Assembly (NCBI RefSeq): GCF_009861505.1
Contig: NZ_WTFT01000002.1
Location: 248,001 to 312,000, forward strand
Length of the DNA: 64,000 nt
DNA from: Pseudomonas izuensis
Lineage (GTDB): Bacteria; Pseudomonadota; Gammaproteobacteria; Pseudomonadales; Pseudomonadaceae
Direction: 5' to 3'
Below the pieces are notes generated by a model. It saw only the letters and a program-made list of their open reading frames with translations, did not search any database and had not been told where the DNA came from. Within the stretch, counting starts at the first letter, position 1. Every line of letters begins with the position of its first letter. Position numbers and translations under genes: made by a program. Below are positions 1-64,000 of this stretch, piece by piece.

Positions 1-28
1 CCTGACGTCCCGAACATAGAGAAGCAGC

Positions 29-2152
29 ATGGAATGCGCGCCCCACACGCCAGCTGAAGGCCGTTCAACGTTATTAATCGTCGACGATTACCCTGAAAAC
101 CTGATCAGCATGCGCGCGTTGTTGCAGCGCCAGGACTGGCAGGTCATGACCGCTGCCTCGGGTTTCGAGGCTCTCGGTCTGTTGCTAGAACACGATATCG
201 ACCTGGTACTGCTGGATGTGCAGATGCCGGGCATGGACGGGTTTGAAGTCGCGCGCCTGATGCGCGGCAGTCAGCGAACCCGCCTGACACCGATCATTTT
301 CCTGACAGCCAACGAGCAGTCCCAGGCCGCGGTGATCAAGGGTTACGCCAGTGGCGCGGTGGATTACCTGTTCAAGCCGTTTGACCCGCAGATTCTCAAG
401 CCCAAGGTCCAGGCGCTGCTGGAGCATCAGCGCAATCGCCGGGCCTTGCAGCGCCTGAGTCATGATCTGGAGGTGGCTCGCGCTTTCAATGCCTCGGTGC
501 TGGACAACGCGGCCGAAGGTATTCTGGTGGTCGATGAGGGCGGTCTGATCCACTTTGCCAACCCGGCGATATCGCGCCTGCTCAATGCCACGGTGCAAGA
601 GCTGCAAGGCCGGGCCTTTCTGGATTTCCTGCAAAAACCGCATGTCCCGAACTGGGCCGATTCCGACCTGCTGGCCGGCTACAGGCGCGGTGAGACGTTG
701 CGCCTGCACGATGCGTTGCTGCGCACCGCGCCTGGCCAGCAGGTGCCGGTAGCGCTGTCCTGTGCGCCTTTGCCTGCCGAGCAACACGCCATGGTAGTGA
801 CGGTGCTGGACATGTCGGTGGTGCGCCACCTGCATCAGCAGCTCGAATTTCAGGCCGTCACCGACCCGCTCACCGGCCTGCTGAACCGTCGGGGTTTTTA
901 CCAGACTGTGGAAAACCTGCTGCTGCGCGGTGAACGCACCGACAGTGCCTGGGTCCTGTTGTACCTGGACCTCGACGGGTTCAAGCGGGTCAATGACTCA
1001 CTCGGCCACGATGCCGGTGATCGGGTGCTGCGTTGGGTGTCCGAGCAGTTGAAGGCTTGCCTGCGGCCGTTCGACATTCTGGCGCGCATGGGGGGCGATG
1101 AGTTCACCGCATTGCTCGACCTGGAGTTCCCGGAGCAAGCCGCCAAGATCGCCGAGAAACTGATTGAGCGAGTTTCGATCTGTCAGCAGATCGACGGCCT
1201 GGATATCGCTCTGGGCGCCAGCATCGGCATTGCCACCTACCCCGATTGCGGAGCTAATCTGGACGGTTTGCTGCGGGCCTCCGACATTGCCATGTACGAG
1301 GCCAAGCGCGCCGGCCGTCAGCAATATCGCTTCTACGATCACGAAATGAACGGCCGGGCACGCTCGCGGCTGATGCTCGAAGAAAGCGTGCGCACCGCCA
1401 TCGAGAACCGTGATTTCAACCTGGTTTATCAACCGCAGGTGGCCATTGCCGACGGGCAGATTCGCGGATTTGAGGCGTTGTTGCGTTGGCAGCATCCAAG
1501 CGTCGGTGACGTTCCGCCAGGGCTGTTTCTACCTTTGCTGGAAGAGGCGCGTTTGATCAGTCGCCTGGGTAGCTGGATTTACCAGCGCGGTGCCGGACAA
1601 CGCAAGGCATGGGAAACCCTGTTTGCCGAAGACCTGGTGCTGGGCGTCAGTTTGAGCGGCAGCCAGTTCGCCATGCCCCATCTGGCCACCGAGTTGCGCC
1701 AGGTGCTGGAGCGCCATGGCTTGCAGCCTCGTCATCTGGAAGTCGAGGTCACGGAAGAAGCCTTGATGCACAACCCGGAAGAAACCCGTAAACAGCTGCG
1801 TTTACTGCGTAGCCTGGGGGTCAGGGTGGCGCTGGATGATTTCGGCTCCGGACCCTGTTCGCTGGCGCATTTGCGCGACCTGGAACTGGACACGCTCAAG
1901 CTCGACCGTCACTTGATCGCGCGGCTGCCGGAGTCCTCGCGGGACGCGGCGTTGGTGCGCAATGTGATCGAATTGTGCAAACACTACGGCATGCTGGTGA
2001 TTGCCGAAGGGGTGGAAACCGTCGCGCAATATGACTGGCTGCAAGCCAACGGCTGCGGTTATGTGCAAGGCTTTCTGGTGGCGCGGCCGCTGATGGCCGA
2101 GGATACGGGGCACTTCGTGCAGCCTTTCGACTGGAGCGCGCTGACCCGCTGA
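29..2152 (+). CDS. Response regulator with REC-PAS-GGDEF-EAL (c-di-GMP turnover)
   Basis: A 707-residue cytoplasmic two-component output protein for cyclic-di-GMP metabolism. The receiver domain (residues about 14-130) has Asp19/Asp20, the phospho-acceptor Asp63 in LLDVQMPGMDG and Lys116. A PAS-like sensor spans about 155-265. The GGDEF domain has an intact GGDEF at 355-359 and an RxxD inhibition site (RPFD, 346-349), so it should make c-di-GMP under product control. The EAL domain (about 450-700) keeps EAL at 482-484, DDFGSG and AEGVE, but the usual metal-binding Asn of the NLS motif is Ser541. It therefore may be a weak phosphodiesterase. No kinase gene lies next to it. ATG start with only a weak ribosome site. 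The signal it senses is not evident. Confidence 0.93.
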   Translation: MECAPHTPAEGRSTLLIVDDYPENLISMRALLQRQDWQVMTAASGFEALGLLLEHDIDLVLLDVQMPGMDGFEVARLMRGSQRTRLTPIIFLTANEQSQAAVIKGYASGAVDYLFKPFDPQILKPKVQALLEHQRNRRALQRLSHDLEVARAFNASVLDNAAEGILVVDEGGLIHFANPAISRLLNATVQELQGRAFLDFLQKPHVPNWADSDLLAGYRRGETLRLHDALLRTAPGQQVPVALSCAPLPAEQHAMVVTVLDMSVVRHLHQQLEFQAVTDPLTGLLNRRGFYQTVENLLLRGERTDSAWVLLYLDLDGFKRVNDSLGHDAGDRVLRWVSEQLKACLRPFDILARMGGDEFTALLDLEFPEQAAKIAEKLIERVSICQQIDGLDIALGASIGIATYPDCGANLDGLLRASDIAMYEAKRAGRQQYRFYDHEMNGRARSRLMLEESVRTAIENRDFNLVYQPQVAIADGQIRGFEALLRWQHPSVGDVPPGLFLPLLEEARLISRLGSWIYQRGAGQRKAWETLFAEDLVLGVSLSGSQFAMPHLATELRQVLERHGLQPRHLEVEVTEEALMHNPEETRKQLRLLRSLGVRVALDDFGSGPCSLAHLRDLELDTLKLDRHLIARLPESSRDAALVRNVIELCKHYGMLVIAEGVETVAQYDWLQANGCGYVQGFLVARPLMAEDTGHFVQPFDWSALTR

Positions 2153-2197
2153 ATTCGCTACACTGGCGATCTTTTCGTCTTTTGTGTTGCCACTGCG

Positions 2198-2704
2198 ATG
2201 ACCGCGTTGAAATACCTTCAGGCCTATCCCGCTTCATTACAGGATCAGGTGCGCCAACTGATCGCCGAGGGTCGGCTGGGCGATTACTTGAGCAAGCGCT
2301 ATCCGCAAAAGCACGCTGTGCAGAGCGACAAGGCGCTGTATACCTACGCGCTGGACCTCAAGCAGGAATACTTGCGTAACGCCCCGGCCATCGACAAGGT
2401 GTTGTTCGACAACCGCCTGGACCTGACTCACCGCGCGCTCGGCCTGCACACCACGATCTCACGGGTGCAGGGCGGCAACCTCAAGGCCAAGAAAGAAATT
2501 CGCATCGCCTCGCTGTTCAAGGAAGCGCCCTCCGAGTTTCTGAAAATGATCGTGGTTCACGAGTTGGCGCATTTCAAAGAGTCCGATCACAACAAGGCGT
2601 TCTACAAGCTGTGCGAACACATGTTGCCGGGGTATCACCAGGTGGAATTCGATGTGCGGGTGTACTTGACCTGGCGGGATCTGCCGACGCCCACAGGCGC
2701 GTAG
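2198..2704 (+). CDS. YgjP-type zinc metallopeptidase (DUF45/SprT-like)
   Basis: 168-residue predicted cytoplasmic metallopeptidase. The zinc site is HELAH at residues 121-125, with a third ligand probably His131 in the following ESDHN stretch, as in the YgjP/DUF45 group. There is no signal peptide or membrane segment. It starts 45 bp after the c-di-GMP regulator and could share its transcript. Family members are compact, and their substrate is generally unknown, so I assign the fold and metal site but no pathway. Confidence 0.85.
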   Translation: MTALKYLQAYPASLQDQVRQLIAEGRLGDYLSKRYPQKHAVQSDKALYTYALDLKQEYLRNAPAIDKVLFDNRLDLTHRALGLHTTISRVQGGNLKAKKEIRIASLFKEAPSEFLKMIVVHELAHFKESDHNKAFYKLCEHMLPGYHQVEFDVRVYLTWRDLPTPTGA

Positions 2705-2752
2705 GCGCTGGCGCAGGGCTGCGATCTTTTGATCTTCAAAAAAGGAGCAAAT

Positions 2753-3052
2753 GTGACGGAAGTCAGCAAGACCAAGAGCAGCTTTTATCGTCGCTTGTAT
2801 GTGGCGTACCTGATCGACAGCGGGCTGGCCAGCAGTGTTCCGGCATTGACCGACATCACCGGGATGCCGCGGCGTACGGCCCAGGACACCATTGCTGCGC
2901 TGGCGGATCTGGATATCGTTTGTGAGTTCGAGCAGGAAGAGGGCGCTCGCAATCATGCCGGGCGCTACCGGATTCGTGACTGGGGGGCGATTGATCGGGG
3001 GTGGATCGAGCGCCATCTTCGGCAGATCAAGGCGGTGTTGGAATATCCCTGA
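2753..3052 (+). CDS. Small winged-helix DNA-binding protein
   Basis: A 99-residue protein beginning at GTG 2753. That start is preferred over the upstream TTG at 2729 because a strong AAAGGAG lies at 2741-2747 at correct spacing. Residues about 25-65 read as a helix-turn-helix (VPALTDITGMPRRTAQDTIAAL), followed by a wing-like segment ending in YRIRDWG. This resembles the FaeA/MarR-like winged helices used by small regulators. It lies 48 bp after the metallopeptidase gene in the same direction. Target genes cannot be told from sequence. Confidence 0.7.
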   Translation: MTEVSKTKSSFYRRLYVAYLIDSGLASSVPALTDITGMPRRTAQDTIAALADLDIVCEFEQEEGARNHAGRYRIRDWGAIDRGWIERHLRQIKAVLEYP

Positions 3053-3078
3053 AATTTGCATTGCCTGGGCTGGCGCCT

Positions 3079-3167
3079 TCGCTGGCAAGCCAGCTCCCAC
3101 AGGTTCCGATGTGGATTGCAAATTTTCGATCCACTCTCGGTCACTGTGGGAGCTGGCTTGCCAGCGA
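3079..3167. repeat. REPIN: inverted REP pair (GCTGGCAAGCCAGC class)
   Basis: Two inverted copies (3079-3103 and 3144-3167) of a palindromic REP carrying GCTGGCAAGCCAGCTCC, between the converging winged-helix and acetyltransferase genes. Confidence 0.9.
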
Positions 3168-3175
3168 TGGAGCCC

Positions 3176-3628
3176 TCAGGAACGACGCATCCCTATATGC
3201 GGAATGCCATCCTCGACATACACCTCACCCGCCACTTCAAACCCGTACCGCCCGTAATACCCCTGCAGATGCGCCTGGGCCGAGAGATAGATCGGCATGT
3301 CGGGCCAGTGTTTTTCCGCTTGCTTCAGCGCCTGGGCCATCAACTCATGCCCAAGCCCCGTGCCTCGTGCCTGGGGGGCGATGATCACCCGTCCGATCAC
3401 CACGTCGCCACCCTGTAATTCGGGATCGAGAAGGCGCAGGTACGCCACCAGTCGATCCCCGTCCCACGCCATCAAATGGCGGGTGTCACCCTCCAGATCC
3501 TGGCCGTCGATATCCTGATAGACGCATTTCTGCTCGACGACGAACACCTCGGCACGCAGCTGCAAAATGGCATACAGCTGCTCCTTGCCCAAGTCACTGT
3601 GGTGTTTGCAGACCCATTCGATTGTCAT
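3176..3628 (-). CDS. elaA: GNAT acetyltransferase, ElaA family
   Basis: A 150-residue GCN5-related acyltransferase. The acetyl-CoA loop is visible as ARGTGLGHELM (about residues 85-95), and the chain ends with the ElaA-like stretch on the GYYGRYGFEVAGEVYVEDGIPHI pattern. I chose ATG 3628 (MTIEWVCKHH) rather than the upstream in-frame ATG at 3769: it has an upstream AGGA-like site and gives the family length of about 150. The natural substrate of ElaA proteins is not settled. Confidence 0.85.
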   Translation of the reverse strand: MTIEWVCKHHSDLGKEQLYAILQLRAEVFVVEQKCVYQDIDGQDLEGDTRHLMAWDGDRLVAYLRLLDPELQGGDVVIGRVIIAPQARGTGLGHELMAQALKQAEKHWPDMPIYLSAQAHLQGYYGRYGFEVAGEVYVEDGIPHIGMRRS

Positions 3629-3884
3629 GTCCTGATTCCCTGTAAACGTACCAGCGATACTAAGCGTCCCGAGGAAAGATGTCTTTATGGCGGAGAAATC
3701 TGTGACAAAGACCAAAATGCCATCATTCATTTCTCGCACCGCTGACTTCTTTGTGTAATCTGGAATCAAGCGATGTGCTGTGGCTTCAATGAGCTAACGT
3801 TTAGTGCCTGGGTGTGCCGGTACGGGGTCTTGGAGTTTTGGCTGAAAACACGTCGGGCAGCCCGCCCGCTAAGGATTTTCTAGC

Positions 3885-4622
3885 ATGCCGCGATTGCATC
3901 GAGCCTTTGCTTTGATTGGATTGCTGTTGCTTGTTCATGACGCGGCAGCGGAAAAGTTGCGTCTGGTGGCTGATGCCTGGCCGCCGTTTACCGATGCCAC
4001 GCTGGTCAATGGTGGCTTGGCCACGGATATTGTCAGCACCGCCCTGGCGCGGGCCGGCTATGCCAGTGACTTCGAGCAGGTGCCTTGGGCACGGGCCTTG
4101 CTGGGTGTGAGCGAAGGCCGATACGACGTGCTGGTCAATGCCTGGTACACCGACGATCGCACCAAACTCGGTCAGTTTTCCAGCGAGTACCTGATCAACC
4201 GTGTGCGCTTCATCAAGCGCAAGGATGCACCGATCGAATTCAATAACCTGCAGCAACTGCACACCTATCCGGTGGCGGTGGTGCGCGGTTATGCCTACTC
4301 GCCGGCGTTCGACGACGACGCATCACTGCAGAAAGTGCCGGTGCACAACTTCGCCATGGCCGTGCGCATGGTCGCCGCCGACCGGGTCAAGCTGACCCTG
4401 GAAGACGAGTACGTCGCGCGCTACTACCTGGCCCGCGAATCCGCCAAAGTGCGCAATGCCGTGGAGTTCCTGCCCAAGCCGCTGAGCGAGAACAGCCTGC
4501 ACATCCTGGTCAGCCTGAAAAATCCCAGGCATGAACAGATCGTCGCCGGATTCGACCGTGAGATCGCGGCGATGAAGGCGGATGGGAGTTATGAGCGGTT
4601 GATGAGGCAGCATGGGATGTAG
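3885..4622 (+). CDS. Orphan periplasmic solute-binding protein (SBP family 3)
   Basis: 245 residues with a signal peptide (hydrophobic residues 8-17, probable cleavage near DAAA|EKLR). The mature part opens with LRLVADAWPPFTD, the classic beginning of family-3 amino-acid-type binding proteins, and has ARALLGVSEGRYDVLVNAWYT. AAGGA sits upstream of the ATG. No permease or ATPase gene is adjacent, so it either serves a transporter elsewhere or is a stand-alone sensor-like binder. The ligand is unknown. Confidence 0.82.
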   Translation: MPRLHRAFALIGLLLLVHDAAAEKLRLVADAWPPFTDATLVNGGLATDIVSTALARAGYASDFEQVPWARALLGVSEGRYDVLVNAWYTDDRTKLGQFSSEYLINRVRFIKRKDAPIEFNNLQQLHTYPVAVVRGYAYSPAFDDDASLQKVPVHNFAMAVRMVAADRVKLTLEDEYVARYYLARESAKVRNAVEFLPKPLSENSLHILVSLKNPRHEQIVAGFDREIAAMKADGSYERLMRQHGM

Positions 4623-4640
4623 GGTGTGGCTGCTCGCCTA

Positions 4641-4730
4641 ATCGCGGGCAAGCCTTGCTCCCACAGGTTTTATGTTGTGCATGTTTTTGCGAACGACGCG
4701 AAACCTGTGGGAGCAAGGCTTGCCCGCGAT
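4641..4730. repeat. REPIN: inverted REP pair (GCGGGCAAGCCTTGC class)
   Basis: Inverted copies at 4641-4667 and 4704-4730, located between the convergent binding-protein and yccS genes. It may also act as the shared 3' boundary. Confidence 0.9.
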
Positions 4731-4746
4731 AAGGCCCGATCAGGCG

Positions 4747-6933
4747 CTACACATCCTCGCTCGTATCCTTGATCAAATGCGCCGCCAGCGTGCGCAACGG
4801 CCCCAACTGCCGACAGATCAGCGCCAGTTGCGTCTGCACCAGGCGCTGCCCTTCGTCGATTTCATCGGGCATCTGCTCAAGCTCGTTGGCCAGCGCTTCT
4901 TCCTCATCGCTGTGAATCGCAATGGCGGATTTGCTGGCCAGCCCTTGGGCGATTTCGTCGATGCTGACCGCCAGTTTCACGCCGGCCCCTTCGATCAGAT
5001 GCTCGCGTCTATCTGGCGGAAGCTGGGTTTCCCGGTGCGCGCCCAGGCCTGACAGGTAACTGAGCAGCGTGTGTGACAGCACCAGGAAGCGGAAGCCCAC
5101 ATCGGCTTCCTTACGGAAATGCCCCGGCTCCATCAGCATGTTGGCCAGGGTGGTCGACAGCGCCGCATCGGCATTGTGAGCGTTGCGTCGGGCCAGGCGA
5201 TAGGCCAGGTCGTCGCTCTTGCCGGCGGCGTATTGCTGCATGATCTGGCGCAGGTAAACGCTGTTGCAGGCCAGGGTGTTGGCCAGCACCTTGTTCAGGC
5301 GTCGTCCCTGCCAGTCCGGCAGGAACATCAATACCGCCAGCCCAGCGATCAGGCTGCCGAGCAAGGTATCGAACAGCCGTGGCACGAAGAGTCCGTAACC
5401 GTCACCCACTTGGTTGAAGCAGAACAGCACCATCAAGGTGATCGCCGCTGTCGCCAGGGTGTAGCGCGTGGTGCGGTTGGTAAAGAACACCACCCCGGCG
5501 GCAATGGCGAAACACGACTGGATCAGCGGGTTGGGGAACAGATCGAACAGTGCCCAGGCCAGGGTCAGGCCAATGGCGGTGCCGATGATCCGCTGCCCGA
5601 GTTTGCGGCGGGTGGCGCCGTAATTCGGTTGGCAGACAAAGAGCGTGGTGAGGATGATCCAGTAACCCTGGGACGGGTGAATCAAATGCACCATTGCGTA
5701 GCCGATGCTCAAGGCCAGGGGCAAGCGCAGGGCATGGCGGAACAGCAGTGAAGTTGGCGTCAGCTGCGTGCGCAAGCGTACCCAGACGTCCTTGAGGTTG
5801 CGCGGCGAACGGTCGAGCAGGCTGCTGTCGGTGGCGTCGGCCAGGGCATCGGGGTTGCTGGCGTCGCTGAGCAACCGGTCGAGGGTGCCAAGGTTCGCCG
5901 CCAGGGCCCGCAACGAGCGCAGCAAGCCGCGCCAGGCAGGATTGCTCTGGATACGCAGGTGTTCCAGAGAGGCGTGCAGATCGCTCAGGGCTTCGGCGAA
6001 GCTGGCGTCGTAGATGAACGGCTGGCGCATCTGGATCGACTCGGCCAGTGCCCGGCATGCCTTGCCTTGCTGGCGCAGCAGGCGCTGACAGCGGAACAGT
6101 ACGTCGCTGTGGAAAAACGCCTCGGCCAGGGCGTTGTAGGGGTAGTGCGAGGAACTGGCGCGCTCGTGGATGTCCTGGGCGAGGAAGTACAGTTTCAGGT
6201 AACGGCTGACTTTCGAGCCCGGGCGGCCATTGCCGACCCGGTGCAGGATGATTTCCTTGGCGGCGTTGAGGGCGGCGACCACGCGACCGTTCTGTTGGGC
6301 CAGTTCCAACCGCCGTGCCTCAACGTCCATCTGCCGGATCGGCTCGAACAGCGACGACTTCAGCTTCAGGTAAAACCCCAGCTCCCGAAACAACCGCGCC
6401 AGGCTTTGCTGCACCGGCTGATTGGAAAACAGCGCTTGCCACACCACCGAGAGCAGACCGTACCAGGCCGCACCGGCCACCAGCAGCACGGGCTCATGCC
6501 AGAAGTCGGTCACCGCGCCACCGCGCTGGTCTACGCCGATCATGGTGTAGACCGACAGAATCAGCGTCGCCGAGGCAATCGCGCCATAGCGTTCGCCCAA
6601 TGCGCCGAGCATGGTCAGGCAGAAGGCGGCCAGGGCGAAGGCGATGATGAAAAAGATGGGGTAGGGGAACAGCAGTTCGACCGACAGCGCCGCGACCAGG
6701 AAACACACCAGCGTCACGGCCAGCGCATTGAGGCGCCCTTGCCAGCTGTCGTCGGTCTCGGCCAGGGCGCTGGCAATGATTCCCAGGAACAACGGGATCA
6801 ACAGTCCCATTTCATCCTGATACCAACACAACGCCATGGTGCCGGTCAGGGCGATGAATACCCGCACGCTGTAGCTGAATTTATCCAGCGCCCAAAGGCG
6901 ACGCAGAGACTGACGAAGCGAAGTCGATGACAT
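4747..6933 (-). CDS. yccS: YccS/FUSC-family inner-membrane protein
   Basis: 728 residues with the two-block layout of YccS (FUSC family): a hydrophobic segment cluster at about residues 25-165, a cytoplasmic middle (about 170-390) and a second membrane cluster (about 400-530) beginning LPLALSIGYAMVHLIHPSQGYWIILTT-like, then a long soluble tail. Length matches YccS/YhfK proteins (about 700-720). The family is linked to aromatic-acid-type efflux by similarity only; the substrate is not known. Transcribed alone, with REPs on both sides. Confidence 0.9.
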   Translation of the reverse strand: MSSTSLRQSLRRLWALDKFSYSVRVFIALTGTMALCWYQDEMGLLIPLFLGIIASALAETDDSWQGRLNALAVTLVCFLVAALSVELLFPYPIFFIIAFALAAFCLTMLGALGERYGAIASATLILSVYTMIGVDQRGGAVTDFWHEPVLLVAGAAWYGLLSVVWQALFSNQPVQQSLARLFRELGFYLKLKSSLFEPIRQMDVEARRLELAQQNGRVVAALNAAKEIILHRVGNGRPGSKVSRYLKLYFLAQDIHERASSSHYPYNALAEAFFHSDVLFRCQRLLRQQGKACRALAESIQMRQPFIYDASFAEALSDLHASLEHLRIQSNPAWRGLLRSLRALAANLGTLDRLLSDASNPDALADATDSSLLDRSPRNLKDVWVRLRTQLTPTSLLFRHALRLPLALSIGYAMVHLIHPSQGYWIILTTLFVCQPNYGATRRKLGQRIIGTAIGLTLAWALFDLFPNPLIQSCFAIAAGVVFFTNRTTRYTLATAAITLMVLFCFNQVGDGYGLFVPRLFDTLLGSLIAGLAVLMFLPDWQGRRLNKVLANTLACNSVYLRQIMQQYAAGKSDDLAYRLARRNAHNADAALSTTLANMLMEPGHFRKEADVGFRFLVLSHTLLSYLSGLGAHRETQLPPDRREHLIEGAGVKLAVSIDEIAQGLASKSAIAIHSDEEEALANELEQMPDEIDEGQRLVQTQLALICRQLGPLRTLAAHLIKDTSEDV

Positions 6934-7048
6934 GAAATGCGAAGGCCTTCCGAGGCGATGACGCTAAATTGAGCCAGTAATGACGCCGACGCAATGGCGA
7001 CGATCACATCTGACAGCAAAATCTGTTCCTTCCTTGCCAAATGCTTTT

Positions 7049-7143
7049 CCTGTGGGAGCAAAGCTTGCTCGCGATGACGGTCTCACATTCACCATTGATG
7101 TTGAATGTTAATCCGCTATCGCGAGCAAGCTTTGCTCCCACAG
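7049..7143. repeat. REPIN: inverted REP pair (GCGAGCAAGCTTTGCTCC class)
   Basis: Copies at 7049-7076 and 7118-7143 in inverted orientation, separated by a loop with CATTGATGTTGAATG. Related loop text recurs in the pairs at 34341 and 49830, so the whole unit has been copied. Confidence 0.9.
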
Positions 7144-7169
7144 GGCGCGGTGTCAGGATAACGGGTGGG

Positions 7170-8348
7170 TCAGACGTATTGGGCAGCCGCGTAGCCCGAA
7201 GCCCAGGCCCACTGGAAATTGAAACCGCCCAGATGCCCGGTTACGTCCAGTACTTCGCCGATGAAGTACAGGCCGGGGCTTTTCAGCGATTCCATGGTCT
7301 TGGACGACACTTCATTGGTATTCACGCCGCCCAGGGTCACTTCGGCGGTGCGGTAGCCTTCGGTGCCGGCCGGCACGACTTTCCAGCTCGCCAGTTTTTC
7401 GGCGATGTCCGCCAGTTCGGCGTGGGTGTACTGCTTCATCGGTTTGGAGACGAACCAGTTGTCCGCCAGCAGGTTGGCCATCTTCTTGGTGAAGATTTCA
7501 CCGAGCAGGGTTTTGAGTTCGCTGTTGGGGCGTTCGGCTTGCTGCTGTTGCAGCCAGCTCGGCGCGTCGTGGTCTGGTAGCAGGTTGATCTCGACGGTAT
7601 CGCCCGATTCCCAGAACGAGGAAATCTGCAGGATCGCCGGGCCGCTGAGGCCGCGGTGGGTGAACAGGATGTTCTCGCGAAAACTCTGGTCGTTGCAGCT
7701 GACCAGGCAATCCACTGACGTACCGGACAGCTCGGTGCAGAGTTCCTTGAGCTGATCGGTGATGGTGAACGGCACCAGCCCGGCGCGGGTCGGCAGCAGT
7801 TCGTGGCCGAATTGTCTGGCCACTTGATAGCCAAAACCGGTGGCACCCAGGGTCGGGATCGACAGCCCGCCGGTAGCGATCACCAGGGATTCGCAGGTGA
7901 TCTGCCCCATGGTGGTGTCCAGCAAATAGCCTTTCTCAAGTTTCTCGATGGTCTGGATTGACGTGTCCAGGTGCAGGTTGACGCCGACTTGATTGCACTC
8001 GTCGAGCAGCATTTCGAGGATGTCGCTGGATTTGTTATCGCAGAACAACTGACCGAGTTTTTTCTCGTGGTACGGCACGCCATGCTTGGCGACCATGCCG
8101 ATGAAATCCCATTGGGTGTAGCGGGCCAGGGCGGATTTGCAGAAATGCGCATTCTGCGAGAGGAAATTGCCCGGTTCGGTGTACATGTTGGTGAAATTGC
8201 AGCGGCCACCGCCCGACATCAGGATTTTCTTGCCGGCCTTGTTGGCATGGTCGAGCAACAGCACCTTGCGCCCGCGCCCGGCGGCGGTCAGCGCACACAT
8301 CAACCCTGCGGCGCCAGCGCCAATGATCACGACTTCGGTAGAGCGCAA
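7170..8348 (-). CDS. HI0933/YhiN-family NAD(P)/FAD-dependent oxidoreductase
   Basis: 392-residue flavoprotein. The N-terminus carries the FAD dinucleotide fold IIGAGAAG, followed by the family-typical SGGGRCNFTN. The C-terminus has GEVLDVTGHLGGFNFQWAWASG, the second FAD contact. I place the start at TTG 8348 (LRSTEVVII), because GAGGAC lies eight bases upstream; an in-frame TTG at 8366 is the alternative. The physiological substrate of this family in pseudomonads is undefined. Confidence 0.87.
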   Translation of the reverse strand: MRSTEVVIIGAGAAGLMCALTAAGRGRKVLLLDHANKAGKKILMSGGGRCNFTNMYTEPGNFLSQNAHFCKSALARYTQWDFIGMVAKHGVPYHEKKLGQLFCDNKSSDILEMLLDECNQVGVNLHLDTSIQTIEKLEKGYLLDTTMGQITCESLVIATGGLSIPTLGATGFGYQVARQFGHELLPTRAGLVPFTITDQLKELCTELSGTSVDCLVSCNDQSFRENILFTHRGLSGPAILQISSFWESGDTVEINLLPDHDAPSWLQQQQAERPNSELKTLLGEIFTKKMANLLADNWFVSKPMKQYTHAELADIAEKLASWKVVPAGTEGYRTAEVTLGGVNTNEVSSKTMESLKSPGLYFIGEVLDVTGHLGGFNFQWAWASGYAAAQYV

Positions 8349-8380
8349 AACGGTGTCCTCACACAAAAACTATTGCGGTC

Positions 8381-8484
8381 CCTGTAGGAGCGAGCCTGCT
8401 CGCGATGGTCGTCAACGATAACGCGGGCTGTCTGATGCCCAGCGGTGTTTCATCGTCCATCGCGAGCAGGCTCGCTCCTACAGG
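8381..8484. repeat. REPIN: inverted REP pair (GCGAGCAGGCTCGCTCC class)
   Basis: Copies at 8381-8407 and 8458-8484, filling the gap between dbpA and the flavoprotein gene downstream of it. Confidence 0.9.
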
Positions 8485-8493
8485 GGGGCGTTG

Positions 8494-9879
8494 TTACAGG
8501 ATACGCACGCGCAACGAACGACCCTTGATCTTGCCGTCGTTCAGGCGCTGCAAAGCCTGCTTGGCGACCGCGCGTTCCACGGCCACGTAAGCCTGGAAGT
8601 CGAAAATCGCGATTTTGCCGACCTGGGCGCCAGGAATGCCGGCATCACCGGTCAGTGCGCCAAGAATGTCGCCCGGACGAACCTTGTCCTTACGGCCGGC
8701 CGCGATGCACAGGGTGCTCATCTGCGGCAGCAGTGGGCCACCGCCCTTGGAAGTGAGGTTGTCCACCTGATCCCAGGTCAACGGTGTCTTTTGCAGTTGC
8801 TCGATGGCTTGCGCACGGTGTGCTTCGGACGGGGCCACCAGGCTGACCGCGATACCTTTCTCGCCAGCGCGACCGGTACGGCCGACGCGGTGAATGTGGA
8901 TTTCCGAATCACGGGCCAGTTCGACGTTGATCACCATGTCCAGGGAATCAATGTCCAGGCCGCGGGCGGCGACGTCGGTGGCCACCAGCACGGAGGTGCT
9001 GCGGTTGGCAAACATCGCCAGCACCTGGTCGCGGTCACGCTGCTCCAGATCGCCGTGCAAGCCGACGGCGGAGATGCCCTTGGCAGTCAGGTGATCGACG
9101 GTTTCCTGAACCTGCTGCTTGGTGAAGCAGAACGCCACGGTGGACGCCGGGCGGAAGTGGCCAAGTACCTTGGTCACCGCGCTCATGCGCTCTTCCGGGG
9201 AGATCTCGTAGAAACGCTGCTCGATCTGCGTGTCGTCGTGGAACGCCTCGGCCTTCACTTGCTGCGGGTTGCGCATGAACTTCGCGGCCAACTGCTTGAT
9301 GCCCACCGGGTACGTGGCGGAGAACAGCAGGGTCTGGCGACGTTCCGGGGCCTGCATGATGATTTCTTCGATGGAATCGTAGAAACCCATGTCGAGCATG
9401 CGATCGGCTTCGTCGAGGATCAGCGTGTTGAGGCCGTGGAGCACCAGCGAACCTTTGCGCAGGTGCTGCTGAATACGTCCCGGGGTGCCGACGATGATGT
9501 GCGCGCCGTGCTCCAGCGAAGCGATCTGCGGGCCGAGGGACACGCCGCCACACAGGGTCAGGACCTTGATATTGTCTTCGGCACGGGCCAGGCGACGGAT
9601 TTCCTTGGCCACCTGATCGGCCAGCTCGCGGGTCGGGCACAGGATCAGCGCCTGGCAACCGAAGTAGCGCGGATTGATCGGGTTCAGCAGGCCAATGCCA
9701 AAGGCGGCGGTCTTGCCGCTGCCGGTCTTGGCCTGGGCAATCAGGTCCATCCCCTTGAGGATCACCGGCAAGCTCTGCGCCTGGATCGGCGTCATCTGGG
9801 TATAACCGAGGGAATCGAGGTTAGCCAGCATGGCGGCGGACAGCGGCAGAGTATTAAATTCGGTGGCGATGGTGGTCAC
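8494..9879 (-). CDS. dbpA: ATP-dependent RNA helicase DbpA
   Basis: 461-residue DEAD-box helicase that remodels 23S rRNA during large-subunit assembly. Seen motifs: AKTGSGKT (I), PTRELA (Ia), LDEADRMLDMGF (II), FSAT (III), ATDVAARGLD (V) and HRVGRTGRAG (VI). The C-terminal about 75 residues (KDKVRPGDILGALTG to GRSLRVRIL) form the DbpA RNA-binding domain that recognises hairpin 92 of 23S rRNA in the E. coli protein. The start is read as GTG 9879 (VTTIATEFNTLPLS), which matches the family N-terminus; the in-frame TTG at 9894 is the alternative. Confidence 0.95.
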   Translation of the reverse strand: MTTIATEFNTLPLSAAMLANLDSLGYTQMTPIQAQSLPVILKGMDLIAQAKTGSGKTAAFGIGLLNPINPRYFGCQALILCPTRELADQVAKEIRRLARAEDNIKVLTLCGGVSLGPQIASLEHGAHIIVGTPGRIQQHLRKGSLVLHGLNTLILDEADRMLDMGFYDSIEEIIMQAPERRQTLLFSATYPVGIKQLAAKFMRNPQQVKAEAFHDDTQIEQRFYEISPEERMSAVTKVLGHFRPASTVAFCFTKQQVQETVDHLTAKGISAVGLHGDLEQRDRDQVLAMFANRSTSVLVATDVAARGLDIDSLDMVINVELARDSEIHIHRVGRTGRAGEKGIAVSLVAPSEAHRAQAIEQLQKTPLTWDQVDNLTSKGGGPLLPQMSTLCIAAGRKDKVRPGDILGALTGDAGIPGAQVGKIAIFDFQAYVAVERAVAKQALQRLNDGKIKGRSLRVRIL

Positions 9880-9936
9880 GGGACTGGCCTGCAAAACAAA
9901 ATGTCGCGCAGTGTACCAGTCCGATGGCCATTCGCC

Positions 9937-11364
9937 CTAAGGCTCTATGTGTTCTTCCGGACGTTTGACTCGCCGTCCGTCACTCTTTGACAGTTGCGAG
10001 AAGATGGTCGCGGCCAGCATCGCCATGATGCCGACGGTCACAAAGGTCAGTTGGAATGCACCCAAAACCGTCTCCACGCCATCGTTTCCGATCTCTGCCG
10101 TGAACCCGCCAAGCAGCGCACCTGCACAGGCCACGCCAAGGCTCAACGACAATTGCGCTACCACCGACAGCAAACTGTTGCCGCTGCTGGCGCTGGCATC
10201 GTCGAGATCGATCAGGGTCACGGTGTTCATCGCGGTGAATTGCAAGGAGTTGATTGCCCCGAGGATCGCCAGCAGACACAACAAGAGCCAGTACGGCGTC
10301 TGCTCGCTGACAAGACCCATCGCCGCCAGCATGATCCCCAGCGCCAGGGTGTTGCCGGTCAGCACGATGCGGTAGCCCAGGCGCTCGATCAACGGGCGTG
10401 CCACCCACTTGGCAATCATCGCCGCCGCCGCCAGCGGCAGCATGCTCATCCCGGCTTGTGACGGCGAATAGCCCAGCGCCACTTGCAGCAGCAACGGCAC
10501 CAGAAAGGGCAGGGCGCCGCTTCCGAGCCGGGCGAACAGGTTGCCGAGAATACCGACGGCAAAGGTCCGGGTCTTGAACAGCGACGGCGCGAACAATGGG
10601 TTGTCGATATGGCCTGCGCGCAACCAGTAAGCCGCCAGGCAGGCCATGCCGCCGAACAGCAGCAACATCACCCGCAGGTGCGGCAGGTGCAGTTCACCCA
10701 GCCCCTCCATGGCGATGGTGATCAGGATCATTGCCGCGCCGAACAGTACGAAGCCGAGGCTATCGAATTTCGTGCGTTCCGAGCCACGAAGGTCGGGAAT
10801 GAATTTCCACACGGCGTAGCAACCGACCACACCCACTGGCAGGTTGATCAGGAAGATCCAGTGCCAGGTCAGGTACTGCACCATCCAGCCGCCCATGGTC
10901 GGGCCGATCAGCGGGCCGAGCAGTCCGGGAATGGTGATGAAGCCCATGATCCGCACCAGTTCCGAGCGCGGGTAGGCGCGCAGCACCACCAGTCGCCCGA
11001 CCGGCAGCATCAACGCGCCGCCGAGGCCCTGGATCACCCGGGCACCAATCAGCAGGGTCAGGCTGTTTGACATCGCGCAGAGCAGTGAGCCGAGGCTGAA
11101 CAGCAAAATGGCACCGAAGAAGATTTTCCGGGTGCCGAAACGATCGGCGATCCAGCCTGAGGCGGGGATCAGCAACGCGACCGTGAGCATGTAGGCGATG
11201 ATCACGCCCTGCATGCGCAATGGATCTTCCGCCAGGTCCGCGGCCATGGCCGGCAAGGCGGTGTTGAGGATGGTCCCGTCGAGGGATTGCATGAAAAAGG
11301 CAATGGCGACGACCCACGGCACCCAGCGGGCGGTGACAGGGTCGAGAGGCGGGCGGTTGGGCAT
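9937..11364 (-). CDS. mdtD: MdtD-like MFS drug exporter (DHA2 family)
   Basis: 475-residue major-facilitator protein with about 14 membrane segments. Seen: LDGTILNTALPAMAADL in helix 1, as in the DHA2/EmrB group, the loop motif GWIADRFGTRK between helices 2 and 3, and LLGPLIGPTMGGW (motif C of antiporters) near residue 155. Length and composition agree with MdtD. AGAGGT precedes the ATG. It runs towards dbpA but with a gap of 57 bp, so cotranscription is possible. Substrates cannot be assigned. Confidence 0.85.
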   Translation of the reverse strand: MPNRPPLDPVTARWVPWVVAIAFFMQSLDGTILNTALPAMAADLAEDPLRMQGVIIAYMLTVALLIPASGWIADRFGTRKIFFGAILLFSLGSLLCAMSNSLTLLIGARVIQGLGGALMLPVGRLVVLRAYPRSELVRIMGFITIPGLLGPLIGPTMGGWMVQYLTWHWIFLINLPVGVVGCYAVWKFIPDLRGSERTKFDSLGFVLFGAAMILITIAMEGLGELHLPHLRVMLLLFGGMACLAAYWLRAGHIDNPLFAPSLFKTRTFAVGILGNLFARLGSGALPFLVPLLLQVALGYSPSQAGMSMLPLAAAAMIAKWVARPLIERLGYRIVLTGNTLALGIMLAAMGLVSEQTPYWLLLCLLAILGAINSLQFTAMNTVTLIDLDDASASSGNSLLSVVAQLSLSLGVACAGALLGGFTAEIGNDGVETVLGAFQLTFVTVGIMAMLAATIFSQLSKSDGRRVKRPEEHIEP

Positions 11365-11407
11365 GGGACCTCTTGTCAGTGTGAATCAGGTAAACCGTGG
11401 TGATTTC

Positions 11408-11498
11408 ATCGCGGGCAAGCCTTGCTCCCACAGGATTAGGGTTTGCCCGGGTTTTTCAGACGACGCCAAAACTGTGGGAGCAAGGCTTGCCCGCGATG
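11408..11498. repeat. REPIN: inverted REP pair (GCGGGCAAGCCTTGC class)
   Basis: Copies at 11408-11434 and 11472-11498, between the PmbA-like gene and mdtD. Confidence 0.9.
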
Positions 11499-11501
11499 CT
11501 T

Positions 11502-12839
11502 TTACAGGGTCAACGTAAGTCGGCTGACCAGCGCCCCCGGCAACAGCGCCGAAGCTGTCGCGCGTTGGCTGTAGGTACTCGCTGACAGCAACATTTCTCG
11601 CTCTTGCGTCAACGCCTCGAGCTGCGAGCCGAGCAGGCTGAAGGCGCTGTCATCAAAGCGCATGGTGCTGACCGGGGCCTGGATCTCGCCGTTCTCGACC
11701 CAGAACGTCGCAAACCGGGTCATGCCGGTCAGGCGCGCGGCCGGTTGATCGGAGAAGTTCAGGTACCACAGGTTGCTGATGTACAAACCCGTGCCCAGTT
11801 GCTTGAGGATGTCCGCCTCCGGTAGCGCACCGGCCTGCATGTTCAAGGCGCTTGGCGATTCTCCACCGCTGGCGCCGTTGGCGGTCAGGCCGTATTCGGC
11901 GGCGCTGCGTGAGCCAACCAGTTGCGCACCGGCCTTGCCCCCGACAATCAACCCCAGGTCGCTGCGCGGATAGCCTTCGTCGGAGAACGCCGGGCTCAAT
12001 GAACCGCTGACCTTTTCATCCAGCGACACCAACGGGCTAAAGGATTGATCGCCCCCATAAAGCTTCTGCAGCGGACTGCTTTTGCTGGCAATCGACTGCG
12101 CCGAAAAGCCGCCCCAGCACAGCATGCCCATGATTTCTTCCAGCGCGGCCGGTGCCAGGTAAGCGCGGTAGTGACCCGGCGCCAGGGTGCGCAGCGGCCG
12201 GCCCAGATACTCAAGTTGCTCGCGGGCCTGCTGGAAGCGCCTGGCAAAACCTTCGCTGTTCCAGTCGTGCCCCGCATAGCTGGCCTTCACGGCCTGGCCG
12301 TTTTCGTGGAACAGGCTGAAGTCGAAGTTGAAGCTGTTGGCCTGGTGCGAGCCGAACGCCCCGGCGGAACTGGCGAAGCCCCGGCTGATGGGACCGGCCG
12401 CGTAGAAACCGACCAGGTCCAGGCCTTCGGCGGCACGGGTGATTTCGGCGACTACTTGCTCGGTGTCCGGTAGCGGATGCTCCTGCACATTCTTGCTTTG
12501 CCAGCCGTTGTAGTTGAGCAGCAGGTACGGATCCTGTGGCAGCAGCGGCAGGGTTTCGCGCAGTTGTTGCAGGCCTTCGACCAACCGCTGCTGATCCACC
12601 TGCGGATCGCCGGAAAGGGTGATGTCGAGGTCGGCATGACGGCCATCGTTGATCAGTTTCAGACCGATGCTTGCCTGCTGCACCTGCCCGGCCTGACGTA
12701 CCTTGGCGTGGTTGAAACGCACGAAGGCCGACGACTCGGCGGCGTAGCTGAGGGTGAATTGTTCCGGTTCACGCAGCGAGTCACGCAAGCCGTTGACCAA
12801 TGCCTTGAATGACTCGGCCTGAATTTTCGACGTACTCAT
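11502..12839 (-). CDS. PmbA/TldE-like protein, partner of TldD-like peptidase
   Basis: 445 residues related to the TldE/PmbA half of the TldD/TldE proteolytic complex. It lacks an HExxxH zinc site, as TldE-type subunits do, and has the C-terminal GLYISNLWYLNFSDQ and TRFATFWVENGEI segments of the family. Its ATG (12839) overlaps the stop codon of the TldD-like gene by one base (TGATG), implying translational coupling and a heteromeric product. An in-frame extension upstream to 13079 is an artefact of reading the neighbour in another frame. Confidence 0.88.
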   Translation of the reverse strand: MSTSKIQAESFKALVNGLRDSLREPEQFTLSYAAESSAFVRFNHAKVRQAGQVQQASIGLKLINDGRHADLDITLSGDPQVDQQRLVEGLQQLRETLPLLPQDPYLLLNYNGWQSKNVQEHPLPDTEQVVAEITRAAEGLDLVGFYAAGPISRGFASSAGAFGSHQANSFNFDFSLFHENGQAVKASYAGHDWNSEGFARRFQQAREQLEYLGRPLRTLAPGHYRAYLAPAALEEIMGMLCWGGFSAQSIASKSSPLQKLYGGDQSFSPLVSLDEKVSGSLSPAFSDEGYPRSDLGLIVGGKAGAQLVGSRSAAEYGLTANGASGGESPSALNMQAGALPEADILKQLGTGLYISNLWYLNFSDQPAARLTGMTRFATFWVENGEIQAPVSTMRFDDSAFSLLGSQLEALTQEREMLLSASTYSQRATASALLPGALVSRLTLTL

Positions 12840-14281
12840 CAGGCGTCTCCCCCAAATACATCTACATTGCTGAACACGCAGGCCGGCGACGCATGGCCGA
12901 CGCGGATCACCTGATTCGGTTCGCCCTTGCCACAGTTCGGCGTGCCCAGGATCTTGAAGGTGCCGGCATCGCCGACCGCGCTGAGGCTCTTCCAGAACTG
13001 CGCGGAAATCGCCCGGTAATTCGGGTTCTTCACCACGCCCTTGAGTTCGCCGTTCTCGATCAATTGGCCCCATTCGCAACCGAACTGGAACTTGTTGCGT
13101 GCGTCATCGATGGACCAGGAGCGATTGGTGCTCATCAGGATGCCGTGCTCGATGTTGCCGATCAGTTGTTCCAGTGGCTGATCGCCCGGCTCGATGTTCA
13201 GGTTGGCCATGCGATCGATCGGTGGCCGGTTCCAGCCGCAGGCGCGGCTGTTGGCGACACCGTCCAGGCCGGCGCGGAATTGCGACAGCGCACCGCCCAA
13301 CGGACGCAGCAACAGGCCTTCGCGGATCAGGAATTGTTTGCTGGCGGCGGTGCCGTCGTCGTCATGACCGTAACTGGCGAGTTGCTCGGGAATGTCGGGG
13401 TCGAAGGTCACGTTGAGCAGTTTCGAGCCGTATTGCAGGCGGCCGAAATCTTCGGCTTTGACGAAACTGGTGCCGGCGTAATTGCGCTCGTCGCCGAGGA
13501 TGCGGTCCAGCTCCAGCGGGTGGCCGATGGATTCGTGGATCTGCAGCATCATCTGATCGGGCATCAACAGCAGGTCGCGGGCGCCTTGCGGGGTGTTCGG
13601 CGCCAGCAGCAGTTGCAGCGCCTGATCGGCGATTTTCGGACCGGCACCGATCAGGCCGCAGCGGCTGATCACATCGAAGCCGCCCTGTTGGCCGAAGTTC
13701 TCGCGGCCCAGGGTGCGGGTCTGGCTGTCGTTGCCGTCGTAGGCGGTGACGTCCAGGCCGGGGTAGACGAAGCGCTGTGCCTGGCGCAGTTCGGCGCCCG
13801 CGCTGTTGAGGTAGATCTGCTCGACGTGGGTGATGCCAATGCTCACCTGCCAGTTCACCAGGCGCTCGTCCTTGGGCACGGCGGCGGATTCCGCGCCGAG
13901 CAGTTGGTAGCAATCGCTCAGGGACGGGAACGGCTGGTCCAGGTTCGGCGAGAAGTAATCGGCGCGATCGCTGGACACGGCTTGTTCACGCAGGTCCAGC
14001 AGGGCATGGGGCTTGAGTCGGCGGGCCTGCTGTTCGGCACGTTCGAGGGCCGCTTGCAGGCCTTGCTGCGACAGGTCGTTGGTGGCGGCGTAGGCTTCGA
14101 CGCCGTTGACCCGTACGGTCAGCATCGCGCCTTCGTCACGGCGCAGGCTCGGCGGTTCCGCCACGTTCTTGCGCACCGACAGGTATTGGCCGGACTCGCG
14201 CACATAACGCAGGGAAAAGAATTCAGCGCCCGTGCGCAAGGCAGCGAAGCGCAGCTTGAGCTGGGGGTGGAAATCGAACAT
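12839..14281 (-). CDS. TldD-like zinc metallopeptidase
   Basis: 480-residue TldD-family peptidase. The catalytic zinc motif HESIGH sits at residues 249-254, and the family text HPLELDRILGDE follows. Start at ATG 14281 (MFDFHPQ), chosen for AAGGAGGT at ideal spacing; an upstream in-frame ATG at 14308 lies before that site. The canonical E. coli TldD/E pair unwinds and trims peptides, including microcin B17 precursor and CcdA. This pair diverges enough to be a paralogous set, and no precursor peptide gene is visible nearby. Confidence 0.9.
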   Translation of the reverse strand: MFDFHPQLKLRFAALRTGAEFFSLRYVRESGQYLSVRKNVAEPPSLRRDEGAMLTVRVNGVEAYAATNDLSQQGLQAALERAEQQARRLKPHALLDLREQAVSSDRADYFSPNLDQPFPSLSDCYQLLGAESAAVPKDERLVNWQVSIGITHVEQIYLNSAGAELRQAQRFVYPGLDVTAYDGNDSQTRTLGRENFGQQGGFDVISRCGLIGAGPKIADQALQLLLAPNTPQGARDLLLMPDQMMLQIHESIGHPLELDRILGDERNYAGTSFVKAEDFGRLQYGSKLLNVTFDPDIPEQLASYGHDDDGTAASKQFLIREGLLLRPLGGALSQFRAGLDGVANSRACGWNRPPIDRMANLNIEPGDQPLEQLIGNIEHGILMSTNRSWSIDDARNKFQFGCEWGQLIENGELKGVVKNPNYRAISAQFWKSLSAVGDAGTFKILGTPNCGKGEPNQVIRVGHASPACVFSNVDVFGGDA

Positions 14282-14413
14282 TCGGGGGACCTCCTTGGTG
14301 TGGAGCATCGATGTTGCGGGGGGAGGGTGAAACGTTTGCGTGGCGCTAGAGTAGGCCTGCGAGGGGGGAGGATCAAGCTTGGAGCGGTAGAGGTGTTTTG
14401 TTTGTCAGGGCCT

Positions 14414-14489
14414 CATCGCGAGCAGGCTCGCTCCTACAATGGTCCAGGGGTTGCCGAAGATCCATTGTAGGAGCGAGCCTGCTCGCGAT
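14414..14489. repeat. REPIN: inverted REP pair (GCGAGCAGGCTCGCTCC class)
   Basis: Copies at 14414-14438 and 14465-14489, with complementarity extending inward (ACAATGG / CCATTGT). It lies between the end of betA and the start of the TldD-like gene. Confidence 0.9.
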
Positions 14490-14505
14490 TGAGGTCGACG
14501 CGGTA

Positions 14506-16206
14506 TTAAGCCGGCTGGCTGACTTCCCGCACCGGCTTGCCCTTCACCGGCGCATCACCGGCCACGTAGTAGTTGGCCTTGCTGCGTGGCAGTGGCTGGC
14601 GTCCACGGATCTTGTCGGCGATTTTCTCGGCCATCATGATCGTCGGCGCGTTCAGGTTGCCGGTGGTGATGATCGGCATGATCGAGGCATCGACCACGCG
14701 CAGGCCTTGCATACCATGCACACGACCTTCGCCATCGACCACGGCCATCTCGTCGGTACCCATCTTGCACGAGCAGGACGGGTGGAACGCGGTTTCGGCG
14801 TGCTCGCGGATGAACTTGTCCAGCTCTTCGTCGGTTTGGACTTCAATGCCCGGGCTGATTTCGCGGCCACGGAAGGCGTCCAGCGCAGGTTGTTGCATGA
14901 TTTCACGGGTCAGGCGGATGCCGTCGCGGAATTCCTGCCAATCCTGCTCGGTGGCCATGTAGTTGAACAGAATGCTCGGGTGCTGGCGCGGATCCTTGGA
15001 CTTGACCTGGATGCGACCACGGCTTGGCGAACGCATGGAGCCCATGTGCGCCTGGAAACCGTGCTCTTTCACACCGTTGCTGCCGTTGTAGTTAATCGCT
15101 ACCGGCAGGAAGTGGTACTGGATGTTCGGCCATTCGAATTCCGGACGGGTACGAATGAAACCGCCGGCTTCGAACTGGTTGCTGGCGCCGATGCCGGTAC
15201 CGTTGAACAGCCATTCGGCACCGATGGCCGGCTGGTTGTGCAGCAGCAGCGACGGGTACAGCGACACTGGTTGGGTGCAGGCGTATTGCAGGTACAACTC
15301 AAGGTGGTCCTGCAGGTTTTCGCCGACGCCCGGCAGGTCGTGAACCACCGGAATGTCGAGGCTTTGCAGCAGTTTTGCCGGGCCTACGCCGGAGCGTTGC
15401 AGGATCTGCGGCGAAGCGATGGCGCCGGAGCACACCAGCACTTCCTTGCGTGCTTTGACTTCAACGCGCTCTTCAGCCGCGCCGACCAGGTAACGCACGC
15501 CAACCGCACGCTTGCCTTCGAACAGGATCTTGTCGGTCAGGGCGTGGGTGACGATGGTCAGGGTCGAACGCTTCTTGGCCACGTCCAGGTAACCGCGAGC
15601 GGTGGAAGCACGACGACCTTTGGGCGTCACGGTGCGGTCCATCGGGCCGAAGCCTTCCTGCTGGTAACCGTTGAGGTCTTCGGTGCGCGGGTAACCGGCC
15701 TGCACGCCCGCTTCAACCATGGCGTGGAACAGCGGGTTGTTGCCGGCTTTGGGCGTGGTCACGCTGACTGGGCCTTCGCCACCGTGGTAGTCGTTCGGGC
15801 CGATGTCACGGGTTTCCGCCTTGCGGAAATACGGCAGGCAGTCGAGGTAAGTCCAGTCTTCCAGGCCCGGCAGTTTTGCCCAGCCGTCGTAGTCCATGGC
15901 GTTGCCGCGGATGTAGCACATACCGTTGATCAGTGAGGAACCACCCAGGCCCTTGCCGCGACCGCATTCCATCCGGCGGCCGTCCATGTATGGTTCCGGA
16001 TCGGTTTCGTAGGCCCAGTTGTAGCGACGGCCTTGCAGCGGGAACGCCAGGGCGGCCGGCATCTGCGTGCGGAAATCCATGCGGTAGTCCGGGCCGCCGG
16101 CTTCGAGCAGCAGGACGGTGACGCCAGCGTCTTCGGTCAGACGGGTCGCCAGGGTGTTACCGGCCGAGCCGGCACCGATGATGATGTAATCGAATTCTTG
16201 GGACAT
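14506..16206 (-). CDS. betA: Choline dehydrogenase
   Basis: 566-residue GMC flavoenzyme oxidising choline to betaine aldehyde (and onward) at the membrane. FAD fold [15 protein letters not shown] at the N-terminus, GMC signatures [15 protein letters not shown] and [17 protein letters not shown], and the catalytic His region HPSCSCKMG plus NLNAPTIM near the end. The start at ATG 16206 has GAGGG eight bases upstream; ATG 16215 would be too close to it. Last gene of betI-betB-betA, separated from betB by a REPIN. Not preceded by its own obvious promoter. Confidence 0.97.
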
Positions 16207-16252
16207 TGAATGCACCCTCGTTAAAAATGGTCAGGCGAGTGCTTCGCACTCG

Positions 16253-16319
16253 ATCGCGGGCAAGCCTTGCTCCCACAGGTCATGCGCTGTCCTTGTGGGA
16301 GCAAGGCTTGCCCGCGATG
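16253..16319. repeat. Compact REPIN inside the bet operon
   Basis: REP copies at 16253-16279 and 16293-16319, only 13 bp apart, between betB and betA. Next to it is a hairpin CGAGTGC-TTC-GCACTCG (16236-16252). Such structures may set the ratio of betB to betA message. Confidence 0.88.
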
Positions 16320-16350
16320 ACGGCATCACAGGCAATGCATAGCTTTCGCC

Positions 16351-17823
16351 TTAGAACACCGAGGCGTAATCGCCCAGCTCGACCTGTACCGATTTGATGC
16401 GGGTGAAGTTGTTCAGCGAGCTGATGCCGTTCTCACGGCCAACACCCGACTGCTTGTAGCCACCGACCGGCATCTTGGCGTCGGACTCGCCCCAGGCGTT
16501 GATCCAGCAGATACCGGCTTCCAGTTGATGAATTACGCGGTGGGCGCGGTTCAGGTCCTTGGTGACGATACCGGCGGCCAGGCCGAAGTCGGTGTCGTTG
16601 GCGCGACGGATCACTTCTTCTTCGGTTTCGTAGGTAAGGATCGCCATCACCGGGCCAAAGATTTCCTCACGGACGATGGTCATGTCGTCGGTGCAGTCGG
16701 TGAACACGGTCGGGGCCACGAAGGCACCTTTGGCGAATTCGCCGTCGGTCAGACGCTCACCGCCGCACAGTACGCGGGCGCCTTCTTCCTTGCCCTTGGC
16801 GATGTACCCCAGCACGTTTTCCATGTGGGCGAAGCTGACCAGCGGACCGAAGTTGGTGTTTTCGTCTTCCGGGTTGCCGATGCGGATGCGGGCAACACGT
16901 TCAACGATCTTGGCTTCGAACGCCGCTTTGAGGTGTGCCGGTACGAACACGCGGGTGCCGTTGGTGCAGACCTGGCCGGAGCTGTAGAAGTTGGCCATCA
17001 TCGCGGTATCGGCGGCGCGATCGAGGTCGGCGTCGTCGCAGATGATCAGCGGGGACTTGCCGCCCAACTCCATGGTCACGTCTTTCAGCGAGGAAGCCGA
17101 AGCGCTGGCCATGACTTTCTTGCCGGTGTCGGTACCGCCGGTGAACGAGACTTTCTCGATGCGCGGGTGCTCGGTCAGCCAGGTGCCGACTTCGCGGCCG
17201 CTGCCGGTCAGGACGTTAAACACGCCATTTGGCAGGCCGGCTTCGGTGTAGATTTCGGCCAGTTTCAGGGTGGTCAGCGAGGTGACTTCGCTTGGCTTGA
17301 AGATCATCGCGTTACCGGCCGCCAGGGCTGGTGCGGATTTCCACAGGGCGATCTGGATCGGGTAGTTCCACGCGCCGATGCCGGCCACGACGCCCAGCGG
17401 CTCGCGACGGGTGTAGACGAACGAGGTGGTGCGCAGCGGAATCTGCTCGCCTTCGATGGCCGGAACCAGACCAGCGTAGTACTCCAGCACGTCAGCACCG
17501 GTGACGATGTCGACATAGCGGGTTTCGGAGTAGGCCTTGCCGGTGTCCAGGGTTTCCAGGGCAGCCAGTTCGTCGTTGCGCTCACGCAGGATTTCCACGG
17601 CGCGACGCAGGATGCGCGAACGCTCCATGGCCGTCATGGCGGCCCAGATTTTCTGGCCCTTTTCGGCGCTGACAACAGCGCGCTCGACGTCTTCCTTGGT
17701 TGCACGTTGTACTTTTGCGAGGACTTCACCGTTAGCCGGGTTGATGGCTTCGAACGTGGCGTCGCTGCCAGCGTCGGAGTAAGCGCCATCGATGTAGAGT
17801 TTTTGCAGTTCGAAACGGGCCAT
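16351..17823 (-). CDS. betB: Betaine aldehyde dehydrogenase
   Basis: 490-residue NAD(P)+-dependent aldehyde dehydrogenase making glycine betaine from betaine aldehyde. Seen: FTGGTDTGK cofactor loop, the general base Glu in MELGGKSP, and the nucleophile Cys in the [11 protein letters not shown] motif (about residue 286). Length equals the E. coli and P. aeruginosa enzymes (490). GAGGA precedes the ATG. Middle gene of the betIBA operon, 61 bp after betI. Confidence 0.97.
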
Positions 17824-17884
17824 AAAGTCCTCGCAAGTGCATCAGTTGATTGGCTCGAATCAGGGGTTGAGCGTTCTATGTGCT

Positions 17885-18478
17885 CTAACTCACCTGCTTG
17901 GCCAGTTGGAAATCCATGTATTCGTAAGCGATCCGGTGCGCCTGTCCGGTGTCGAAAGCGTCTCCCGACAGCGCGCCGCGCAACCACAAACCGTCAATGA
18001 GGGCTGCCAGGCCACGGGCTGCACTGCGCGCATCTTCGAGCGACAGTACGCGGCGGAACTGGCAGCACAGGTTGGAATACAGGCGGTGATCGTTGATCCG
18101 CTGCAACCTGTGCAAAGACGGGTGGTGCATGCTGGTGGCCCAGAAGGCCAGCCAGGTTTTCATTGCCGGGCCATTGACCTGGCTGGCGTCGAAGTTGCCT
18201 TCGATGATCACCTGAAGGTGCGCCCGCGGGCTGTTGTCCTTCAGCGCCTGACGGCGCGCGGTGACGTTCTCGCTGAGGACGCTCATCAGATACTGCGCCG
18301 TGGCAGCAATCAGGCCGTTCTTGTCCTGAAAATAGTGACTGATGATGCCATTCGAGACACCGGCCAAACGGGCGATCAGCGCAATGCTGGCGTCCCCCAT
18401 TCCGACCTGATCGACGGCCAGCAAAGTGGCTTCGATCAATTGCTGGCGGCGAATGGGTTGCATACCGACCTTGGGCAT
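17885..18478 (-). CDS. betI: TetR-family choline-responsive repressor BetI
   Basis: 197-residue TetR regulator. N-terminal HTH in the stretch [20 protein letters not shown], preceded by the BetI-typical [14 protein letters not shown]. Start at ATG 18478, with AAGGAGAT upstream; in-frame codons further up give a poor N-terminus. In the family BetI represses betIBA and betT and is released by choline. A perfect 20-bp palindrome 71 bp upstream (18549-18568) is its probable operator. Confidence 0.96.
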
Positions 18479-18801
18479 CTTGCACATCTCCTTAGGCCTT
18501 CCGGCAGACGTCAAACGGCTACCGGCTTGTGGGCCAGTCTATTTTGTTTTGATTGAACGTTCAATCAACAAAGAATAAGATCTGCGACAAATCGTCGCTG
18601 CTTACAGATTTTTCCTACGTGTAAATGGCGACAAACCGACATCCGAAACAGCTCGAAGCCTATACGCCACAGCGTCTCAAGGGCTTCGGGCTTTTTTCGG
18701 GCTGTCTTTATATCACCCACTGGTCGGCTGCCCACTAACCGATTGGTCGGGTAACACATTGCCTTGCGTTCTTCTCTCGCACTGCCCGGAGCATCTGTGC
18801 C
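18479..18801. promoter_or_regulatory. betI-betT divergent control region
   Basis: 323 bp without a gene. It holds the BetI-type palindrome (18549-18568) and, towards betT, GCGAC-type words at 18584-18588 and 18628-18632 (44 bp apart) and GTCGC at 18594-18598. These resemble the repeats seen before cbcX and caiX, so an activator may also act here. Exact -10 and -35 boxes cannot be fixed by eye. Confidence 0.6.
18549..18568. promoter_or_regulatory. BetI operator (perfect 20-bp palindrome)
   Basis: TTGATTGAACGTTCAATCAA is a perfect inverted repeat with no spacer, placed between betI and betT. TetR-family operators have this form, and BetI is known to bind between these divergent genes in other bacteria. 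The assignment to BetI is by position. Confidence 0.85.
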
Positions 18802-20799
18802 ATGAGTTCTGCCTCGCTTATAAAGACCCCACCCGAGAAGGTGACGGTCAACGGTTGGGTGTTCTACACCTCTACCGCGTTGATTCTGTTGTTGACCGCC
18901 ATTCTGATCATCGCCCCGCAAGAGGCCGGCAGAATGTTGGGTACGGCGCAAGCCTGGTTGTCCCGCAGCTTCGGCTGGTACTACATGGTGGTGATCGCCG
19001 CCTATCTGATCTTCGTCGTCGGCCTGGCGTTTTCGTCCTACGGCAAACTGAAACTGGGCAGCAAGGACGACACCCCGGACTTCAGCTATGGCGCCTGGGC
19101 GGGGATGCTGTTCTCGTCGGGTATCGGCATCTCGTTGCTGTACTTCGGTGCGTCCGAGCCGCTGGATCACTATTTCAATCCGCCTGAAGGCGTATCCGCC
19201 AGCAACCTGGCGGCCCGTCAGGCGGTGCAACTGACCTTCCTGCACTGGGGCCTGCACGGCTGGGCAATCTACGCATTGGTCGGCTTGGCCGTGGCGTACT
19301 TTGCCTACCGTCATAACCAGCCGCTGGCGTTGCGTTCGGCGTTGTATCCGCTGGTGGGCGAGCGTTGGGTCAAGGGGGCGGCCGGCCATGCGGTGGACGG
19401 CTTCGGCATGTTCGTGACCCTGCTGGGCCTGGTGACCAACCTGGGGATCGGCTCGCTGCAAGTGTCGTCGGGCCTGGAAAACCTGTTCGGCATGGAGCAC
19501 AGCAACACCAACCTGCTGATCGTGATCATCGTGATGAGTACCGTGGCGACCATCGCTGCGGTGTCGGGTGTGGAAAACGGCATTCGTCGTCTGTCCAACC
19601 TGAACATCGTGCTGTTCAGCGGCCTGCTGATTTTCGTGCTGTTGTTCGGTCCGACCCTGCACCTGCTCAACGGCTTTGTGCAGAACATCGGTGACTACCT
19701 CAACGGCGTGGTGCTGAAGACCTTCGACCTCTATGTGTACGAAGGCGACACTGAGAAGTCCGACCGCTGGCTGGGCCTGTGGACTCTGTTTTACTGGGCG
19801 TGGTGGATTTCCTGGGCGCCATTCGTGGGCATGTTCGTCGCGCGTATTTCCCGTGGTCGCACGGTGCGTGAAATGGTCGCCGGCGTGCTGCTGATTCCGC
19901 TGGGTTTCACCCTGGCGTGGCTGTCGATCTTCGGTAACTCGGCCCTGGACCTGGTGATGAACCACGGTGCGGTGGAGTTGGGCAAGACGGCACTGGAACA
20001 GCCGTCCATGGCGATCTACCAGTTGCTTGAGCATTACCCGGCGTCGAAAGTTGTGATTGGCGTATCGATTTTCGTCGGTTTCGTGCTGTTCCTGACCCCG
20101 GCGGATTCCGGCGCGGTAATGATGGCGAACCTTTCGTGCAAGGGCGGTAACGTCGACGAAGACGCCCCGCACTGGCTGCGGATTTTCTGGTCGGCGGTGA
20201 TCACGCTGGTGACCATCGGCCTGCTGTTCGCCGGCAACTTCGAAGCCATGCAAACCATGGTAGTGCTGGCCGGCCTGCCGTTCTCGGTAGTGTTGGTGTT
20301 CTTCATGTTCGGTTTGCACAAGGCCATGCGCCAGGACGTGCAAATCGAGCAGGAACAAGCGGAGCTGGCGGCACGCGGTCGCCGTGGTTTCACCGAGCGT
20401 CTGACTCAGTTGGACCTGCAACCGAGCCAGTCGGTGGTGCAGCGTTTCATGGACAAGCACGTGAGCCCGGCGCTGCAAGATGCGACGACGCAAATGCGTG
20501 CCCAGGGCCTGGAAGTCCAGACGCTGCTGGGCAAGTCCAAGCGTTGCATGGGCGTGCGTGTCGAGATGGAAGAGGGCAACCCGTTTGTCTACGAAGTCAG
20601 CCTGGATGGCTACCTGGCCACGCCAACCGAATCGGCTCAATCCGATGAAGCGCGCCAGCGTTACTACCGTGCCGAGGTGTACCTGCACAACGGCAGCCAG
20701 GACTACGACTTGATGGGTTTCACCCAGGATCAGATCACCCGTGACGTGCTCGATCAGTTTGAAAGCCATCGGCAGCTCCTTGGCCGGGTGTATAGCTAA
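18802..20799 (+). CDS. betT: BCCT-family choline transporter BetT
   Basis: 665-residue proton-coupled betaine/choline/carnitine transporter with about 12 membrane segments. The BCCT signature is visible around HWGLHGWAIYALVGLAVAYFAYR (residues about 152-174), with the following WTLFYWAWWISWAPFVG-like segment. The long soluble C-terminus (about residues 500-665) is the part that tunes osmotic response in E. coli BetT. Divergent from betIBA, as in other gammaproteobacteria. Length matches BetT (about 670). Choline is the expected substrate. Confidence 0.94.
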   Translation: MSSASLIKTPPEKVTVNGWVFYTSTALILLLTAILIIAPQEAGRMLGTAQAWLSRSFGWYYMVVIAAYLIFVVGLAFSSYGKLKLGSKDDTPDFSYGAWAGMLFSSGIGISLLYFGASEPLDHYFNPPEGVSASNLAARQAVQLTFLHWGLHGWAIYALVGLAVAYFAYRHNQPLALRSALYPLVGERWVKGAAGHAVDGFGMFVTLLGLVTNLGIGSLQVSSGLENLFGMEHSNTNLLIVIIVMSTVATIAAVSGVENGIRRLSNLNIVLFSGLLIFVLLFGPTLHLLNGFVQNIGDYLNGVVLKTFDLYVYEGDTEKSDRWLGLWTLFYWAWWISWAPFVGMFVARISRGRTVREMVAGVLLIPLGFTLAWLSIFGNSALDLVMNHGAVELGKTALEQPSMAIYQLLEHYPASKVVIGVSIFVGFVLFLTPADSGAVMMANLSCKGGNVDEDAPHWLRIFWSAVITLVTIGLLFAGNFEAMQTMVVLAGLPFSVVLVFFMFGLHKAMRQDVQIEQEQAELAARGRRGFTERLTQLDLQPSQSVVQRFMDKHVSPALQDATTQMRAQGLEVQTLLGKSKRCMGVRVEMEEGNPFVYEVSLDGYLATPTESAQSDEARQRYYRAEVYLHNGSQDYDLMGFTQDQITRDVLDQFESHRQLLGRVYS

Positions 20800-20841
20800 G
20801 TTGTGAGTTGGCGCGGTGTTTCCATGGCACCGCGTCGCGTT

Positions 20842-20947
20842 CATCGCGGGCAAGCCTTGCTCCCACAGGTTTGGAGTGAGCGCAACATCTGCGGTACACC
20901 CCAATCCTGTGGGAGCAAGCGGTGCGACGATTCGACTTGCCCGCGAT
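20842..20947. repeat. REPIN with one enlarged REP arm
   Basis: First copy at 20842-20869 is a standard GCGGGCAAGCCTTGC-class REP. The second (20906-20947) is interrupted: between GGGAGCAAG and TTGCCCGCG it carries about 15-18 extra bases (CGGTGCGACGATTCGAC). Confidence 0.85.
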
Positions 20948-20990
20948 GGGGCCTGATGGAGCAATACACATCTCCCTTAATGCCCCGCAA

Positions 20991-21025
20991 ACAAAAACGC
21001 CGCGATCCTCTCGCGGCGTTTTTGT
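20991..21025. terminator. Bidirectional intrinsic terminator between betT and cbcV
   Basis: Perfect 15-bp inverted repeat (20991-21005 and 21011-21025) with a five-base loop. The GC core CGCCGCGA/TCGCGGCG is flanked by A-tracts on one side and T-tracts on the other, so it can stop transcription from both convergent genes. Confidence 0.93.
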
Positions 21026-21035
21026 GTCTGTTGCC

Positions 21036-22214
21036 TTACCCCAGGTTCTTGCCGAGCAGTGCGTGGTACAGCTCACTGTCGCCGAGGATCCCGACCACAT
21101 GGTTGTTGTCGTGCAGTACAAGCTTGTTGCCGGTCTGGTAGCGAATCTGCAGCGCGTCGCGCATGCCGATGTTCGAGTCCACCAGTGTCGGCCTGCGTCC
21201 CAGGCCTTCAACCGATTGCCCTGGAACCCAGTTCTGCAGGTCCAGTACCGAACCGTTCTGGCGTGCACCCTTGATGGTGTTGCCTTCCGCCAGGTCGAGC
21301 CACGAATCACCGCCCGGATCCAGGCACACCGAACCGTTGATGCGTTTGCAGTTGTCCAGGGTGCGCATCAGGCTGCGACCGCACAGTACGTTCAGCGGGT
21401 TGGTGTGGGCGACGAAGGTCCGCACGTAGTCGTCCGCAGGGTTCAGGACAATTTCTTCAGGCTTGCTGTACTGGATGATCCGGCCGTCTTTCATGATCGC
21501 GATACGGCTGCCGAGCTTCAGCGCTTCATCGAGGTCGTGGCTCACGAACACGATGGTTTTGCTCAGCTTGCGTTGCAGTTCCAGCAGTTCGTCCTGCAGG
21601 CCCTGGCGGATCAGCGGGTCGAGGGCCGAGAACGGTTCGTCCATCAGCAGAATGTCGGCGTCCATCGCCAGCGCACGGGCCAGGCCCACACGTTGTTGCA
21701 TGCCACCGGACAGCTCATCGGGTTTCTTGTTGCGCCATTGGGTGAGGCCCACCAGCTCGAGTTTTTCATCGACCAGTTTGCGGCGTTCCTTCTCCGGACG
21801 GCCCTGCATCTCGAGGCCGAAACTGATGTTCTCGCGCACCGTCAGCCAAGGCATCAGGGCGAATTTCTGGAACACCATCGCGATGCGCTTGGTGCGCATC
21901 ATTTTCAGTTCGGCGGCCGTGCAGGAGGCAATGTTGATCTGCTTGCCTTCGTGCTCGACGAACAGCTTGCCGCGGCTGACGGTGTTGAGGCCGTTGATGC
22001 AACGCAGCAGGCTGGACTTGCCGGAACCGGACAGGCCCATCAGCACGCAGATTTCACCCTTTTCGATGTCCAGGCTGGCCTTTTCGACGCCAACGATCTG
22101 CCCGGTCTTTTTCAGGATCTCGCTGCGGGTCAAGCCTTGATCGAGAAGTTTCAGTGCCTCGCGTGGATCTTTGGTGAAGATCACGTCGACGTCTTCGAAG
22201 CGAATTATGCTCAT
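21036..22214 (-). CDS. cbcV: Quaternary-amine ABC transporter ATPase CbcV
   Basis: 392-residue ATP-binding subunit of the glycine betaine/choline/carnitine importer (ProV family). Walker A GLSGSGKS (about residues 60-67), signature LSGGMQQR, Walker B LLMDEPFSALD, switch His in VSHDLDEA. The C-terminal about 110 residues look like the CBS-type extension of osmoprotectant ATPases (DSNIGMRDAL to VVGILGDSELYHALL). Its ATG overlaps the cbcW stop (ATGA). In P. aeruginosa this core transporter works with several binding proteins, including CaiX. Confidence 0.95.
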   Translation of the reverse strand: MSIIRFEDVDVIFTKDPREALKLLDQGLTRSEILKKTGQIVGVEKASLDIEKGEICVLMGLSGSGKSSLLRCINGLNTVSRGKLFVEHEGKQINIASCTAAELKMMRTKRIAMVFQKFALMPWLTVRENISFGLEMQGRPEKERRKLVDEKLELVGLTQWRNKKPDELSGGMQQRVGLARALAMDADILLMDEPFSALDPLIRQGLQDELLELQRKLSKTIVFVSHDLDEALKLGSRIAIMKDGRIIQYSKPEEIVLNPADDYVRTFVAHTNPLNVLCGRSLMRTLDNCKRINGSVCLDPGGDSWLDLAEGNTIKGARQNGSVLDLQNWVPGQSVEGLGRRPTLVDSNIGMRDALQIRYQTGNKLVLHDNNHVVGILGDSELYHALLGKNLG

Positions 22215-23056
22215 GCGTCACCCCCTACTTTGGCTTCGGGTTGTTTGCAGATACGGTCGAGCATGATCGCCAGCAGTACGATCGCCAGGCCCGCTTCGAA
22301 GCCCAGGGCGATATCAGCAGTGTTCAGTGCGTTGACCACCGGTTTACCCAGTCCGTCGGCGCCCACCAGTGCCGCGATCACCACCATCGACAGCGACAGC
22401 ATGATGCACTGGGTGATGCCCGCCGCGATGCTCGGCATGGCGTGGGGCAGTTCGATCCTTGTAAGCAGTTGGCGACGCGAACAGCCGAAGGCTTTGCCGG
22501 CGTCCATCAATTCTGCGGGCACATCGCGGATGCCCAGGTAGGTCAGGCGGATCGGCGCGGCAATGGCGAACACGACCGTGGAGATCAGGCCTGGCACCAC
22601 ACCCAGCCCGAAGAGGGTCAGGGTAGGAATGAGGTAAACGAAGGTCGGTACGGTCTGCATCAGATCGAGTACCGGACGCATTAAAGTGTAGAACATCGGC
22701 TTGTGCGCCGCGACGATGCCCAACGGCACGCCGATGACCACGCAGACCAGGGTCGCGAATAACACTTGGGCGAGGGTCTCCATGGTTTCCTGCCAGTACC
22801 CCAGGTTGAGGATCAGCAGGAAGGAGGCGATGACAAAAACGGTCAGCCCCCATTTGCGCTGGATGAAGTGGGCCAGGAGGGCGATGAGGCCGATCAGTGC
22901 CAGCGGGTTGAACCAGGTCAGCGCGAAAGTCACGCCGTGGATCATCGTTTCCAGCGTCACGGCAATGGCGTCGAAGGTGCTGGCGCCGTGTTGCGTCAAC
23001 CATTCGACAAAGCTCGCGATGTGCTGGCCTAAAGGGATTTTCTGATCAATCAGCAT
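22211..23056 (-). CDS. cbcW: Quaternary-amine ABC transporter permease CbcW
   Basis: 281-residue inner-membrane permease (ProW family) with about six to seven membrane segments and the permease coupling-loop region EFGCSRRQLLTRIELPHAMPSI-like at about residues 180-205 (here AFGCSRRQLL...). I chose ATG 23056 (MLIDQKIPLGQHI), which fits the homologous N-terminus; two upstream in-frame ATGs (23074, 23116) would run into the intercistronic hairpin. Middle gene of cbcX-cbcW-cbcV. Confidence 0.94.
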   Translation of the reverse strand: MLIDQKIPLGQHIASFVEWLTQHGASTFDAIAVTLETMIHGVTFALTWFNPLALIGLIALLAHFIQRKWGLTVFVIASFLLILNLGYWQETMETLAQVLFATLVCVVIGVPLGIVAAHKPMFYTLMRPVLDLMQTVPTFVYLIPTLTLFGLGVVPGLISTVVFAIAAPIRLTYLGIRDVPAELMDAGKAFGCSRRQLLTRIELPHAMPSIAAGITQCIMLSLSMVVIAALVGADGLGKPVVNALNTADIALGFEAGLAIVLLAIMLDRICKQPEAKVGGDA

Positions 23057-23091
23057 GGTAGTGAACGTCCGCATGCAAGGAAATAAACAGC

Positions 23092-23113
23092 CCGGGCAGG
23101 CGAACCTGCCCGG
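23092..23113 (-). promoter_or_regulatory. Intercistronic hairpin between cbcX and cbcW
   Basis: In the transcript CCGGGCAGG-UUCG-CCUGCCCGG forms a nine-pair stem nine bases past the cbcX stop, without a U-run. It is more likely an mRNA-stability or attenuation element favouring binding-protein message than a full terminator. Confidence 0.75.
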
Positions 23114-23122
23114 CATAAGCGA

Positions 23123-24070
23123 TTACTGATTCAGCTTGGCTTTCACGGCTTCCAGGCCAGGTTTACCGTCAGTGGTGGTCACGCCAGCGAGCCAGGTATC
23201 GAGCACCTGTGGATTCTTTTTCAGCCAGGCCTTGGCGGCCGCGTCAGGCTTCATCTTGTCATCCAGGATGTTGCCCATGAGTTCGCTTTCCATGTCGACG
23301 GTGAACTCCAGGTTTTTCAGCAGTTGGCCCACGTTGCTGCATTCCTCGGCGTAACCCTTGCGGGTGTTGGTCGCCACGGTGGCGGCACCGAAATCCGGGC
23401 CAAAGAAATCGTCGCCGCCGGTCAGGTATTGAATCTTGAAGCGCTTGTTCATCGGGTGCGGCGCCCAGCCGAGGAAGACCACGGCGGTGTCGCGTTTCTG
23501 TGCACGGTCGACCTGGGACAGCATGCCCGCTTCGCTGGATTCGACGACCTTGAAGCCGGCGTCTTTCAGGCCGAAAGCGTTCTTGTCGATCATGGTCTGG
23601 ATCAGACGGTTACCGTCGTTGCCGGGCTCGATCCCGTAGATCTTGCCGTCGAGTTCTTTCTTGAACTTGGCGATGTCGGCGAAGTCATGCAATCCCTTGT
23701 CGTACAGGGCTTGAGGAACGGCGAGGGTGTACTTGGCGCCCTTGAGGTTGGTGCGCACGATATCCACGGTGCCGGCGTCGCGGTAGGCCTTGATGTCGTT
23801 CTCCATGGTCGGCATCCAGTTGCCGAGGAACACGTCCATGTTCTTGCCGTCGGCCAGGGACTTGTAGGTCACTGGCACGGAAATCATGGTGGTCTTGGTC
23901 TTGTAGCCCAGGGCATCGAGCACGACGCTGGTGGTGGCGGTTGTCGCGGTGATGTCGGTCCAGCCGACATCGGAGAAGTTTACGGTTTTGCATTGCGCCG
24001 GTTCGGCGGCTTGCGCCAGAAGCGGCAGACTAAGCATGGCGGCCAACAACAACGACGGGGAACCTTTCAT
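23123..24070 (-). CDS. cbcX: Choline/betaine-binding periplasmic protein CbcX
   Basis: 315-residue OpuAC-type substrate-binding protein with a signal peptide (residues 1-21, ending AQA). The mature protein begins CKTVNFSDVGWTDITATTATTS, typical of the ProX/ChoX group whose pocket holds trimethylammonium by aromatic residues; aromatic WTD and FLGWAPHPMN segments are present. Start at ATG 24070, with AAGGAG upstream. First gene of cbcXWV, divergent from the serine dehydratase gene. It shares clear similarity with CaiX at 32229-33173. Confidence 0.94.
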   Translation of the reverse strand: MKGSPSLLLAAMLSLPLLAQAAEPAQCKTVNFSDVGWTDITATTATTSVVLDALGYKTKTTMISVPVTYKSLADGKNMDVFLGNWMPTMENDIKAYRDAGTVDIVRTNLKGAKYTLAVPQALYDKGLHDFADIAKFKKELDGKIYGIEPGNDGNRLIQTMIDKNAFGLKDAGFKVVESSEAGMLSQVDRAQKRDTAVVFLGWAPHPMNKRFKIQYLTGGDDFFGPDFGAATVATNTRKGYAEECSNVGQLLKNLEFTVDMESELMGNILDDKMKPDAAAKAWLKKNPQVLDTWLAGVTTTDGKPGLEAVKAKLNQ

Positions 24071-24505
24071 GGATGGACTCCTTGGTGTTTTTTTTGGCAG
24101 TGTTCCGACTGGACCACCGCACTTATAGGTTGCGGTTGGATGGCGTTCTGGAGACAGCTCTACCGCAGCGCCTTGCAATCGAGTCGATACGATCATGTAC
24201 CAGTGAAAATCTGACGCCTACAGGGTGCGTCGTAACCAGTACAGGGATGGTCGCTTCCAGTGTCAGTGACGTCGCTTACAGATTTTTTCAGCCCCTTTTT
24301 CCCCTCTGCATCGCAAAAAAAAGCCGAAAACATGGCGCAAAACGCACGCGGCGTTTGTGGACATGAGTGCGTCGGTTAGAGACGTCGAACGACATGACAA
24401 AAGCCTGATGATGCGGTCATCTCGGCGGATTGCAGCTTGAGCGTAGCAGCTCCGCCACCGGGCGCTTTTGCGCCTGGATCAGGCTCACCCAGGAGTTCGG
24501 CAGTA
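24071..24505. promoter_or_regulatory. cbcX-sdaB divergent control region
   Basis: 435 bp without a gene. It includes the 21-bp-period GTCGCTT repeats at 24250-24277, two GACATGA words (24360-24366, 24391-24397) and a hairpin GGCGC-TTTT-GCGCC (24461-24474) in the sdaB leader. Both flanking genes belong to betaine catabolism, so shared activation by GbdR is plausible. Confidence 0.6.
24250..24277 (-). promoter_or_regulatory. Candidate GbdR site upstream of cbcX
   Basis: Direct repeat GTCGCTT at 24250-24256 and 24271-24277 (AAGCGAC reading towards cbcX), exactly 21 bp apart, about 180-207 bp upstream of the cbcX start. AraC-type activators bind such two-turn repeats. The site assignment is inferred. 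Confidence 0.5.
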
Positions 24506-25882
24506 ATGGCTATCAGTGTTTTCGACCTGTTCAAAATCGGCATTGGCCCTTCCAGTTCGCACACCGTGGGGCCTATGCGGGCCGCGGCGCTGTTCGTGCA
24601 GGATTTGCGCGAGCGGGGGTTGCTGGAACACGTGCGGCGCGTCGAAGTTCAGCTCTTTGGTTCGTTGTCGGCCACCGGCATCGGCCACGGCAGCGACAAC
24701 GCGGTGATCATGGGCCTGATGGGCGAGTGGCCGGATGCGATCGATCCGTCGCAAATCGGCATCCGCATCGCCACCCTGCGTGAAACCCACACGCTGTTGC
24801 TCGACGGTCGCTTGTCAGTGCCGTTCATCTGGGCCCGGGACATGCGCCTGATCGACGAAAACCTGCCGTTCCACCCCAACGCCATGACCCTGATTGTCGA
24901 AGGCGATGACGGCGAGTTGCACCGCGACACCTACTATTCGGTCGGCGGCGGTTTTGTCGTCGACGAAGCACAGGCCTCCAGCGGTGTCGTCGATCTCGAT
25001 CGCACCGTGTTGCCCTACGATTTTTCCAGCGCCGCCGAGCTGTTGGAACTGTGCAAAAAGCACAACCTGCGCGTGGCTGAATTGATGATGGCCAACGAGA
25101 AGGTCTGGCGCAGCGAAGAGGAAATCCGCAGCGGCCTGATGACACTCTGGCGGGCCATGCAGGATTGCGTGGAGCAAGGCCTCAAGCACGAAGGCATCCT
25201 GCCCGGTGGCCTGAATGTACGCCGGCGCGCGGCCAAGCTGCATCGCAGCTTGCAGGAATTGAACAAGCCCAACGTGATCGGCTCGACCCTCAGTGCCATG
25301 GAGTGGGTCAACCTGTTCGCCCTGGCGGTCAACGAAGAAAACGCCGCCGGCGGGCGCATGGTTACGGCACCGACCAATGGCGCGGCGGGGATCATTCCCG
25401 CGGTGCTGCATTACTTCATGAAGTTCAGCGAGGACGTGACCGACGCGAATGTCGTCGACTATTTCCTCAGTGCAGCGGCCGTGGGGATCCTGTGCAAGAA
25501 GAACGCCTCGATCTCCGGTGCCGAAGTCGGTTGCCAGGGTGAAGTCGGCTCGGCCTGCGCCATGGCGGCGGCAGGGTTGGCGGAAATCCTCGGCGCCACG
25601 CCGGAGCAATTGTGCAACGCGGCGGAAATCGGTCTGGAACATAACCTGGGGCTGACGTGCGACCCGGTGGGTGGTCTGGTGCAGGTGCCCTGCATCGAGC
25701 GCAACGCGATTGCCGCCGTGAAAGCGATCAACGCGGCGCAGATGGCGCTGCGTGGCGACGGTCAGCACTTTATTTCGCTGGATCGGGTGATCCGCACCAT
25801 GCGCGACACCGGTGCCGATATGCATGACAAATATAAGGAGACATCGCGGGGTGGGTTGGCTGTAAGTGCGGTGGAGTGCTGA
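24506..25882 (+). CDS. sdaB: L-serine ammonia-lyase (iron-sulfur type)
   Basis: 458-residue single-chain L-serine dehydratase converting serine to pyruvate and ammonia. Beta domain opens [20 protein letters not shown]; alpha domain has [21 protein letters not shown] and [18 protein letters not shown], whose cysteines hold the catalytic [4Fe-4S]. Start at ATG 24506, with AGGAG upstream. As the neighbour of cbc and gbdR it supplies the last step from betaine-derived serine to pyruvate. E. coli has SdaA/SdaB of the same layout. Confidence 0.95.
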
Positions 25883-26481
25883 GACCGAGTTGGCTTCATC
25901 GCTGGCAAGCCAGCTCCCACAGGTTCTTTGGTGTCGCTGATATCTCGAACACACCCTGAATCCCTGTAGGAGCTGGCTTGCCAGCGAAAGCGGTGTACCT
26001 GTCACACCGCGTCGCATGGTTCGCCAGCAAGCCGGCTCCTACAGATCGCGCCGGACCAGTCAAAACTGCGCGCAAAGTGAACACAGGTAACAAATCGCGC
26101 CACCTTTTGGCGCGTCGCAAACAGGTAAAACACTGACGCAAGGGCAGGGCTCCAAAACGCCCCTGACCACTCATCACCGTGTGCCTGCGGTGACACTCTT
26201 TTGCACCTGCTCGCAGGCCCATTCCCACAAGTGCTACCGAATTGCTCACACGCAACGGGACAGGGCACTTGCCGCCATTGATGGCACTTATAACCCCTAC
26301 TCGCCGCGTGTCATATATAGACACATTCCGACGTCGTTTTTAGGAGTTATTGAACGCACATTCAAATTTAGGCATGGCAATTGCTCTGTCATTACAAAGC
26401 CCGTCTCCCACGCGAGAACGATGGCAATAACAAGAGCCTCCGCCTGAGGCCATCACCCGCTTTGTGTGAGGAGATACCGCG
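25883..26481. promoter_or_regulatory. Long gbdR leader region
   Basis: 599 bp without a convincing gene. From the left: three REP copies (25897-26044), a hairpin CGCGCCA-CCTTT-TGGCGCG (26096-26114) bracketed by ACAGGTAA repeats (26083-26090, 26121-26128), an AT-centred palindrome GTGTC-N7-GACAC (26308-26324), and TTGAA-N6-TTCAA (26350-26365). A good GAGGAG site lies just before gbdR. Complex control of gbdR is likely. Confidence 0.55.
25897..26044. repeat. Triple REP cluster
   Basis: Three REPs: 25897-25923 and 25963-25987 form an inverted pair of the GCTGGCAAGCCAGC class. A third at 26021-26044 is of the related GCCAGCAAGCCGGC class. Confidence 0.88.
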
Positions 26482-27585
26482 ATGACGTCGTTCAACTCCG
26501 GGGCCCAACCCCAGAACCGTGCGCCTCAATCCATCGGCTTTCTGCTGCTGGACAATTTCACGCTGATTTCCCTGGCCTCCGCAGTCGAACCTCTGCGCAT
26601 GGCCAACCAGTTGTCCGGCCGCGAGCTGTATCGCTGGACCACCCTCACCGTCGATGGCGGTCAAGTCTGGGCAAGTGACGGTTTGCAGATCACGCCCGAC
26701 GCCTCCATGCACAAAGCGCCCCCAATGGACACCGTCATCGTTTGTGGCGGTATCGGTATCCAGCGCACTGTTACCCGCGAACACGTGTCATGGCTGCAAA
26801 GCCAGGCCCGTCAGTCCCGACGCCTCGGCGCGGTCTGCACCGGCAGCTGGGCCCTGGCCTGCGCCGGCCTGCTGGACGGATTCGATTGCAGCGTGCACTG
26901 GGAATGCCTGGCAGCGATGCAGGAAGCCTTCCCGCGGGTGGCCATGAGTACCCGTCTGTTCACCCTCGACCGTAACCGTTTCACCAGTTCCGGCGGTACC
27001 GCGCCGCTGGACATGATGCTGCACCTGATCAGCCGCGACCACGGTCGTGAACTGTCGGCCGCGATCTCGGAGATGTTCGTCTACGAGCGCATCCGCAACG
27101 AACAGGATCACCAGCGCGTGCCACTCAAGCACATGCTGGGCACCAACCAGCCGAAGTTGCAGGAAATCGTCGCGCTGATGGAGGCCAACCTTGAAGAACC
27201 GATCGATCTCGACGAACTGGCGGTGTATGTCGCCGTGTCCCGTCGTCAGCTCGAGCGGTTGTTCCAGAAGTACCTGCATTGCTCGCCGTCGCGTTACTAC
27301 CTGAAGCTGCGCCTGATCCGCGCCCGGCAGTTGCTCAAGCAAACGCCGATGTCGATCATCGAAGTGGCGTCGGTGTGTGGTTTCGTGTCTACGCCGCACT
27401 TCTCCAAGTGCTACCGCGAATACTTCGGCATTCCACCACGTGACGAGCGCGTAGGGTCCAATACCACGCAGCAAGTGGCGATGATGCCGCTGCCGCAAGC
27501 CCTGGTGCTGTCGCCGTTGTCCGGGCCGTTGTCGGCGTTGAGCCAGGCGCGTAATGAGTCGACCTTTGCCAGTGTAAGACTTTAA
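26482..27585 (+). CDS. gbdR: GbdR, AraC-family activator of glycine betaine catabolism
   Basis: 367-residue GATase1-like/AraC regulator. N-terminal DJ-1/PfpI-like ligand domain (about 15-200, with AVCTGSWALACAGLLDG), then two AraC helix-turn-helices: LDELAVYVAVSRRQLERLFQKY and SIIEVASVCGFVSTPHFSKCYREYFG (about 240-330). In P. aeruginosa GbdR responds to glycine betaine and dimethylglycine and activates cbcXWV, gbcA, gbcB, dgc, sox and related operons, which surround it here. Identification rests on domain layout and synteny. Confidence 0.94.
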   Translation: MTSFNSGAQPQNRAPQSIGFLLLDNFTLISLASAVEPLRMANQLSGRELYRWTTLTVDGGQVWASDGLQITPDASMHKAPPMDTVIVCGGIGIQRTVTREHVSWLQSQARQSRRLGAVCTGSWALACAGLLDGFDCSVHWECLAAMQEAFPRVAMSTRLFTLDRNRFTSSGGTAPLDMMLHLISRDHGRELSAAISEMFVYERIRNEQDHQRVPLKHMLGTNQPKLQEIVALMEANLEEPIDLDELAVYVAVSRRQLERLFQKYLHCSPSRYYLKLRLIRARQLLKQTPMSIIEVASVCGFVSTPHFSKCYREYFGIPPRDERVGSNTTQQVAMMPLPQALVLSPLSGPLSALSQARNESTFASVRL

Positions 27586-27598
27586 ACCGGGGCGTATT

Positions 27599-27690
27599 CA
27601 TCGCGGGCAAGCCCGCTCCCACAGGTTCCGAGTCGAAGCATCAATGATGTGATCGACAAAGAACCCTGTGGGAGCGGGCTTGCCCGCGAT
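27599..27690. repeat. REPIN: inverted REP pair (GCGGGCAAGCCCGCTCC variant)
   Basis: Copies at 27599-27624 and 27665-27690, just after gbdR and before the end of the small convergent gene. Confidence 0.9.
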
Positions 27691-27695
27691 TGGAT

Positions 27696-27962
27696 TTATC
27701 GGGCGACGTGGCTTTGTTGGTATTCCGCCAATGCTGGCAGCAATTGCTTGTCGATGGCCTGGCGCACGGCCGGCAGGATGGTCGCGCTGCTGGTGTACAT
27801 CTGCTTGACCATGGTGCGCAGCACGATGGCCCGCTCGTTGTTCAAACCTCGCACCGCACACTCGCATGCCTGCTCGGCGGTGGCGCCGTTCGGCACTTGA
27901 AAGCCCAATGCCTTGAGCTGGCCCAACAGGTCTTCCTGGTCAATCAAATCGGCGTGCATCAT
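27696..27962 (-). CDS. Conserved-looking small protein of unknown function
   Basis: 88 residues, predicted mostly helical, with two cysteines (ACECAV) and no signal peptide or membrane span. Two tandem ATGs (27962, 27959) follow an AAGGA site, which supports translation. It sits between gbdR and the carnitine operon, convergent with gbdR. I do not recognise a family, and position alone does not prove a role in quaternary-amine metabolism. Confidence 0.62.
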   Translation of the reverse strand: MMHADLIDQEDLLGQLKALGFQVPNGATAEQACECAVRGLNNERAIVLRTMVKQMYTSSATILPAVRQAIDKQLLPALAEYQQSHVAR

Positions 27963-28174
27963 GACGCAAATCCTTCTTCTGGGAACGGTGTCGTGGTTCG
28001 ATTCTGGTAGGGGTGCGAAGTGGCGGCAAGAGCGATTTGTCGCTATGGCTGCATTGGCTATGAAAGCGTCGTTTTCGGGCTATTTCCCCGCGAAGAGAGT
28101 CGGCACACTGGACTCAGCTCGCTTCACGAAGGTTTGGTCACCCTAGCGCGGCAGCTCCTCAACAGTACCCTCTG

Positions 28175-28211
28175 CCTCGATCCTGTCACGGCTTGATCGG
28201 GGTTTTTTTTT
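28175..28211 (+). terminator. Orphan rho-independent terminator
   Basis: Stem CCTCGATC (28175-28182) with GATCGGGG (28195-28202), one G-U pair, 12-base loop, then nine T (28203-28211). Textbook shape on the plus strand with no upstream plus-strand gene after gbdR. Confidence 0.75.
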
Positions 28212-28251
28212 GCCTGTGAATCCTGGATGGTTGTGTTGGATGTTCGGACGC

Positions 28252-28342
28252 CATCGCGGGCAAGCCACGCTCCCACAGGATCGGGTGACCCTCTATTTTG
28301 TGGACGACAACAAACCTGTGGGAGCGTGGCTTGCCCGCGATG
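28252..28342. repeat. REPIN: inverted REP pair (GCGGGCAAGCCACGCTCC variant)
   Basis: Copies at 28252-28279 and 28315-28342, downstream of the gamma-butyrobetaine hydroxylase gene. Confidence 0.9.
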
Positions 28343-28356
28343 AACGATAACGCGGT

Positions 28357-29520
28357 CTAGCGTTGCAACACCAAAATACGCGACAACAACTCATCCCGGT
28401 CCACATAACACCCCTGCAAATGCCGTGCTCCGGTGGCAGGGTCGAAGGCGTTACGGGCATGCAGGGTGCGGCGGTTGTCGAAGCACCAGAGTTCGCCCGG
28501 ATTGAGCCTTTGCATCACCCGGAAGCGGTCCTCGCGGGTCATGGCGATGAAGCGGCGATAAGCGCGATAGAGCTTGGGCATTTGCTCCACCGACGCATCG
28601 AACGGGCCGCGCAGAAAGTTCGCCATGCGGATCTCCGACACTTGCCCCGAGGCATCCAGGGCGATGATCGGTGCGAGGCAGCGATAGTCGCTGTGGCGGT
28701 CCTTGTTGCGAAACTCCACAGGGATCTCGCACAGGCTTTTGAACGACTCGGGATCTTCCCGGCGCAGGGCGTCGGCGATGGCAAAACCGTCGACAAAAAT
28801 ACTCTCGCCACCCTCGGCATCGTTGACCAGGCAATGCAGAAATTGCAGCCCCGGTTGCAGCTCCCGAGTCGGCAAATCGCTGTGCAGCGGCAGGTTGAAA
28901 GCGGTGTAGGCGTTGCTGTCGGCATCGGCCTTGGATTGCACGTTGAACAGCACGCCGAAATTGCTCTCGCGGATGAAGGAAATGCGCTGCGCGATCAACT
29001 TCAGCGAGCCCGGTTCGGTGGGCACGCCACGGACCTGAGTCAGGCCGATATCCCGTACGGCGAGCAGCCACTGCAACAACGCGTCGTTGTCGTTCATCAA
29101 CGCCTGATACTCGAACGCCGGCAGCTCTAGATCGCTGTGCCAAAGCCTGGCTTTCGGCTTGCCGGCCTGGCGCTCGGCGCGGGATTCGTCGTCGTAGGCA
29201 TGGGCACGCAGCCACCCAGGGTCGAAGCGGCTGCGGTGGCCGTCCTGCCATTGGACGCTCAGGCAGCCTTCGACATCGACGCTGGTTTCGACAGGGAGCA
29301 GGTCTTCGGGGACATCGACAATTTCCAGCACCTGTTCGCGGGTCACCGTGTAGACGCATTGCGGGCACGGGCAGTTGTCCCGCAGCCACTGATGATGGAA
29401 AGGGCTGACGCGGTTGTCGGCCCACTTCACCAGAACACGATCCGCCATGGCCTGCACGCCTGTCAGCGCGCTGATCAACGGATAAGTACGGAAGTCAGCA
29501 AAAGCGGCGGCGGTGTTCAT
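28357..29520 (-). CDS. Gamma-butyrobetaine dioxygenase (BBOX-like)
   Basis: 387-residue Fe(II)/2-oxoglutarate oxygenase predicted to hydroxylate gamma-butyrobetaine to L-carnitine. N-terminal zinc site visible as Cys50, Cys52 and Cys55 (CPCPQC), typical of BBOX proteins. The iron triad is His213/Asp215 (LHSD) and His354 (TLHAR), with Arg366 suited to 2-oxoglutarate. AAGGAGA precedes the ATG. Last gene of the carnitine operon, 12 bp after the thioesterase. Pseudomonas sp. AK1 has a characterised enzyme of this kind. Trimethyllysine hydroxylase is a family alternative, less likely in this context. Confidence 0.88.
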   Translation of the reverse strand: MNTAAAFADFRTYPLISALTGVQAMADRVLVKWADNRVSPFHHQWLRDNCPCPQCVYTVTREQVLEIVDVPEDLLPVETSVDVEGCLSVQWQDGHRSRFDPGWLRAHAYDDESRAERQAGKPKARLWHSDLELPAFEYQALMNDNDALLQWLLAVRDIGLTQVRGVPTEPGSLKLIAQRISFIRESNFGVLFNVQSKADADSNAYTAFNLPLHSDLPTRELQPGLQFLHCLVNDAEGGESIFVDGFAIADALRREDPESFKSLCEIPVEFRNKDRHSDYRCLAPIIALDASGQVSEIRMANFLRGPFDASVEQMPKLYRAYRRFIAMTREDRFRVMQRLNPGELWCFDNRRTLHARNAFDPATGARHLQGCYVDRDELLSRILVLQR

Positions 29521-29532
29521 GCAATCTCCTTG

Positions 29533-30009
29533 TTATTTTTTTGGGGGTAATGCGATCACTCGGCCAATGTACGCGGGAGTTGGCAGGTCAGTCTGTTCGG
29601 CGACGATGGCTTGCAGTTTACCCAGGGTCAATTCGCTGAACGGTGTGGCGCTTGGCCCGGCGAGGTCGACGTGCAGCAGCATCTGCTCGTTGCCCGCCAG
29701 CTCCTTTGCATCACCCGCCAAATGCAGGCTGTGATAGAGGTGCAGGCGTTTGCTGTCGTGGCCGATGATCTGGGTGTGCACTTCGACGTCGGCGTCGAGT
29801 TTCACTTCGTGCAGGTAGTTGAGGTGCAGTTCCAGGGTGAACAGCGAGTTGCCGCTGGCTTCGCGGTTGTTGCTGTCCATGCCGAGTCGGTCCATCAGTG
29901 CGTCGGTGGCATAGCTGAAGATCAACAGATAGAACGCGTCGCGCAGGTGGCCGTTGTAGTCGACCCAGTCGGGGATTATTCGGGTTTGGTAGGTGGTTAG
30001 TGCGGGCAT
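29533..30009 (-). CDS. cdhB: Betainyl-CoA thioesterase CdhB (hotdog fold)
   Basis: 158-residue 4-hydroxybenzoyl-CoA-thioesterase-like hotdog protein. The catalytic-type stretch DWVDYNGHLRD is near residue 15. In carnitine-degrading bacteria the neighbouring thioesterase splits betainyl-CoA to glycine betaine and CoA, following CdhC. It lies between cdhA and the hydroxylase gene in a leftward operon with caiX-cdhC-cdhA. A REPIN separates it from cdhA. Function is by synteny with the P. aeruginosa carnitine operon. Confidence 0.88.
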   Translation of the reverse strand: MPALTTYQTRIIPDWVDYNGHLRDAFYLLIFSYATDALMDRLGMDSNNREASGNSLFTLELHLNYLHEVKLDADVEVHTQIIGHDSKRLHLYHSLHLAGDAKELAGNEQMLLHVDLAGPSATPFSELTLGKLQAIVAEQTDLPTPAYIGRVIALPPKK

Positions 30010-30047
30010 ATTTCAGGTTCCAAAAGATGTGGTGACTGGACCGCCTT

Positions 30048-30115
30048 CATCGCGGGCAAGCCTTGCTCCCACAGGTTGGTCACAATTGCTGTGGGAGCAA
30101 GGCTTGCCCGCGATG
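30048..30115. repeat. REPIN inside the carnitine operon (cdhA-cdhB)
   Basis: REP copies at 30048-30074 and 30089-30115 (GCGGGCAAGCCTTGC class), 14 bp apart. Confidence 0.9.
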
Positions 30116-30147
30116 AGGCCAGTCCTGCTGGCCTCAAGGCTTTGGCC

Positions 30148-31113
30148 TTACTCGCTGAAGGCCATCCCATGCTTCTCTTTGGTGGTCTTCACCGCCTCCA
30201 GCACCGCCAGAAGGCAGTCATCACGATAGCGCTCCAGCGCAGAAATGCTGTGTTTGCCCAATTGATCGCTGGTGCCGTCCACCACATCGTCGATCAGTTT
30301 GTCGGTCAGTTCAGGCGCGGGCAGATACGTCCATGGCAACTGCAACGCCGGGCCGAACTGTGCCATGAAGTGGCGCATGCCGGCATCGCCGCCAGCCAGG
30401 GTGTAGGTCAGGAAGGTGCCCATGAACGACCAGCGCAGACCGGCGCCAAAACGGATGGCATCGTCGATTTCGCCGGTAGTCGCCACACCGTCATTGACCA
30501 GGTGCAGCGCCTCGCGCCATAGGGCTTCGAGCAGGCGGTCGGCGATGAAGCCGGGCACTTCCTTGCGCACATGCAACGGGCGCATCCCCAGGGATTCATA
30601 GACTTTCATCGCTGCTTGCACCGCTTCAGGGGCGGTGTTTTTGCCGCCGACCACTTCTACCAACGGCAGCAGGTAAACCGGATTGAACGGGTGGCCGACC
30701 ACGCAGCGTTCCGGGTGCGTGGCGCTCTCGTAGAACTCGCTTGGCAGCAGGCCTGAGGTGCTGGAGCCAATCAAGGCATTGGGCTTGGCGGCGGCGCTGA
30801 TTTTGCTGTGCAGTTCGAGTTTCAGTTCAAGGCGTTCAGGGGCGCTTTCCTGGATGAAATCGGCGTCGCGCACGCATTCCTCGATGGTGGCGACGAAGCG
30901 CAGGCGGTCCTGCGAGGCACCGGGTGCCAGGCCTTTTTTCTCCAGCGCACCCCAGGCATTGGCGACGCGCTTGCGCAGCGCCGCTTCAGCGCCGGGCGCC
31001 GGGTCCCAGGCCACCACATCGAGGCCGTGGGCAAGGGCGCGGGCGACCCAGCCACTGCCGATGACACCGCTGCCCAGGGCGGCGAAGGTTTTGATTTCGG
31101 TGATAAAGGTCAT
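30148..31113 (-). CDS. cdhA: L-carnitine dehydrogenase
   Basis: 321-residue NAD+-dependent 3-hydroxyacyl-CoA-dehydrogenase-type enzyme oxidising L-carnitine to 3-dehydrocarnitine. N-terminal Rossmann motif [18 protein letters not shown], catalytic-type segment [20 protein letters not shown] with His, and the C-terminal helical domain. Length agrees with Pseudomonas carnitine dehydrogenases (about 320). AGGAAG precedes the ATG. Product feeds CdhC encoded upstream in the same operon. Confidence 0.95.
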
Positions 31114-31141
31114 GGCGACTTCCTAATGAGTTCGGTGATCC

Positions 31142-31238
31142 CCTGTAGGAGCAAAGCTTGCTCGCGATAGCGGTTTTTCGGCCGCAAAGATGCGTCGGAT
31201 GTACCGGCGTCATCGCGAGCAAGCTTTGCTCCTACAGG
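31142..31238. repeat. REPIN inside the carnitine operon (cdhC-cdhA)
   Basis: REP copies at 31142-31168 and 31211-31238 (GCGAGCAAGCTTTGCTCC class). Confidence 0.9.
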
Positions 31239-31253
31239 GTTTTGTGTTTGGGA

Positions 31254-32141
31254 TTAACCGCGCTGTTTCAGGCCCATTTTCTTGCGGCCTTCAGCCGGGG
31301 TCAGAACCCGGGCGCCAAGGCGGCTGAGGATTTCGCCGGCGCGCTCGACCAGTTGGCCGTTGGTCGCCAGAACGCCCTTGTCCAGCCACAGGTTGTCTTC
31401 CAGGCCGACCCGCACGTTGCCGCCGAGCAGCACGGCTTGCGCCGCCATCGGCATTTGCATGCGACCGATACCGAATCCGGCCCAGACCGCATCGGCCGGC
31501 AGGTTGTCGACCATGGCTTTCATGGTGGTGGTGTCCGCCGGGGCGCCCCACGGGATGCCCAGGCACAGCTGGAACAGCGGATTGTCGAGCAAGCCTTCCT
31601 TGATCATCTGCTTGGCGAACCACAGGTGACCGGTGTCGAAGATTTCCAGTTCGGCTTTCACGCCCAGTTCCTGGATGCGCTTGGCGCCGGCACGCAGTTG
31701 GGCCGGGGTGGAGACGTAAATGGTGTCGCCATCGCCGAAGTTCAGGGTGCCGCAATCGAGTGTGCAGATTTCCGGTAGCAGTTCTTCGACGTGGGCCAGG
31801 CGGGTCAGCGGGCCGACCAGGTCGGTGTTCGGGCCGAACTCCATCGGGTTCTCGCCTGCGCCGATTTCCAGGTCGCCGCCCATGCCGGCGGTGAGGTTGA
31901 CGATGATGTCGACGTCGGCCTCGCGGATGCGCTCCATCACTTCACGGTACAGCGCCACGTCGCGGCTGAACTTGCCGGTTTGTGGGTCGCGAACGTGGCA
32001 GTGAACCACGGTGGCGCCGGCCTTGGCGGCTTCCACGGCGGCAGCGGCGATTTGTTTCGGGGTGACCGGCACGTGTGGGCTCTTGGCGGTCGTGTCGCCA
32101 GCACCGGTGAGTGCGCAGGTGATGATGACGTCGTGGTTCAT
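31254..32141 (-). CDS. cdhC: 3-Dehydrocarnitine cleavage enzyme CdhC (BKACE family)
   Basis: 295-residue beta-keto-acid cleavage enzyme. It is expected to react 3-dehydrocarnitine with acetyl-CoA to give betainyl-CoA and acetoacetate. The zinc ligands are visible in HCHVRD (about residues 48-53), and the TIM-barrel glycine text [18 protein letters not shown] is present. This reaction was assigned to BKACE members linked to carnitine genes. The gene lies between caiX and cdhA, which supports that member function over lysine fermentation. Confidence 0.94.
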
Positions 32142-32185
32142 GGGGCGGTTTCCTTCAGGCTTGATTTTTTGGCGTAGTGATCCCG

Positions 32186-32209
32186 TTCGCAGCCCGGTCG
32201 GGCTGCGAA
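32186..32209 (-). promoter_or_regulatory. Intercistronic hairpin between caiX and cdhC
   Basis: Perfect 10-bp stem TTCGCAGCCC / GGGCTGCGAA with a four-base loop, 19 bp after the caiX stop, lacking a U-run. Its place mirrors that of the cbcX-cbcW hairpin. Confidence 0.75.
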
Positions 32210-32228
32210 TGGGTGGTTCGGTTCGGTC

Positions 32229-33173
32229 TTATTTGCTGGTCAGCTTCAGGTTTTCAGCTGCAGGCTTGCCATCGAAGGTGGTCACGCCTGCGAGCCAGCG
32301 CTGCTTGTCTTGCGGGTGATCCTTGAGCCACTGCCTGGCCGATTCGAAGGCGTCCTTGTGTTCCAGCAGCGGCTGCATCATCCGGCTCTCGTCTTCGGCG
32401 GTGAAGGTCAGGTTGCTCAGCAGTTTGCCGATGTTCGGGCATTGTTCGGCGTAGGTCGGCGCGGTGACGGTCCAGACCGTGGCCATGCCTTCGTTCGGGC
32501 CCAGGGCGTCTTCACTGCCGGTGAGGTAGGTCATTTTCACGTTGACGTTCATCGGGTGCGGCGCCCAGCCGAAGAACACCACGGCCTCGTTGCGGCGCAC
32601 GGCACGGTCCACTGCGGCGAGCATGCCGGCTTCGCTGGATTCGACCAGCTGGAACTTGCCCAGGCCGAACTGGTTCTTGGTGATCATCGCCTTGATCTGG
32701 GTATTGGCGCCCGAGCCTGGCTCGATACCGTAGATCTTGCCGCCCAGTTCTTTTTCGAACTTGGCGATGTCGGCGAAGGTTTTCAGGCCTTTGTCGTAAA
32801 GGTAGGTCGGCACGGCGAGGGTGGCGCGAGCGTCCTTGAGGCTTGGGGCTTGCAGCACTTTGACCTGGTTGGCATCGACGAACGGGGTGATGGTCTGGGT
32901 CATCAGCGGGTTCCAGTACCCCAGGAACAGGTCCAGGCGCTGATCGCGGATGCCGGCGAAGATGATCTGCTGGGAGGCGCTGGTTTGTTTGGTGTTGTAG
33001 CCGAGGCCGTCGAGCAATACCTGGGTCATGGCACTGGTGGCGATCACGTCGGTCCAGTTCACTACACCCATGCGCACGTTCTGGCACGCGGCGGGTTCGG
33101 CGGCCATGACACTGGCGCTCATCAAAGCGGTACCACTGAGTGCAAGAACACAGCTGCTGATCAGTCGTTTCAT
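32229..33173 (-). CDS. caiX: Carnitine-binding periplasmic protein CaiX
   Basis: 314-residue OpuAC-type binding protein with a signal peptide (about residues 1-24, ending VMA). Shares the CbcX pattern (NVRMGVVNWTDVIATSAMTQ, GKIYGIEPGSGANTQ, VVFFGWAPHPMNVN). No permease or ATPase is in this operon. In P. aeruginosa CaiX uses the CbcWV core, encoded here about 9 kb away. GAGGAA precedes the ATG. First gene of the carnitine operon. Confidence 0.93.
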   Translation of the reverse strand: MKRLISSCVLALSGTALMSASVMAAEPAACQNVRMGVVNWTDVIATSAMTQVLLDGLGYNTKQTSASQQIIFAGIRDQRLDLFLGYWNPLMTQTITPFVDANQVKVLQAPSLKDARATLAVPTYLYDKGLKTFADIAKFEKELGGKIYGIEPGSGANTQIKAMITKNQFGLGKFQLVESSEAGMLAAVDRAVRRNEAVVFFGWAPHPMNVNVKMTYLTGSEDALGPNEGMATVWTVTAPTYAEQCPNIGKLLSNLTFTAEDESRMMQPLLEHKDAFESARQWLKDHPQDKQRWLAGVTTFDGKPAAENLKLTSK

Positions 33174-33382
33174 CTCGGGTTCCTCGGCAGTTCGTTATTG
33201 TGGGTCCGGTCGTCTTTGTGCGCCGGTGATGTCACGTTACGCAGCAAATCAGCCATGAAAGCGCACTGCGGCGACCGACTCTTGCACTGCAGCGACCTGT
33301 CCTCTTGAATGCCTGTTGCAAGTGGCGTATCAACGTCCTCACGCTCCCCGTCCTCTCGTTACTTGCCTGTCGAGTGCGCTCC
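33174..33382. promoter_or_regulatory. caiX-cdhR divergent control region with 21-bp-period repeat
   Basis: Holds GCACTGCGGCGACC (33263-33276) and GCACTGCAGCGACC (33284-33297), 13 of 14 bases identical and 21 bp apart. They lie about 90 bp from each start codon. This is the layout of an AraC-type operator, and the candidate binders are CdhR and GbdR. Confidence 0.65.
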
Positions 33383-34327
33383 ATGTCCCAGGATTTCTAT
33401 TTCTTGTTGATGCCGGGTTTCTCGGCCATTGGATTTATCTCGGCCATCGAGCCGCTGCGGGTCGCCAATCGTTTTCGTGGCGAGCTTTATCGCTGGCACG
33501 TATTGAGTGCCGATGGCGGGGCGGTGCTGGCCAGTAACGGCATGTCGGTCAACGCCGATGCGGCGCTGGAGCCGCTGAAAAAGGGCGCGACGTTACTGGT
33601 GGTCGCCGGCTTCGAGCCGCTGAAATTCGCCACTCCGGCCCTGGAACATTGGCTGCGTCGTCTGGACAACGAAGGCGTGACCCTCGGCGCCATCGACACC
33701 GGCAGTTTTATCCTCGCCGAAGCCGGCCTGCTCGACGGCCATCGCCTGACCCTGCACTGGGAAGCCATCGATGCCTTCAAGGAGTCCTATCCGCAGCTCA
33801 GCGTCACCCAGGAGCTGTTCGAGATCGACCGCCGACGCATCACCTCCGCCGGCGGCACTGCATCCATCGATTTGATGCTGGATCTGATCGCCCAGGCCCA
33901 TGGCCCGGAACTGGCGATCCAGGTCAGCGAACAGTTCGTGCTCGGCCGCATCCGCCCGCGCAAAGACCACCAACGCATGGAAGTCGCCACGCGCTACGGC
34001 ATCAGCAACAAGAAGCTCGTTCACGTTATTGGAGAGATGGAACAGCACAGCGAGCCGCCCTTGAGCACGCTGGAACTGGCGGAATCGATCAAAGTGACGC
34101 GCAGACAACTTGAACGGTTGTTTCGCCTGCACCTGAACGACACGCCGAGTAATTTCTACCTGAGGTTGCGCCTGGAGAAGGCGCGGCAATTGCTGCGGCA
34201 GACCGATATGAGTGTGTTGGAAGTGAGCATTGCCTGCGGGTTTGAATCGCCGTCGTATTTCACCCGCAGTTATCGGGCGAAGTATGAGCGGTGCCCAAGG
34301 GAAGATCGGCGTACCGCCAAGGCGTGA
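33383..34327 (+). CDS. cdhR: CdhR, AraC-family regulator of carnitine catabolism
   Basis: 314-residue GATase1-like/AraC regulator, a paralogue of GbdR. N-terminal DJ-1-like domain (FLLMPGFSAIGFISAIEPLRVANRF pattern) and two C-terminal HTHs (LELAESIKVTRRQLERLFRLH; SVLEVSIACGFESPSYFTRSYR). I take ATG 33383 (MSQDFYF) as start, since the preceding in-frame 26 codons lack family similarity. CdhR activates caiX-cdhCAB in response to carnitine in P. aeruginosa. Confidence 0.93.
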   Translation: MSQDFYFLLMPGFSAIGFISAIEPLRVANRFRGELYRWHVLSADGGAVLASNGMSVNADAALEPLKKGATLLVVAGFEPLKFATPALEHWLRRLDNEGVTLGAIDTGSFILAEAGLLDGHRLTLHWEAIDAFKESYPQLSVTQELFEIDRRRITSAGGTASIDLMLDLIAQAHGPELAIQVSEQFVLGRIRPRKDHQRMEVATRYGISNKKLVHVIGEMEQHSEPPLSTLELAESIKVTRRQLERLFRLHLNDTPSNFYLRLRLEKARQLLRQTDMSVLEVSIACGFESPSYFTRSYRAKYERCPREDRRTAKA

Positions 34328-34340
34328 TACGCAAGAACCA

Positions 34341-34432
34341 CTGTGGGAGCGAGCCTGCTCGCGAAGGGGCCGGCACATTCAACAGGGATGTTGACTGATC
34401 CACCGCCTTCGCGAGCAGGCTCGCTCCCACCA
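34341..34432. repeat. REPIN: inverted REP pair (GCGAGCAGGCTCGCTCC class)
   Basis: Copies at 34341-34366 and 34408-34432; loop text ATGTTGACTGATCC matches that of the pair at 49830. Confidence 0.9.
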
Positions 34433-34440
34433 TGGGCAAC

Positions 34441-34857
34441 TTATTTCTTCAGGAGTGCCGAGCAGGCCGCTTTGTAAGCCTCATGCTGATACTTGTTCAA
34501 CGTCGCCGGCAGCTCAAAATCGTGCTTCTTGGCCTGCGCATTGATGGTCTGCGGCGACAGCAGCGTCACCTCGCAATTCTCCAGTAACTGGAAAACGCCC
34601 TCGATCTTGAACGTGGTCGGCCCACCGGCGAATTCACCTTTCTTGCTGCGCTTCTTGATCGCGATTCGATCTATCGAATTCTCGCGCACAAACGACGCAA
34701 CCTGAGCGGCAAACACTTTGACATTGGCGGCTTCGTCGTCATCGTCCAGGGCGATTTTCTTGGTGGTCAGCGCGACATGGCTCAATGTCGAACCCTCAAG
34801 GGTGGCCACGGCGATGATCGCTTCGCTGCCTTTTATTTCGATGCCGCAGATTTTCAT
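34441..34857 (-). CDS. DUF3010 family protein
   Basis: 138 residues, start at ATG 34857 (MKICGIEIKG), with AAGGGA upstream. The opening beta strand CGIEIKGSEAIIAVA, with acidic and glycine residues, looks like the first strands of an RNase H/actin-like fold, which DUF3010 proteins are thought to adopt. No catalytic role is known to me. It lies just after the toxin-antitoxin pair (32 bp gap) and may share its transcript. Confidence 0.8.
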   Translation of the reverse strand: MKICGIEIKGSEAIIAVATLEGSTLSHVALTTKKIALDDDDEAANVKVFAAQVASFVRENSIDRIAIKKRSKKGEFAGGPTTFKIEGVFQLLENCEVTLLSPQTINAQAKKHDFELPATLNKYQHEAYKAACSALLKK

Positions 34858-34889
34858 GTAGATCCCTTTAACCAAAAGATGTGTGCAGC

Positions 34890-35213
34890 CTACAGCTCTA
34901 GTTGATTGGCAGTGATACCAAACGCCGCGGCAATTTTTTCGCGAGTGGCTTTACGGGGTTTCGCGACGGTCTCTTGCTGAGCGAAGGCCGGTTGAGAAAT
35001 ACCCATGCGTTTGGCCACTTCATCCTGCGTAAGGTTCAAGTGCTCGCGCCATGCGCGGATCGGCGTTGCGCCGTCGACGATGCGACTGACCACTTCATGA
35101 GGGATCAGGTCGGGCTCGATTTTCTGTGCCAGGTATTGCGCGTAAGGAATAACCACGAACGCCGGGTTTCCGTCTGCATCATTGATAATTTGAACGTCAG
35201 TAGGTGCGTTCAT
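34890..35213 (-). CDS. XRE-family antitoxin with Phd/YefM-like N-terminus
   Basis: 107 residues. C-terminal HTH (LTQDEVAKRMGISQPAFAQQE, about residues 59-79) preceded by an N-terminal segment (VQIINDADGNPAFVVIPYAQY) that resembles the Phd/YefM antitoxin fold. Start at ATG 35213, which lies inside the toxin gene's 3' end (17-bp overlap). The toxin-first order is like HigBA. It probably neutralises the RelE-type protein and represses the operon at the upstream inverted repeats. Confidence 0.83.
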   Translation of the reverse strand: MNAPTDVQIINDADGNPAFVVIPYAQYLAQKIEPDLIPHEVVSRIVDGATPIRAWREHLNLTQDEVAKRMGISQPAFAQQETVAKPRKATREKIAAAFGITANQLEL

Positions 35214-35451
35214 CGCGTTTTTTGACCTCTTGAATGCTGACCACTTTGATTGCGCCATCCCAGTCGAACATGACCCGATAATTGCCGACTCGCAGACGGT
35301 AGGCGTAGTCATGGCCAACCAATGCTTTGACATTCCCTACATCAGGCATGCCGCCAAGAATCGTGACAGCGTCACGAACTTGAATCTGATGGGCGAAATG
35401 CAATTTCAGAAGCTGCTTAACAGCCTTTCGAGTCCAGTGGATGCTGTTCAT
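35197..35451 (-). CDS. RelE/ParE-type toxin
   Basis: 84-residue RelE-superfamily protein: WTRKAVKQLLKL at the start, YRLRVGNYRVMFDWDG in the core and VVSIQEVKKRDERTY at the end. The spacing of Arg, Tyr and terminal Lys/Arg residues fits mRNA-interferase members, though ParE-like gyrase inhibitors share the fold. First gene of the pair. No strong ribosome site precedes the ATG, so low or controlled translation is likely. Confidence 0.84.
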   Translation of the reverse strand: MNSIHWTRKAVKQLLKLHFAHQIQVRDAVTILGGMPDVGNVKALVGHDYAYRLRVGNYRVMFDWDGAIKVVSIQEVKKRDERTY

Positions 35452-35456
35452 GGAAG

Positions 35457-35498
35457 AATATAAGTCTTTTATAAGATTTGCGAATCTTTGCTTATATT
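35457..35498 (-). promoter_or_regulatory. Nested inverted repeats upstream of the toxin gene
   Basis: Outer arms AATATAAG (35457-35464) and CTTATATT (35491-35498) are perfect complements; inner arms AAGATT (35473-35478) and AATCTT (35483-35488) likewise. The AT-rich block begins six bases upstream of the toxin ATG, as expected for an autoregulated toxin-antitoxin operator and promoter. Confidence 0.65.
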
Positions 35499-35663
35499 TT
35501 CACGTTGGCCAATTGACGAAGGGTGTCGGAATGTTGCCCGATTGATAGGGTTGGCTCCGAAGCGATCTAGCGCTGTAAGGCTTGTCAGACGGGCTTGTGG
35601 GAAAGATCACTTTTTGAAAGGGGAATGCTGGCGGTGGTGCCAGCATCCGACAAAGGAGTGGTG

Positions 35664-36065
35664 TTACTCCTGCCCAATCGACTCCAAAAACTCCGACCGC
35701 TCGTCACTGGTGCGCGCCACGCAATCATTTTGCGCAATGGTGAACGCCTTGCTGCCGGCCGTGGCCGGGAAGGCTTCGACGGCGCAGTCGGCCTCACGGG
35801 TTTTCAGCCATTGTTGTTGTGCTGCCTTGAGCTTGGCGGTGATGTCGGCCAATTGCGTCGGGTTCTTGCCATACAGCGACTGCAGGCGCTCGTTCAGGTT
35901 TTTGTAGTTTTCGCTCAGCAGGTCTTCGGCCGTGGTCTTGCTGAAGGCGGAGCATTCCAGGGTCTGGACGTCGTTTTCGACTTTGTCGCAGGGGTTGTCG
36001 TCGGCTTCTTCCGCTGCGTGTACGCCGGTCGCAATCAGTGCCAGTGCCAGGATGATCGATTTCAT
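35664..36065 (-). CDS. Secreted LprI/DUF1311-like protein
   Basis: 133 residues with a clear signal peptide (MKSIILALALIATGVHA). The mature part has four cysteines (NPCDKV, LECSAF, ADCAVE, NDCVARTSDER) in the DUF1311 pattern; the CAVE...CVARTSDERSEFL ending is typical. Mycobacterial LprI inhibits lysozyme, but most relatives are untested. ATG 36065 is the start; reading further upstream only follows the antisense of the next gene. Confidence 0.84.
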   Translation of the reverse strand: MKSIILALALIATGVHAAEEADDNPCDKVENDVQTLECSAFSKTTAEDLLSENYKNLNERLQSLYGKNPTQLADITAKLKAAQQQWLKTREADCAVEAFPATAGSKAFTIAQNDCVARTSDERSEFLESIGQE

Positions 36066-36314
36066 GTATGTCGCCGCCCCTTTTCCAATAAAGCGTCCAG
36101 TGAAGCATTCTGAGTTGCGGCGAATTCTGGCCCATGCCGGCGCCCTTGAACAGGTCGCGAATTGTGCCTGGCGACGACCCTTTGTCGCGGATTGACGCTT
36201 TCGGCAATTCCCCTGTCGTTTTTGCACCCGGCTACCAAGGCACCGAGGCATATGCTGGCCCCAAAGCGCCGGCAGACGATTCGGCGCATGAATCGCTAAG
36301 AAGGGGACAGCCTG
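36066..36314. promoter_or_regulatory. Promoter region of the dimethylglycine operon
   Basis: 249 bp between the LprI-like gene and the M19-like gene. It contains GTCGCGAATTG (36154-36164) and GTCGCGGATTG (36184-36194), 10 of 11 identical and 30 bp apart, with GCGAC at 36171-36175 between them. These match the core word of the other candidate activator sites, but the spacing is three rather than two helical turns. Confidence 0.5.
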
Positions 36315-37292
36315 ATGAGCCCAGCCGAATTGCACGCCGACAGCATCGTTATCGACGGGCTGATTATTGCCAAGTGGAACCGTGAGCTGTTCGAAGACAT
36401 GCGCAAGGGCGGTCTGACCGCAGCCAACTGCACCGTGTCGGTGTGGGAGGGCTTCCAGGCCACCGTCAACAACATCGCCGCCAGCCAGAAGCTGATCCGC
36501 GAGAACAGCGACCTGGTGATTCCGGTACGCACCACGGCTGACATCCGCAAGGCCAAGGAGCAGGGCAAGACCGGCATCCTCTTCGGCTTCCAGAATGCCC
36601 ACGCTTATGAAGACCAGATCGGTTACGTCGAAGTGTTCAAGCAGCTCGGCGTCGGTATCGTACAGATGTGCTACAACACCCAGAACCTGGTGGGCACCGG
36701 CTGCTACGAGCGCGATGGCGGCCTGTCGGGTTTCGGTCGTGAAATCGTCGCCGAGATGAACCGTGTCGGCGTGATGTGCGACCTGTCCCACGTCGGCTCC
36801 AAGACTTCCGAAGAAGTCATCCTCGAATCGAAAAAACCGGTTTGCTACTCCCACTGCCTGCCGTCGGGTCTCAAAGAGCACCCGCGCAACAAGTCCGATG
36901 AAGAGCTGAAGTTCATTGCCGACCACGGCGGTTTCGTCGGCGTGACCATGTTCGCGCCGTTCCTGGCCAAAGGCATCGATTCGACCATCGACGACTACGC
37001 CGAAGCCATCGAATACACCCTGAACATCGTCGGCGAAGACGCCATCGGTATCGGCACCGACTTCACCCAGGGTCACGGTCAGGACTTCTTCGAATACCTG
37101 ACTCACGACAAGGGCTACGCCCGCCGCCTGACCAGCTTCGGCAAGATCATCAACCCGCTGGGCATCCGTACCGTGGGCGAGTTCCCGAACCTGACCGAGA
37201 CATTGCTCAAGCGCGGCCATTCCGAGCGCGTGGTGCGCAAGATCATGGGCGAGAACTGGGTGAACGTCTTGAAAGACGTTTGGGGCGAATAA
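36315..37292 (+). CDS. M19 membrane-dipeptidase-family protein with altered metal site
   Basis: 325-residue TIM-barrel protein of the renal dipeptidase family, first in the dgc gene cluster (as in P. aeruginosa PA5396). Conserved: His159 (DLSHVG), His180 (SHCLP) and Asp249 (IGTDF). Not conserved: the N-terminal HxD pair, where IDGLIIAKWN stands at residues 13-22, and the bridging Glu, which is Gln93 (FQNAH). A binuclear dipeptidase site is therefore incomplete, so substrate or chemistry may differ. AAGGGGA precedes the ATG. No signal peptide. Confidence 0.85.
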   Translation: MSPAELHADSIVIDGLIIAKWNRELFEDMRKGGLTAANCTVSVWEGFQATVNNIAASQKLIRENSDLVIPVRTTADIRKAKEQGKTGILFGFQNAHAYEDQIGYVEVFKQLGVGIVQMCYNTQNLVGTGCYERDGGLSGFGREIVAEMNRVGVMCDLSHVGSKTSEEVILESKKPVCYSHCLPSGLKEHPRNKSDEELKFIADHGGFVGVTMFAPFLAKGIDSTIDDYAEAIEYTLNIVGEDAIGIGTDFTQGHGQDFFEYLTHDKGYARRLTSFGKIINPLGIRTVGEFPNLTETLLKRGHSERVVRKIMGENWVNVLKDVWGE

Positions 37293-37314
37293 GCCGCCGC
37301 ATCTCTGATCTTTT

Positions 37315-37337
37315 CCCCCGGCCGTCCGTGCCGGGGG
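37315..37337 (+). promoter_or_regulatory. Intercistronic hairpin, M19-like gene to DUF5943 gene
   Basis: CCCCCGGC (37315-37322) pairs with GCCGGGGG (37330-37337) over a seven-base loop. No T-run follows, so this is an intra-operon stem rather than a terminator. Confidence 0.65.
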
Positions 37338-37369
37338 CAACAACAAAATTTTTCTGGAGTTAAGTTTCC

Positions 37370-37900
37370 ATGGCCAAGATCGCCCCGCAATTGCCTATCG
37401 AAGTCGACAGCGAAACCGGTGTCTGGACTTCCGACGCCCTGCCGATGCTGTACGTGCCGCGCCATTTCTTCGTCAACAATCACATGGGCATCGAGGAAGT
37501 GCTGGGCGCCGAAGCCTATGCCGAAATCCTCTACAAGGCCGGCTACAAGTCCGCCTGGCACTGGTGTGAAAAAGAAGCCGAATGCCATGGCCTGGAAGGC
37601 GTCGCGGTGTTCGAGCACTACATGAAGCGCCTGTCGCAGCGCGGCTGGGGCCTGTTCAAGATCCAGGACATCGACCTCGACAAGGGCACCTGCAGCGTCA
37701 AGCTCGAACACTCGGCGTTCGTCTACGTGTACGGCAAGGTCGGACGCAAGGTCGACTACATGTTCACCGGCTGGTTTGCCGGCGCGATGGATCAGATCCT
37801 CGCCGCTCGCGGCAGCAAGATCCGCACCGTGGCCGAGCAAGTCTACGGTGGCTCCGAAGAGGGCCACGAAGACGGCTTGTTCATCGTCAAGCCGTTGTAA
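37370..37900 (+). CDS. DUF5943 protein, V4R-like
   Basis: 176-residue cytoplasmic protein of unknown function that accompanies dgcA (PA5397 position). The second half (CSVKLEHSAFVYVYG, then GWFAGAMDQIL, then VAEQVYGGSEEGHEDGLFIV) follows the rhythm of V4R small-ligand-binding domains, but without their metal-binding cysteines. It begins 77 bp after the M19-like gene and ends 15 bp before dgcA, so it is part of the operon. A role in dimethylglycine metabolism is inferred from place only. Confidence 0.78.
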   Translation: MAKIAPQLPIEVDSETGVWTSDALPMLYVPRHFFVNNHMGIEEVLGAEAYAEILYKAGYKSAWHWCEKEAECHGLEGVAVFEHYMKRLSQRGWGLFKIQDIDLDKGTCSVKLEHSAFVYVYGKVGRKVDYMFTGWFAGAMDQILAARGSKIRTVAEQVYGGSEEGHEDGLFIVKPL

Positions 37901-37915
37901 GTCGAGGATCCCGCC

Positions 37916-39976
37916 ATGGCTTTCGAAGCAATGTTCCAGCCGATCCAGATCGGCAAACTGACCATCCGCAACCGCGTGCTCAGCACCGCGCACGCCGAGG
38001 TCTACGCGACCGACGGCGGCATGACCACCGACCGGTACGTCAAGTATTACGAAGAGAAGGCCAAGGGCGGGATCGGCCTGGCGATCTGCGGCGGTTCGTC
38101 CGTGGTCGCCATCGACAGCCCGCAGGAATGGTGGAGTTCGGTGAACCTGTCCACCGACCGCATCATTCCGCACTTCCAGAATCTGGCCGACGCCATGCAC
38201 AAGCACGGCGCCAAGATCATGATCCAGATTACCCACATGGGCCGTCGTTCCCGTTGGGATGGTTTCAACTGGCCGACGCTGATGTCGCCGTCGGGCATTC
38301 GTGAACCGGTGCACCGCGCCACCTGCAAAACCATCGAGCCGGAAGAAATCTGGCGGGTGATCGGCAACTACGCGCAAGCGGCACGTCGCGCCAAGGCCGG
38401 TGGCCTGGACGGTGTCGAGCTGTCGGCCGTGCACCAGCACATGATCGACCAGTTCTGGAGCCCGCGGGTCAACAAGCGTACCGACGAATGGGGCGGTACC
38501 TTCGAAGGCCGTATGAAGTTCGGCCTGGAAGTGCTCAAGGCCGTGCGCGCCGAGGTCGGTGACGATTTCTGCGTGGGCATGCGCATCTGCGGTGACGAGT
38601 TCCACCCGGATGGTCTGTCCCATGAAGACATGAAGCAGATCGCCAAGTATTACGACGACACCGGCATGCTCGATTTCATCGGCGTCGTGGGTTCGGGTTG
38701 CGACACCCACAACACCCTGGCCAACGTGATTCCGAACATGAGTTATCCACCGGAGCCGTTCCTGCACCTGGCCGCCGGTATCAAGGAAGTGGTCAAGGTT
38801 CCGGTGCTGCACGCGCAGAACATCAAGGACCCGAACCAGGCGACCCGTATTCTGGAGGGCGGTTACGTCGACATGGTCGGCATGACCCGCGCGCATATCG
38901 CCGACCCGCACCTGATCGCCAAGATCAAGATGGGCCAGGTCGACCAGATCAAGCAGTGCGTCGGTGCCAACTACTGCATCGACCGTCAGTACCAAGGCCT
39001 GGATGTGCTGTGCATCCAGAACGCGGCAACCTCCCGTGAATACATGGGTGTGCCGCACATCATCGAAAAGACCACCGGTAAAAAACGCAAGGTAGTGGTG
39101 GTCGGCGCCGGCCCTGCGGGGATGGAAGCCGCCCGCGTGGCTGCCGAGCGTGGCCACGACGTGACCCTGTTCGAGAAAAAGGAATTCATCGGCGGGCAGA
39201 TCACCACGGCGTCGAAAGCGCCCCAGCGCGACCAGATCGCCGGTATCACCCGCTGGTATCAGCTGGAACTGGCACGCTTGAAAGTCGACCTGCGCCTGGG
39301 CACCGCGGCGGATGCGCCGACCATCATGGACCTGCGTCCGGATGTGGTGGTACTGGCGGTCGGCGGTCACCCGTACCTGGAGCAGAATGAACACTGGGGC
39401 GCAGCTGAAGGCCTGGTGGTTAGCAGCTGGGACGTGCTCGATGGCAAGGTGGCGCCAGGCAAGAACGTGCTGGTCTACGACACCATTTGTGAGTTCACCG
39501 GCATGTCCACCGCCGACTTCCTCGCCGACAAGGGCAGCCAGGTCGAGATCGTCACCGACGACATCAAGCCCGGCGTGGCGATTGGCGGTACGTCGTTCCC
39601 GACTTACTACCGCAGCATGTACCCGAAAGAAGTGATCATGACCGGCGACATGATGCTGGAGAAGGTCTACCGCGAAGGCGACAAGCTGGTGGCGGTGCTG
39701 GAAAACGAATACACCGGCGCCAAAGAGGAGCGGGTGGTGGACCAGGTGGTCGTGGAAAACGGCGTGCGTCCGGACGAAGAAATCTACTACGCGCTGAAGG
39801 AAGGCTCGCGCAACAAAGGCCAGATCGACGTCGAAGCCTTGTTTGCGATCAAGCCACAGCCTTGCCTGGAGCAGAGCGGCGACGGCTACCTGCTGTTCCG
39901 CATCGGCGACTGCGTGGCCCAGCGTAACGTCCACGCGGCGATCTACGACGCCCTGCGGCTGTGCAAGGATTTCTAA
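37916..39976 (+). CDS. dgcA: Dimethylglycine demethylase subunit DgcA
   Basis: 686-residue flavoprotein of the old-yellow-enzyme/2,4-dienoyl-CoA-reductase type. N-terminal FMN barrel (MFQPIQIGKLTIRNRV pattern; GVELSAVHQHMIDQF), a cysteine cluster region (QCVGANYCIDRQYQG), then an FAD/NAD domain with VVVVGAGPAGMEAARVAAERG from about residue 391. With DgcB it converts dimethylglycine to sarcosine; electrons probably pass to the EtfAB encoded downstream. GAGGAT precedes the ATG. A REPIN separates dgcA and dgcB. Confidence 0.95.
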   Translation: MAFEAMFQPIQIGKLTIRNRVLSTAHAEVYATDGGMTTDRYVKYYEEKAKGGIGLAICGGSSVVAIDSPQEWWSSVNLSTDRIIPHFQNLADAMHKHGAKIMIQITHMGRRSRWDGFNWPTLMSPSGIREPVHRATCKTIEPEEIWRVIGNYAQAARRAKAGGLDGVELSAVHQHMIDQFWSPRVNKRTDEWGGTFEGRMKFGLEVLKAVRAEVGDDFCVGMRICGDEFHPDGLSHEDMKQIAKYYDDTGMLDFIGVVGSGCDTHNTLANVIPNMSYPPEPFLHLAAGIKEVVKVPVLHAQNIKDPNQATRILEGGYVDMVGMTRAHIADPHLIAKIKMGQVDQIKQCVGANYCIDRQYQGLDVLCIQNAATSREYMGVPHIIEKTTGKKRKVVVVGAGPAGMEAARVAAERGHDVTLFEKKEFIGGQITTASKAPQRDQIAGITRWYQLELARLKVDLRLGTAADAPTIMDLRPDVVVLAVGGHPYLEQNEHWGAAEGLVVSSWDVLDGKVAPGKNVLVYDTICEFTGMSTADFLADKGSQVEIVTDDIKPGVAIGGTSFPTYYRSMYPKEVIMTGDMMLEKVYREGDKLVAVLENEYTGAKEERVVDQVVVENGVRPDEEIYYALKEGSRNKGQIDVEALFAIKPQPCLEQSGDGYLLFRIGDCVAQRNVHAAIYDALRLCKDF

Positions 39977-39991
39977 GAGCTTGCACATAAC

Positions 39992-40089
39992 CCTGTGGGA
40001 GCAAGGCTTGCCCGCGATTGCGTTGGAACATTCGACGAATCTTTGTCGGTAGAAATACCGCCATCGCGAGCAAGCTTTGCTCCCACAGG
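39992..40089. repeat. REPIN inside the dgc operon, mixed classes
   Basis: First arm (39992-40018) is of the GCGGGCAAGCCTTGC type, the second (40062-40089) of the GCGAGCAAGCTTTGC type. Each arm belongs to a different REP class. Confidence 0.86.
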
Positions 40090-40123
40090 AAATCGGGCAA
40101 GGCATCCAGGTAGTTTGGCCTGC

Positions 40124-40139
40124 AAGACCCTGCGGTCTT
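40124..40139 (+). promoter_or_regulatory. Short hairpin in the dgcB leader
   Basis: AAGACC and GGTCTT form a six-pair stem just before the GGGAG ribosome site of dgcB. It could limit or time dgcB translation; evidence is structural only. Confidence 0.35.
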
Positions 40140-40152
40140 TGGGAGCTTCACC

Positions 40153-42099
40153 ATGTTGAACACCCTTCTTCCAATCCTGTTGTTCGCTGCCCTGGGCCTC
40201 GCGGTTCTGGGCGCGTTGCGGCGGATAAACATGTGGCGCCGGGGCCGGGCCTCGAAGGTCGACCTGATCGGCGGCCTGTTTGCCATGCCCAAACGCTACA
40301 TGGTCGACCTGCACCACGTGGTGGCGCGGGACAAGTACATTGCCAACACCCACGTCGCCACGGCCGGCGGCGCGGTGGCGTCCATCGTGCTGGCGATTCT
40401 GGTGCATGGTTTCGGTTTGCATAACCGCTTGCTCGGTTATGCGCTGCTGTTGATGACGGCGGTGATGTTCGTCGGCGCGATCTTTGTGTACCTGCGTCGT
40501 CGCAACCCACCTTCACGCCTGTCGAAAGGCCCGTGGATGCGCCTGCCGAAAAGCCTGTTGGCGTTCTCGGCGTCGTTCTTCCTGGTGACCCTGCCGGTGG
40601 CAGGCATCCTGCCGGAAAACTTCGGTGGCTGGCTGTTGGCGGTGATTCTCGGTGTCGGCGTGCTGTGGGGCGTGTCCGAATTGTTCTTCGGCATGACCTG
40701 GGGCGGGCCGATGAAGCACGCCTTTGCCGGTGCCCTGCACCTGGCCTGGCACCGTCGCGCCGAACGTTTTGGTGGTGGTCGTTCCACGGGTTTGAAGCCA
40801 CTGGATCTGGAAGACCCGACTGCACCGCTGGGCGTGGAAAAACCCAAGGATTTCACCTGGAACCAGTTGCTCGGTTTCGACGCCTGCGTGCAGTGCGGTA
40901 AATGCGAAGCGGCGTGCCCGGCGTTCGCCGCCGGCCAGCCGCTGAACCCGAAAAAACTGATTCAGGACATGGTCGTCGGCCTGGCCGGCGGCACCGATGC
41001 CAAATTCGCCGGCAGTCCGTATCCGGGCAAAACCATCGGTGAGCACGCGGGCAATCCGCATCAACCGATCGTCAACGGTCTGGTGGATGCCGAAACCCTG
41101 TGGTCGTGCACCACTTGCCGTGCTTGCGTCGAGGAGTGCCCGATGATGATCGAGCACGTCGATGCCATCGTCGACATGCGCCGCCATCTGACTTTGGAAA
41201 AAGGCGCGACCCCGAACAAGGGCGCCGAAGTCCTGGAAAACCTGATCGCCACCGACAACCCGGGCGGTTTTGCACCGGGAGGGCGGATGAACTGGGCGGC
41301 GGACTTGAACCTCAATCTACTCAGCGAGAAGAAATCCACCGACGTGCTGTTCTGGGTTGGCGACGGCGCCTTCGACATGCGCAACCAGCGCACTCTGCGT
41401 GCCTTCGTCAAAGTGCTGAAAGCGGCGAAAATCGACTTCGCGGTGCTGGGCCTCGAAGAGCGTGACAGTGGTGACGTGGCCCGACGCCTGGGCGACGAAG
41501 CGACCTTCCAGTTGCTGGCCAAGCGAAACATCCAGACCCTGGCCAAATACAGCTTCAACCGCATTGTCACCTGCGACCCACACAGCTTCCACGTGCTGAA
41601 AAACGAGTACGGCGCCTTCGACGGCAATTACCTGGTGCAGCACCACAGCACCTACATGGCCGAAATCATCGACGCCGGCGCGCTCAATCTCGGCCAGCAC
41701 AAAGGCAACAGCGTGACCTATCACGATCCGTGCTATCTGGGCCGCTACAACGGCGAGTACGAGGCACCGCGCGAGGTACTGCGCGCCCTCGGCATCGAGA
41801 TCAAGGAAATGCAACGTTCCGGCTTCCGTTCGCGCTGCTGCGGCGGTGGCGGTGGTGCGCCGATCACCGACATTCCGGGCAAACAACGAATTCCCGACAT
41901 GCGCATGGAAGACATTCGCGAGACGGGCGCCGAACTGGTGGCCGTGGGTTGCCCACAGTGCACCGCGATGCTTGAAGGTGTGGTCGAACCACGGCCGTTG
42001 ATCAAGGACATCGCCGAACTGGTGGCTGATGCGCTGTTGGAAGACGAAGTCCCGAAGTCGTCAACACCGGCCAAACGTGAACCTGCGGAGGTGCACTGA
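40153..42099 (+). CDS. dgcB: Dimethylglycine demethylase subunit DgcB (Fe-S, CCG domain)
   Basis: 648 residues. N-terminal membrane part (segments at about 4-21, 70-88, 97-115, 140-178), then two [4Fe-4S] motifs CVQCGKCEAACP (Cys245/248/251/255) and CTTCRACVEECP (Cys319/322/325/329), then heterodisulfide-reductase-like CCG blocks (YHDPCYLGRYNG; RSRCCGGGGG; AVGCPQC). It probably links demethylation to the quinone pool. Its TGA overlaps the etfA ATG (TGATG), with GGAGG upstream for tight coupling. Confidence 0.95.
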   Translation: MLNTLLPILLFAALGLAVLGALRRINMWRRGRASKVDLIGGLFAMPKRYMVDLHHVVARDKYIANTHVATAGGAVASIVLAILVHGFGLHNRLLGYALLLMTAVMFVGAIFVYLRRRNPPSRLSKGPWMRLPKSLLAFSASFFLVTLPVAGILPENFGGWLLAVILGVGVLWGVSELFFGMTWGGPMKHAFAGALHLAWHRRAERFGGGRSTGLKPLDLEDPTAPLGVEKPKDFTWNQLLGFDACVQCGKCEAACPAFAAGQPLNPKKLIQDMVVGLAGGTDAKFAGSPYPGKTIGEHAGNPHQPIVNGLVDAETLWSCTTCRACVEECPMMIEHVDAIVDMRRHLTLEKGATPNKGAEVLENLIATDNPGGFAPGGRMNWAADLNLNLLSEKKSTDVLFWVGDGAFDMRNQRTLRAFVKVLKAAKIDFAVLGLEERDSGDVARRLGDEATFQLLAKRNIQTLAKYSFNRIVTCDPHSFHVLKNEYGAFDGNYLVQHHSTYMAEIIDAGALNLGQHKGNSVTYHDPCYLGRYNGEYEAPREVLRALGIEIKEMQRSGFRSRCCGGGGGAPITDIPGKQRIPDMRMEDIRETGAELVAVGCPQCTAMLEGVVEPRPLIKDIAELVADALLEDEVPKSSTPAKREPAEVH

Positions 42100-43319
42100 T
42101 GAGCGACATTATCCGCCGCGACCCCCGCGCCGAATGGATCGCCCGTAACCGTCTGCACCCGCTGCACGCGGCGATGCAACCGGCGCAACACAGCTGGATG
42201 GGGCCCAATGGCGTCATCCGCAAGAATCTGCATGGCATGGGCTTTATCGGCCCCAACGGGATCAAGCGCATCGACCGCAGCGGCGCGCAACAGGGCGGGT
42301 CGGCCAAGCGCTCGGCCGCCGTTGAAGTGCAACTGCCATTGCATCAGGTGCCTGCACCGGCGTTCTACATCAGCGTGGTGCCGGACATGGTCGGTGGCCG
42401 TTTGAGCAGTCACGACAAGGATTTGCTGGGCCTGGCCCATCAACTGGCCGGTAAGGACGGCGCGGTACTGGCCGTGGTTTTCGGCGAACACAAGGAAAGC
42501 GCCTTTGCCACGGCGGGCGTCGACCGCCTGCTGGTGCTTGAAGGCGACGAATTCAGCGGTTATGCACCGGAACAACGGGTCCAGGGCCTGCGGGCTGTGG
42601 ATAACCAGTTCAACCCGCGTCACTGGTTGCTGCCGGACAGCCGCAGCGGTGGCGGCGAATTGGGTCGGCGCTTCGCCGCGGCTTTGGGCGAACGCCCGGC
42701 CACGCGGGTCTGGCAGGTCAAGGATCAGGAGTGCATCGGCCGCGCCGGTGCTGGCTTGCAAGACTTGGCCCGTCCGGTCGCGCGCCTGATTCTGGCTGCC
42801 GTCGAATGCGCCGAGCCGGTCAGCGAAACCCGTCACGAAGCCTTGCCGGTGGAGTTATCCACAACCGTCGCGCGCAGTCTCTCGCGCATCGAGGATCTGG
42901 GCGCGGTGGCGGTGGACCCGGCGGCAATTCCCATGGCCGAGGCCGAGTTCATCTTCTCCGGCGGCAACGGGGTCAAGGATTGGGACTTGTTCCACCAGAC
43001 GGCGGCCGCGCTCGGCGCCACCGAAGGGGCATCCCGGGTGGCGGTGGACGATGGCTTCATGGCCCGGGACCGCCAGGTCGGTGCGTCCGGTACCTGGGTC
43101 ACTGCACGGGTCTACGTGGCGGTGGGGATTTCCGGGGCGATCCAACACCTGCAAGGCATCGGTGCCTGCGACAAGGTGGTGGCGATCAACCTCGACCCTG
43201 GCTGCGACATGATCAAACGGGCCGACCTGTCGGTGATCGGCGAGAGCGCCGAGATTCTTCGAGCCTTGATCGCGGCGGTAGAGGCTTACCGCAACGACGC
43301 CAAGCGCGATGCGGCTTAA
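42099..43319 (+). CDS. etfA: Electron transfer flavoprotein alpha subunit
   Basis: 406 residues, longer than ordinary EtfA (about 310) by an N-terminal extension of some 90-100 residues (including WMGPNGVIRKNLHGMGFIGPNG). C-terminal FAD domain is canonical: SRVAVDDGFMARDRQVGASG, then VYVAVGISGAIQHLQGI and AINLDPGCDMIKRADLSVIG. It is dedicated to the dimethylglycine system by position and translational coupling to dgcB. Confidence 0.93.
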   Translation: MSDIIRRDPRAEWIARNRLHPLHAAMQPAQHSWMGPNGVIRKNLHGMGFIGPNGIKRIDRSGAQQGGSAKRSAAVEVQLPLHQVPAPAFYISVVPDMVGGRLSSHDKDLLGLAHQLAGKDGAVLAVVFGEHKESAFATAGVDRLLVLEGDEFSGYAPEQRVQGLRAVDNQFNPRHWLLPDSRSGGGELGRRFAAALGERPATRVWQVKDQECIGRAGAGLQDLARPVARLILAAVECAEPVSETRHEALPVELSTTVARSLSRIEDLGAVAVDPAAIPMAEAEFIFSGGNGVKDWDLFHQTAAALGATEGASRVAVDDGFMARDRQVGASGTWVTARVYVAVGISGAIQHLQGIGACDKVVAINLDPGCDMIKRADLSVIGESAEILRALIAAVEAYRNDAKRDAA

Positions 43320-43334
43320 GGGAAGGAAAGGGTT

Positions 43335-44105
43335 ATGAGCACGAAAATCATCAGCCTGGTGTCCATCGGCGCCCACCCGACGTCCGGCCGGCCACGTCGC
43401 GCGGAGCAGGATGCGCGGGCGGTGGAATTGGGTCTGCAATTGGCTGGGGATAACTTGCAGGTGCTGCATGCCGGCGATGTTGCCGAGCCGGCGTTGCGGG
43501 CTTATCTGGGCATGGGCCTGGAACAGCTGCATGTGCTGGAACAGCCGCAAGGCGCGGACGCGCTGCCAGCGTTGACCAGCTATCTGCGTGATGCCGGGGC
43601 CCAGGTGGTGCTGACCGGTAGCCAGGCGGAAACCGGTGAAGGCTCGGGCATGCTGCCGTTCCTGCTGGCCGAAGGCCTCGGCTGGCCGCTGGTGGTGGGG
43701 CTGGCCCAGGTCGAGTCCATCGACGGAGGTTCGGCTTTGGTGTTGCAAGCCTTGCCCCGTGGCCAGCGTCGTCGCTTGAAGGTGCGTTTGCCGTTTCTGG
43801 CGACTGTGGATAACGCCGCGCCCAAGCCACGGCAGAGCGCCTACGGCCCGGCCCGGCGCGGGGTATTGCAGGCCGATGAGGTGGAAATCGTCGACGATGA
43901 ACTGTTGGCGGTCGCCACTCTGCAACCGGCCAAGCCGCGGCCAAAACGCTTGAAAGTCATCAAGGCCAAGAGCGGCGCTGACCGGATGAAAGCCGCAACG
44001 GCGAAAGCCAGTGGCGGCGGTGGACAAGTGCTCAAGGGCGTTACGGCGCAAGCTGGGGCTGAAGCGATCCTCAAACTTCTGATCGAGGAAGGCGTGGTTC
44101 GCTAG
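43335..44105 (+). CDS. etfB: Electron transfer flavoprotein beta subunit
   Basis: 256 residues. Keeps the EtfB core VVLTGSQAETGEGSGMLPFLLAEGLGWPLVVGLAQVES, where AMP binds in the family, with a Lys/Ala-rich C-terminus. GGAAGGAAAGG lies upstream. Starts 15 bp after etfA. With EtfA it accepts electrons from DgcAB. Sequence is divergent from housekeeping EtfB, as is usual for dedicated ETFs. Confidence 0.92.
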   Translation: MSTKIISLVSIGAHPTSGRPRRAEQDARAVELGLQLAGDNLQVLHAGDVAEPALRAYLGMGLEQLHVLEQPQGADALPALTSYLRDAGAQVVLTGSQAETGEGSGMLPFLLAEGLGWPLVVGLAQVESIDGGSALVLQALPRGQRRRLKVRLPFLATVDNAAPKPRQSAYGPARRGVLQADEVEIVDDELLAVATLQPAKPRPKRLKVIKAKSGADRMKAATAKASGGGGQVLKGVTAQAGAEAILKLLIEEGVVR

Positions 44106-44110
44106 ATCTT

Positions 44111-44211
44111 CTGTAGGAGCGAGCCTGCTCGCGATGGTGGTCAACGATGACGCGGGATGCCTGAATGAACGTGGTGTCCTCAGGTTTTTCGCGAGCAGGC
44201 TCGCTCCTACA
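44111..44211. repeat. REPIN: inverted REP pair (GCGAGCAGGCTCGCTCC class)
   Basis: Copies at 44111-44136 and 44189-44211, directly after etfB. Confidence 0.9.
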
Positions 44212-44261
44212 ATTTTGATCTCCCACCGGATGCCCGCATTACCAGAATTCATGGGGAAACA

Positions 44262-44828
44262 ATGGCAGTTGAATTTCGTTCGGCAGTCCGCGCCGATGCG
44301 CGGGAGATTGCGCGGTTGTTCCAGATTTCATCAGAGGGCGCTTCGGATTACATCTGGAGCCAGATCGCAGAGCCCGGCCAGGATCTGCTGGACGTCGGCG
44401 CCCTGCGCTACGCCCGTGACGACGTGGATTTTTCCTGGCAAAACTGCCTGATCGCCGAAGCGCAAGGGCAGGTCGTGGGCATGATGCACAGCTATGTGAT
44501 GCGTTACGATCCATTCGCGGTGCCGGTGACCGATCCTGTACTGGCACCCTATGCCACGATGGAAATTCCCGACACCCTCTACATTTCCAGCCTGGCGCTG
44601 CATGAAGGCTGGCGCAATCAGGGGCTGGGCAAAGTGTTCCTCGCCTACGCCTACGATCGCGCCAATCAGCTGGGGCTCAACGGCCTGAGCCTGATCGACT
44701 ACGCCGCCAACACCGGCGCCCGGCGATTCTATGAACGCCATGGTTTCCGTATCGTTGATCGATGCCAGATCACGCCACATCCGATGATTCGGGTGACGGG
44801 TGAGGCTTATCTCATGTATCGGCCCTAG
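44262..44828 (+). CDS. GNAT-family N-acetyltransferase
   Basis: 188-residue acyltransferase. The acetyl-CoA loop is EGWRNQGLGKVFLAYAYDRA (about residues 115-134), followed by SLIDYAANTGARRFYERHGFR, the typical C-terminal strand-helix of GNATs. GGGGA upstream of the ATG. Monocistronic between two REPINs. Substrate unknown. Confidence 0.87.
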   Translation: MAVEFRSAVRADAREIARLFQISSEGASDYIWSQIAEPGQDLLDVGALRYARDDVDFSWQNCLIAEAQGQVVGMMHSYVMRYDPFAVPVTDPVLAPYATMEIPDTLYISSLALHEGWRNQGLGKVFLAYAYDRANQLGLNGLSLIDYAANTGARRFYERHGFRIVDRCQITPHPMIRVTGEAYLMYRP

Positions 44829-44837
44829 CGCCGATCC

Positions 44838-44932
44838 TCTGTAGGAGCGAGGCTTGCCCGCGAAGAGGCCATCTCATCCGACAAGGATGTCGCCTGACAC
44901 ACCGCTTTCGCCAGCAAGCCGGCTCCTACAGG
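44838..44932. repeat. REPIN of mixed REP classes
   Basis: First arm 44838-44864 (GGCTTGCCCGCGA type), second 44907-44932 (GCCAGCAAGCCGGC type). Confidence 0.84.
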
Positions 44933-45056
44933 AAGCCTTTCCCCTTCGCGTTGGACTACATTTTACTGTGCGCTGGTAAGGGTGCAGCACGCTGTTACGG
45001 AGCTTTCATAGATTCAGCGCTGATCATAAAACCTGGTTTTTATGAGCGGGTTGGCG

Positions 45057-46271
45057 ATGAAGCCTCTAACGCTGTTTCTGTTTGTATGGGTTGCCATTTT
45101 TTCGCCAGGAACGTTGGCCGATACACGGCTGAACAAGCCTGTACCGCTTTATGAGCCCGAGCAGGACTTCAATCAATGGTTGGCATCTGATCAGGGACCA
45201 AAAGCCTCCCTGACGCAAATGCGCGAGCGTTGCGACCGTGTGCTGGATGCTGCGAAGAACCTGGATTGCTCCGTGACGGTGATCGCCCGCATGTTCGAGC
45301 TCAAGGCCGCCAATCAGCTGCCTGATTACTATCTGGCGATCAAGCGCAAACACGCGCCGGCCATAGAGGCCGATCAAGAGCTGAAAATGTTGTTCTCGAT
45401 GTTCGGGGAGCAGTCTCTGTTGACCCTGAGGACGACTGGCGATTTCACGGTGAAAAGAACATCACAGCGTGAAGTCCTCAGGATTCATTCGTATGCCAGT
45501 GACTATTTCATTGCCGGAGAGCAGCTGCCCTTCATTGATGTCGCTGCGGCCAATGGTCATTCGGCCCGTTTCGTTCTCGACACCGGCGCCCCGCAAACCC
45601 GGGTCAATGTCGACACCGCCCGGCAGATGGGGATCAAGTTGCTGACCGACTCCCACTACGCCTACGGCACGTTCTACGGCGAGGGCAACCTGCCCGCCAG
45701 GCTCGGCATTCTCGACTCGCTGAAGGTGGGCGCCAGCGAATTCCACAACGTGCTGGTGTTTGTCAGCGATCGGGACAACTTGCTGGGGCTGGATCTGATC
45801 AGCAAGTTAGGGCACCTGAAGTTGGCCCGTAAAACCCTGGAGCTCAACCCCGCCCGGTCCCCGCGCTGCGACTCACCGATCAACTACACCCGCACCGACC
45901 TCAACCAGCGACTGACCATCGCGGCTAGCCTGGACAACCGGACGACGCAGGCCATCGTCGATACCGGCAATGTCGACTACCTGACGTCGGCCATGCCGGG
46001 TGAGCAGGTCAATGTCGTGCAGTCCATGACCCCTGGCAATTCCCCTCCCGATACCCCCGATAGACATCGCTACCAACGCTTCAAAGGCGTGCTGAACCTG
46101 CCTGGCCATAGCCTGCCGATCACTTACAAATACTACCCGGGCTTCACCATCCCGCCGTCGTGGGTGAGCGGGCGGTATGTGCCGTCGGTTCTACTGGGGT
46201 GGCGGGCATTCGATGATTTTGAGTTGAATCTGGATATCGACGCGGGGCGGTCGTGTTTCAACAAGGTTTGA
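45057..46271 (+). CDS. Secreted two-lobed retropepsin-like aspartic protease
   Basis: 404 residues from ATG 45057, with signal peptide MKPLTLFLFVWVAIFSPGTLA. Two retropepsin-type active-site motifs occur in one chain: FVLDTGAP (DTG 175-177) and AIVDTGNV (DTG 302-304). Each is followed by its own hydrophobic-Gly partner (NLLGLDLI near 242 and SVLLGWRAFDDF near 378). The chain thus holds two complete lobes, like a pepsin-type pseudo-dimer. The N-terminal about 150 residues are of unknown fold. An alternative start at 45042 adds five residues. Substrate unknown; periplasmic or secreted by signal. Confidence 0.83.
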   Translation: MKPLTLFLFVWVAIFSPGTLADTRLNKPVPLYEPEQDFNQWLASDQGPKASLTQMRERCDRVLDAAKNLDCSVTVIARMFELKAANQLPDYYLAIKRKHAPAIEADQELKMLFSMFGEQSLLTLRTTGDFTVKRTSQREVLRIHSYASDYFIAGEQLPFIDVAAANGHSARFVLDTGAPQTRVNVDTARQMGIKLLTDSHYAYGTFYGEGNLPARLGILDSLKVGASEFHNVLVFVSDRDNLLGLDLISKLGHLKLARKTLELNPARSPRCDSPINYTRTDLNQRLTIAASLDNRTTQAIVDTGNVDYLTSAMPGEQVNVVQSMTPGNSPPDTPDRHRYQRFKGVLNLPGHSLPITYKYYPGFTIPPSWVSGRYVPSVLLGWRAFDDFELNLDIDAGRSCFNKV

Positions 46272-46314
46272 TGAGCGCCTGGCGGTGTTTACCCACAATC
46301 CCTGTTGGCGGTTC

Positions 46315-46323
46315 TGTGGATAA
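46315..46323 (-). promoter_or_regulatory. DnaA box 1 (TTATCCACA)
   Basis: Exact match to the high-affinity DnaA-binding 9-mer on the minus strand. Confidence 0.8.
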
Positions 46324-46464
46324 CATGTTCGCCCCTTGCTAAACACCTTGTAAACCGTGGTCTGTAGCCCTTCGTTCAAAAAACAACCAGCCTAAGCTGC
46401 GGTTTTTCATGGGTTTTTTCAGAGGATAAGTACAGGACTTGCCCCCAATCTCTGTTGGCGCTTC

Positions 46465-46473
46465 TGTGGATAA
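46465..46473 (-). promoter_or_regulatory. DnaA box 2 (TTATCCACA)
   Basis: Exact 9-mer, 150 bp after box 1, same orientation. Confidence 0.8.
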
Positions 46474-46646
46474 GATGTTCACTTACCGCTACAGGCCTTA
46501 CAAGACGTGGCTTTCGTGCTTCTGGTTAAAAATCGATCAATCCATCGTTTTTAACGGTTCAATCGTGCTGGAAGCCATAAATTTCACGGCTTATAGCGGT
46601 TTTCCACAGCGGTGGAGAAGTTGCCCCCAAAGTCTGTTGGCGCTTC

Positions 46647-46655
46647 TGTGGATAA
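46647..46655 (-). promoter_or_regulatory. DnaA box 3 (TTATCCACA)
   Basis: Exact 9-mer, 182 bp after box 2, same orientation. Confidence 0.8.
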
Positions 46656-46828
46656 GGTGTTCGCTATACGCTACAAGTCATGCAATGCGGGGCTTTCAAA
46701 GGTTTGATCAAAAATTGATCAGGCGCTGGTGAAAACCCTGGTTCTGAATAAGTCACGGATTTTCTTCGGTTTCTGTGGAGAAAGTTTTCAACATGTCCAC
46801 AGTTGTCCCCATTTGCTGTGGGTGGAGA

Positions 46829-46837
46829 TGTGGATAA
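46829..46837 (-). promoter_or_regulatory. DnaA box 4 (TTATCCACA)
   Basis: Exact 9-mer, 182 bp after box 3, same orientation. One-mismatch copies also occur at 46774-46782 and 46936-46944. Confidence 0.8.
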
Positions 46838-46955
46838 CTTGTTTGCGGAAGGCTGGGAGCCGCGAAGGGCATAGCGCTGAACGGAATAGATCATATTTCG
46901 TACAGTTCTGAGGCGGAGGGTGTCAGGAGTTTATTTGTGGATAGTTAGATCGTTT

Positions 46956-47104
46956 TCGCGAGCAGGCTCGCTCCTACAGGATTTGTGAACAACACAGATC
47001 TACTGTAGGAGCGAGCCTGCTCGCGATGGTCGTGAACGATAACGCGGGGTATGAGGCAATCCGCGGTGTTCGGGCATCCATCGCGAGCAGGCTCGCTCCT
47101 GCAG
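46956..47104. repeat. Triple REP cluster (GCGAGCAGGCTCGCTCC class)
   Basis: Copies at 46956-46980, 47003-47028 and 47079-47104 in alternating orientation, immediately downstream of gbcA. Confidence 0.9.
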
Positions 47105-47121
47105 GTTCAGGGACAGGCTAG

Positions 47122-48417
47122 TCAGCCGGTGACCGGGACGCCTTTGAGGTACGGCGCAGGCTCGGCCCCCAGGTTGCTCAGCAGGCGCTCGCTGTACCAA
47201 TCCACAAAGTTCACCACGCCGAACTCATAAGTCTTGGAGTACGGCCCTGGCTGGTAGGCGGTGGAGTTGATCCCGCGCTGGTTCTCTTCGGCCAGGCGAC
47301 GGTCCTGGTCGTTGGTGGCGTCCCAGACCTGGCGCATGCGCTCCACGTCGTAGTCCACGCCTTCGACGGCGTCCTTGTGGACCAGCCACTTGGTGGTGAC
47401 CATGGTCTCCTGGGCGCTGATCGGCCACACGGTGAAGACGATGATGTGGTCGCCCATGCAGTGGTTCCAGGAGTGCGGCAGGTGCAGGATGCGCATCGAG
47501 CCCAGGTCCGGGTTCTTGATGCGGCCCATGAGTTTGGCACAGCCTTGCTTGCCGTCGATGGTCATCGACACGGTGCCCTTGAGCAGCGGCATGCGCACAA
47601 TGCGGTTGCGCAGGCCGAAACTGGCGTGGGCGTAAGGGATTTTCTCGGCTTCCCAGGACGCGGCGGACGCAGCGACGTGGTCCTTGAACGCCTGGTCGGC
47701 GCGCGGGTCGGTGACGTCGTCCCACTCCAGCAGGGTTTTCAGCAGTTCCGGGTGCGACGCGTTGCAGTGGTAGCACTCGCGGTTGTTTTCCAGCACAAGC
47801 TTCCAGTTGGCCTTTTCCATCAAGGTGGTGGTGATCGCCACCTTGGTGTTCTCCATGTCGTACGGTTCCATGTAATGGTTGAGCGTCGACAGGAAGTCAT
47901 CGATGGCCGGCGGGTTCTCCGCGAGGCTGATGAAGATGTAGCCGCCAGCCGTCTTCACATTCACCGGTTTGAGGCCGTACTGCTTCATGTCGAAGTCGTC
48001 GCCCATCTCGGTGCCGGCGAACAGCAGGCGACCGTCCAGTTCGTAGGTCCACTGGTGATAGTGGCAGACCAGTTTGGCGACCTTGCCCTTGTCGCTGGTG
48101 CACAGGCGCGAACCACGGTGGCGGCAGACGTTATGGAACGCGTGCACCACGCCTTCGGCACCACGAATCACGATGATCGGGTTCTTGCCGATTTGCAGGG
48201 TCAGGTAGTTGCCTTTGGCGGGAATCTCGCAGGTCATGCCGGCGATCAACCACTCTTTCTGGAAAATCTCCTGCATGTCGATATCAAACAGGCGCTCGTC
48301 AGAGTAAAACGGCTGCGGCAGCGAGAAGGTGCGCTCGCGCTCTTGCAGCATCTGGGCGGTGGCCTTGCGTGCGGGTTCCAGCGGATCGCCCAGGCTCAGT
48401 GTAGTAGTGACGTCCAT
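47122..48417 (-). CDS. gbcA: Glycine betaine monooxygenase, Rieske subunit GbcA
   Basis: 431-residue ring-hydroxylating-type oxygenase that removes one methyl of glycine betaine as formaldehyde, giving dimethylglycine. The Rieske [2Fe-2S] ligands are Cys98/His100 (CRHRGSRLC) and Cys118/His121 (CHYHQW). The mononuclear iron site includes the ENNRECYHCNASHPEL helix. GAGGA precedes the ATG. Divergent from its reductase gene gbcB, as in P. aeruginosa. Confidence 0.96.
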   Translation of the reverse strand: MDVTTTLSLGDPLEPARKATAQMLQERERTFSLPQPFYSDERLFDIDMQEIFQKEWLIAGMTCEIPAKGNYLTLQIGKNPIIVIRGAEGVVHAFHNVCRHRGSRLCTSDKGKVAKLVCHYHQWTYELDGRLLFAGTEMGDDFDMKQYGLKPVNVKTAGGYIFISLAENPPAIDDFLSTLNHYMEPYDMENTKVAITTTLMEKANWKLVLENNRECYHCNASHPELLKTLLEWDDVTDPRADQAFKDHVAASAASWEAEKIPYAHASFGLRNRIVRMPLLKGTVSMTIDGKQGCAKLMGRIKNPDLGSMRILHLPHSWNHCMGDHIIVFTVWPISAQETMVTTKWLVHKDAVEGVDYDVERMRQVWDATNDQDRRLAEENQRGINSTAYQPGPYSKTYEFGVVNFVDWYSERLLSNLGAEPAPYLKGVPVTG

Positions 48418-48709
48418 CGTTTAATCCTCAAGGCCATCTGCGTGGCCGGCGAAAGTGGCTAATCAGGTTGGGTCAGGGTTGCTGCGCAAGGTGTAAGGAT
48501 TGTGTCTTGGTATGGGGCGAGTGTGGGGCCGGCGCTGCCCGGAACCTTATCCATGGGCGACATGGTGCAATCTGTTCCCGACGCGCAAGCCCCGGTAGTT
48601 GGGGGCTGGTCGCGATAAGCATGTGAATGTCGCAGATAGGTAAATGGCTGGTCTGCGCTATACGCAGAATCGCCAACATGAAGGCCGACAGTCGGCCGTG
48701 GAGATCAGC
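48418..48709. promoter_or_regulatory. gbcA-gbcB divergent control region
   Basis: 292 bp. GCGAC at 48557-48561 and CCGAC at 48578-48582 are 21 bp apart, like the cbcX and caiX sites. A second pair, GTCGC at 48609-48613 and 48629-48633, is 20 bp apart in the other orientation. One pair may serve each gene. Binding by GbdR is inferred. Confidence 0.5.
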
Positions 48710-49810
48710 ATGTCCAACAACTTCCTGAACCCGGTAACCACCCAGACCTGGGCCAATGGTCGGCACATCGTCCGTTGCGTCAAAGTCATCCAGGAAACCT
48801 GGGATGTGCGCACCTTTTGCTTCATGGCCGATCAGCCGATCATGTTCTTCTTCAAGCCGGGGCAGTTCGTCACCCTGGAGCTGGAGATCGAAGGCCAGCC
48901 GATCATGCGCTCGTACACCATTTCCAGCTCGCCGTCGGTGCCGTACAGCTTCTCGGTGACCATCAAGCGTGTGCCGGGCGGCAAGGTTTCCAACTGGCTG
49001 CACGACACCTTGCATGAAGGCTACGAACTGGCGGTGCACGGCCCGGTCGGGCTGTTCAACGCCATCGACTTCCCGAACCCCAAAGTGCTGTATCTCAGCG
49101 GCGGCGTGGGCATCACGCCGTGCATGTCCATGGCGCGCTGGTTCTTCGATACCAACGGCAATGTCGATATGGCGTTTATCCACAGCGCCCGCTCACCGAA
49201 AGACATTATTTATCACCGCGAGCTGGAACACATGGCGGCGCGGATCGAAAACTTCAGCCTGCACCTGATCTGTGAAAAACATGGTTTCGGTGAACCCTGG
49301 GCCGGCTATCGCGGTTATCTGAACCACAAGATGCTCGAACTGATGGTTCCGGACTTCCTTGAACGCGAAGTGTTCTGCTGCGGTCCGACGCCTTACATGA
49401 ATGCGGTCAAGCGCCTGCTGGAAAACGCTGGCTTCAACATGAAGCGCTACCACGAGGAGTCATTCGGTGCCACGCCGCCAGAGGCCATCGCCGATGCCGT
49501 GGAGAATGCCGAACAGGCCGCCGATGCGCCGCAAGTCGATGCCGCGGACCTGCATCAAGTGGAGTTCACCGCGTCCGGCAAGAGCATCCGGGTGGCGCCG
49601 GGCGAGACCGTTCATGCAGCCGCCGCCAAGGCCGGTTTGCTGATACCGAAAGCCTGCGGCATGGGCATCTGCGGCACCTGCAAGGTGTTGAAGCTGGGCG
49701 GCGAAGTGGAGATGGAACACAACGGCGGGATCACCGAAGAGGACGAAGCCGAAGGGTACATCCTGTCGTGCTGCAGTGTGCCGAAGGGGGATGTGCGGAT
49801 CGAGTACTAA
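48710..49810 (+). CDS. gbcB: Glycine betaine monooxygenase, reductase subunit GbcB
   Basis: 366-residue flavin/NAD(P)H reductase with a C-terminal plant-type ferredoxin. FAD motif RSYTISSSP (about residues 67-75), NAD domain VLYLSGGVGITPCMSMARWF, and [2Fe-2S] ligands in CGMGICGTC plus the distal SCC. It passes electrons to GbcA. Start at ATG 48710 (MSNNFLNPV), with GGAGA upstream; the 22 codons ahead of it lack similarity. Confidence 0.95.
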   Translation: MSNNFLNPVTTQTWANGRHIVRCVKVIQETWDVRTFCFMADQPIMFFFKPGQFVTLELEIEGQPIMRSYTISSSPSVPYSFSVTIKRVPGGKVSNWLHDTLHEGYELAVHGPVGLFNAIDFPNPKVLYLSGGVGITPCMSMARWFFDTNGNVDMAFIHSARSPKDIIYHRELEHMAARIENFSLHLICEKHGFGEPWAGYRGYLNHKMLELMVPDFLEREVFCCGPTPYMNAVKRLLENAGFNMKRYHEESFGATPPEAIADAVENAEQAADAPQVDAADLHQVEFTASGKSIRVAPGETVHAAAAKAGLLIPKACGMGICGTCKVLKLGGEVEMEHNGGITEEDEAEGYILSCCSVPKGDVRIEY

Positions 49811-49829
49811 CCCGCACCGGTAATCCCAT

Positions 49830-49921
49830 TGTGGGAGCGAGCCTGCTCGCGAAGGCGTACTGACATTCAACATTGATGTTGACTGATCCGGCGCTTTCGC
49901 GAGCAGGCTCGCTCCCACAGG
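49830..49921. repeat. REPIN: inverted REP pair (GCGAGCAGGCTCGCTCC class)
   Basis: Copies at 49830-49854 and 49897-49921, with the recurring loop ATTGATGTTGACTGATC, between gbcB and the convergent SDR gene. Confidence 0.9.
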
Positions 49922-49934
49922 TTTTTGTGTTTCT

Positions 49935-50759
49935 TCAATCAATGAACAGGTCCGGCATCAGCTTGTCGCTGGTGCCTGGCGCAAACCGATAGTGTTCGAA
50001 CTCGGTTACGCCGTTTTCCCGCAGTATTTCCTCATCAATCAGCAAGCGCCCCGTCAAGCTGCGGTTTGCGCTGCTCAGAATCACGTGGGCGGCATCCGCC
50101 ATGATCGCCGGCGTGCGCGCATGTTTGAACGATTCCCGTGACCCCAGCTGAAATTCAATGGCCGCCGTGGCAATCATGGTCTGCGGCCACAGCGAATTGA
50201 CGCTGATACCGTAATTCCTGAATTCCTCGCTCATGCCCAGGGTCAGCATGCTCATGCCGTATTTGGTCACGGTATAGGGGCTGTATTGGGCGAACCACTT
50301 CGTCGCCAGGTTCAACGGTGGCGACAGGTTGAGGATGTGCCCGGCGGATTTTTTCAGGTATGGCAACGCCGCCTGACTGCACAACAAGACGGCGCGGGTG
50401 TTGATCTGGTGCATCAGGTCGAAGCGCTTGAGTTCGAGGTGCTGAACCCCGGTCAGCTTGATCGCCCCGGCGTTGTTGACCAGCGCATCGATGCCGCCGA
50501 AATGTTCATTGGCCCGAGCCAGGGCCTGATGTACGGCCACTTCATCGCGCACATCCACTTGCAAGGCCAGTGCCTTGCCGCCAGCCGCTTCGACTTCCTC
50601 GGCCACGCTGTAGATCGTGCCCGGCAGTTTGGGGTGCGGTTCGGCACTCTTGGCGGCGATCACGACGTTGGCACCGTCGCGAGCGGCGCGCAGTGCGATC
50701 TCGCGACCGATGCCGCGACTGGCGCCGGTGATGAACAGGGTTTTGCCTTGCAGTGACAT
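49935..50759 (-). CDS. Short-chain dehydrogenase/reductase (HSDL2-like)
   Basis: 274-residue SDR. Cofactor loop TGASRGIG (residues 11-18), NNAG, and the catalytic YTVTK (about residue 166). The text LNLSPPLNLATKWFAQYSPYTVTKYGMS and the ending ENGVTEFEHYRFAPG match the HSDL2-like SDR group. Start at ATG 50759 with AGGAGC upstream. The gene lies among betaine genes, but a role there is unproven. Confidence 0.87.
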   Translation of the reverse strand: MSLQGKTLFITGASRGIGREIALRAARDGANVVIAAKSAEPHPKLPGTIYSVAEEVEAAGGKALALQVDVRDEVAVHQALARANEHFGGIDALVNNAGAIKLTGVQHLELKRFDLMHQINTRAVLLCSQAALPYLKKSAGHILNLSPPLNLATKWFAQYSPYTVTKYGMSMLTLGMSEEFRNYGISVNSLWPQTMIATAAIEFQLGSRESFKHARTPAIMADAAHVILSSANRSLTGRLLIDEEILRENGVTEFEHYRFAPGTSDKLMPDLFID

Positions 50760-50823
50760 GCGTACGCTCCTGGTTGTTATTGTCTGTACGGCTCGACAGA
50801 CAATGTAGACCGTGTACGCGAAA

Positions 50824-50905
50824 CTGTAGGAGCTGGCTTGCCAGCGAAGGCGGTGTGTCAAGCGGACCGCGTTGCGGCGTTCGCCAGCAAGCCGGCTCCT
50901 ACAGG
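50824..50905. repeat. REPIN of mixed REP classes
   Basis: Arms at 50824-50848 (GCTGGCTTGCCAGC) and 50881-50905 (GCCAGCAAGCCGGC), between ltaE and the SDR gene. Confidence 0.86.
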
Positions 50906-50910
50906 GTGTC

Positions 50911-51951
50911 TTATGCAGACATGACTTGGCGGATGTCCCGAGCCAATTCCCGCACGCGCTCTTCTTCGGTATCCCACGAGCACATGAAACGTGCGCCACC
51001 GTTGCCGATGAAGGTGTAGAAACGCCAGCCCTTGGCCGTCAGCGCGGCGATGGCCGGTTCCGACAGTTGCAGGAACACGCCGTTGGCCTGCACCGGGAAC
51101 ATCAGTTCCACGCCCGGGATGTCGCTGACCAGTTCGGCCAGCAGTTGCGCGCAGTGGTTGGCGTGGCGGGCGTATTTGAGCCAGGCGTCGTTTTCCAGGA
51201 TGCCGACCCAGGGTGCGGACAGGAAGCGCATCTTTGAAGCAAGCTGTCCGGCCTGTTTGCAGCGGTAATCAAAGTCTTCAGCCAGTTTGTGGTTGAAGAA
51301 CAGAATCGCTTCGCCCACGGCCATGCCGTTTTTCGTGCCGCCGAAGCACAGCACATCGACACCGGCTTTCCAGGTCAGGTCGGCCGGTGAGCAGCCGAGG
51401 AACGCGCAGGCATTGGAGAAGCGTGCGCCGTCCATGTGCAGGTTCAGGCCCAGTTCCTTGCAGGTGGCGCTGATGGCGCGGATTTCGTCCGGGGTGTAGA
51501 CGCTGCCGACTTCGGTGGCCTGGGTCAGGGTCACCACGCGAGGTTTGGGGTAGTGGATGTCCTGGCGCTTGAGGGCGATTTCGCGGATCGACTCCGGGGT
51601 CAACTTGCCGTTTTCGGTGCGGGCGATCAGCAGTTTGGAACCGTTGGAGAAAAATTCCGGCGCGCCGCATTCGTCGGTTTCGACGTGGGCGGTTTCCGAG
51701 CAGATCACGCTGTGGTAACTCTGGCACAGCGACGACAGGGCCAGGGAGTTGGCGGCGGTACCGTTGAAGGCGAAGAACACTTCACAGTCGGTTTCGAACA
51801 GCTTGCGGAAATCGTCGGACGCGCGGGCGGTCCACTCGTCGTCGCCGTAGGCGCGCTGGTGGCCATGGTTGGCCTGTTCCATGGCAGCCCAGGCTTCAGG
51901 GCAAATGCCGGAATAGTTGTCGCTGGCGAATTGTTGGCTCTTATCGGTCAT
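50911..51951 (-). CDS. ltaE: Low-specificity L-threonine aldolase
   Basis: 346-residue PLP enzyme splitting L-threonine and allo-threonine to glycine and acetaldehyde. Opening FASDNYSGICPEAW and HGHQRAYGDDEWT fit the family. PLP-lysine lies in FGGTKNGMAVGEA (about residue 207) and HMDGARF binds the cofactor ring. Placed beside gbcAB and glyA, as in P. aeruginosa, tying it to glycine/serine metabolism. Confidence 0.94.
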   Translation of the reverse strand: MTDKSQQFASDNYSGICPEAWAAMEQANHGHQRAYGDDEWTARASDDFRKLFETDCEVFFAFNGTAANSLALSSLCQSYHSVICSETAHVETDECGAPEFFSNGSKLLIARTENGKLTPESIREIALKRQDIHYPKPRVVTLTQATEVGSVYTPDEIRAISATCKELGLNLHMDGARFSNACAFLGCSPADLTWKAGVDVLCFGGTKNGMAVGEAILFFNHKLAEDFDYRCKQAGQLASKMRFLSAPWVGILENDAWLKYARHANHCAQLLAELVSDIPGVELMFPVQANGVFLQLSEPAIAALTAKGWRFYTFIGNGGARFMCSWDTEEERVRELARDIRQVMSA

Positions 51952-52082
51952 GGCCTGCTTCCGTGGTCGAGGCGCCTATGGTGAGGCGCCTCGTGGTCGA
52001 TGATGGTGCGCACTTTACCGAAGATCGTCCGGGGGGCGCACGGGATGTCACTGTCAGAAATTTACGGGGATGCCGGGCAATT

Positions 52083-52811
52083 ATGCACGTGTCTATTGAC
52101 TTAAAGCAGCGCGACCGCGCACTGGATTTGCTCAAGTGGCTGGCGCTGCTGAGCATGGTGCTCGATCACCTGCGATATGTCGGTTACTCCGCCGATTGGC
52201 TGTATGTGCCGGGGCGTCTGGCGTTCCCGTGGTTCTGCCTGGCAATGGCGGCGAATCTGGCGCGGACCGAGGTGGTCGCGGCCAGCGGGCAGTGGCGATA
52301 CCTGGGCTGGTTGCTGCTGTTTAGCGCCGTGAGCGAAATTCCCTACCGAATCTACATCCCCGATCCCGACACCTTGAACGTGTTGCCCACCCTTGCCTTG
52401 GGCTTGCTGGTGGCGCGGGGCTGGCAAGACCGCACGCTGCAGGCGCGATTGTTGGCTGGCGCAGCGCTGGTTCTGGCGGTGTTGTTTTGGGGGCGGCTGA
52501 TGTTCGGTTTTTTCGGTGTTCTGTTGCCGTTGGCGATGCTGCTGGTGATTCGGCGTCCCTGGTATTTCGCATTGCTGCCGGGGCTGGTCTGCCTGGCGGG
52601 CAATCAATGGCAGGTGCTGTATTACGCCATTCGATTGGGTAATCACGTGGCGATGGCGGCGATTGCCACTTGTCTGATTGCGCCATGGCTGGGGCTGTTC
52701 CTGTTGCGACACGCCCATGCCGTAAAACCACCGCCGATGCGGCGCTGGGCGTATGCCCTGTATCCCGTGCATTTCCTCATTCTGCTCGCTTTACGACAGG
52801 CAATCGCATAA
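52083..52811 (+). CDS. TraX-family membrane protein
   Basis: 242-residue polytopic protein with about eight membrane segments. The N-terminal RALDLLKWLALLSMVLDHLRY is the signature of TraX, the pilin N-acetyltransferase of F plasmids; chromosomal relatives have unknown targets. I use ATG 52083 (MHVSIDLKQRDR). Divergent from ltaE by 131 bp; the region between them has no visible special site. A REPIN follows. Confidence 0.83.
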   Translation: MHVSIDLKQRDRALDLLKWLALLSMVLDHLRYVGYSADWLYVPGRLAFPWFCLAMAANLARTEVVAASGQWRYLGWLLLFSAVSEIPYRIYIPDPDTLNVLPTLALGLLVARGWQDRTLQARLLAGAALVLAVLFWGRLMFGFFGVLLPLAMLLVIRRPWYFALLPGLVCLAGNQWQVLYYAIRLGNHVAMAAIATCLIAPWLGLFLLRHAHAVKPPPMRRWAYALYPVHFLILLALRQAIA

Positions 52812-52812
52812 C

Positions 52813-52906
52813 CCTGTGGGAGCTGGCTTGCCAGCGATAGCGGTAGGCCAGCCGCCATCAATGCTGGATGTGAATCCGTCATCGCTGGCAAGCCAGCTCC
52901 CACAGG
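52813..52906. repeat. REPIN: inverted REP pair (GCTGGCAAGCCAGC class)
   Basis: Copies at 52813-52837 and 52880-52906, after the TraX gene. Confidence 0.9.
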
Positions 52907-53094
52907 GTTTGCCGCTGAGTTGAGAGTTGTACCCGGCCTGCCATTTCCCGACATGTCGTAAACGCACCTTTACGTGGCGCCCATAGGCATTTGACCTGTC
53001 TGCCTCGGTCATACCATCGCTATCAAAGGGCACTGCCGAAACGCCAGTGCCTTACCGAGACGAATGGCGCACAGATGCCGCTGGGAGAGACGCG
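52907..53094 (+). promoter_or_regulatory. Promoter region of glyA-sox operon
   Basis: Contains the palindrome CGACATGTCG (52949-52958), about 140 bp before glyA. Relatives of the word CGACATG occur upstream of sdaB (24390-24396) and gbcB (48558-48564). In P. aeruginosa this operon is activated by the sarcosine regulator SouR and by GbdR; which of them would use this site is open. Confidence 0.4.
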
Positions 53095-54348
<1,254 letters not shown>

Positions 54349-54371
54349 GTGCGGTTTTGGAGTAAATGACT

Positions 54372-55622
54372 ATGCAACGCTACTCAGGCTTCGGCCTCTT
54401 CAAACACTCCCTCAGCCACCATGAAAACTGGCAGCGGATGTGGCGCACACCGACCCCTAAAAAGGTCTACGACGTGGTCATCGTCGGCGGTGGCGGGCAT
54501 GGTCTGGCGACCGCCTACTACCTGGCCAAGGAACACGGCATCACCAACGTGGCCGTGGTCGAAAAAGGCTGGCTGGGCGGCGGTAACACCGCGCGCAACA
54601 CCACCATCGTTCGCTCCAACTACCTGTGGGACGAGTCGGCGCACCTGTACGAACACGCGATGAAACTGTGGGAAGGCCTGTCCCAGGACCTGAACTACAA
54701 CGTGATGTTCTCCCAGCGCGGCGTCTACAACCTGTGCCACACCCTGCAGGACATCCGTGATTCCGAGCGTCGGGTCAGCGCCAACCGCCTCAATGGCGTG
54801 GATGGTGAACTGCTCAATGCCAAGCAGGTCGCAGACGAGATTCCGTACCTGGACTGCTCGAAGAACACCCGCTACCCGGTGATGGGCGCTACCGTCCAGC
54901 GTCGCGGCGGCGTGGCCCGTCACGATGCCGTGGCCTGGGGTTTTGCCCGTGCCGCCGACGCACTGGGCGTGGACCTGATCCAGCAGACCGAAGTGATCGG
55001 TTTCCGCAAGGAAAACGGCGTGTGCATCGGCGTGGAAACCAACAAGGGCTTCATCGGCGCCAAGCGCGTCGGTGTAGTGACCGCCGGTAACTCCGGGCAC
55101 ATGGCCAAGCTCGCCGGTTTCCGCCTGCCGATCGAATCACACCCGCTGCAAGCGCTGGTGTCCGAGCCGATCAAGCCGATCATCGACAGCGTGATTATGT
55201 CCAACGCCGTACACGGTTACATCAGCCAGTCCGACAAGGGCGACCTGGTGATTGGCGCCGGTATCGACGGCTACAACGGCTACGGCCAGCGTGGTTCGTA
55301 CCCGGTGATCGAGCACACCATCCAGGCCATCGTCGAAATGTTCCCGGTGCTGTCGCGCGTACGCATGAACCGTCAGTGGGGCGGCATCGTCGACACCACG
55401 CCGGATGCCTGCCCGATCATCTCGAAAACCCCGGTGCCGAACATGTTCTTCAACTGCGGTTGGGGCACCGGCGGCTTCAAGGCAACACCTGGCTCGGGCA
55501 ACGTATTTGCCGCGAGCCTGGCCAAGGGTGAAATGCACCCATTGGCCGCACCTTTCTCCATCGACCGTTTCCACAACGGTGCGTTGATCGATGAACACGG
55601 CGCTGCTGCGGTTGCCCACTAA
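54372..55622 (+). CDS. soxB: Sarcosine oxidase beta subunit
   Basis: 416-residue flavoprotein of heterotetrameric sarcosine oxidase, which oxidises sarcosine to glycine and a methylene group carried by THF. FAD fold [20 protein letters not shown]; the His in [14 protein letters not shown] (about residue 184) is the likely covalent FMN site. Of two ATGs (54366, 54372) the second is nine bases after GGAG and fits better. Starts 23 bp after glyA. Confidence 0.95.
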
Positions 55623-55636
55623 CAGGAGAAATCCCC

Positions 55637-55966
55637 ATGTTGCATATCTTCTGTCCTCACTGCGGCGAACTGCGCTCCGAAGAGGAATTCCATGCATCCG
55701 GCCAGGCGCACATTCCGCGCCCACTGGATCCGAACAGCTGCACCGACGAGGAGTGGGGCGACTACATGTTCTTCCGCGATAACCCTCGCGGTCTGCACCA
55801 CGAGCTGTGGGATCACGTCGCCGGTTGCCGCCAGTACTTCAACGTCACCCGCGACACCGTGACCTACGAGATTCTCGAAACCTACAAGATCGGCACCAAG
55901 CCACAATTCACCGACAAGACCGATAGCCCGAAAGCGGCCAGCACGGCTCTGGGAGAGAAGGTATGA
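55637..55966 (+). CDS. soxD: Sarcosine oxidase delta subunit
   Basis: 109-residue small subunit with the zinc-binding opening FCPHCGELRSEEEFH and the later histidine/cysteine stretch HHELWDHVAGCRQYF. AGGAGA upstream. Ends four bases into soxA (ATGA overlap), implying coupled synthesis. Length is usual for SoxD (about 100). Confidence 0.95.
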   Translation: MLHIFCPHCGELRSEEEFHASGQAHIPRPLDPNSCTDEEWGDYMFFRDNPRGLHHELWDHVAGCRQYFNVTRDTVTYEILETYKIGTKPQFTDKTDSPKAASTALGEKV

Positions 55967-58900
55967 GCCAGATCAATCGCCTGTCCAACGGCGGACGGAT
56001 CGACCGCAACAAAGTCCTGAGCTTCACCTTCAACGGCCAGAGCTACAAAGGCTTCGAAGGCGACTCCCTGGCCGCTGCACTGCTGGCCAACGGTGTCGAC
56101 ATCATCGGTCGCAGCTTCAAGTACTCCCGTCCGCGCGGCATCTTCGCCGCCGGTGCCGAAGAGCCGAACGCGGTGCTGCAGATCGGCGCCACCGAAGCCA
56201 CGCAGATTCCTAACGTGCGCGCCACGCAACAGGCGCTGTACCAGGGCCTGGTCGCCACCAGCACCAACGGCTGGCCGAGCGTGAACAACGACATGATGGG
56301 GATTCTCGGCAAGGTCGGCGGCAAGCTGATGCCGCCGGGCTTCTACTACAAAACCTTCATGTACCCGCAATCGTTCTGGATGACCTACGAGAAGTACATT
56401 CGTAAGGCCGCAGGTCTTGGCCGCTCGCCGACCGAGAACGATCCGGACACCTACGACTACATGAACCAGCACTGCGACGTACTGATCGTCGGCGCCGGCC
56501 CTGCTGGCCTGGCGGCAGCACTGGCGGCTGCACGCAGCGGTGCCCGTGTGATCCTCGCCGATGAGCAGGAAGAGTTCGGCGGCAGCCTGCTCGACTCCCG
56601 CGAAAGCCTGGATGGAAAGCCTGCCGTGGAGTGGGTCGCCAGCGTCATCGCCGAGCTGAAGAACACCCCGGACGTGCTGCTGTTGCCGCGTGCCACGGTC
56701 AACGGCTACCACGACCATAACTTCCTGACCATTCACGAACGCCTCACCGATCACCTCGGCGACCGTGCGCCGATTGGCCAGGTGCGTCAGCGCATCCACC
56801 GGGTTCGTGCCAAGCGCGTGGTCCTGGCGACCGGCGCCCACGAGCGCCCGCTGGTGTACGGCAACAACGACGTGCCGGGCAACATGCTGGCTGGCGCTGT
56901 GTCGACTTACGTGCGCCGTTACGGCGTGGCTCCGGGCAAGAAGCTGGTGCTGTCGACCAACAACGATCACGCCTATCGCGTTGCACTGGATTGGCTCGAC
57001 GCCAGCCTGCAAGTGGTGGCCATCGCCGACGCCCGCAGCAACCCTCGCGGTGCGCTGGTGGAAGAAGCGCGCGCCAAGGGCATTCGCATCCTCACTGGCA
57101 GCGCCGTGATCGAGGCCCGTGGCAGCAAGCACGTGACCGCTGCCCGTGTCGCGGCCATCGATGTGAAAGGCCACAAAGTCACCAGCCCTGGCGAATGGCT
57201 CGACTGCGACATCGTCGCCAGCTCCGGCGGCTACAGCCCGGTGGTTCACCTGGCTTCGCACCTGGGCGGCAAGCCGATCTGGCGTGAAGACATCCTCGGT
57301 TTCGTACCGGGCGAAGCACCGCAGAAACGCGTATGCGTCGGTGGCATCAACGGCGTCTATGGCCTTGGCGATTCTCTGGCCGATGGTTTTGAAGGGGGCG
57401 TGCGCGCTGCCAGCGAAGCCGGTTTCGGTGCGGTCGAAGCGACGCTGCCGAAGGCTCTGGCCCGTCTGGAAGAGCCGACCCTGGCGCTGTTCCAGGTGCC
57501 TCATGAAAAGAACACCGCACGGGCGCCGAAGCAATTCGTCGACCTGCAGAACGACGTGACCGCCGCGGCCATCGAACTGGCGACCCGCGAAGGCTTCGAG
57601 TCGGTGGAGCACGTCAAGCGCTACACCGCGCTGGGCTTCGGCACCGATCAGGGCAAGCTCGGTAACGTCAACGGCCTGGCCATCGCGGCCCGTTCGCTGA
57701 ACGTGACCATCCCGCAGATGGGCACCACCATGTTCCGTCCGAACTACACGCCGGTGACTTTCGGCGCCGTGGCCGGCCGTCACTGCGGGCACATCTTCGA
57801 GCCAGTGCGCTACACCGCGCTGCATCAATGGCACCTGAAAAACGGCGCCGAGTTCGAAGACGTCGGCCAGTGGAAACGTCCGTGGTACTTCCCGAAATCC
57901 GGTGAAGACATGCACGCGGCAGTAAAGCGTGAATGCAAAGCCGTGCGCGACAGCGTCGGCCTGCTGGACGCCTCGACCCTGGGCAAGATCGACATTCAGG
58001 GCCCGGATGCCCGGGAGTTCCTCAACCGCGTGTACACCAACGCCTGGACCAAGCTCGACGTGGGCAAGGCCCGTTACGGCCTGATGTGCAAAGAAGACGG
58101 CATGGTGTTCGACGACGGCGTGACCGCCTGCCTGGCCGACAACCATTTCGTCATGACCACCACCACCGGTGGCGCTGCACGCGTACTGCAATGGCTGGAG
58201 CTGTACCACCAGACCGAATGGCCGGATATGAAGGTGTACTTCACCTCCGTGACCGACCACTGGGCGACCATGACCCTGTCCGGGCCGAACAGCCGCAAGC
58301 TGCTCAGCGAAGTCACCGACATCGACCTGAGCAACGAAGCCTTCCCGTTCATGACCTGGAAAGAAGGTGAAGTAGGCGGTGTGCCGGCGCGGGTGTTCCG
58401 GATTTCGTTTACCGGTGAGCTGTCGTACGAAGTCAACGTGCAAGCCGACTATGCGATGGGCGTGCTGGAAAAAATCGTCGACGCCGGCAAGAAGTACAAC
58501 CTGACGCCGTACGGCACCGAAACCATGCACGTACTGCGGGCCGAGAAGGGCTTCATCATCGTCGGTCAGGACACTGACAGCTCGATGACCCCGGATGACC
58601 TGAACATGGGCTGGTGTGTCGGTCGCACCAAACCGTTCTCGTGGATCGGCTGGCGTGGCATGAACCGTGAAGACTGCGTGCGTGATCAGCGTAAGCAGCT
58701 GGTTGGCCTGAAGCCGATCGATCCGAACGTATGGCTGCCGGAAGGCGCGCAACTGGTATTCAACACCAAGCAAGCGATCCCGATGACCATGGTCGGTCAC
58801 GTGACCTCCAGTTACCTGCACAACTCCCTGGGCTATTCGTTTGCCATGGGCGTGGTCAAGGGCGGCCTGAACCGCATGGGTGAGCGTGTGTTTGCGCCAC

Positions 58901-58980
58901 TGGCGGACGGCAGCGTGATCGAGGCGGAAATCGTGTCTTCGGTGTTCTTCGATCCGAAAGGCGAACGCCAGAACGTTTAA
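55963..58980 (+). CDS. soxA: Sarcosine oxidase alpha subunit
   Basis: 1005-residue large subunit. N-terminal ferredoxin-like segment (about 18-100), NAD-binding fold VLIVGAGPAGLAAALAAARSG (GAGPAG at 177-182), and a C-terminal aminomethyltransferase-like THF domain (from about 600; LGKIDIQGPDAREFLNRVYTN). It passes the sarcosine methyl to THF as 5,10-methylene-THF. Length is typical (about 1000). Followed by a REPIN before soxG. Confidence 0.96.
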   Translation: MSQINRLSNGGRIDRNKVLSFTFNGQSYKGFEGDSLAAALLANGVDIIGRSFKYSRPRGIFAAGAEEPNAVLQIGATEATQIPNVRATQQALYQGLVATSTNGWPSVNNDMMGILGKVGGKLMPPGFYYKTFMYPQSFWMTYEKYIRKAAGLGRSPTENDPDTYDYMNQHCDVLIVGAGPAGLAAALAAARSGARVILADEQEEFGGSLLDSRESLDGKPAVEWVASVIAELKNTPDVLLLPRATVNGYHDHNFLTIHERLTDHLGDRAPIGQVRQRIHRVRAKRVVLATGAHERPLVYGNNDVPGNMLAGAVSTYVRRYGVAPGKKLVLSTNNDHAYRVALDWLDASLQVVAIADARSNPRGALVEEARAKGIRILTGSAVIEARGSKHVTAARVAAIDVKGHKVTSPGEWLDCDIVASSGGYSPVVHLASHLGGKPIWREDILGFVPGEAPQKRVCVGGINGVYGLGDSLADGFEGGVRAASEAGFGAVEATLPKALARLEEPTLALFQVPHEKNTARAPKQFVDLQNDVTAAAIELATREGFESVEHVKRYTALGFGTDQGKLGNVNGLAIAARSLNVTIPQMGTTMFRPNYTPVTFGAVAGRHCGHIFEPVRYTALHQWHLKNGAEFEDVGQWKRPWYFPKSGEDMHAAVKRECKAVRDSVGLLDASTLGKIDIQGPDAREFLNRVYTNAWTKLDVGKARYGLMCKEDGMVFDDGVTACLADNHFVMTTTTGGAARVLQWLELYHQTEWPDMKVYFTSVTDHWATMTLSGPNSRKLLSEVTDIDLSNEAFPFMTWKEGEVGGVPARVFRISFTGELSYEVNVQADYAMGVLEKIVDAGKKYNLTPYGTETMHVLRAEKGFIIVGQDTDSSMTPDDLNMGWCVGRTKPFSWIGWRGMNREDCVRDQRKQLVGLKPIDPNVWLPEGAQLVFNTKQAIPMTMVGHVTSSYLHNSLGYSFAMGVVKGGLNRMGERVFAPLADGSVIEAEIVSSVFFDPKGERQNV

Positions 58981-58992
58981 CACCACAGCCCT

Positions 58993-59084
58993 TTGTGGGA
59001 GCAAGGCTTGCCCGCGATGAACGATAACGCGGTGCTTCGGATAGACCGAGTTGCTCCCATCGCGGGCAAGCCAAGCTCCCACAG
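58993..59084. repeat. REPIN inside the sox operon (soxA-soxG)
   Basis: Arms at 58993-59019 and 59059-59084; one carries GCAAGGCTTGC and the other GCAAGCCAAGC, so they are imperfect partners. Confidence 0.86.
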
Positions 59085-59112
59085 AAAATACGAATTCAGG
59101 AACAGGTGCTTT

Positions 59113-59745
59113 ATGACCGCAGCCAATGTTTACCAACAACGCCCAACCAATGGGGCCAAGGCCGAGTCGTCGCTGCATCATGCCGACCTCGCCAGCCTGG
59201 TGGGCAAGGGGCGCAAGAGCGCCGGCGTGACCGTGCGCGAGAAAAAACTCCTCGGCCACCTGACCATTCGTGGCGATGGCCACGATGCCGCGTTCGCCGC
59301 CGGCGTACACAAGGCGCTGGGCATCGAATTGCCGGGGGCGCTGACCGTCATCGTCAAGGGCGAAACCAGCCTGCAATGGATGGGCCCGGATGAGTGGTTG
59401 CTGATCGTGCCGAGCGGCGAAGAGTTCGCCGCCGAGCAAAAGCTGCGCAAAGCGCTGGGCGACCTGCACATCCAGATCGTCAACGTCAGCGGCGGCCAGC
59501 AGATCCTCGAACTGAGCGGCCCGAACGTGCGCCAGGTGCTGATGAAATCCACCAGCTATGACGTGCACCCCAACAACTTCCCGGTGGGCAAGGCTGTGGG
59601 CACGGTGTTCGCCAAGTCGCAACTGATGATTCGCCACACTGCCGAAGACACCTGGGAACTGCTGATTCGTCGCAGCTTCTCGGATTACTGGTGGTTGTGG
59701 TTGCAGGATGCTTCGGCCGAGTATGGCCTTAGCGTTCAGGCTTGA
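59113..59745 (+). CDS. soxG: Sarcosine oxidase gamma subunit
   Basis: 210-residue gamma subunit. Typical segments: SLQWMGPDEWLLIVP, VNVSGGQQILELSGPNVRQVL, and the ending SFSDYWWLWLQDASAEYG. I use ATG 59113 (MTAANVYQQ), since the longer reading frame starts inside the REP. Separated from soxA by 132 bp with a REPIN, which may lower its expression relative to soxBDA. Confidence 0.94.
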   Translation: MTAANVYQQRPTNGAKAESSLHHADLASLVGKGRKSAGVTVREKKLLGHLTIRGDGHDAAFAAGVHKALGIELPGALTVIVKGETSLQWMGPDEWLLIVPSGEEFAAEQKLRKALGDLHIQIVNVSGGQQILELSGPNVRQVLMKSTSYDVHPNNFPVGKAVGTVFAKSQLMIRHTAEDTWELLIRRSFSDYWWLWLQDASAEYGLSVQA

Positions 59746-59751
59746 ATCGCC

Positions 59752-59812
59752 TTCGCTGGCAAGCCAGCTCCTACAGGATTGTGATGATCTGTAGGAGCTG
59801 GCTTGCCAGCGA
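59752..59812. repeat. Compact REPIN (soxG-purU)
   Basis: Arms 59752-59776 and 59789-59812 (GCTGGCAAGCCAGC class), 12 bp apart. Confidence 0.9.
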
Positions 59813-59856
59813 TCAACCGCGCAGCGGTTGCCCATAACAAAAGGAGTCACCGCACT

Positions 59857-60714
59857 ATGAGCCGCGCCCCGGATACATGGATTCTGACCGCCGACTGCCC
59901 CAGCGTGCTCGGCACGGTGGACGCGGTGACCCGCTTTCTGTTCGAGCAGAGCTGCTACGTCACCGAACACCACTCCTTCGATGATCGCCTTTCGGGGCGT
60001 TTCTTCATTCGTGTGGAGTTTCGCCAGCCTGACGGTTTTGACGAGCAGTCCTTCCGCGCGGGCCTTGCCGAGCGCGGCGAAGCGTTCGGCATGATCTTCG
60101 AACTGACCCCGCCGCATCACCGCCCGAAAGTGGTGATCATGGTCTCCAAGGCCGATCACTGCCTCAACGACTTGCTCTACCGCCAGCGCATCGGCCAGTT
60201 GTCGATGGACGTGGCGGCGGTGGTGTCCAACCACCCGGACCTCAAGCCGCTGGCCGACTGGCACCAGATTCCGTACTACCACTTCCCGCTGGACCCCAAC
60301 GACAAGCCTTCACAGGAGCGTCAGGTGTTGCAGGTGATCGAAGAGTCCGGCGCCGAACTGGTGATCCTTGCCCGCTATATGCAGGTCCTGTCGCCGGAGC
60401 TGTGCCGCAAGCTCGACGGCAAGGCAATCAACATCCACCACTCCCTGCTACCGGGTTTCAAGGGCGCCAAGCCTTACCACCAGGCCTACAACAAGGGCGT
60501 GAAGCTGGTTGGCGCGACGGCGCATTACATCAACAACGACCTCGACGAAGGGCCGATCATCGCCCAGGGCGTCGAGGTGGTGGATCACAGTCATTACCCG
60601 GAAGACCTGATCGCCAAGGGGCGGGATATCGAAGGCCTGACCCTGGCGCGGGCTGTGGGTTATCACATTGAGCGGAGGGTGTTTTTGAACGCCAATCGCA
60701 CGGTCGTTCTTTAG
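59857..60714 (+). CDS. purU: Formyltetrahydrofolate deformylase
   Basis: 285-residue enzyme hydrolysing 10-formyl-THF to THF and formate. N-terminal ACT domain (WILTADCPSVLGTVDAVTRFLFE) and C-terminal formyltransferase fold with NIHHSLLPGFKGAKPYHQAY and the catalytic Asp in NNDLDEGPI. AAGGAG before ATG 59857. Its place after sox fits THF recovery when methyl groups are oxidised. Confidence 0.95.
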   Translation: MSRAPDTWILTADCPSVLGTVDAVTRFLFEQSCYVTEHHSFDDRLSGRFFIRVEFRQPDGFDEQSFRAGLAERGEAFGMIFELTPPHHRPKVVIMVSKADHCLNDLLYRQRIGQLSMDVAAVVSNHPDLKPLADWHQIPYYHFPLDPNDKPSQERQVLQVIEESGAELVILARYMQVLSPELCRKLDGKAINIHHSLLPGFKGAKPYHQAYNKGVKLVGATAHYINNDLDEGPIIAQGVEVVDHSHYPEDLIAKGRDIEGLTLARAVGYHIERRVFLNANRTVVL

Positions 60715-60738
60715 ATTTTTGGGGCCGCTTCGCAGCCC

Positions 60739-60832
60739 ATCGCGGGCAAGCCTTGCTCCCACAGGGCTTAAGGTAGTTCCCATTTTTTTGCGGTAAGCCC
60801 CAATCCCGTGGGAGCAAGGCTTGCCCGCGATG
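60739..60832. repeat. REPIN: inverted REP pair (GCGGGCAAGCCTTGC class)
   Basis: Arms 60739-60764 and 60806-60832 between purU and fdhA. Confidence 0.9.
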
Positions 60833-60937
60833 AGGCCCTAACAGGCAACACAAGAAACAGCATCTGTACCCGAGCACTTAACGCGCTGCCTGCCTGGGCA
60901 ACGCGGATCCATAAAAACAAAACAGCGAGGTGAAAGC

Positions 60938-62137
60938 ATGTCTGGCAATCGTGGTGTGGTGTATCTCGGCGCTGGCAAGGTCGAAGTACAGAAAATCGAC
61001 TATCCGAAAATGCAGGACCCGCGCGGCAGGAAGATCGAGCACGCCGTCATCCTGCGTGTGGTTTCCACCAACATCTGTGGTTCCGACCAGCACATGGTGC
61101 GCGGTCGTACCACCGCTCAAACCGGTCTGGTGCTGGGTCACGAGATCACCGGTGAAGTGATCGAGAAGGGCCGCGACGTCGAAAACCTGCAAATCGGCGA
61201 CCTGGTATCCGTACCGTTCAACGTGGCTTGCGGGCGCTGCCGTTCCTGCAAGGAAATGCACACCGGCGTGTGCCTGAGCGTTAACCCGGCGCGTCCGGGC
61301 GGTGCTTATGGCTATGTGGACATGGGCGACTGGACCGGTGGTCAGGCGGAATACGCCATGGTGCCGTACGCCGACTTCAACCTGCTGAAACTGCCTGATC
61401 GCGATCGCGCGATGGCAAAAATCCGCGACCTGACCTGCCTCTCCGACATCCTGCCAACCGGCTACCACGGTGCCGTGACGGCCGGCGTTGGCCCTGGCAG
61501 CACCGTGTACATCGCCGGTGCAGGTCCGGTTGGTCTGGCCGCTGCCGCTTCCGCTCGCCTGCTGGGTGCGGCGGTGGTCATCGTCGGTGACGTCAATACC
61601 GTGCGCCTGGCTCACGCCAAATCTCAGGGCTTCGAAATCGCCGACCTGTCCCTCGACACCCCACTGCACGAGCAAATCGCTGCGCTGCTGGGTGAACCGG
61701 AAGTGGATTGCGCCATCGACGCCGTAGGCTTCGAAGCGCGCGGCCACGGCCACGACGGCGTGAAACACGAAGCCCCGGCTACCGTGCTCAACTCGTTGAT
61801 GGGCGTGGTCCGTGTTGCCGGCAAGATCGGCATCCCTGGCCTCTACGTCACCGAAGATCCAGGTGCCGTGGACGCTGCCGCGAAAATGGGCAGCCTGAGC
61901 ATCCGCTTCGGCCTCGGCTGGGCCAAATCCCACAGCTTCCACACCGGCCAGACCCCGGTGATGAAGTACAACCGCCAGCTGATGCAGGCGATCATGTGGG
62001 ATCGCATCAACATTGCCGAAGTGGTGGGCGTGCAGGTGATCAGCCTGGATCAGGCACCGGAAGGGTATGGCGAGTTTGATGCGGGCGTGCCGAAGAAGTT
62101 TGTGATTGATCCGCATAAGTTGTTTAGTGCGGCGTAA
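60938..62137 (+). CDS. fdhA: Glutathione-independent formaldehyde dehydrogenase
   Basis: 399-residue zinc-containing medium-chain dehydrogenase oxidising formaldehyde to formate with tightly bound NAD+. Catalytic zinc residues in CGSDQHMVRG and GHEITGEV; structural zinc cysteines in CGRCRSCKEMHTGVC; NAD fold VYIAGAGPVGLAAAASARLLG. Closely matches the P. putida type. GAGGTG before the ATG. It removes formaldehyde formed by GbcAB and DgcAB. Confidence 0.96.
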   Translation: MSGNRGVVYLGAGKVEVQKIDYPKMQDPRGRKIEHAVILRVVSTNICGSDQHMVRGRTTAQTGLVLGHEITGEVIEKGRDVENLQIGDLVSVPFNVACGRCRSCKEMHTGVCLSVNPARPGGAYGYVDMGDWTGGQAEYAMVPYADFNLLKLPDRDRAMAKIRDLTCLSDILPTGYHGAVTAGVGPGSTVYIAGAGPVGLAAAASARLLGAAVVIVGDVNTVRLAHAKSQGFEIADLSLDTPLHEQIAALLGEPEVDCAIDAVGFEARGHGHDGVKHEAPATVLNSLMGVVRVAGKIGIPGLYVTEDPGAVDAAAKMGSLSIRFGLGWAKSHSFHTGQTPVMKYNRQLMQAIMWDRINIAEVVGVQVISLDQAPEGYGEFDAGVPKKFVIDPHKLFSAA

Positions 62138-62157
62138 GGGGTTCAAGGAATAAAAAG

Positions 62158-62184
62158 CGGCGACCTACGGGTCGCCGTTTTTTT
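62158..62184 (+). terminator. Intrinsic terminator of fdhA
   Basis: Stem CGGCGACC-TACG-GGTCGCCG (62158-62177) followed by seven T, 20 bp after the fdhA stop. A-tract before the stem lets it work leftward too, for the convergent rhs gene. Confidence 0.93.
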
Positions 62185-63274
62185 ACTTCGTGGATTGTGA
62201 GCCTCGTCTTACGCTGTTCTGTCGTTCGGAGAGATCAAGGCTCGTTTGGTTCGCTATTGCATGCGCATAATCTGGCAAGCCTTCATCTACATACTCTAGC
62301 AGGGGGTACGAGGTCGCGTCGGTATATGGGGGAAGTGACCCACGCCTGTTTGGCGATCCAACTCTACTCGTAGAGTTGATTGAGTTATTGCTACCAAATC
62401 GCGGTGTTAAATCGCGCAAACCTCGTGATGTCCTAGCGTCATATACGTTTGCGTTACTTCTTGCACGCCTATATAGCTGTGGTGAGGTGTTGGGGCTACT
62501 GCTCGGAGGTGCAGTTAGTGGTGAAGGAAGATCGGCCGCATCAACGGCACGTGCTTCCGTGCCTGCGAAAGCCAACCTGTCTTGCGTCGTCCACGCTGGA
62601 GTTTTCGAGTTTGGATGGGGATGGAGCGATCTTGCCATTGGATTTCGAAACTGTCCTTCTGCTCTGGAAAAGACATTGGGAGAAGTTTGTGTTGGAGGAC
62701 TCATTAACCCTATCGAACGTAGAAATCTTTTCAGCAAGACTGGTGTATGCCCAGTGGGGTCATTTTGATTCACCGGATCTCCCACGCAATACGCATACGC
62801 ATTCAGCCCACCACCCCCAAACGGACTCCAACTATCCGGACTGGTAAAGCACATCAACACCGGATTAAACGGCCGATATCCATTTCCCAACAAATACCAC
62901 CCCGTCACCGGATCTGGCCGTTCGCCGTTGAAGCCGAGCAGGCTGAGCAAGCCGTTACCGAGCGGGCGATGACCGTAGGGCGTGTAGGCGAGAGGATTGG
63001 GGCGGTTGGCAGTGAGCACGTTCAGCACTGAACGCTGTTGGTCGGTGGCGAGCAAATGGGGTTCCACCGTGCCGCTCTGGCGCTGTAACTGGGCGAGTAA
63101 ATGGTCTTCGCTCAGCATGACTGAACGCTGCTCCGCGCCTTCAATTTCCGTGGCCAGGAGATTTTTCAGGTAGAAGCGTTGGGTGGTGGGTTGCGTCGAA
63201 GGAGCGCAATCGACCAGTCGATTCAGCGCGTCGTAGTGGTACTGGCAAAGCAGGATTTCGCTATTGCGTGGCAT
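62183..63274 (-). CDS. Orphan Rhs-core protein with variable C-terminal tail
   Basis: 363 residues. Residues about 10-176 form an Rhs repeat-associated core (HYDALNRLV, LAYTPYGHR, LLGFNGERPDPVTGWYLLGNGYRPFNP, AYAYCVGDPVNQNDPTGH). Residues 177-363 are an unrelated Ser/Asn/Pro/Arg-rich tail with no domain I recognise. GGGGAG upstream of ATG 63274 shows a genuine short gene rather than a broken large rhs. The DNA of the tail (62.2-62.75 kb) is visibly AT-richer than its surroundings, a sign of exchange. No immunity gene lies downstream: fdhA ends 45 bp away on the other strand. Confidence 0.85.
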   Translation of the reverse strand: MPRNSEILLCQYHYDALNRLVDCAPSTQPTTQRFYLKNLLATEIEGAEQRSVMLSEDHLLAQLQRQSGTVEPHLLATDQQRSVLNVLTANRPNPLAYTPYGHRPLGNGLLSLLGFNGERPDPVTGWYLLGNGYRPFNPVLMCFTSPDSWSPFGGGGLNAYAYCVGDPVNQNDPTGHTPVLLKRFLRSIGLMSPPTQTSPNVFSRAEGQFRNPMARSLHPHPNSKTPAWTTQDRLAFAGTEARAVDAADLPSPLTAPPSSSPNTSPQLYRRARSNANVYDARTSRGLRDLTPRFGSNNSINSTSRVGSPNRRGSLPPYTDATSYPLLEYVDEGLPDYAHAIANQTSLDLSERQNSVRRGSQSTK

Positions 63275-63359
63275 GGAGCGGACTCCCCGAAACCTCAGTC
63301 GATTCAGGGTTTACTCTGGCGCAATCAACCAAAGCTGCCTACTAGCAGAACTGATAGTG

Positions 63360-64000
63360 TCACAGCGCCGCCAACGCCCCTTGATACAGCACCGGCCCCG
63401 TCGGTTGTCCGGTCGGCGACCCCCCCTTGGGTTCAAGGCTGACCGCCAGCGCAATCGGTTTGCCAATCAGCGTTTTCTGCGCGTCATTGAGCTCTACCTT
63501 GCCTTTGCCCCCCACCGGAATCACGCCGAGGGAAACCGGTTTGCCATCCGCCGGAATCGCCCAAAGCTCCAGACTGCGTCCCGGATCGATCGCCGCGAGT
63601 GTCAGCGGTTCGACTTGCAGGTAGTTCTCGTGAGCCCGAATCCTCAGCGCGGGCTGGGCGTCGGCGCTGACGAGTGTGGCGTTGTAGCGGGCGTCGTCGC
63701 GGTTGTAGATCACGCCCAGGGTCACGGCGATCACCAGTGAACAAACTGCCGCAGCCACTCGCAGCCAATTCCAGAACGGGCGCTTCTGCGGTAGATGCAG
63801 TTCTTGCGGCTCGATCCGCGCCGTTATGCCTTGCCAGACCCGATCCGGCACAGGCTGCTCGGGTAGTGCGTCGGTCAGGCTTATGAGGCTTTCTTGCCAC
63901 TGGGCCAGTTCCACACGCAGCGCCGCATCCTCCCGCAGCAACTGTTCGAAACGTCGACGCGCGGTCGGGGGCATCAGGCCGATGGCGTAGTCGGCGGCGA
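63360..64000 (-). CDS. Anti-sigma factor (RskA-type), 5' end beyond the window
   Basis: Partial gene. The open frame continues through the right edge: upstream of the internal Met (63974) it reads AADYAIGL, the usual N-terminal part of such anti-sigma factors, so the true start is outside. It has a cytoplasmic N-terminal part, one membrane segment (VAAAVCSLVIAVTLGVIY), then an extracytoplasmic anti-sigma-K-factor C-terminal domain (SLELWAIPADGKPVSLGVIPVGGKG). The ECF sigma gene would be expected just upstream, off the window. Confidence 0.86.
   Translation of the reverse strand, partial: AADYAIGLMPPTARRRFEQLLREDAALRVELAQWQESLISLTDALPEQPVPDRVWQGITARIEPQELHLPQKRPFWNWLRVAAAVCSLVIAVTLGVIYNRDDARYNATLVSADAQPALRIRAHENYLQVEPLTLAAIDPGRSLELWAIPADGKPVSLGVIPVGGKGKVELNDAQKTLIGKPIALAVSLEPKGGSPTGQPTGPVLYQGALAAL

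Follow-up and report, generated by a model that had tools for sequence, protein, structure and literature searches.

The non-coding gap of 850 bp at positions 46272-47121 of the window (the whole stretch of Pseudomonas izuensis DNA that was analysed, 64,000 nucleotides) holds an array of four rigid modules, each built around a perfect DnaA box, which is read here, at a probability of roughly 78%, as a chromosomal DnaA-control locus of the datA/DARS class on which DnaA and Fis would assemble a nucleoprotein complex. The array probably helps to set the timing of chromosome copying in Pseudomonas, because it is kept in most of the Pseudomonas species examined and combines phased, likely DnaA stations with a likely Fis site. 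Knowledge of the DnaA cycle outside oriC comes mainly from E. coli and its close relatives. The E. coli locus datA binds much DnaA and its loss leads to extra initiations; DARS promotes the release of ADP and the regeneration of ATP-DnaA, and DARS2 needs IHF sites. Among the papers listed from an open-access library, no title or abstract opening described a locus of such a type in Pseudomonas.

The perfect DnaA box TTATCCACA occurs exactly at 46315, 46465, 46647 and 46829, always on the minus strand and with spacings of 150, 182 and 182 bp, just as the first-pass annotation had reported. The near-copies that it had placed at 46774 and 46936 are one-mismatch boxes on the same strand, the first between units C and D (46774-46782, TTCTCCACA) and the second beyond unit D and outside the four units (46936-46944, CTATCCACA). 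Further near-copies start at 46289 and 46600 on the plus strand: the former is the inverted box of unit A, and the latter is an extra opposite-strand box with one mismatch (46600-46608, TTTTCCACA, fitting TTWTNCACA) situated 47 bp before box C. Regarding the unit cores, all on the minus strand and scored in bits with a unit profile, core A (46289-46334, 55.7 bits) consists of the inverted box TTACCCACA (46289-46297, plus strand, one mismatch), a degenerate box (46303-46311), the perfect box (46315-46323) and a second degenerate box (46326-46334). The same four slots, the first of them inverted and box-like, are found at 46439-46447, 46453-46461, 46465-46473 and 46476-46484 in core B (46439-46484, 61.8 bits), at 46621-46629, 46635-46643, 46647-46655 and 46658-46666 in core C (46621-46666, 60.4 bits), and at 46803-46811, 46817-46825, 46829-46837 and 46840-46848 in core D (46803-46848, 50.4 bits). 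As regards chance, the window has 18 matches with at most one mismatch, compared with 6.0 expected (0 of 100 shuffles as high). A repeat search of the window found the boxes to lie in ungapped repeats, one of 106 nt in three copies and one of 40 nt in four; no tandem array was called over them by TRF.

The interval was rightly described as geneless, and the genes on its two sides converge on the array: a clan-AA aspartic-protease-like gene (45042-46271, plus strand; TIGR02281 match below the curated cut-off) and gbcA, encoding the oxygenase subunit of glycine betaine monooxygenase (47122-48417, minus strand; NF058607, 808 bits). Three REP-like inverted and direct repeats of 24-27 nt (TCGCGAGCAGGCTCGCTCCTACAG type) occupy the interval between array and gbcA at 46956-47105. 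Four exact DnaA boxes lie inside neighbouring open reading frames (42596, 42855, 43805 and 49176); boxes at similar positions occur in many gbcA loci, perhaps owing only to protein conservation.

DNA of the array was matched in 95 of 119 genomes of the same genus, the weakest matches spanning only the core of about 40 nt. The set used for comparison consisted of the best place in all 95 matching genomes (30 loci plus 65 fetched) and of 51 of 80 gbcA loci, admitted if the 3 kb following gbcA contained two or more units (29 loci left out); 146 arrays were collected, of which 144 remained as distinct after two identical ones had been dropped. Four units were present in 117 of them, three in 21, two in 5 and one in 1. 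The matches throughout the genus, with boxes kept while the spacers diverge, support the selection that had been suggested earlier. A loss of boxes from units that are otherwise kept, which the same annotation had considered, was not seen (515 of the 542 unit boxes in the 144 distinct arrays were exact), although this is a weak test because the profile that found the arrays includes the box itself.

The gene gbcA was recognised by blastn in the flank retrieved for 56 of the 90 whole-genome arrays having three or more units; it was not found in viral contigs. In 29 of the 80 gbcA loci the nearest 4 kb were free of array-strand boxes; in the six of these that could be placed on searched genomes the array was found 7.2-8.8 kb further on, and an explanation of the 29 loci as a gbcA paralog was therefore dropped. 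At least in these six placed loci the array thus persists while its neighbours change. This bears on the idea that the array serves DnaA-controlled transcription of a neighbouring gene or of a hidden RNA, which draws on the description of DnaA as a transcription factor in PMC8203912. Such a role is very unlikely: a promoter is argued against by the convergence of the flanking genes on the array, 7-9 kb of other DNA can separate the array from gbcA, and a search with Rfam at E up to 1 gave no match within the array, the four sub-threshold microRNA models being located outside it.

Regarding chromosomal position, for which dnaA served as a stand-in for oriC, the array is found on either arm at a distance of 326-1116 kb from dnaA in all 31 placed genomes, i.e. 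those with array and dnaA on one contig (all 25 single-contig matches, four genomes with 2-4 contigs and two others). It is not beside dnaA in any of the 31, which argues against oriC itself. In 30 of the 31 the distance is 326-648 kb, corresponding to 5.9-9.9% of the chromosome, and the median over the placed genomes is 8.2% of the chromosome contig; the respective distances from oriC in E. coli are 10.1% for datA, 20.6% for DARS2 and 32.9% for DARS1. Beyond the genus, units (E up to 0.01) were detected in 175 of 198 genomes of the family, representing 16 of 19 genera. An order-level draw of 194 genomes yielded matches in 11 at E up to 1e-4, of which five belonged to three other families and had one hit each. 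The single unit matches outside the family are those in G341, G349, G378, G408 and G435.

The conserved unit is about 45 bp long and comprises the perfect box, a near-consensus inverted box and two degenerate boxes, with gaps of 5, 3 and 2 bp between successive slots. A gap-free alignment of 70 diverse units, taken from 112 units differing by more than 20% out of 550, gave the consensus nnnnTTGCCCACAATnnCTGTTGGCGnnTCTGTGGATAAnnTGTTCGC. The inverted slot, at -26 from the perfect box, averages 2.13 mismatches to TTWTNCACA, a sharp minimum. The degenerate slots average 4.27 mismatches at -12 and 4.43 at +11, the lowest of 30 background offsets being 4.63, so that the two, in which only TGT is invariant across the aligned units, are recognisable mainly by these three bases. 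In the window the 5-bp gap behind the inverted box is the single best for units A and D, and is tied with a 2-bp gap for units B and C. The extra box before unit C is also a regular component: in the 117 four-unit arrays it is found at -47 in 93 and at -56 to -58 in 16, a shift of about one helical turn, and it is absent in 8. The box had been taken as the best-kept part of each repeat; it is indeed kept, but what is kept is the unit of about 45 bp together with a Fis-like slot at a fixed distance.

The spacings between units are helically phased. In 398 intervals from distinct arrays the fitted period was 10.74 bp with a vector strength of 0.948, and the spacings fell into eight classes (117, 128-129, 139, 148-150, 159-162, 167-173, 181-183 and 191-193 bp), no interval having a spacing of 118-127, 130-138, 140-147, 151-158, 163-166, 174-180 or 184-190 bp. 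When each distinct spacing was counted only once (22 values), 0 of 5000 random sets matched the observed phasing. Parsimony inferred 67 spacing changes on a tree built from the same 119 four-unit arrays (duplicates included, and with the period fitted on the same data), 36 of them of 1-2 bp and 31 of 9-12, 20-23, 33 or 54-55 bp, and none of 3-8 or 13-19 bp. All 31 changes larger than 2 bp were within 2 bp of whole helical turns, compared with 11.5 expected if uniform, and whole-turn changes occurred in all three spacers. The distance between array and gbcA, used as a control, was unphased (vector strength 0.155 for 46 of 56 distances, 10 over 400 bp being dropped), as it was in a second set (0.122 for 48 of 51 loci).

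The unit profile left unscored 37 exact same-strand boxes that lie in the arrays or within 200 bp of them and are outside the phasing count. Twenty-four of these form a further recurrent site in spacer A-B: they follow box A at a distance of 103-107 bp (106 bp in 22 of them) and precede box B by 54-66 bp, the latter distance again changing by about one turn. This extra A-B box (24 arrays, e.g. L145 and L165) is absent in the window. The other 13 are outside the end units, at distances of 170, 158, 56, 181, 159, 172, 138, 172, 139, 138, 159, 136 and 106 bp; the majority of these distances come close to the spacing classes, whereas those of 158, 159 and 136 bp are off by 2-4 bp, so that the phasing is tightest for units with a good core. 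In another genus, g12, a genome can have up to 24 units, and three genomes (G246, G230 and G209) have a densely packed array some 38-49 kb from dnaA; the spacings in this genus, 124, 319 and 383 bp (L257-L259, L266 and L267), which were read on a single strand from boxes that are exact or nearly so, are off the Pseudomonas phasing rule.

An ongoing constraint on spacing is unexpected for a relic. The earlier proposal of a relic origin, and with it that of a mobile or plasmid iteron array, takes up the resemblance of repeated DnaA boxes to iteron or origin DNA. Both are hardly credible, given also that the array is present in 95 of 119 genomes of the genus, that positions 46272-47000 of the window were unmatched in phages and that an 83-base piece (46618-46700) was unmatched in plasmids.

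The spacers carry GATC at exactly +59 and +70 (205 and 191 counts, respectively, in 404 intervals), and this forms the core of a Fis consensus. The pattern GNNYA-N5-TRNNC with an AT-rich centre matched 176 of the 404 intervals, 175 of them at +59, compared with 2% of shuffled intervals. The stricter consensus GnTYAWWWWWTRAnC, as given in PMC4278767, showed on average 1.13 mismatches at +59, 5.2 at the next-best offset and 7.8 over all offsets; the predicted site at +59 was perfect in 102 of 398 intervals and had two mismatches or fewer in 370 of 398, being better kept in spacers B-C and C-D than in A-B. In the window the slot is located at 46374-46388 for unit A (1 mismatch), 46524-46538 for unit B (1 mismatch) and 46706-46720 for unit C (0 mismatches). 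Past unit D a weaker match was found at +60 (46889-46903, 2 mismatches; 6 mismatches at +59). The slot keeps its position, and the whole-turn changes are consequently confined to the DNA between the slot and the following unit. Selection is indicated both by the phasing of the units and by the constant position of the Fis-consensus slot.

Another origin of the phasing would be mutational, with slippage of a unit of about 11 bp producing spacer jumps of 10-11 bp; the recurrence in the spacers of two GATC sites 11 bp apart is in line with this. The GATC repeat is, however, fixed at +59/+70, and it is the part of the spacer beyond this repeat that varies; the helical rule is also followed by steps of 20-23, 33 and 54-55 bp, steps of 3-8 and 13-19 bp are missing, the pattern is seen in all three spacers, and the extra box before unit C likewise shifts by about one turn. 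Slippage is accordingly regarded as highly improbable.

The IHF consensus WATCAANNNNTTR was only weakly enriched, matching with at most one mismatch 22.5% of the intervals and 13% of the shuffles. The window has no exact match to it; in spacer C-D two overlapping one-mismatch matches start at 46694 (plus strand) and 46697 (minus strand), just before the Fis site of unit C. The same consensus, applied to E. coli as a positive control, matched datA exactly and DARS2 at two positions with one mismatch each, and had no match in oriC. The best E. coli matches to the Fis consensus had 3 mismatches in DARS2 and 2 in datA; use of this consensus to discriminate DARS2 from datA, and the argument that datA has no Fis match, were dropped for that reason.

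DARS boxes I and II are described as facing each other, so that two DnaA-ADP molecules bind head to head and ADP is lost, and DARS2 as activated by Fis and IHF (PMC8682772, PMC5742627, PMC4245941). Twelve of the 13 distinct DnaA-bound E. coli loci tabulated in PMC11317965 (the dnaN site was left out) were scanned for an inverted box, a gap, a box, 2-3 bp and another box. DARS1 (2 mismatches) and DARS2 (3 mismatches) were the only loci at which the 5-bp inverted gap fitted better than any other; it tied at datA and nrdD and was not best at the remaining scanned loci; the second gap was 3 bp in both DARS hits. The DARS2 hit (L224:2636-2670) coincides exactly with the three boxes flanked by the primers that were published for the deletion of boxes I-III (PMC4585315), and another DARS2 box group was consequently dropped as the core. 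With gaps of 5 and then 3 bp behind an inverted box that faces same-strand boxes, the Pseudomonas cores appear to share the DARS plan, although this geometry rests on the degenerate middle box, because only TGT is invariant there in the 70 aligned units.

DARS1 and DARS2 are also intergenic like the Pseudomonas array, and the Fis partner of E. coli DARS2 (PMC4245941, PMC8682772, PMC5742627) has a predicted counterpart in the Pseudomonas Fis-consensus slot. The differences are that DARS has one core, whereas the Pseudomonas array has four repeated and helically phased ones; that the middle box is perfect in DARS1, whereas in Pseudomonas the perfect box is the outermost of the three and the middle one is degenerate; and that the array is nearer to the origin, shows weakly supported IHF sites and lacks a sequence match, since a search with the unit model that admitted E values up to 1 found nothing in the E. 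coli loci datA, DARS1 and DARS2. The committed guess is a DARS-like function, i.e. the Fis-dependent regeneration or presentation of active DnaA, because the cores share the DARS order of boxes and gaps and the fixed partner looks like Fis; its chance is put at slightly less than even.

A datA-like sink, in which the array would titrate DnaA or drive the hydrolysis of DnaA-ATP soon after passage of the fork and so block re-initiation, is the close and somewhat less likely alternative. It is favoured by position (30 of 31 placed genomes have the array at 5.9-9.9% from dnaA; about 8% compared with 10.1% for datA, which is likewise intergenic) and by the spacing of boxes, since TTATCCACA and TTATTCACA lie 162 bp apart on one strand in datA and same-strand spacings of 160-162 bp form a main class in Pseudomonas (159-162 bp among the eight classes above). 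Four perfect boxes clustered at one place, a weak box beside a strong one, as described for datA in PMC11317965, and the fact that SeqA was not found in the source genome fit it as well. datA is, on the other hand, no repeated array; it is described as dependent on IHF, which loops the DNA between boxes 2 and 3 (PMC5742627), and has an exact IHF site where the Pseudomonas array shows weak enrichment; and the conserved inverted box with a 5-bp gap differs from its arrangement, in which gaps of 3, 5 and 7 bp tie and the true inverted pair of near-perfect boxes is at 3 bp. The selection and the origin-proximal, datA-like DnaA locus envisaged in the first-pass annotation are supported, but the geometry of the core appears to equal that of DARS, not datA. 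The DnaA boxes were seen correctly at that stage; the inverted and degenerate boxes, the Fis-like slot, the helical phasing and the DARS-like core geometry were missed.

By description only, the array can be likened to the chromosomal DnaA-box clusters of Bacillus subtilis and Streptomyces, which are said to repress untimely initiation (PMC5742627, PMC5010248). With degenerate boxes on its two sides, separated from it by 3 bp and 2 bp, the perfect box is comparable to the 'double DnaA box' sites of E. coli, in which boxes are described as 2 or 3 bp apart (PMC11317965), but the Pseudomonas array adds the inverted box, the Fis slot and the fourfold phased repetition.

The genome of 6.87 Mb contains 132 exact copies of TTATCCACA, compared with 18 of a reversed control pattern, hence DnaA boxes are enriched throughout. 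Among 100 of these 132 exact sites listed, the array is unique in having four exact boxes within 600 bp, so that the many equal clusters named in the first-pass annotation as evidence against its reading were not seen among the sites listed; the dnaA locus (L126), outside those 100 listed sites, has four exact boxes in 273 bp beside dnaA, which score far below unit level with the unit profile. Weaker sites of one to three units do exist in the source genome, on contigs C20, C34, C19 and C12 (E 1e-7 to 0.13). Two of these secondary sites have two units each, namely L230 (G000:C34:14403-14839) and L229 (C20:5823-6073), the latter adjoining an IMPACT/YigZ-family gene. A group of three exact boxes that spans about 100 bp at L236:1510-1612 (G000:C21:45648-45750) overlaps a long open frame and is without unit flanks. 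In each of seven same-genus genomes considered, the matches listed include weaker unit sites, which lie roughly +635 to +822 kb and -669 to -902 kb away, and two of the seven have one far site each.

These further unit sites, among the matches listed, look like a distributed DnaA system, which is one reason to think it unlikely that the array is an element of nucleoid architecture on which DnaA and Fis organise the origin-proximal domain while DnaA activity is unaffected. Phasing and the fixed Fis-like slot do imply a defined three-dimensional complex, as such an element would have, but the strongest constraint falls on the DnaA recognition bases.

As regards the DnaA-control locus, we infer the binding of DnaA and Fis, the formation of the complex and its effect on initiation from sequence. 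In each module DnaA would bind the perfect box, and the inverted and the two degenerate boxes would recruit further DnaA protomers; Fis would bind about six helical turns beyond the DnaA box and bend the DNA, and the four DnaA clusters may then stack into a single complex. Because the linkers vary almost only by whole helical turns, the clusters would be kept on one face of the helix. The fis gene and Hda were found in the source genome, the one genome searched for SeqA. Conceivably, though with less confidence than the DARS-like function, the array represents a DnaA-control element of new design, in which four DARS-type cores, organised by Fis and helically phased, would fold into one large complex and, jointly with the further unit sites on both arms, take over the tasks divided among datA, DARS and SeqA in E. 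coli. The phasing makes a sharp prediction on the facing of distant DnaA complexes, namely that half-turn insertions would break the function and full-turn insertions would be tolerated. If it is true that Pseudomonas has a conserved origin-proximal DnaA/Fis locus, this would provide a readily available target in a large genus that includes soil, plant-associated and clinical bacteria.
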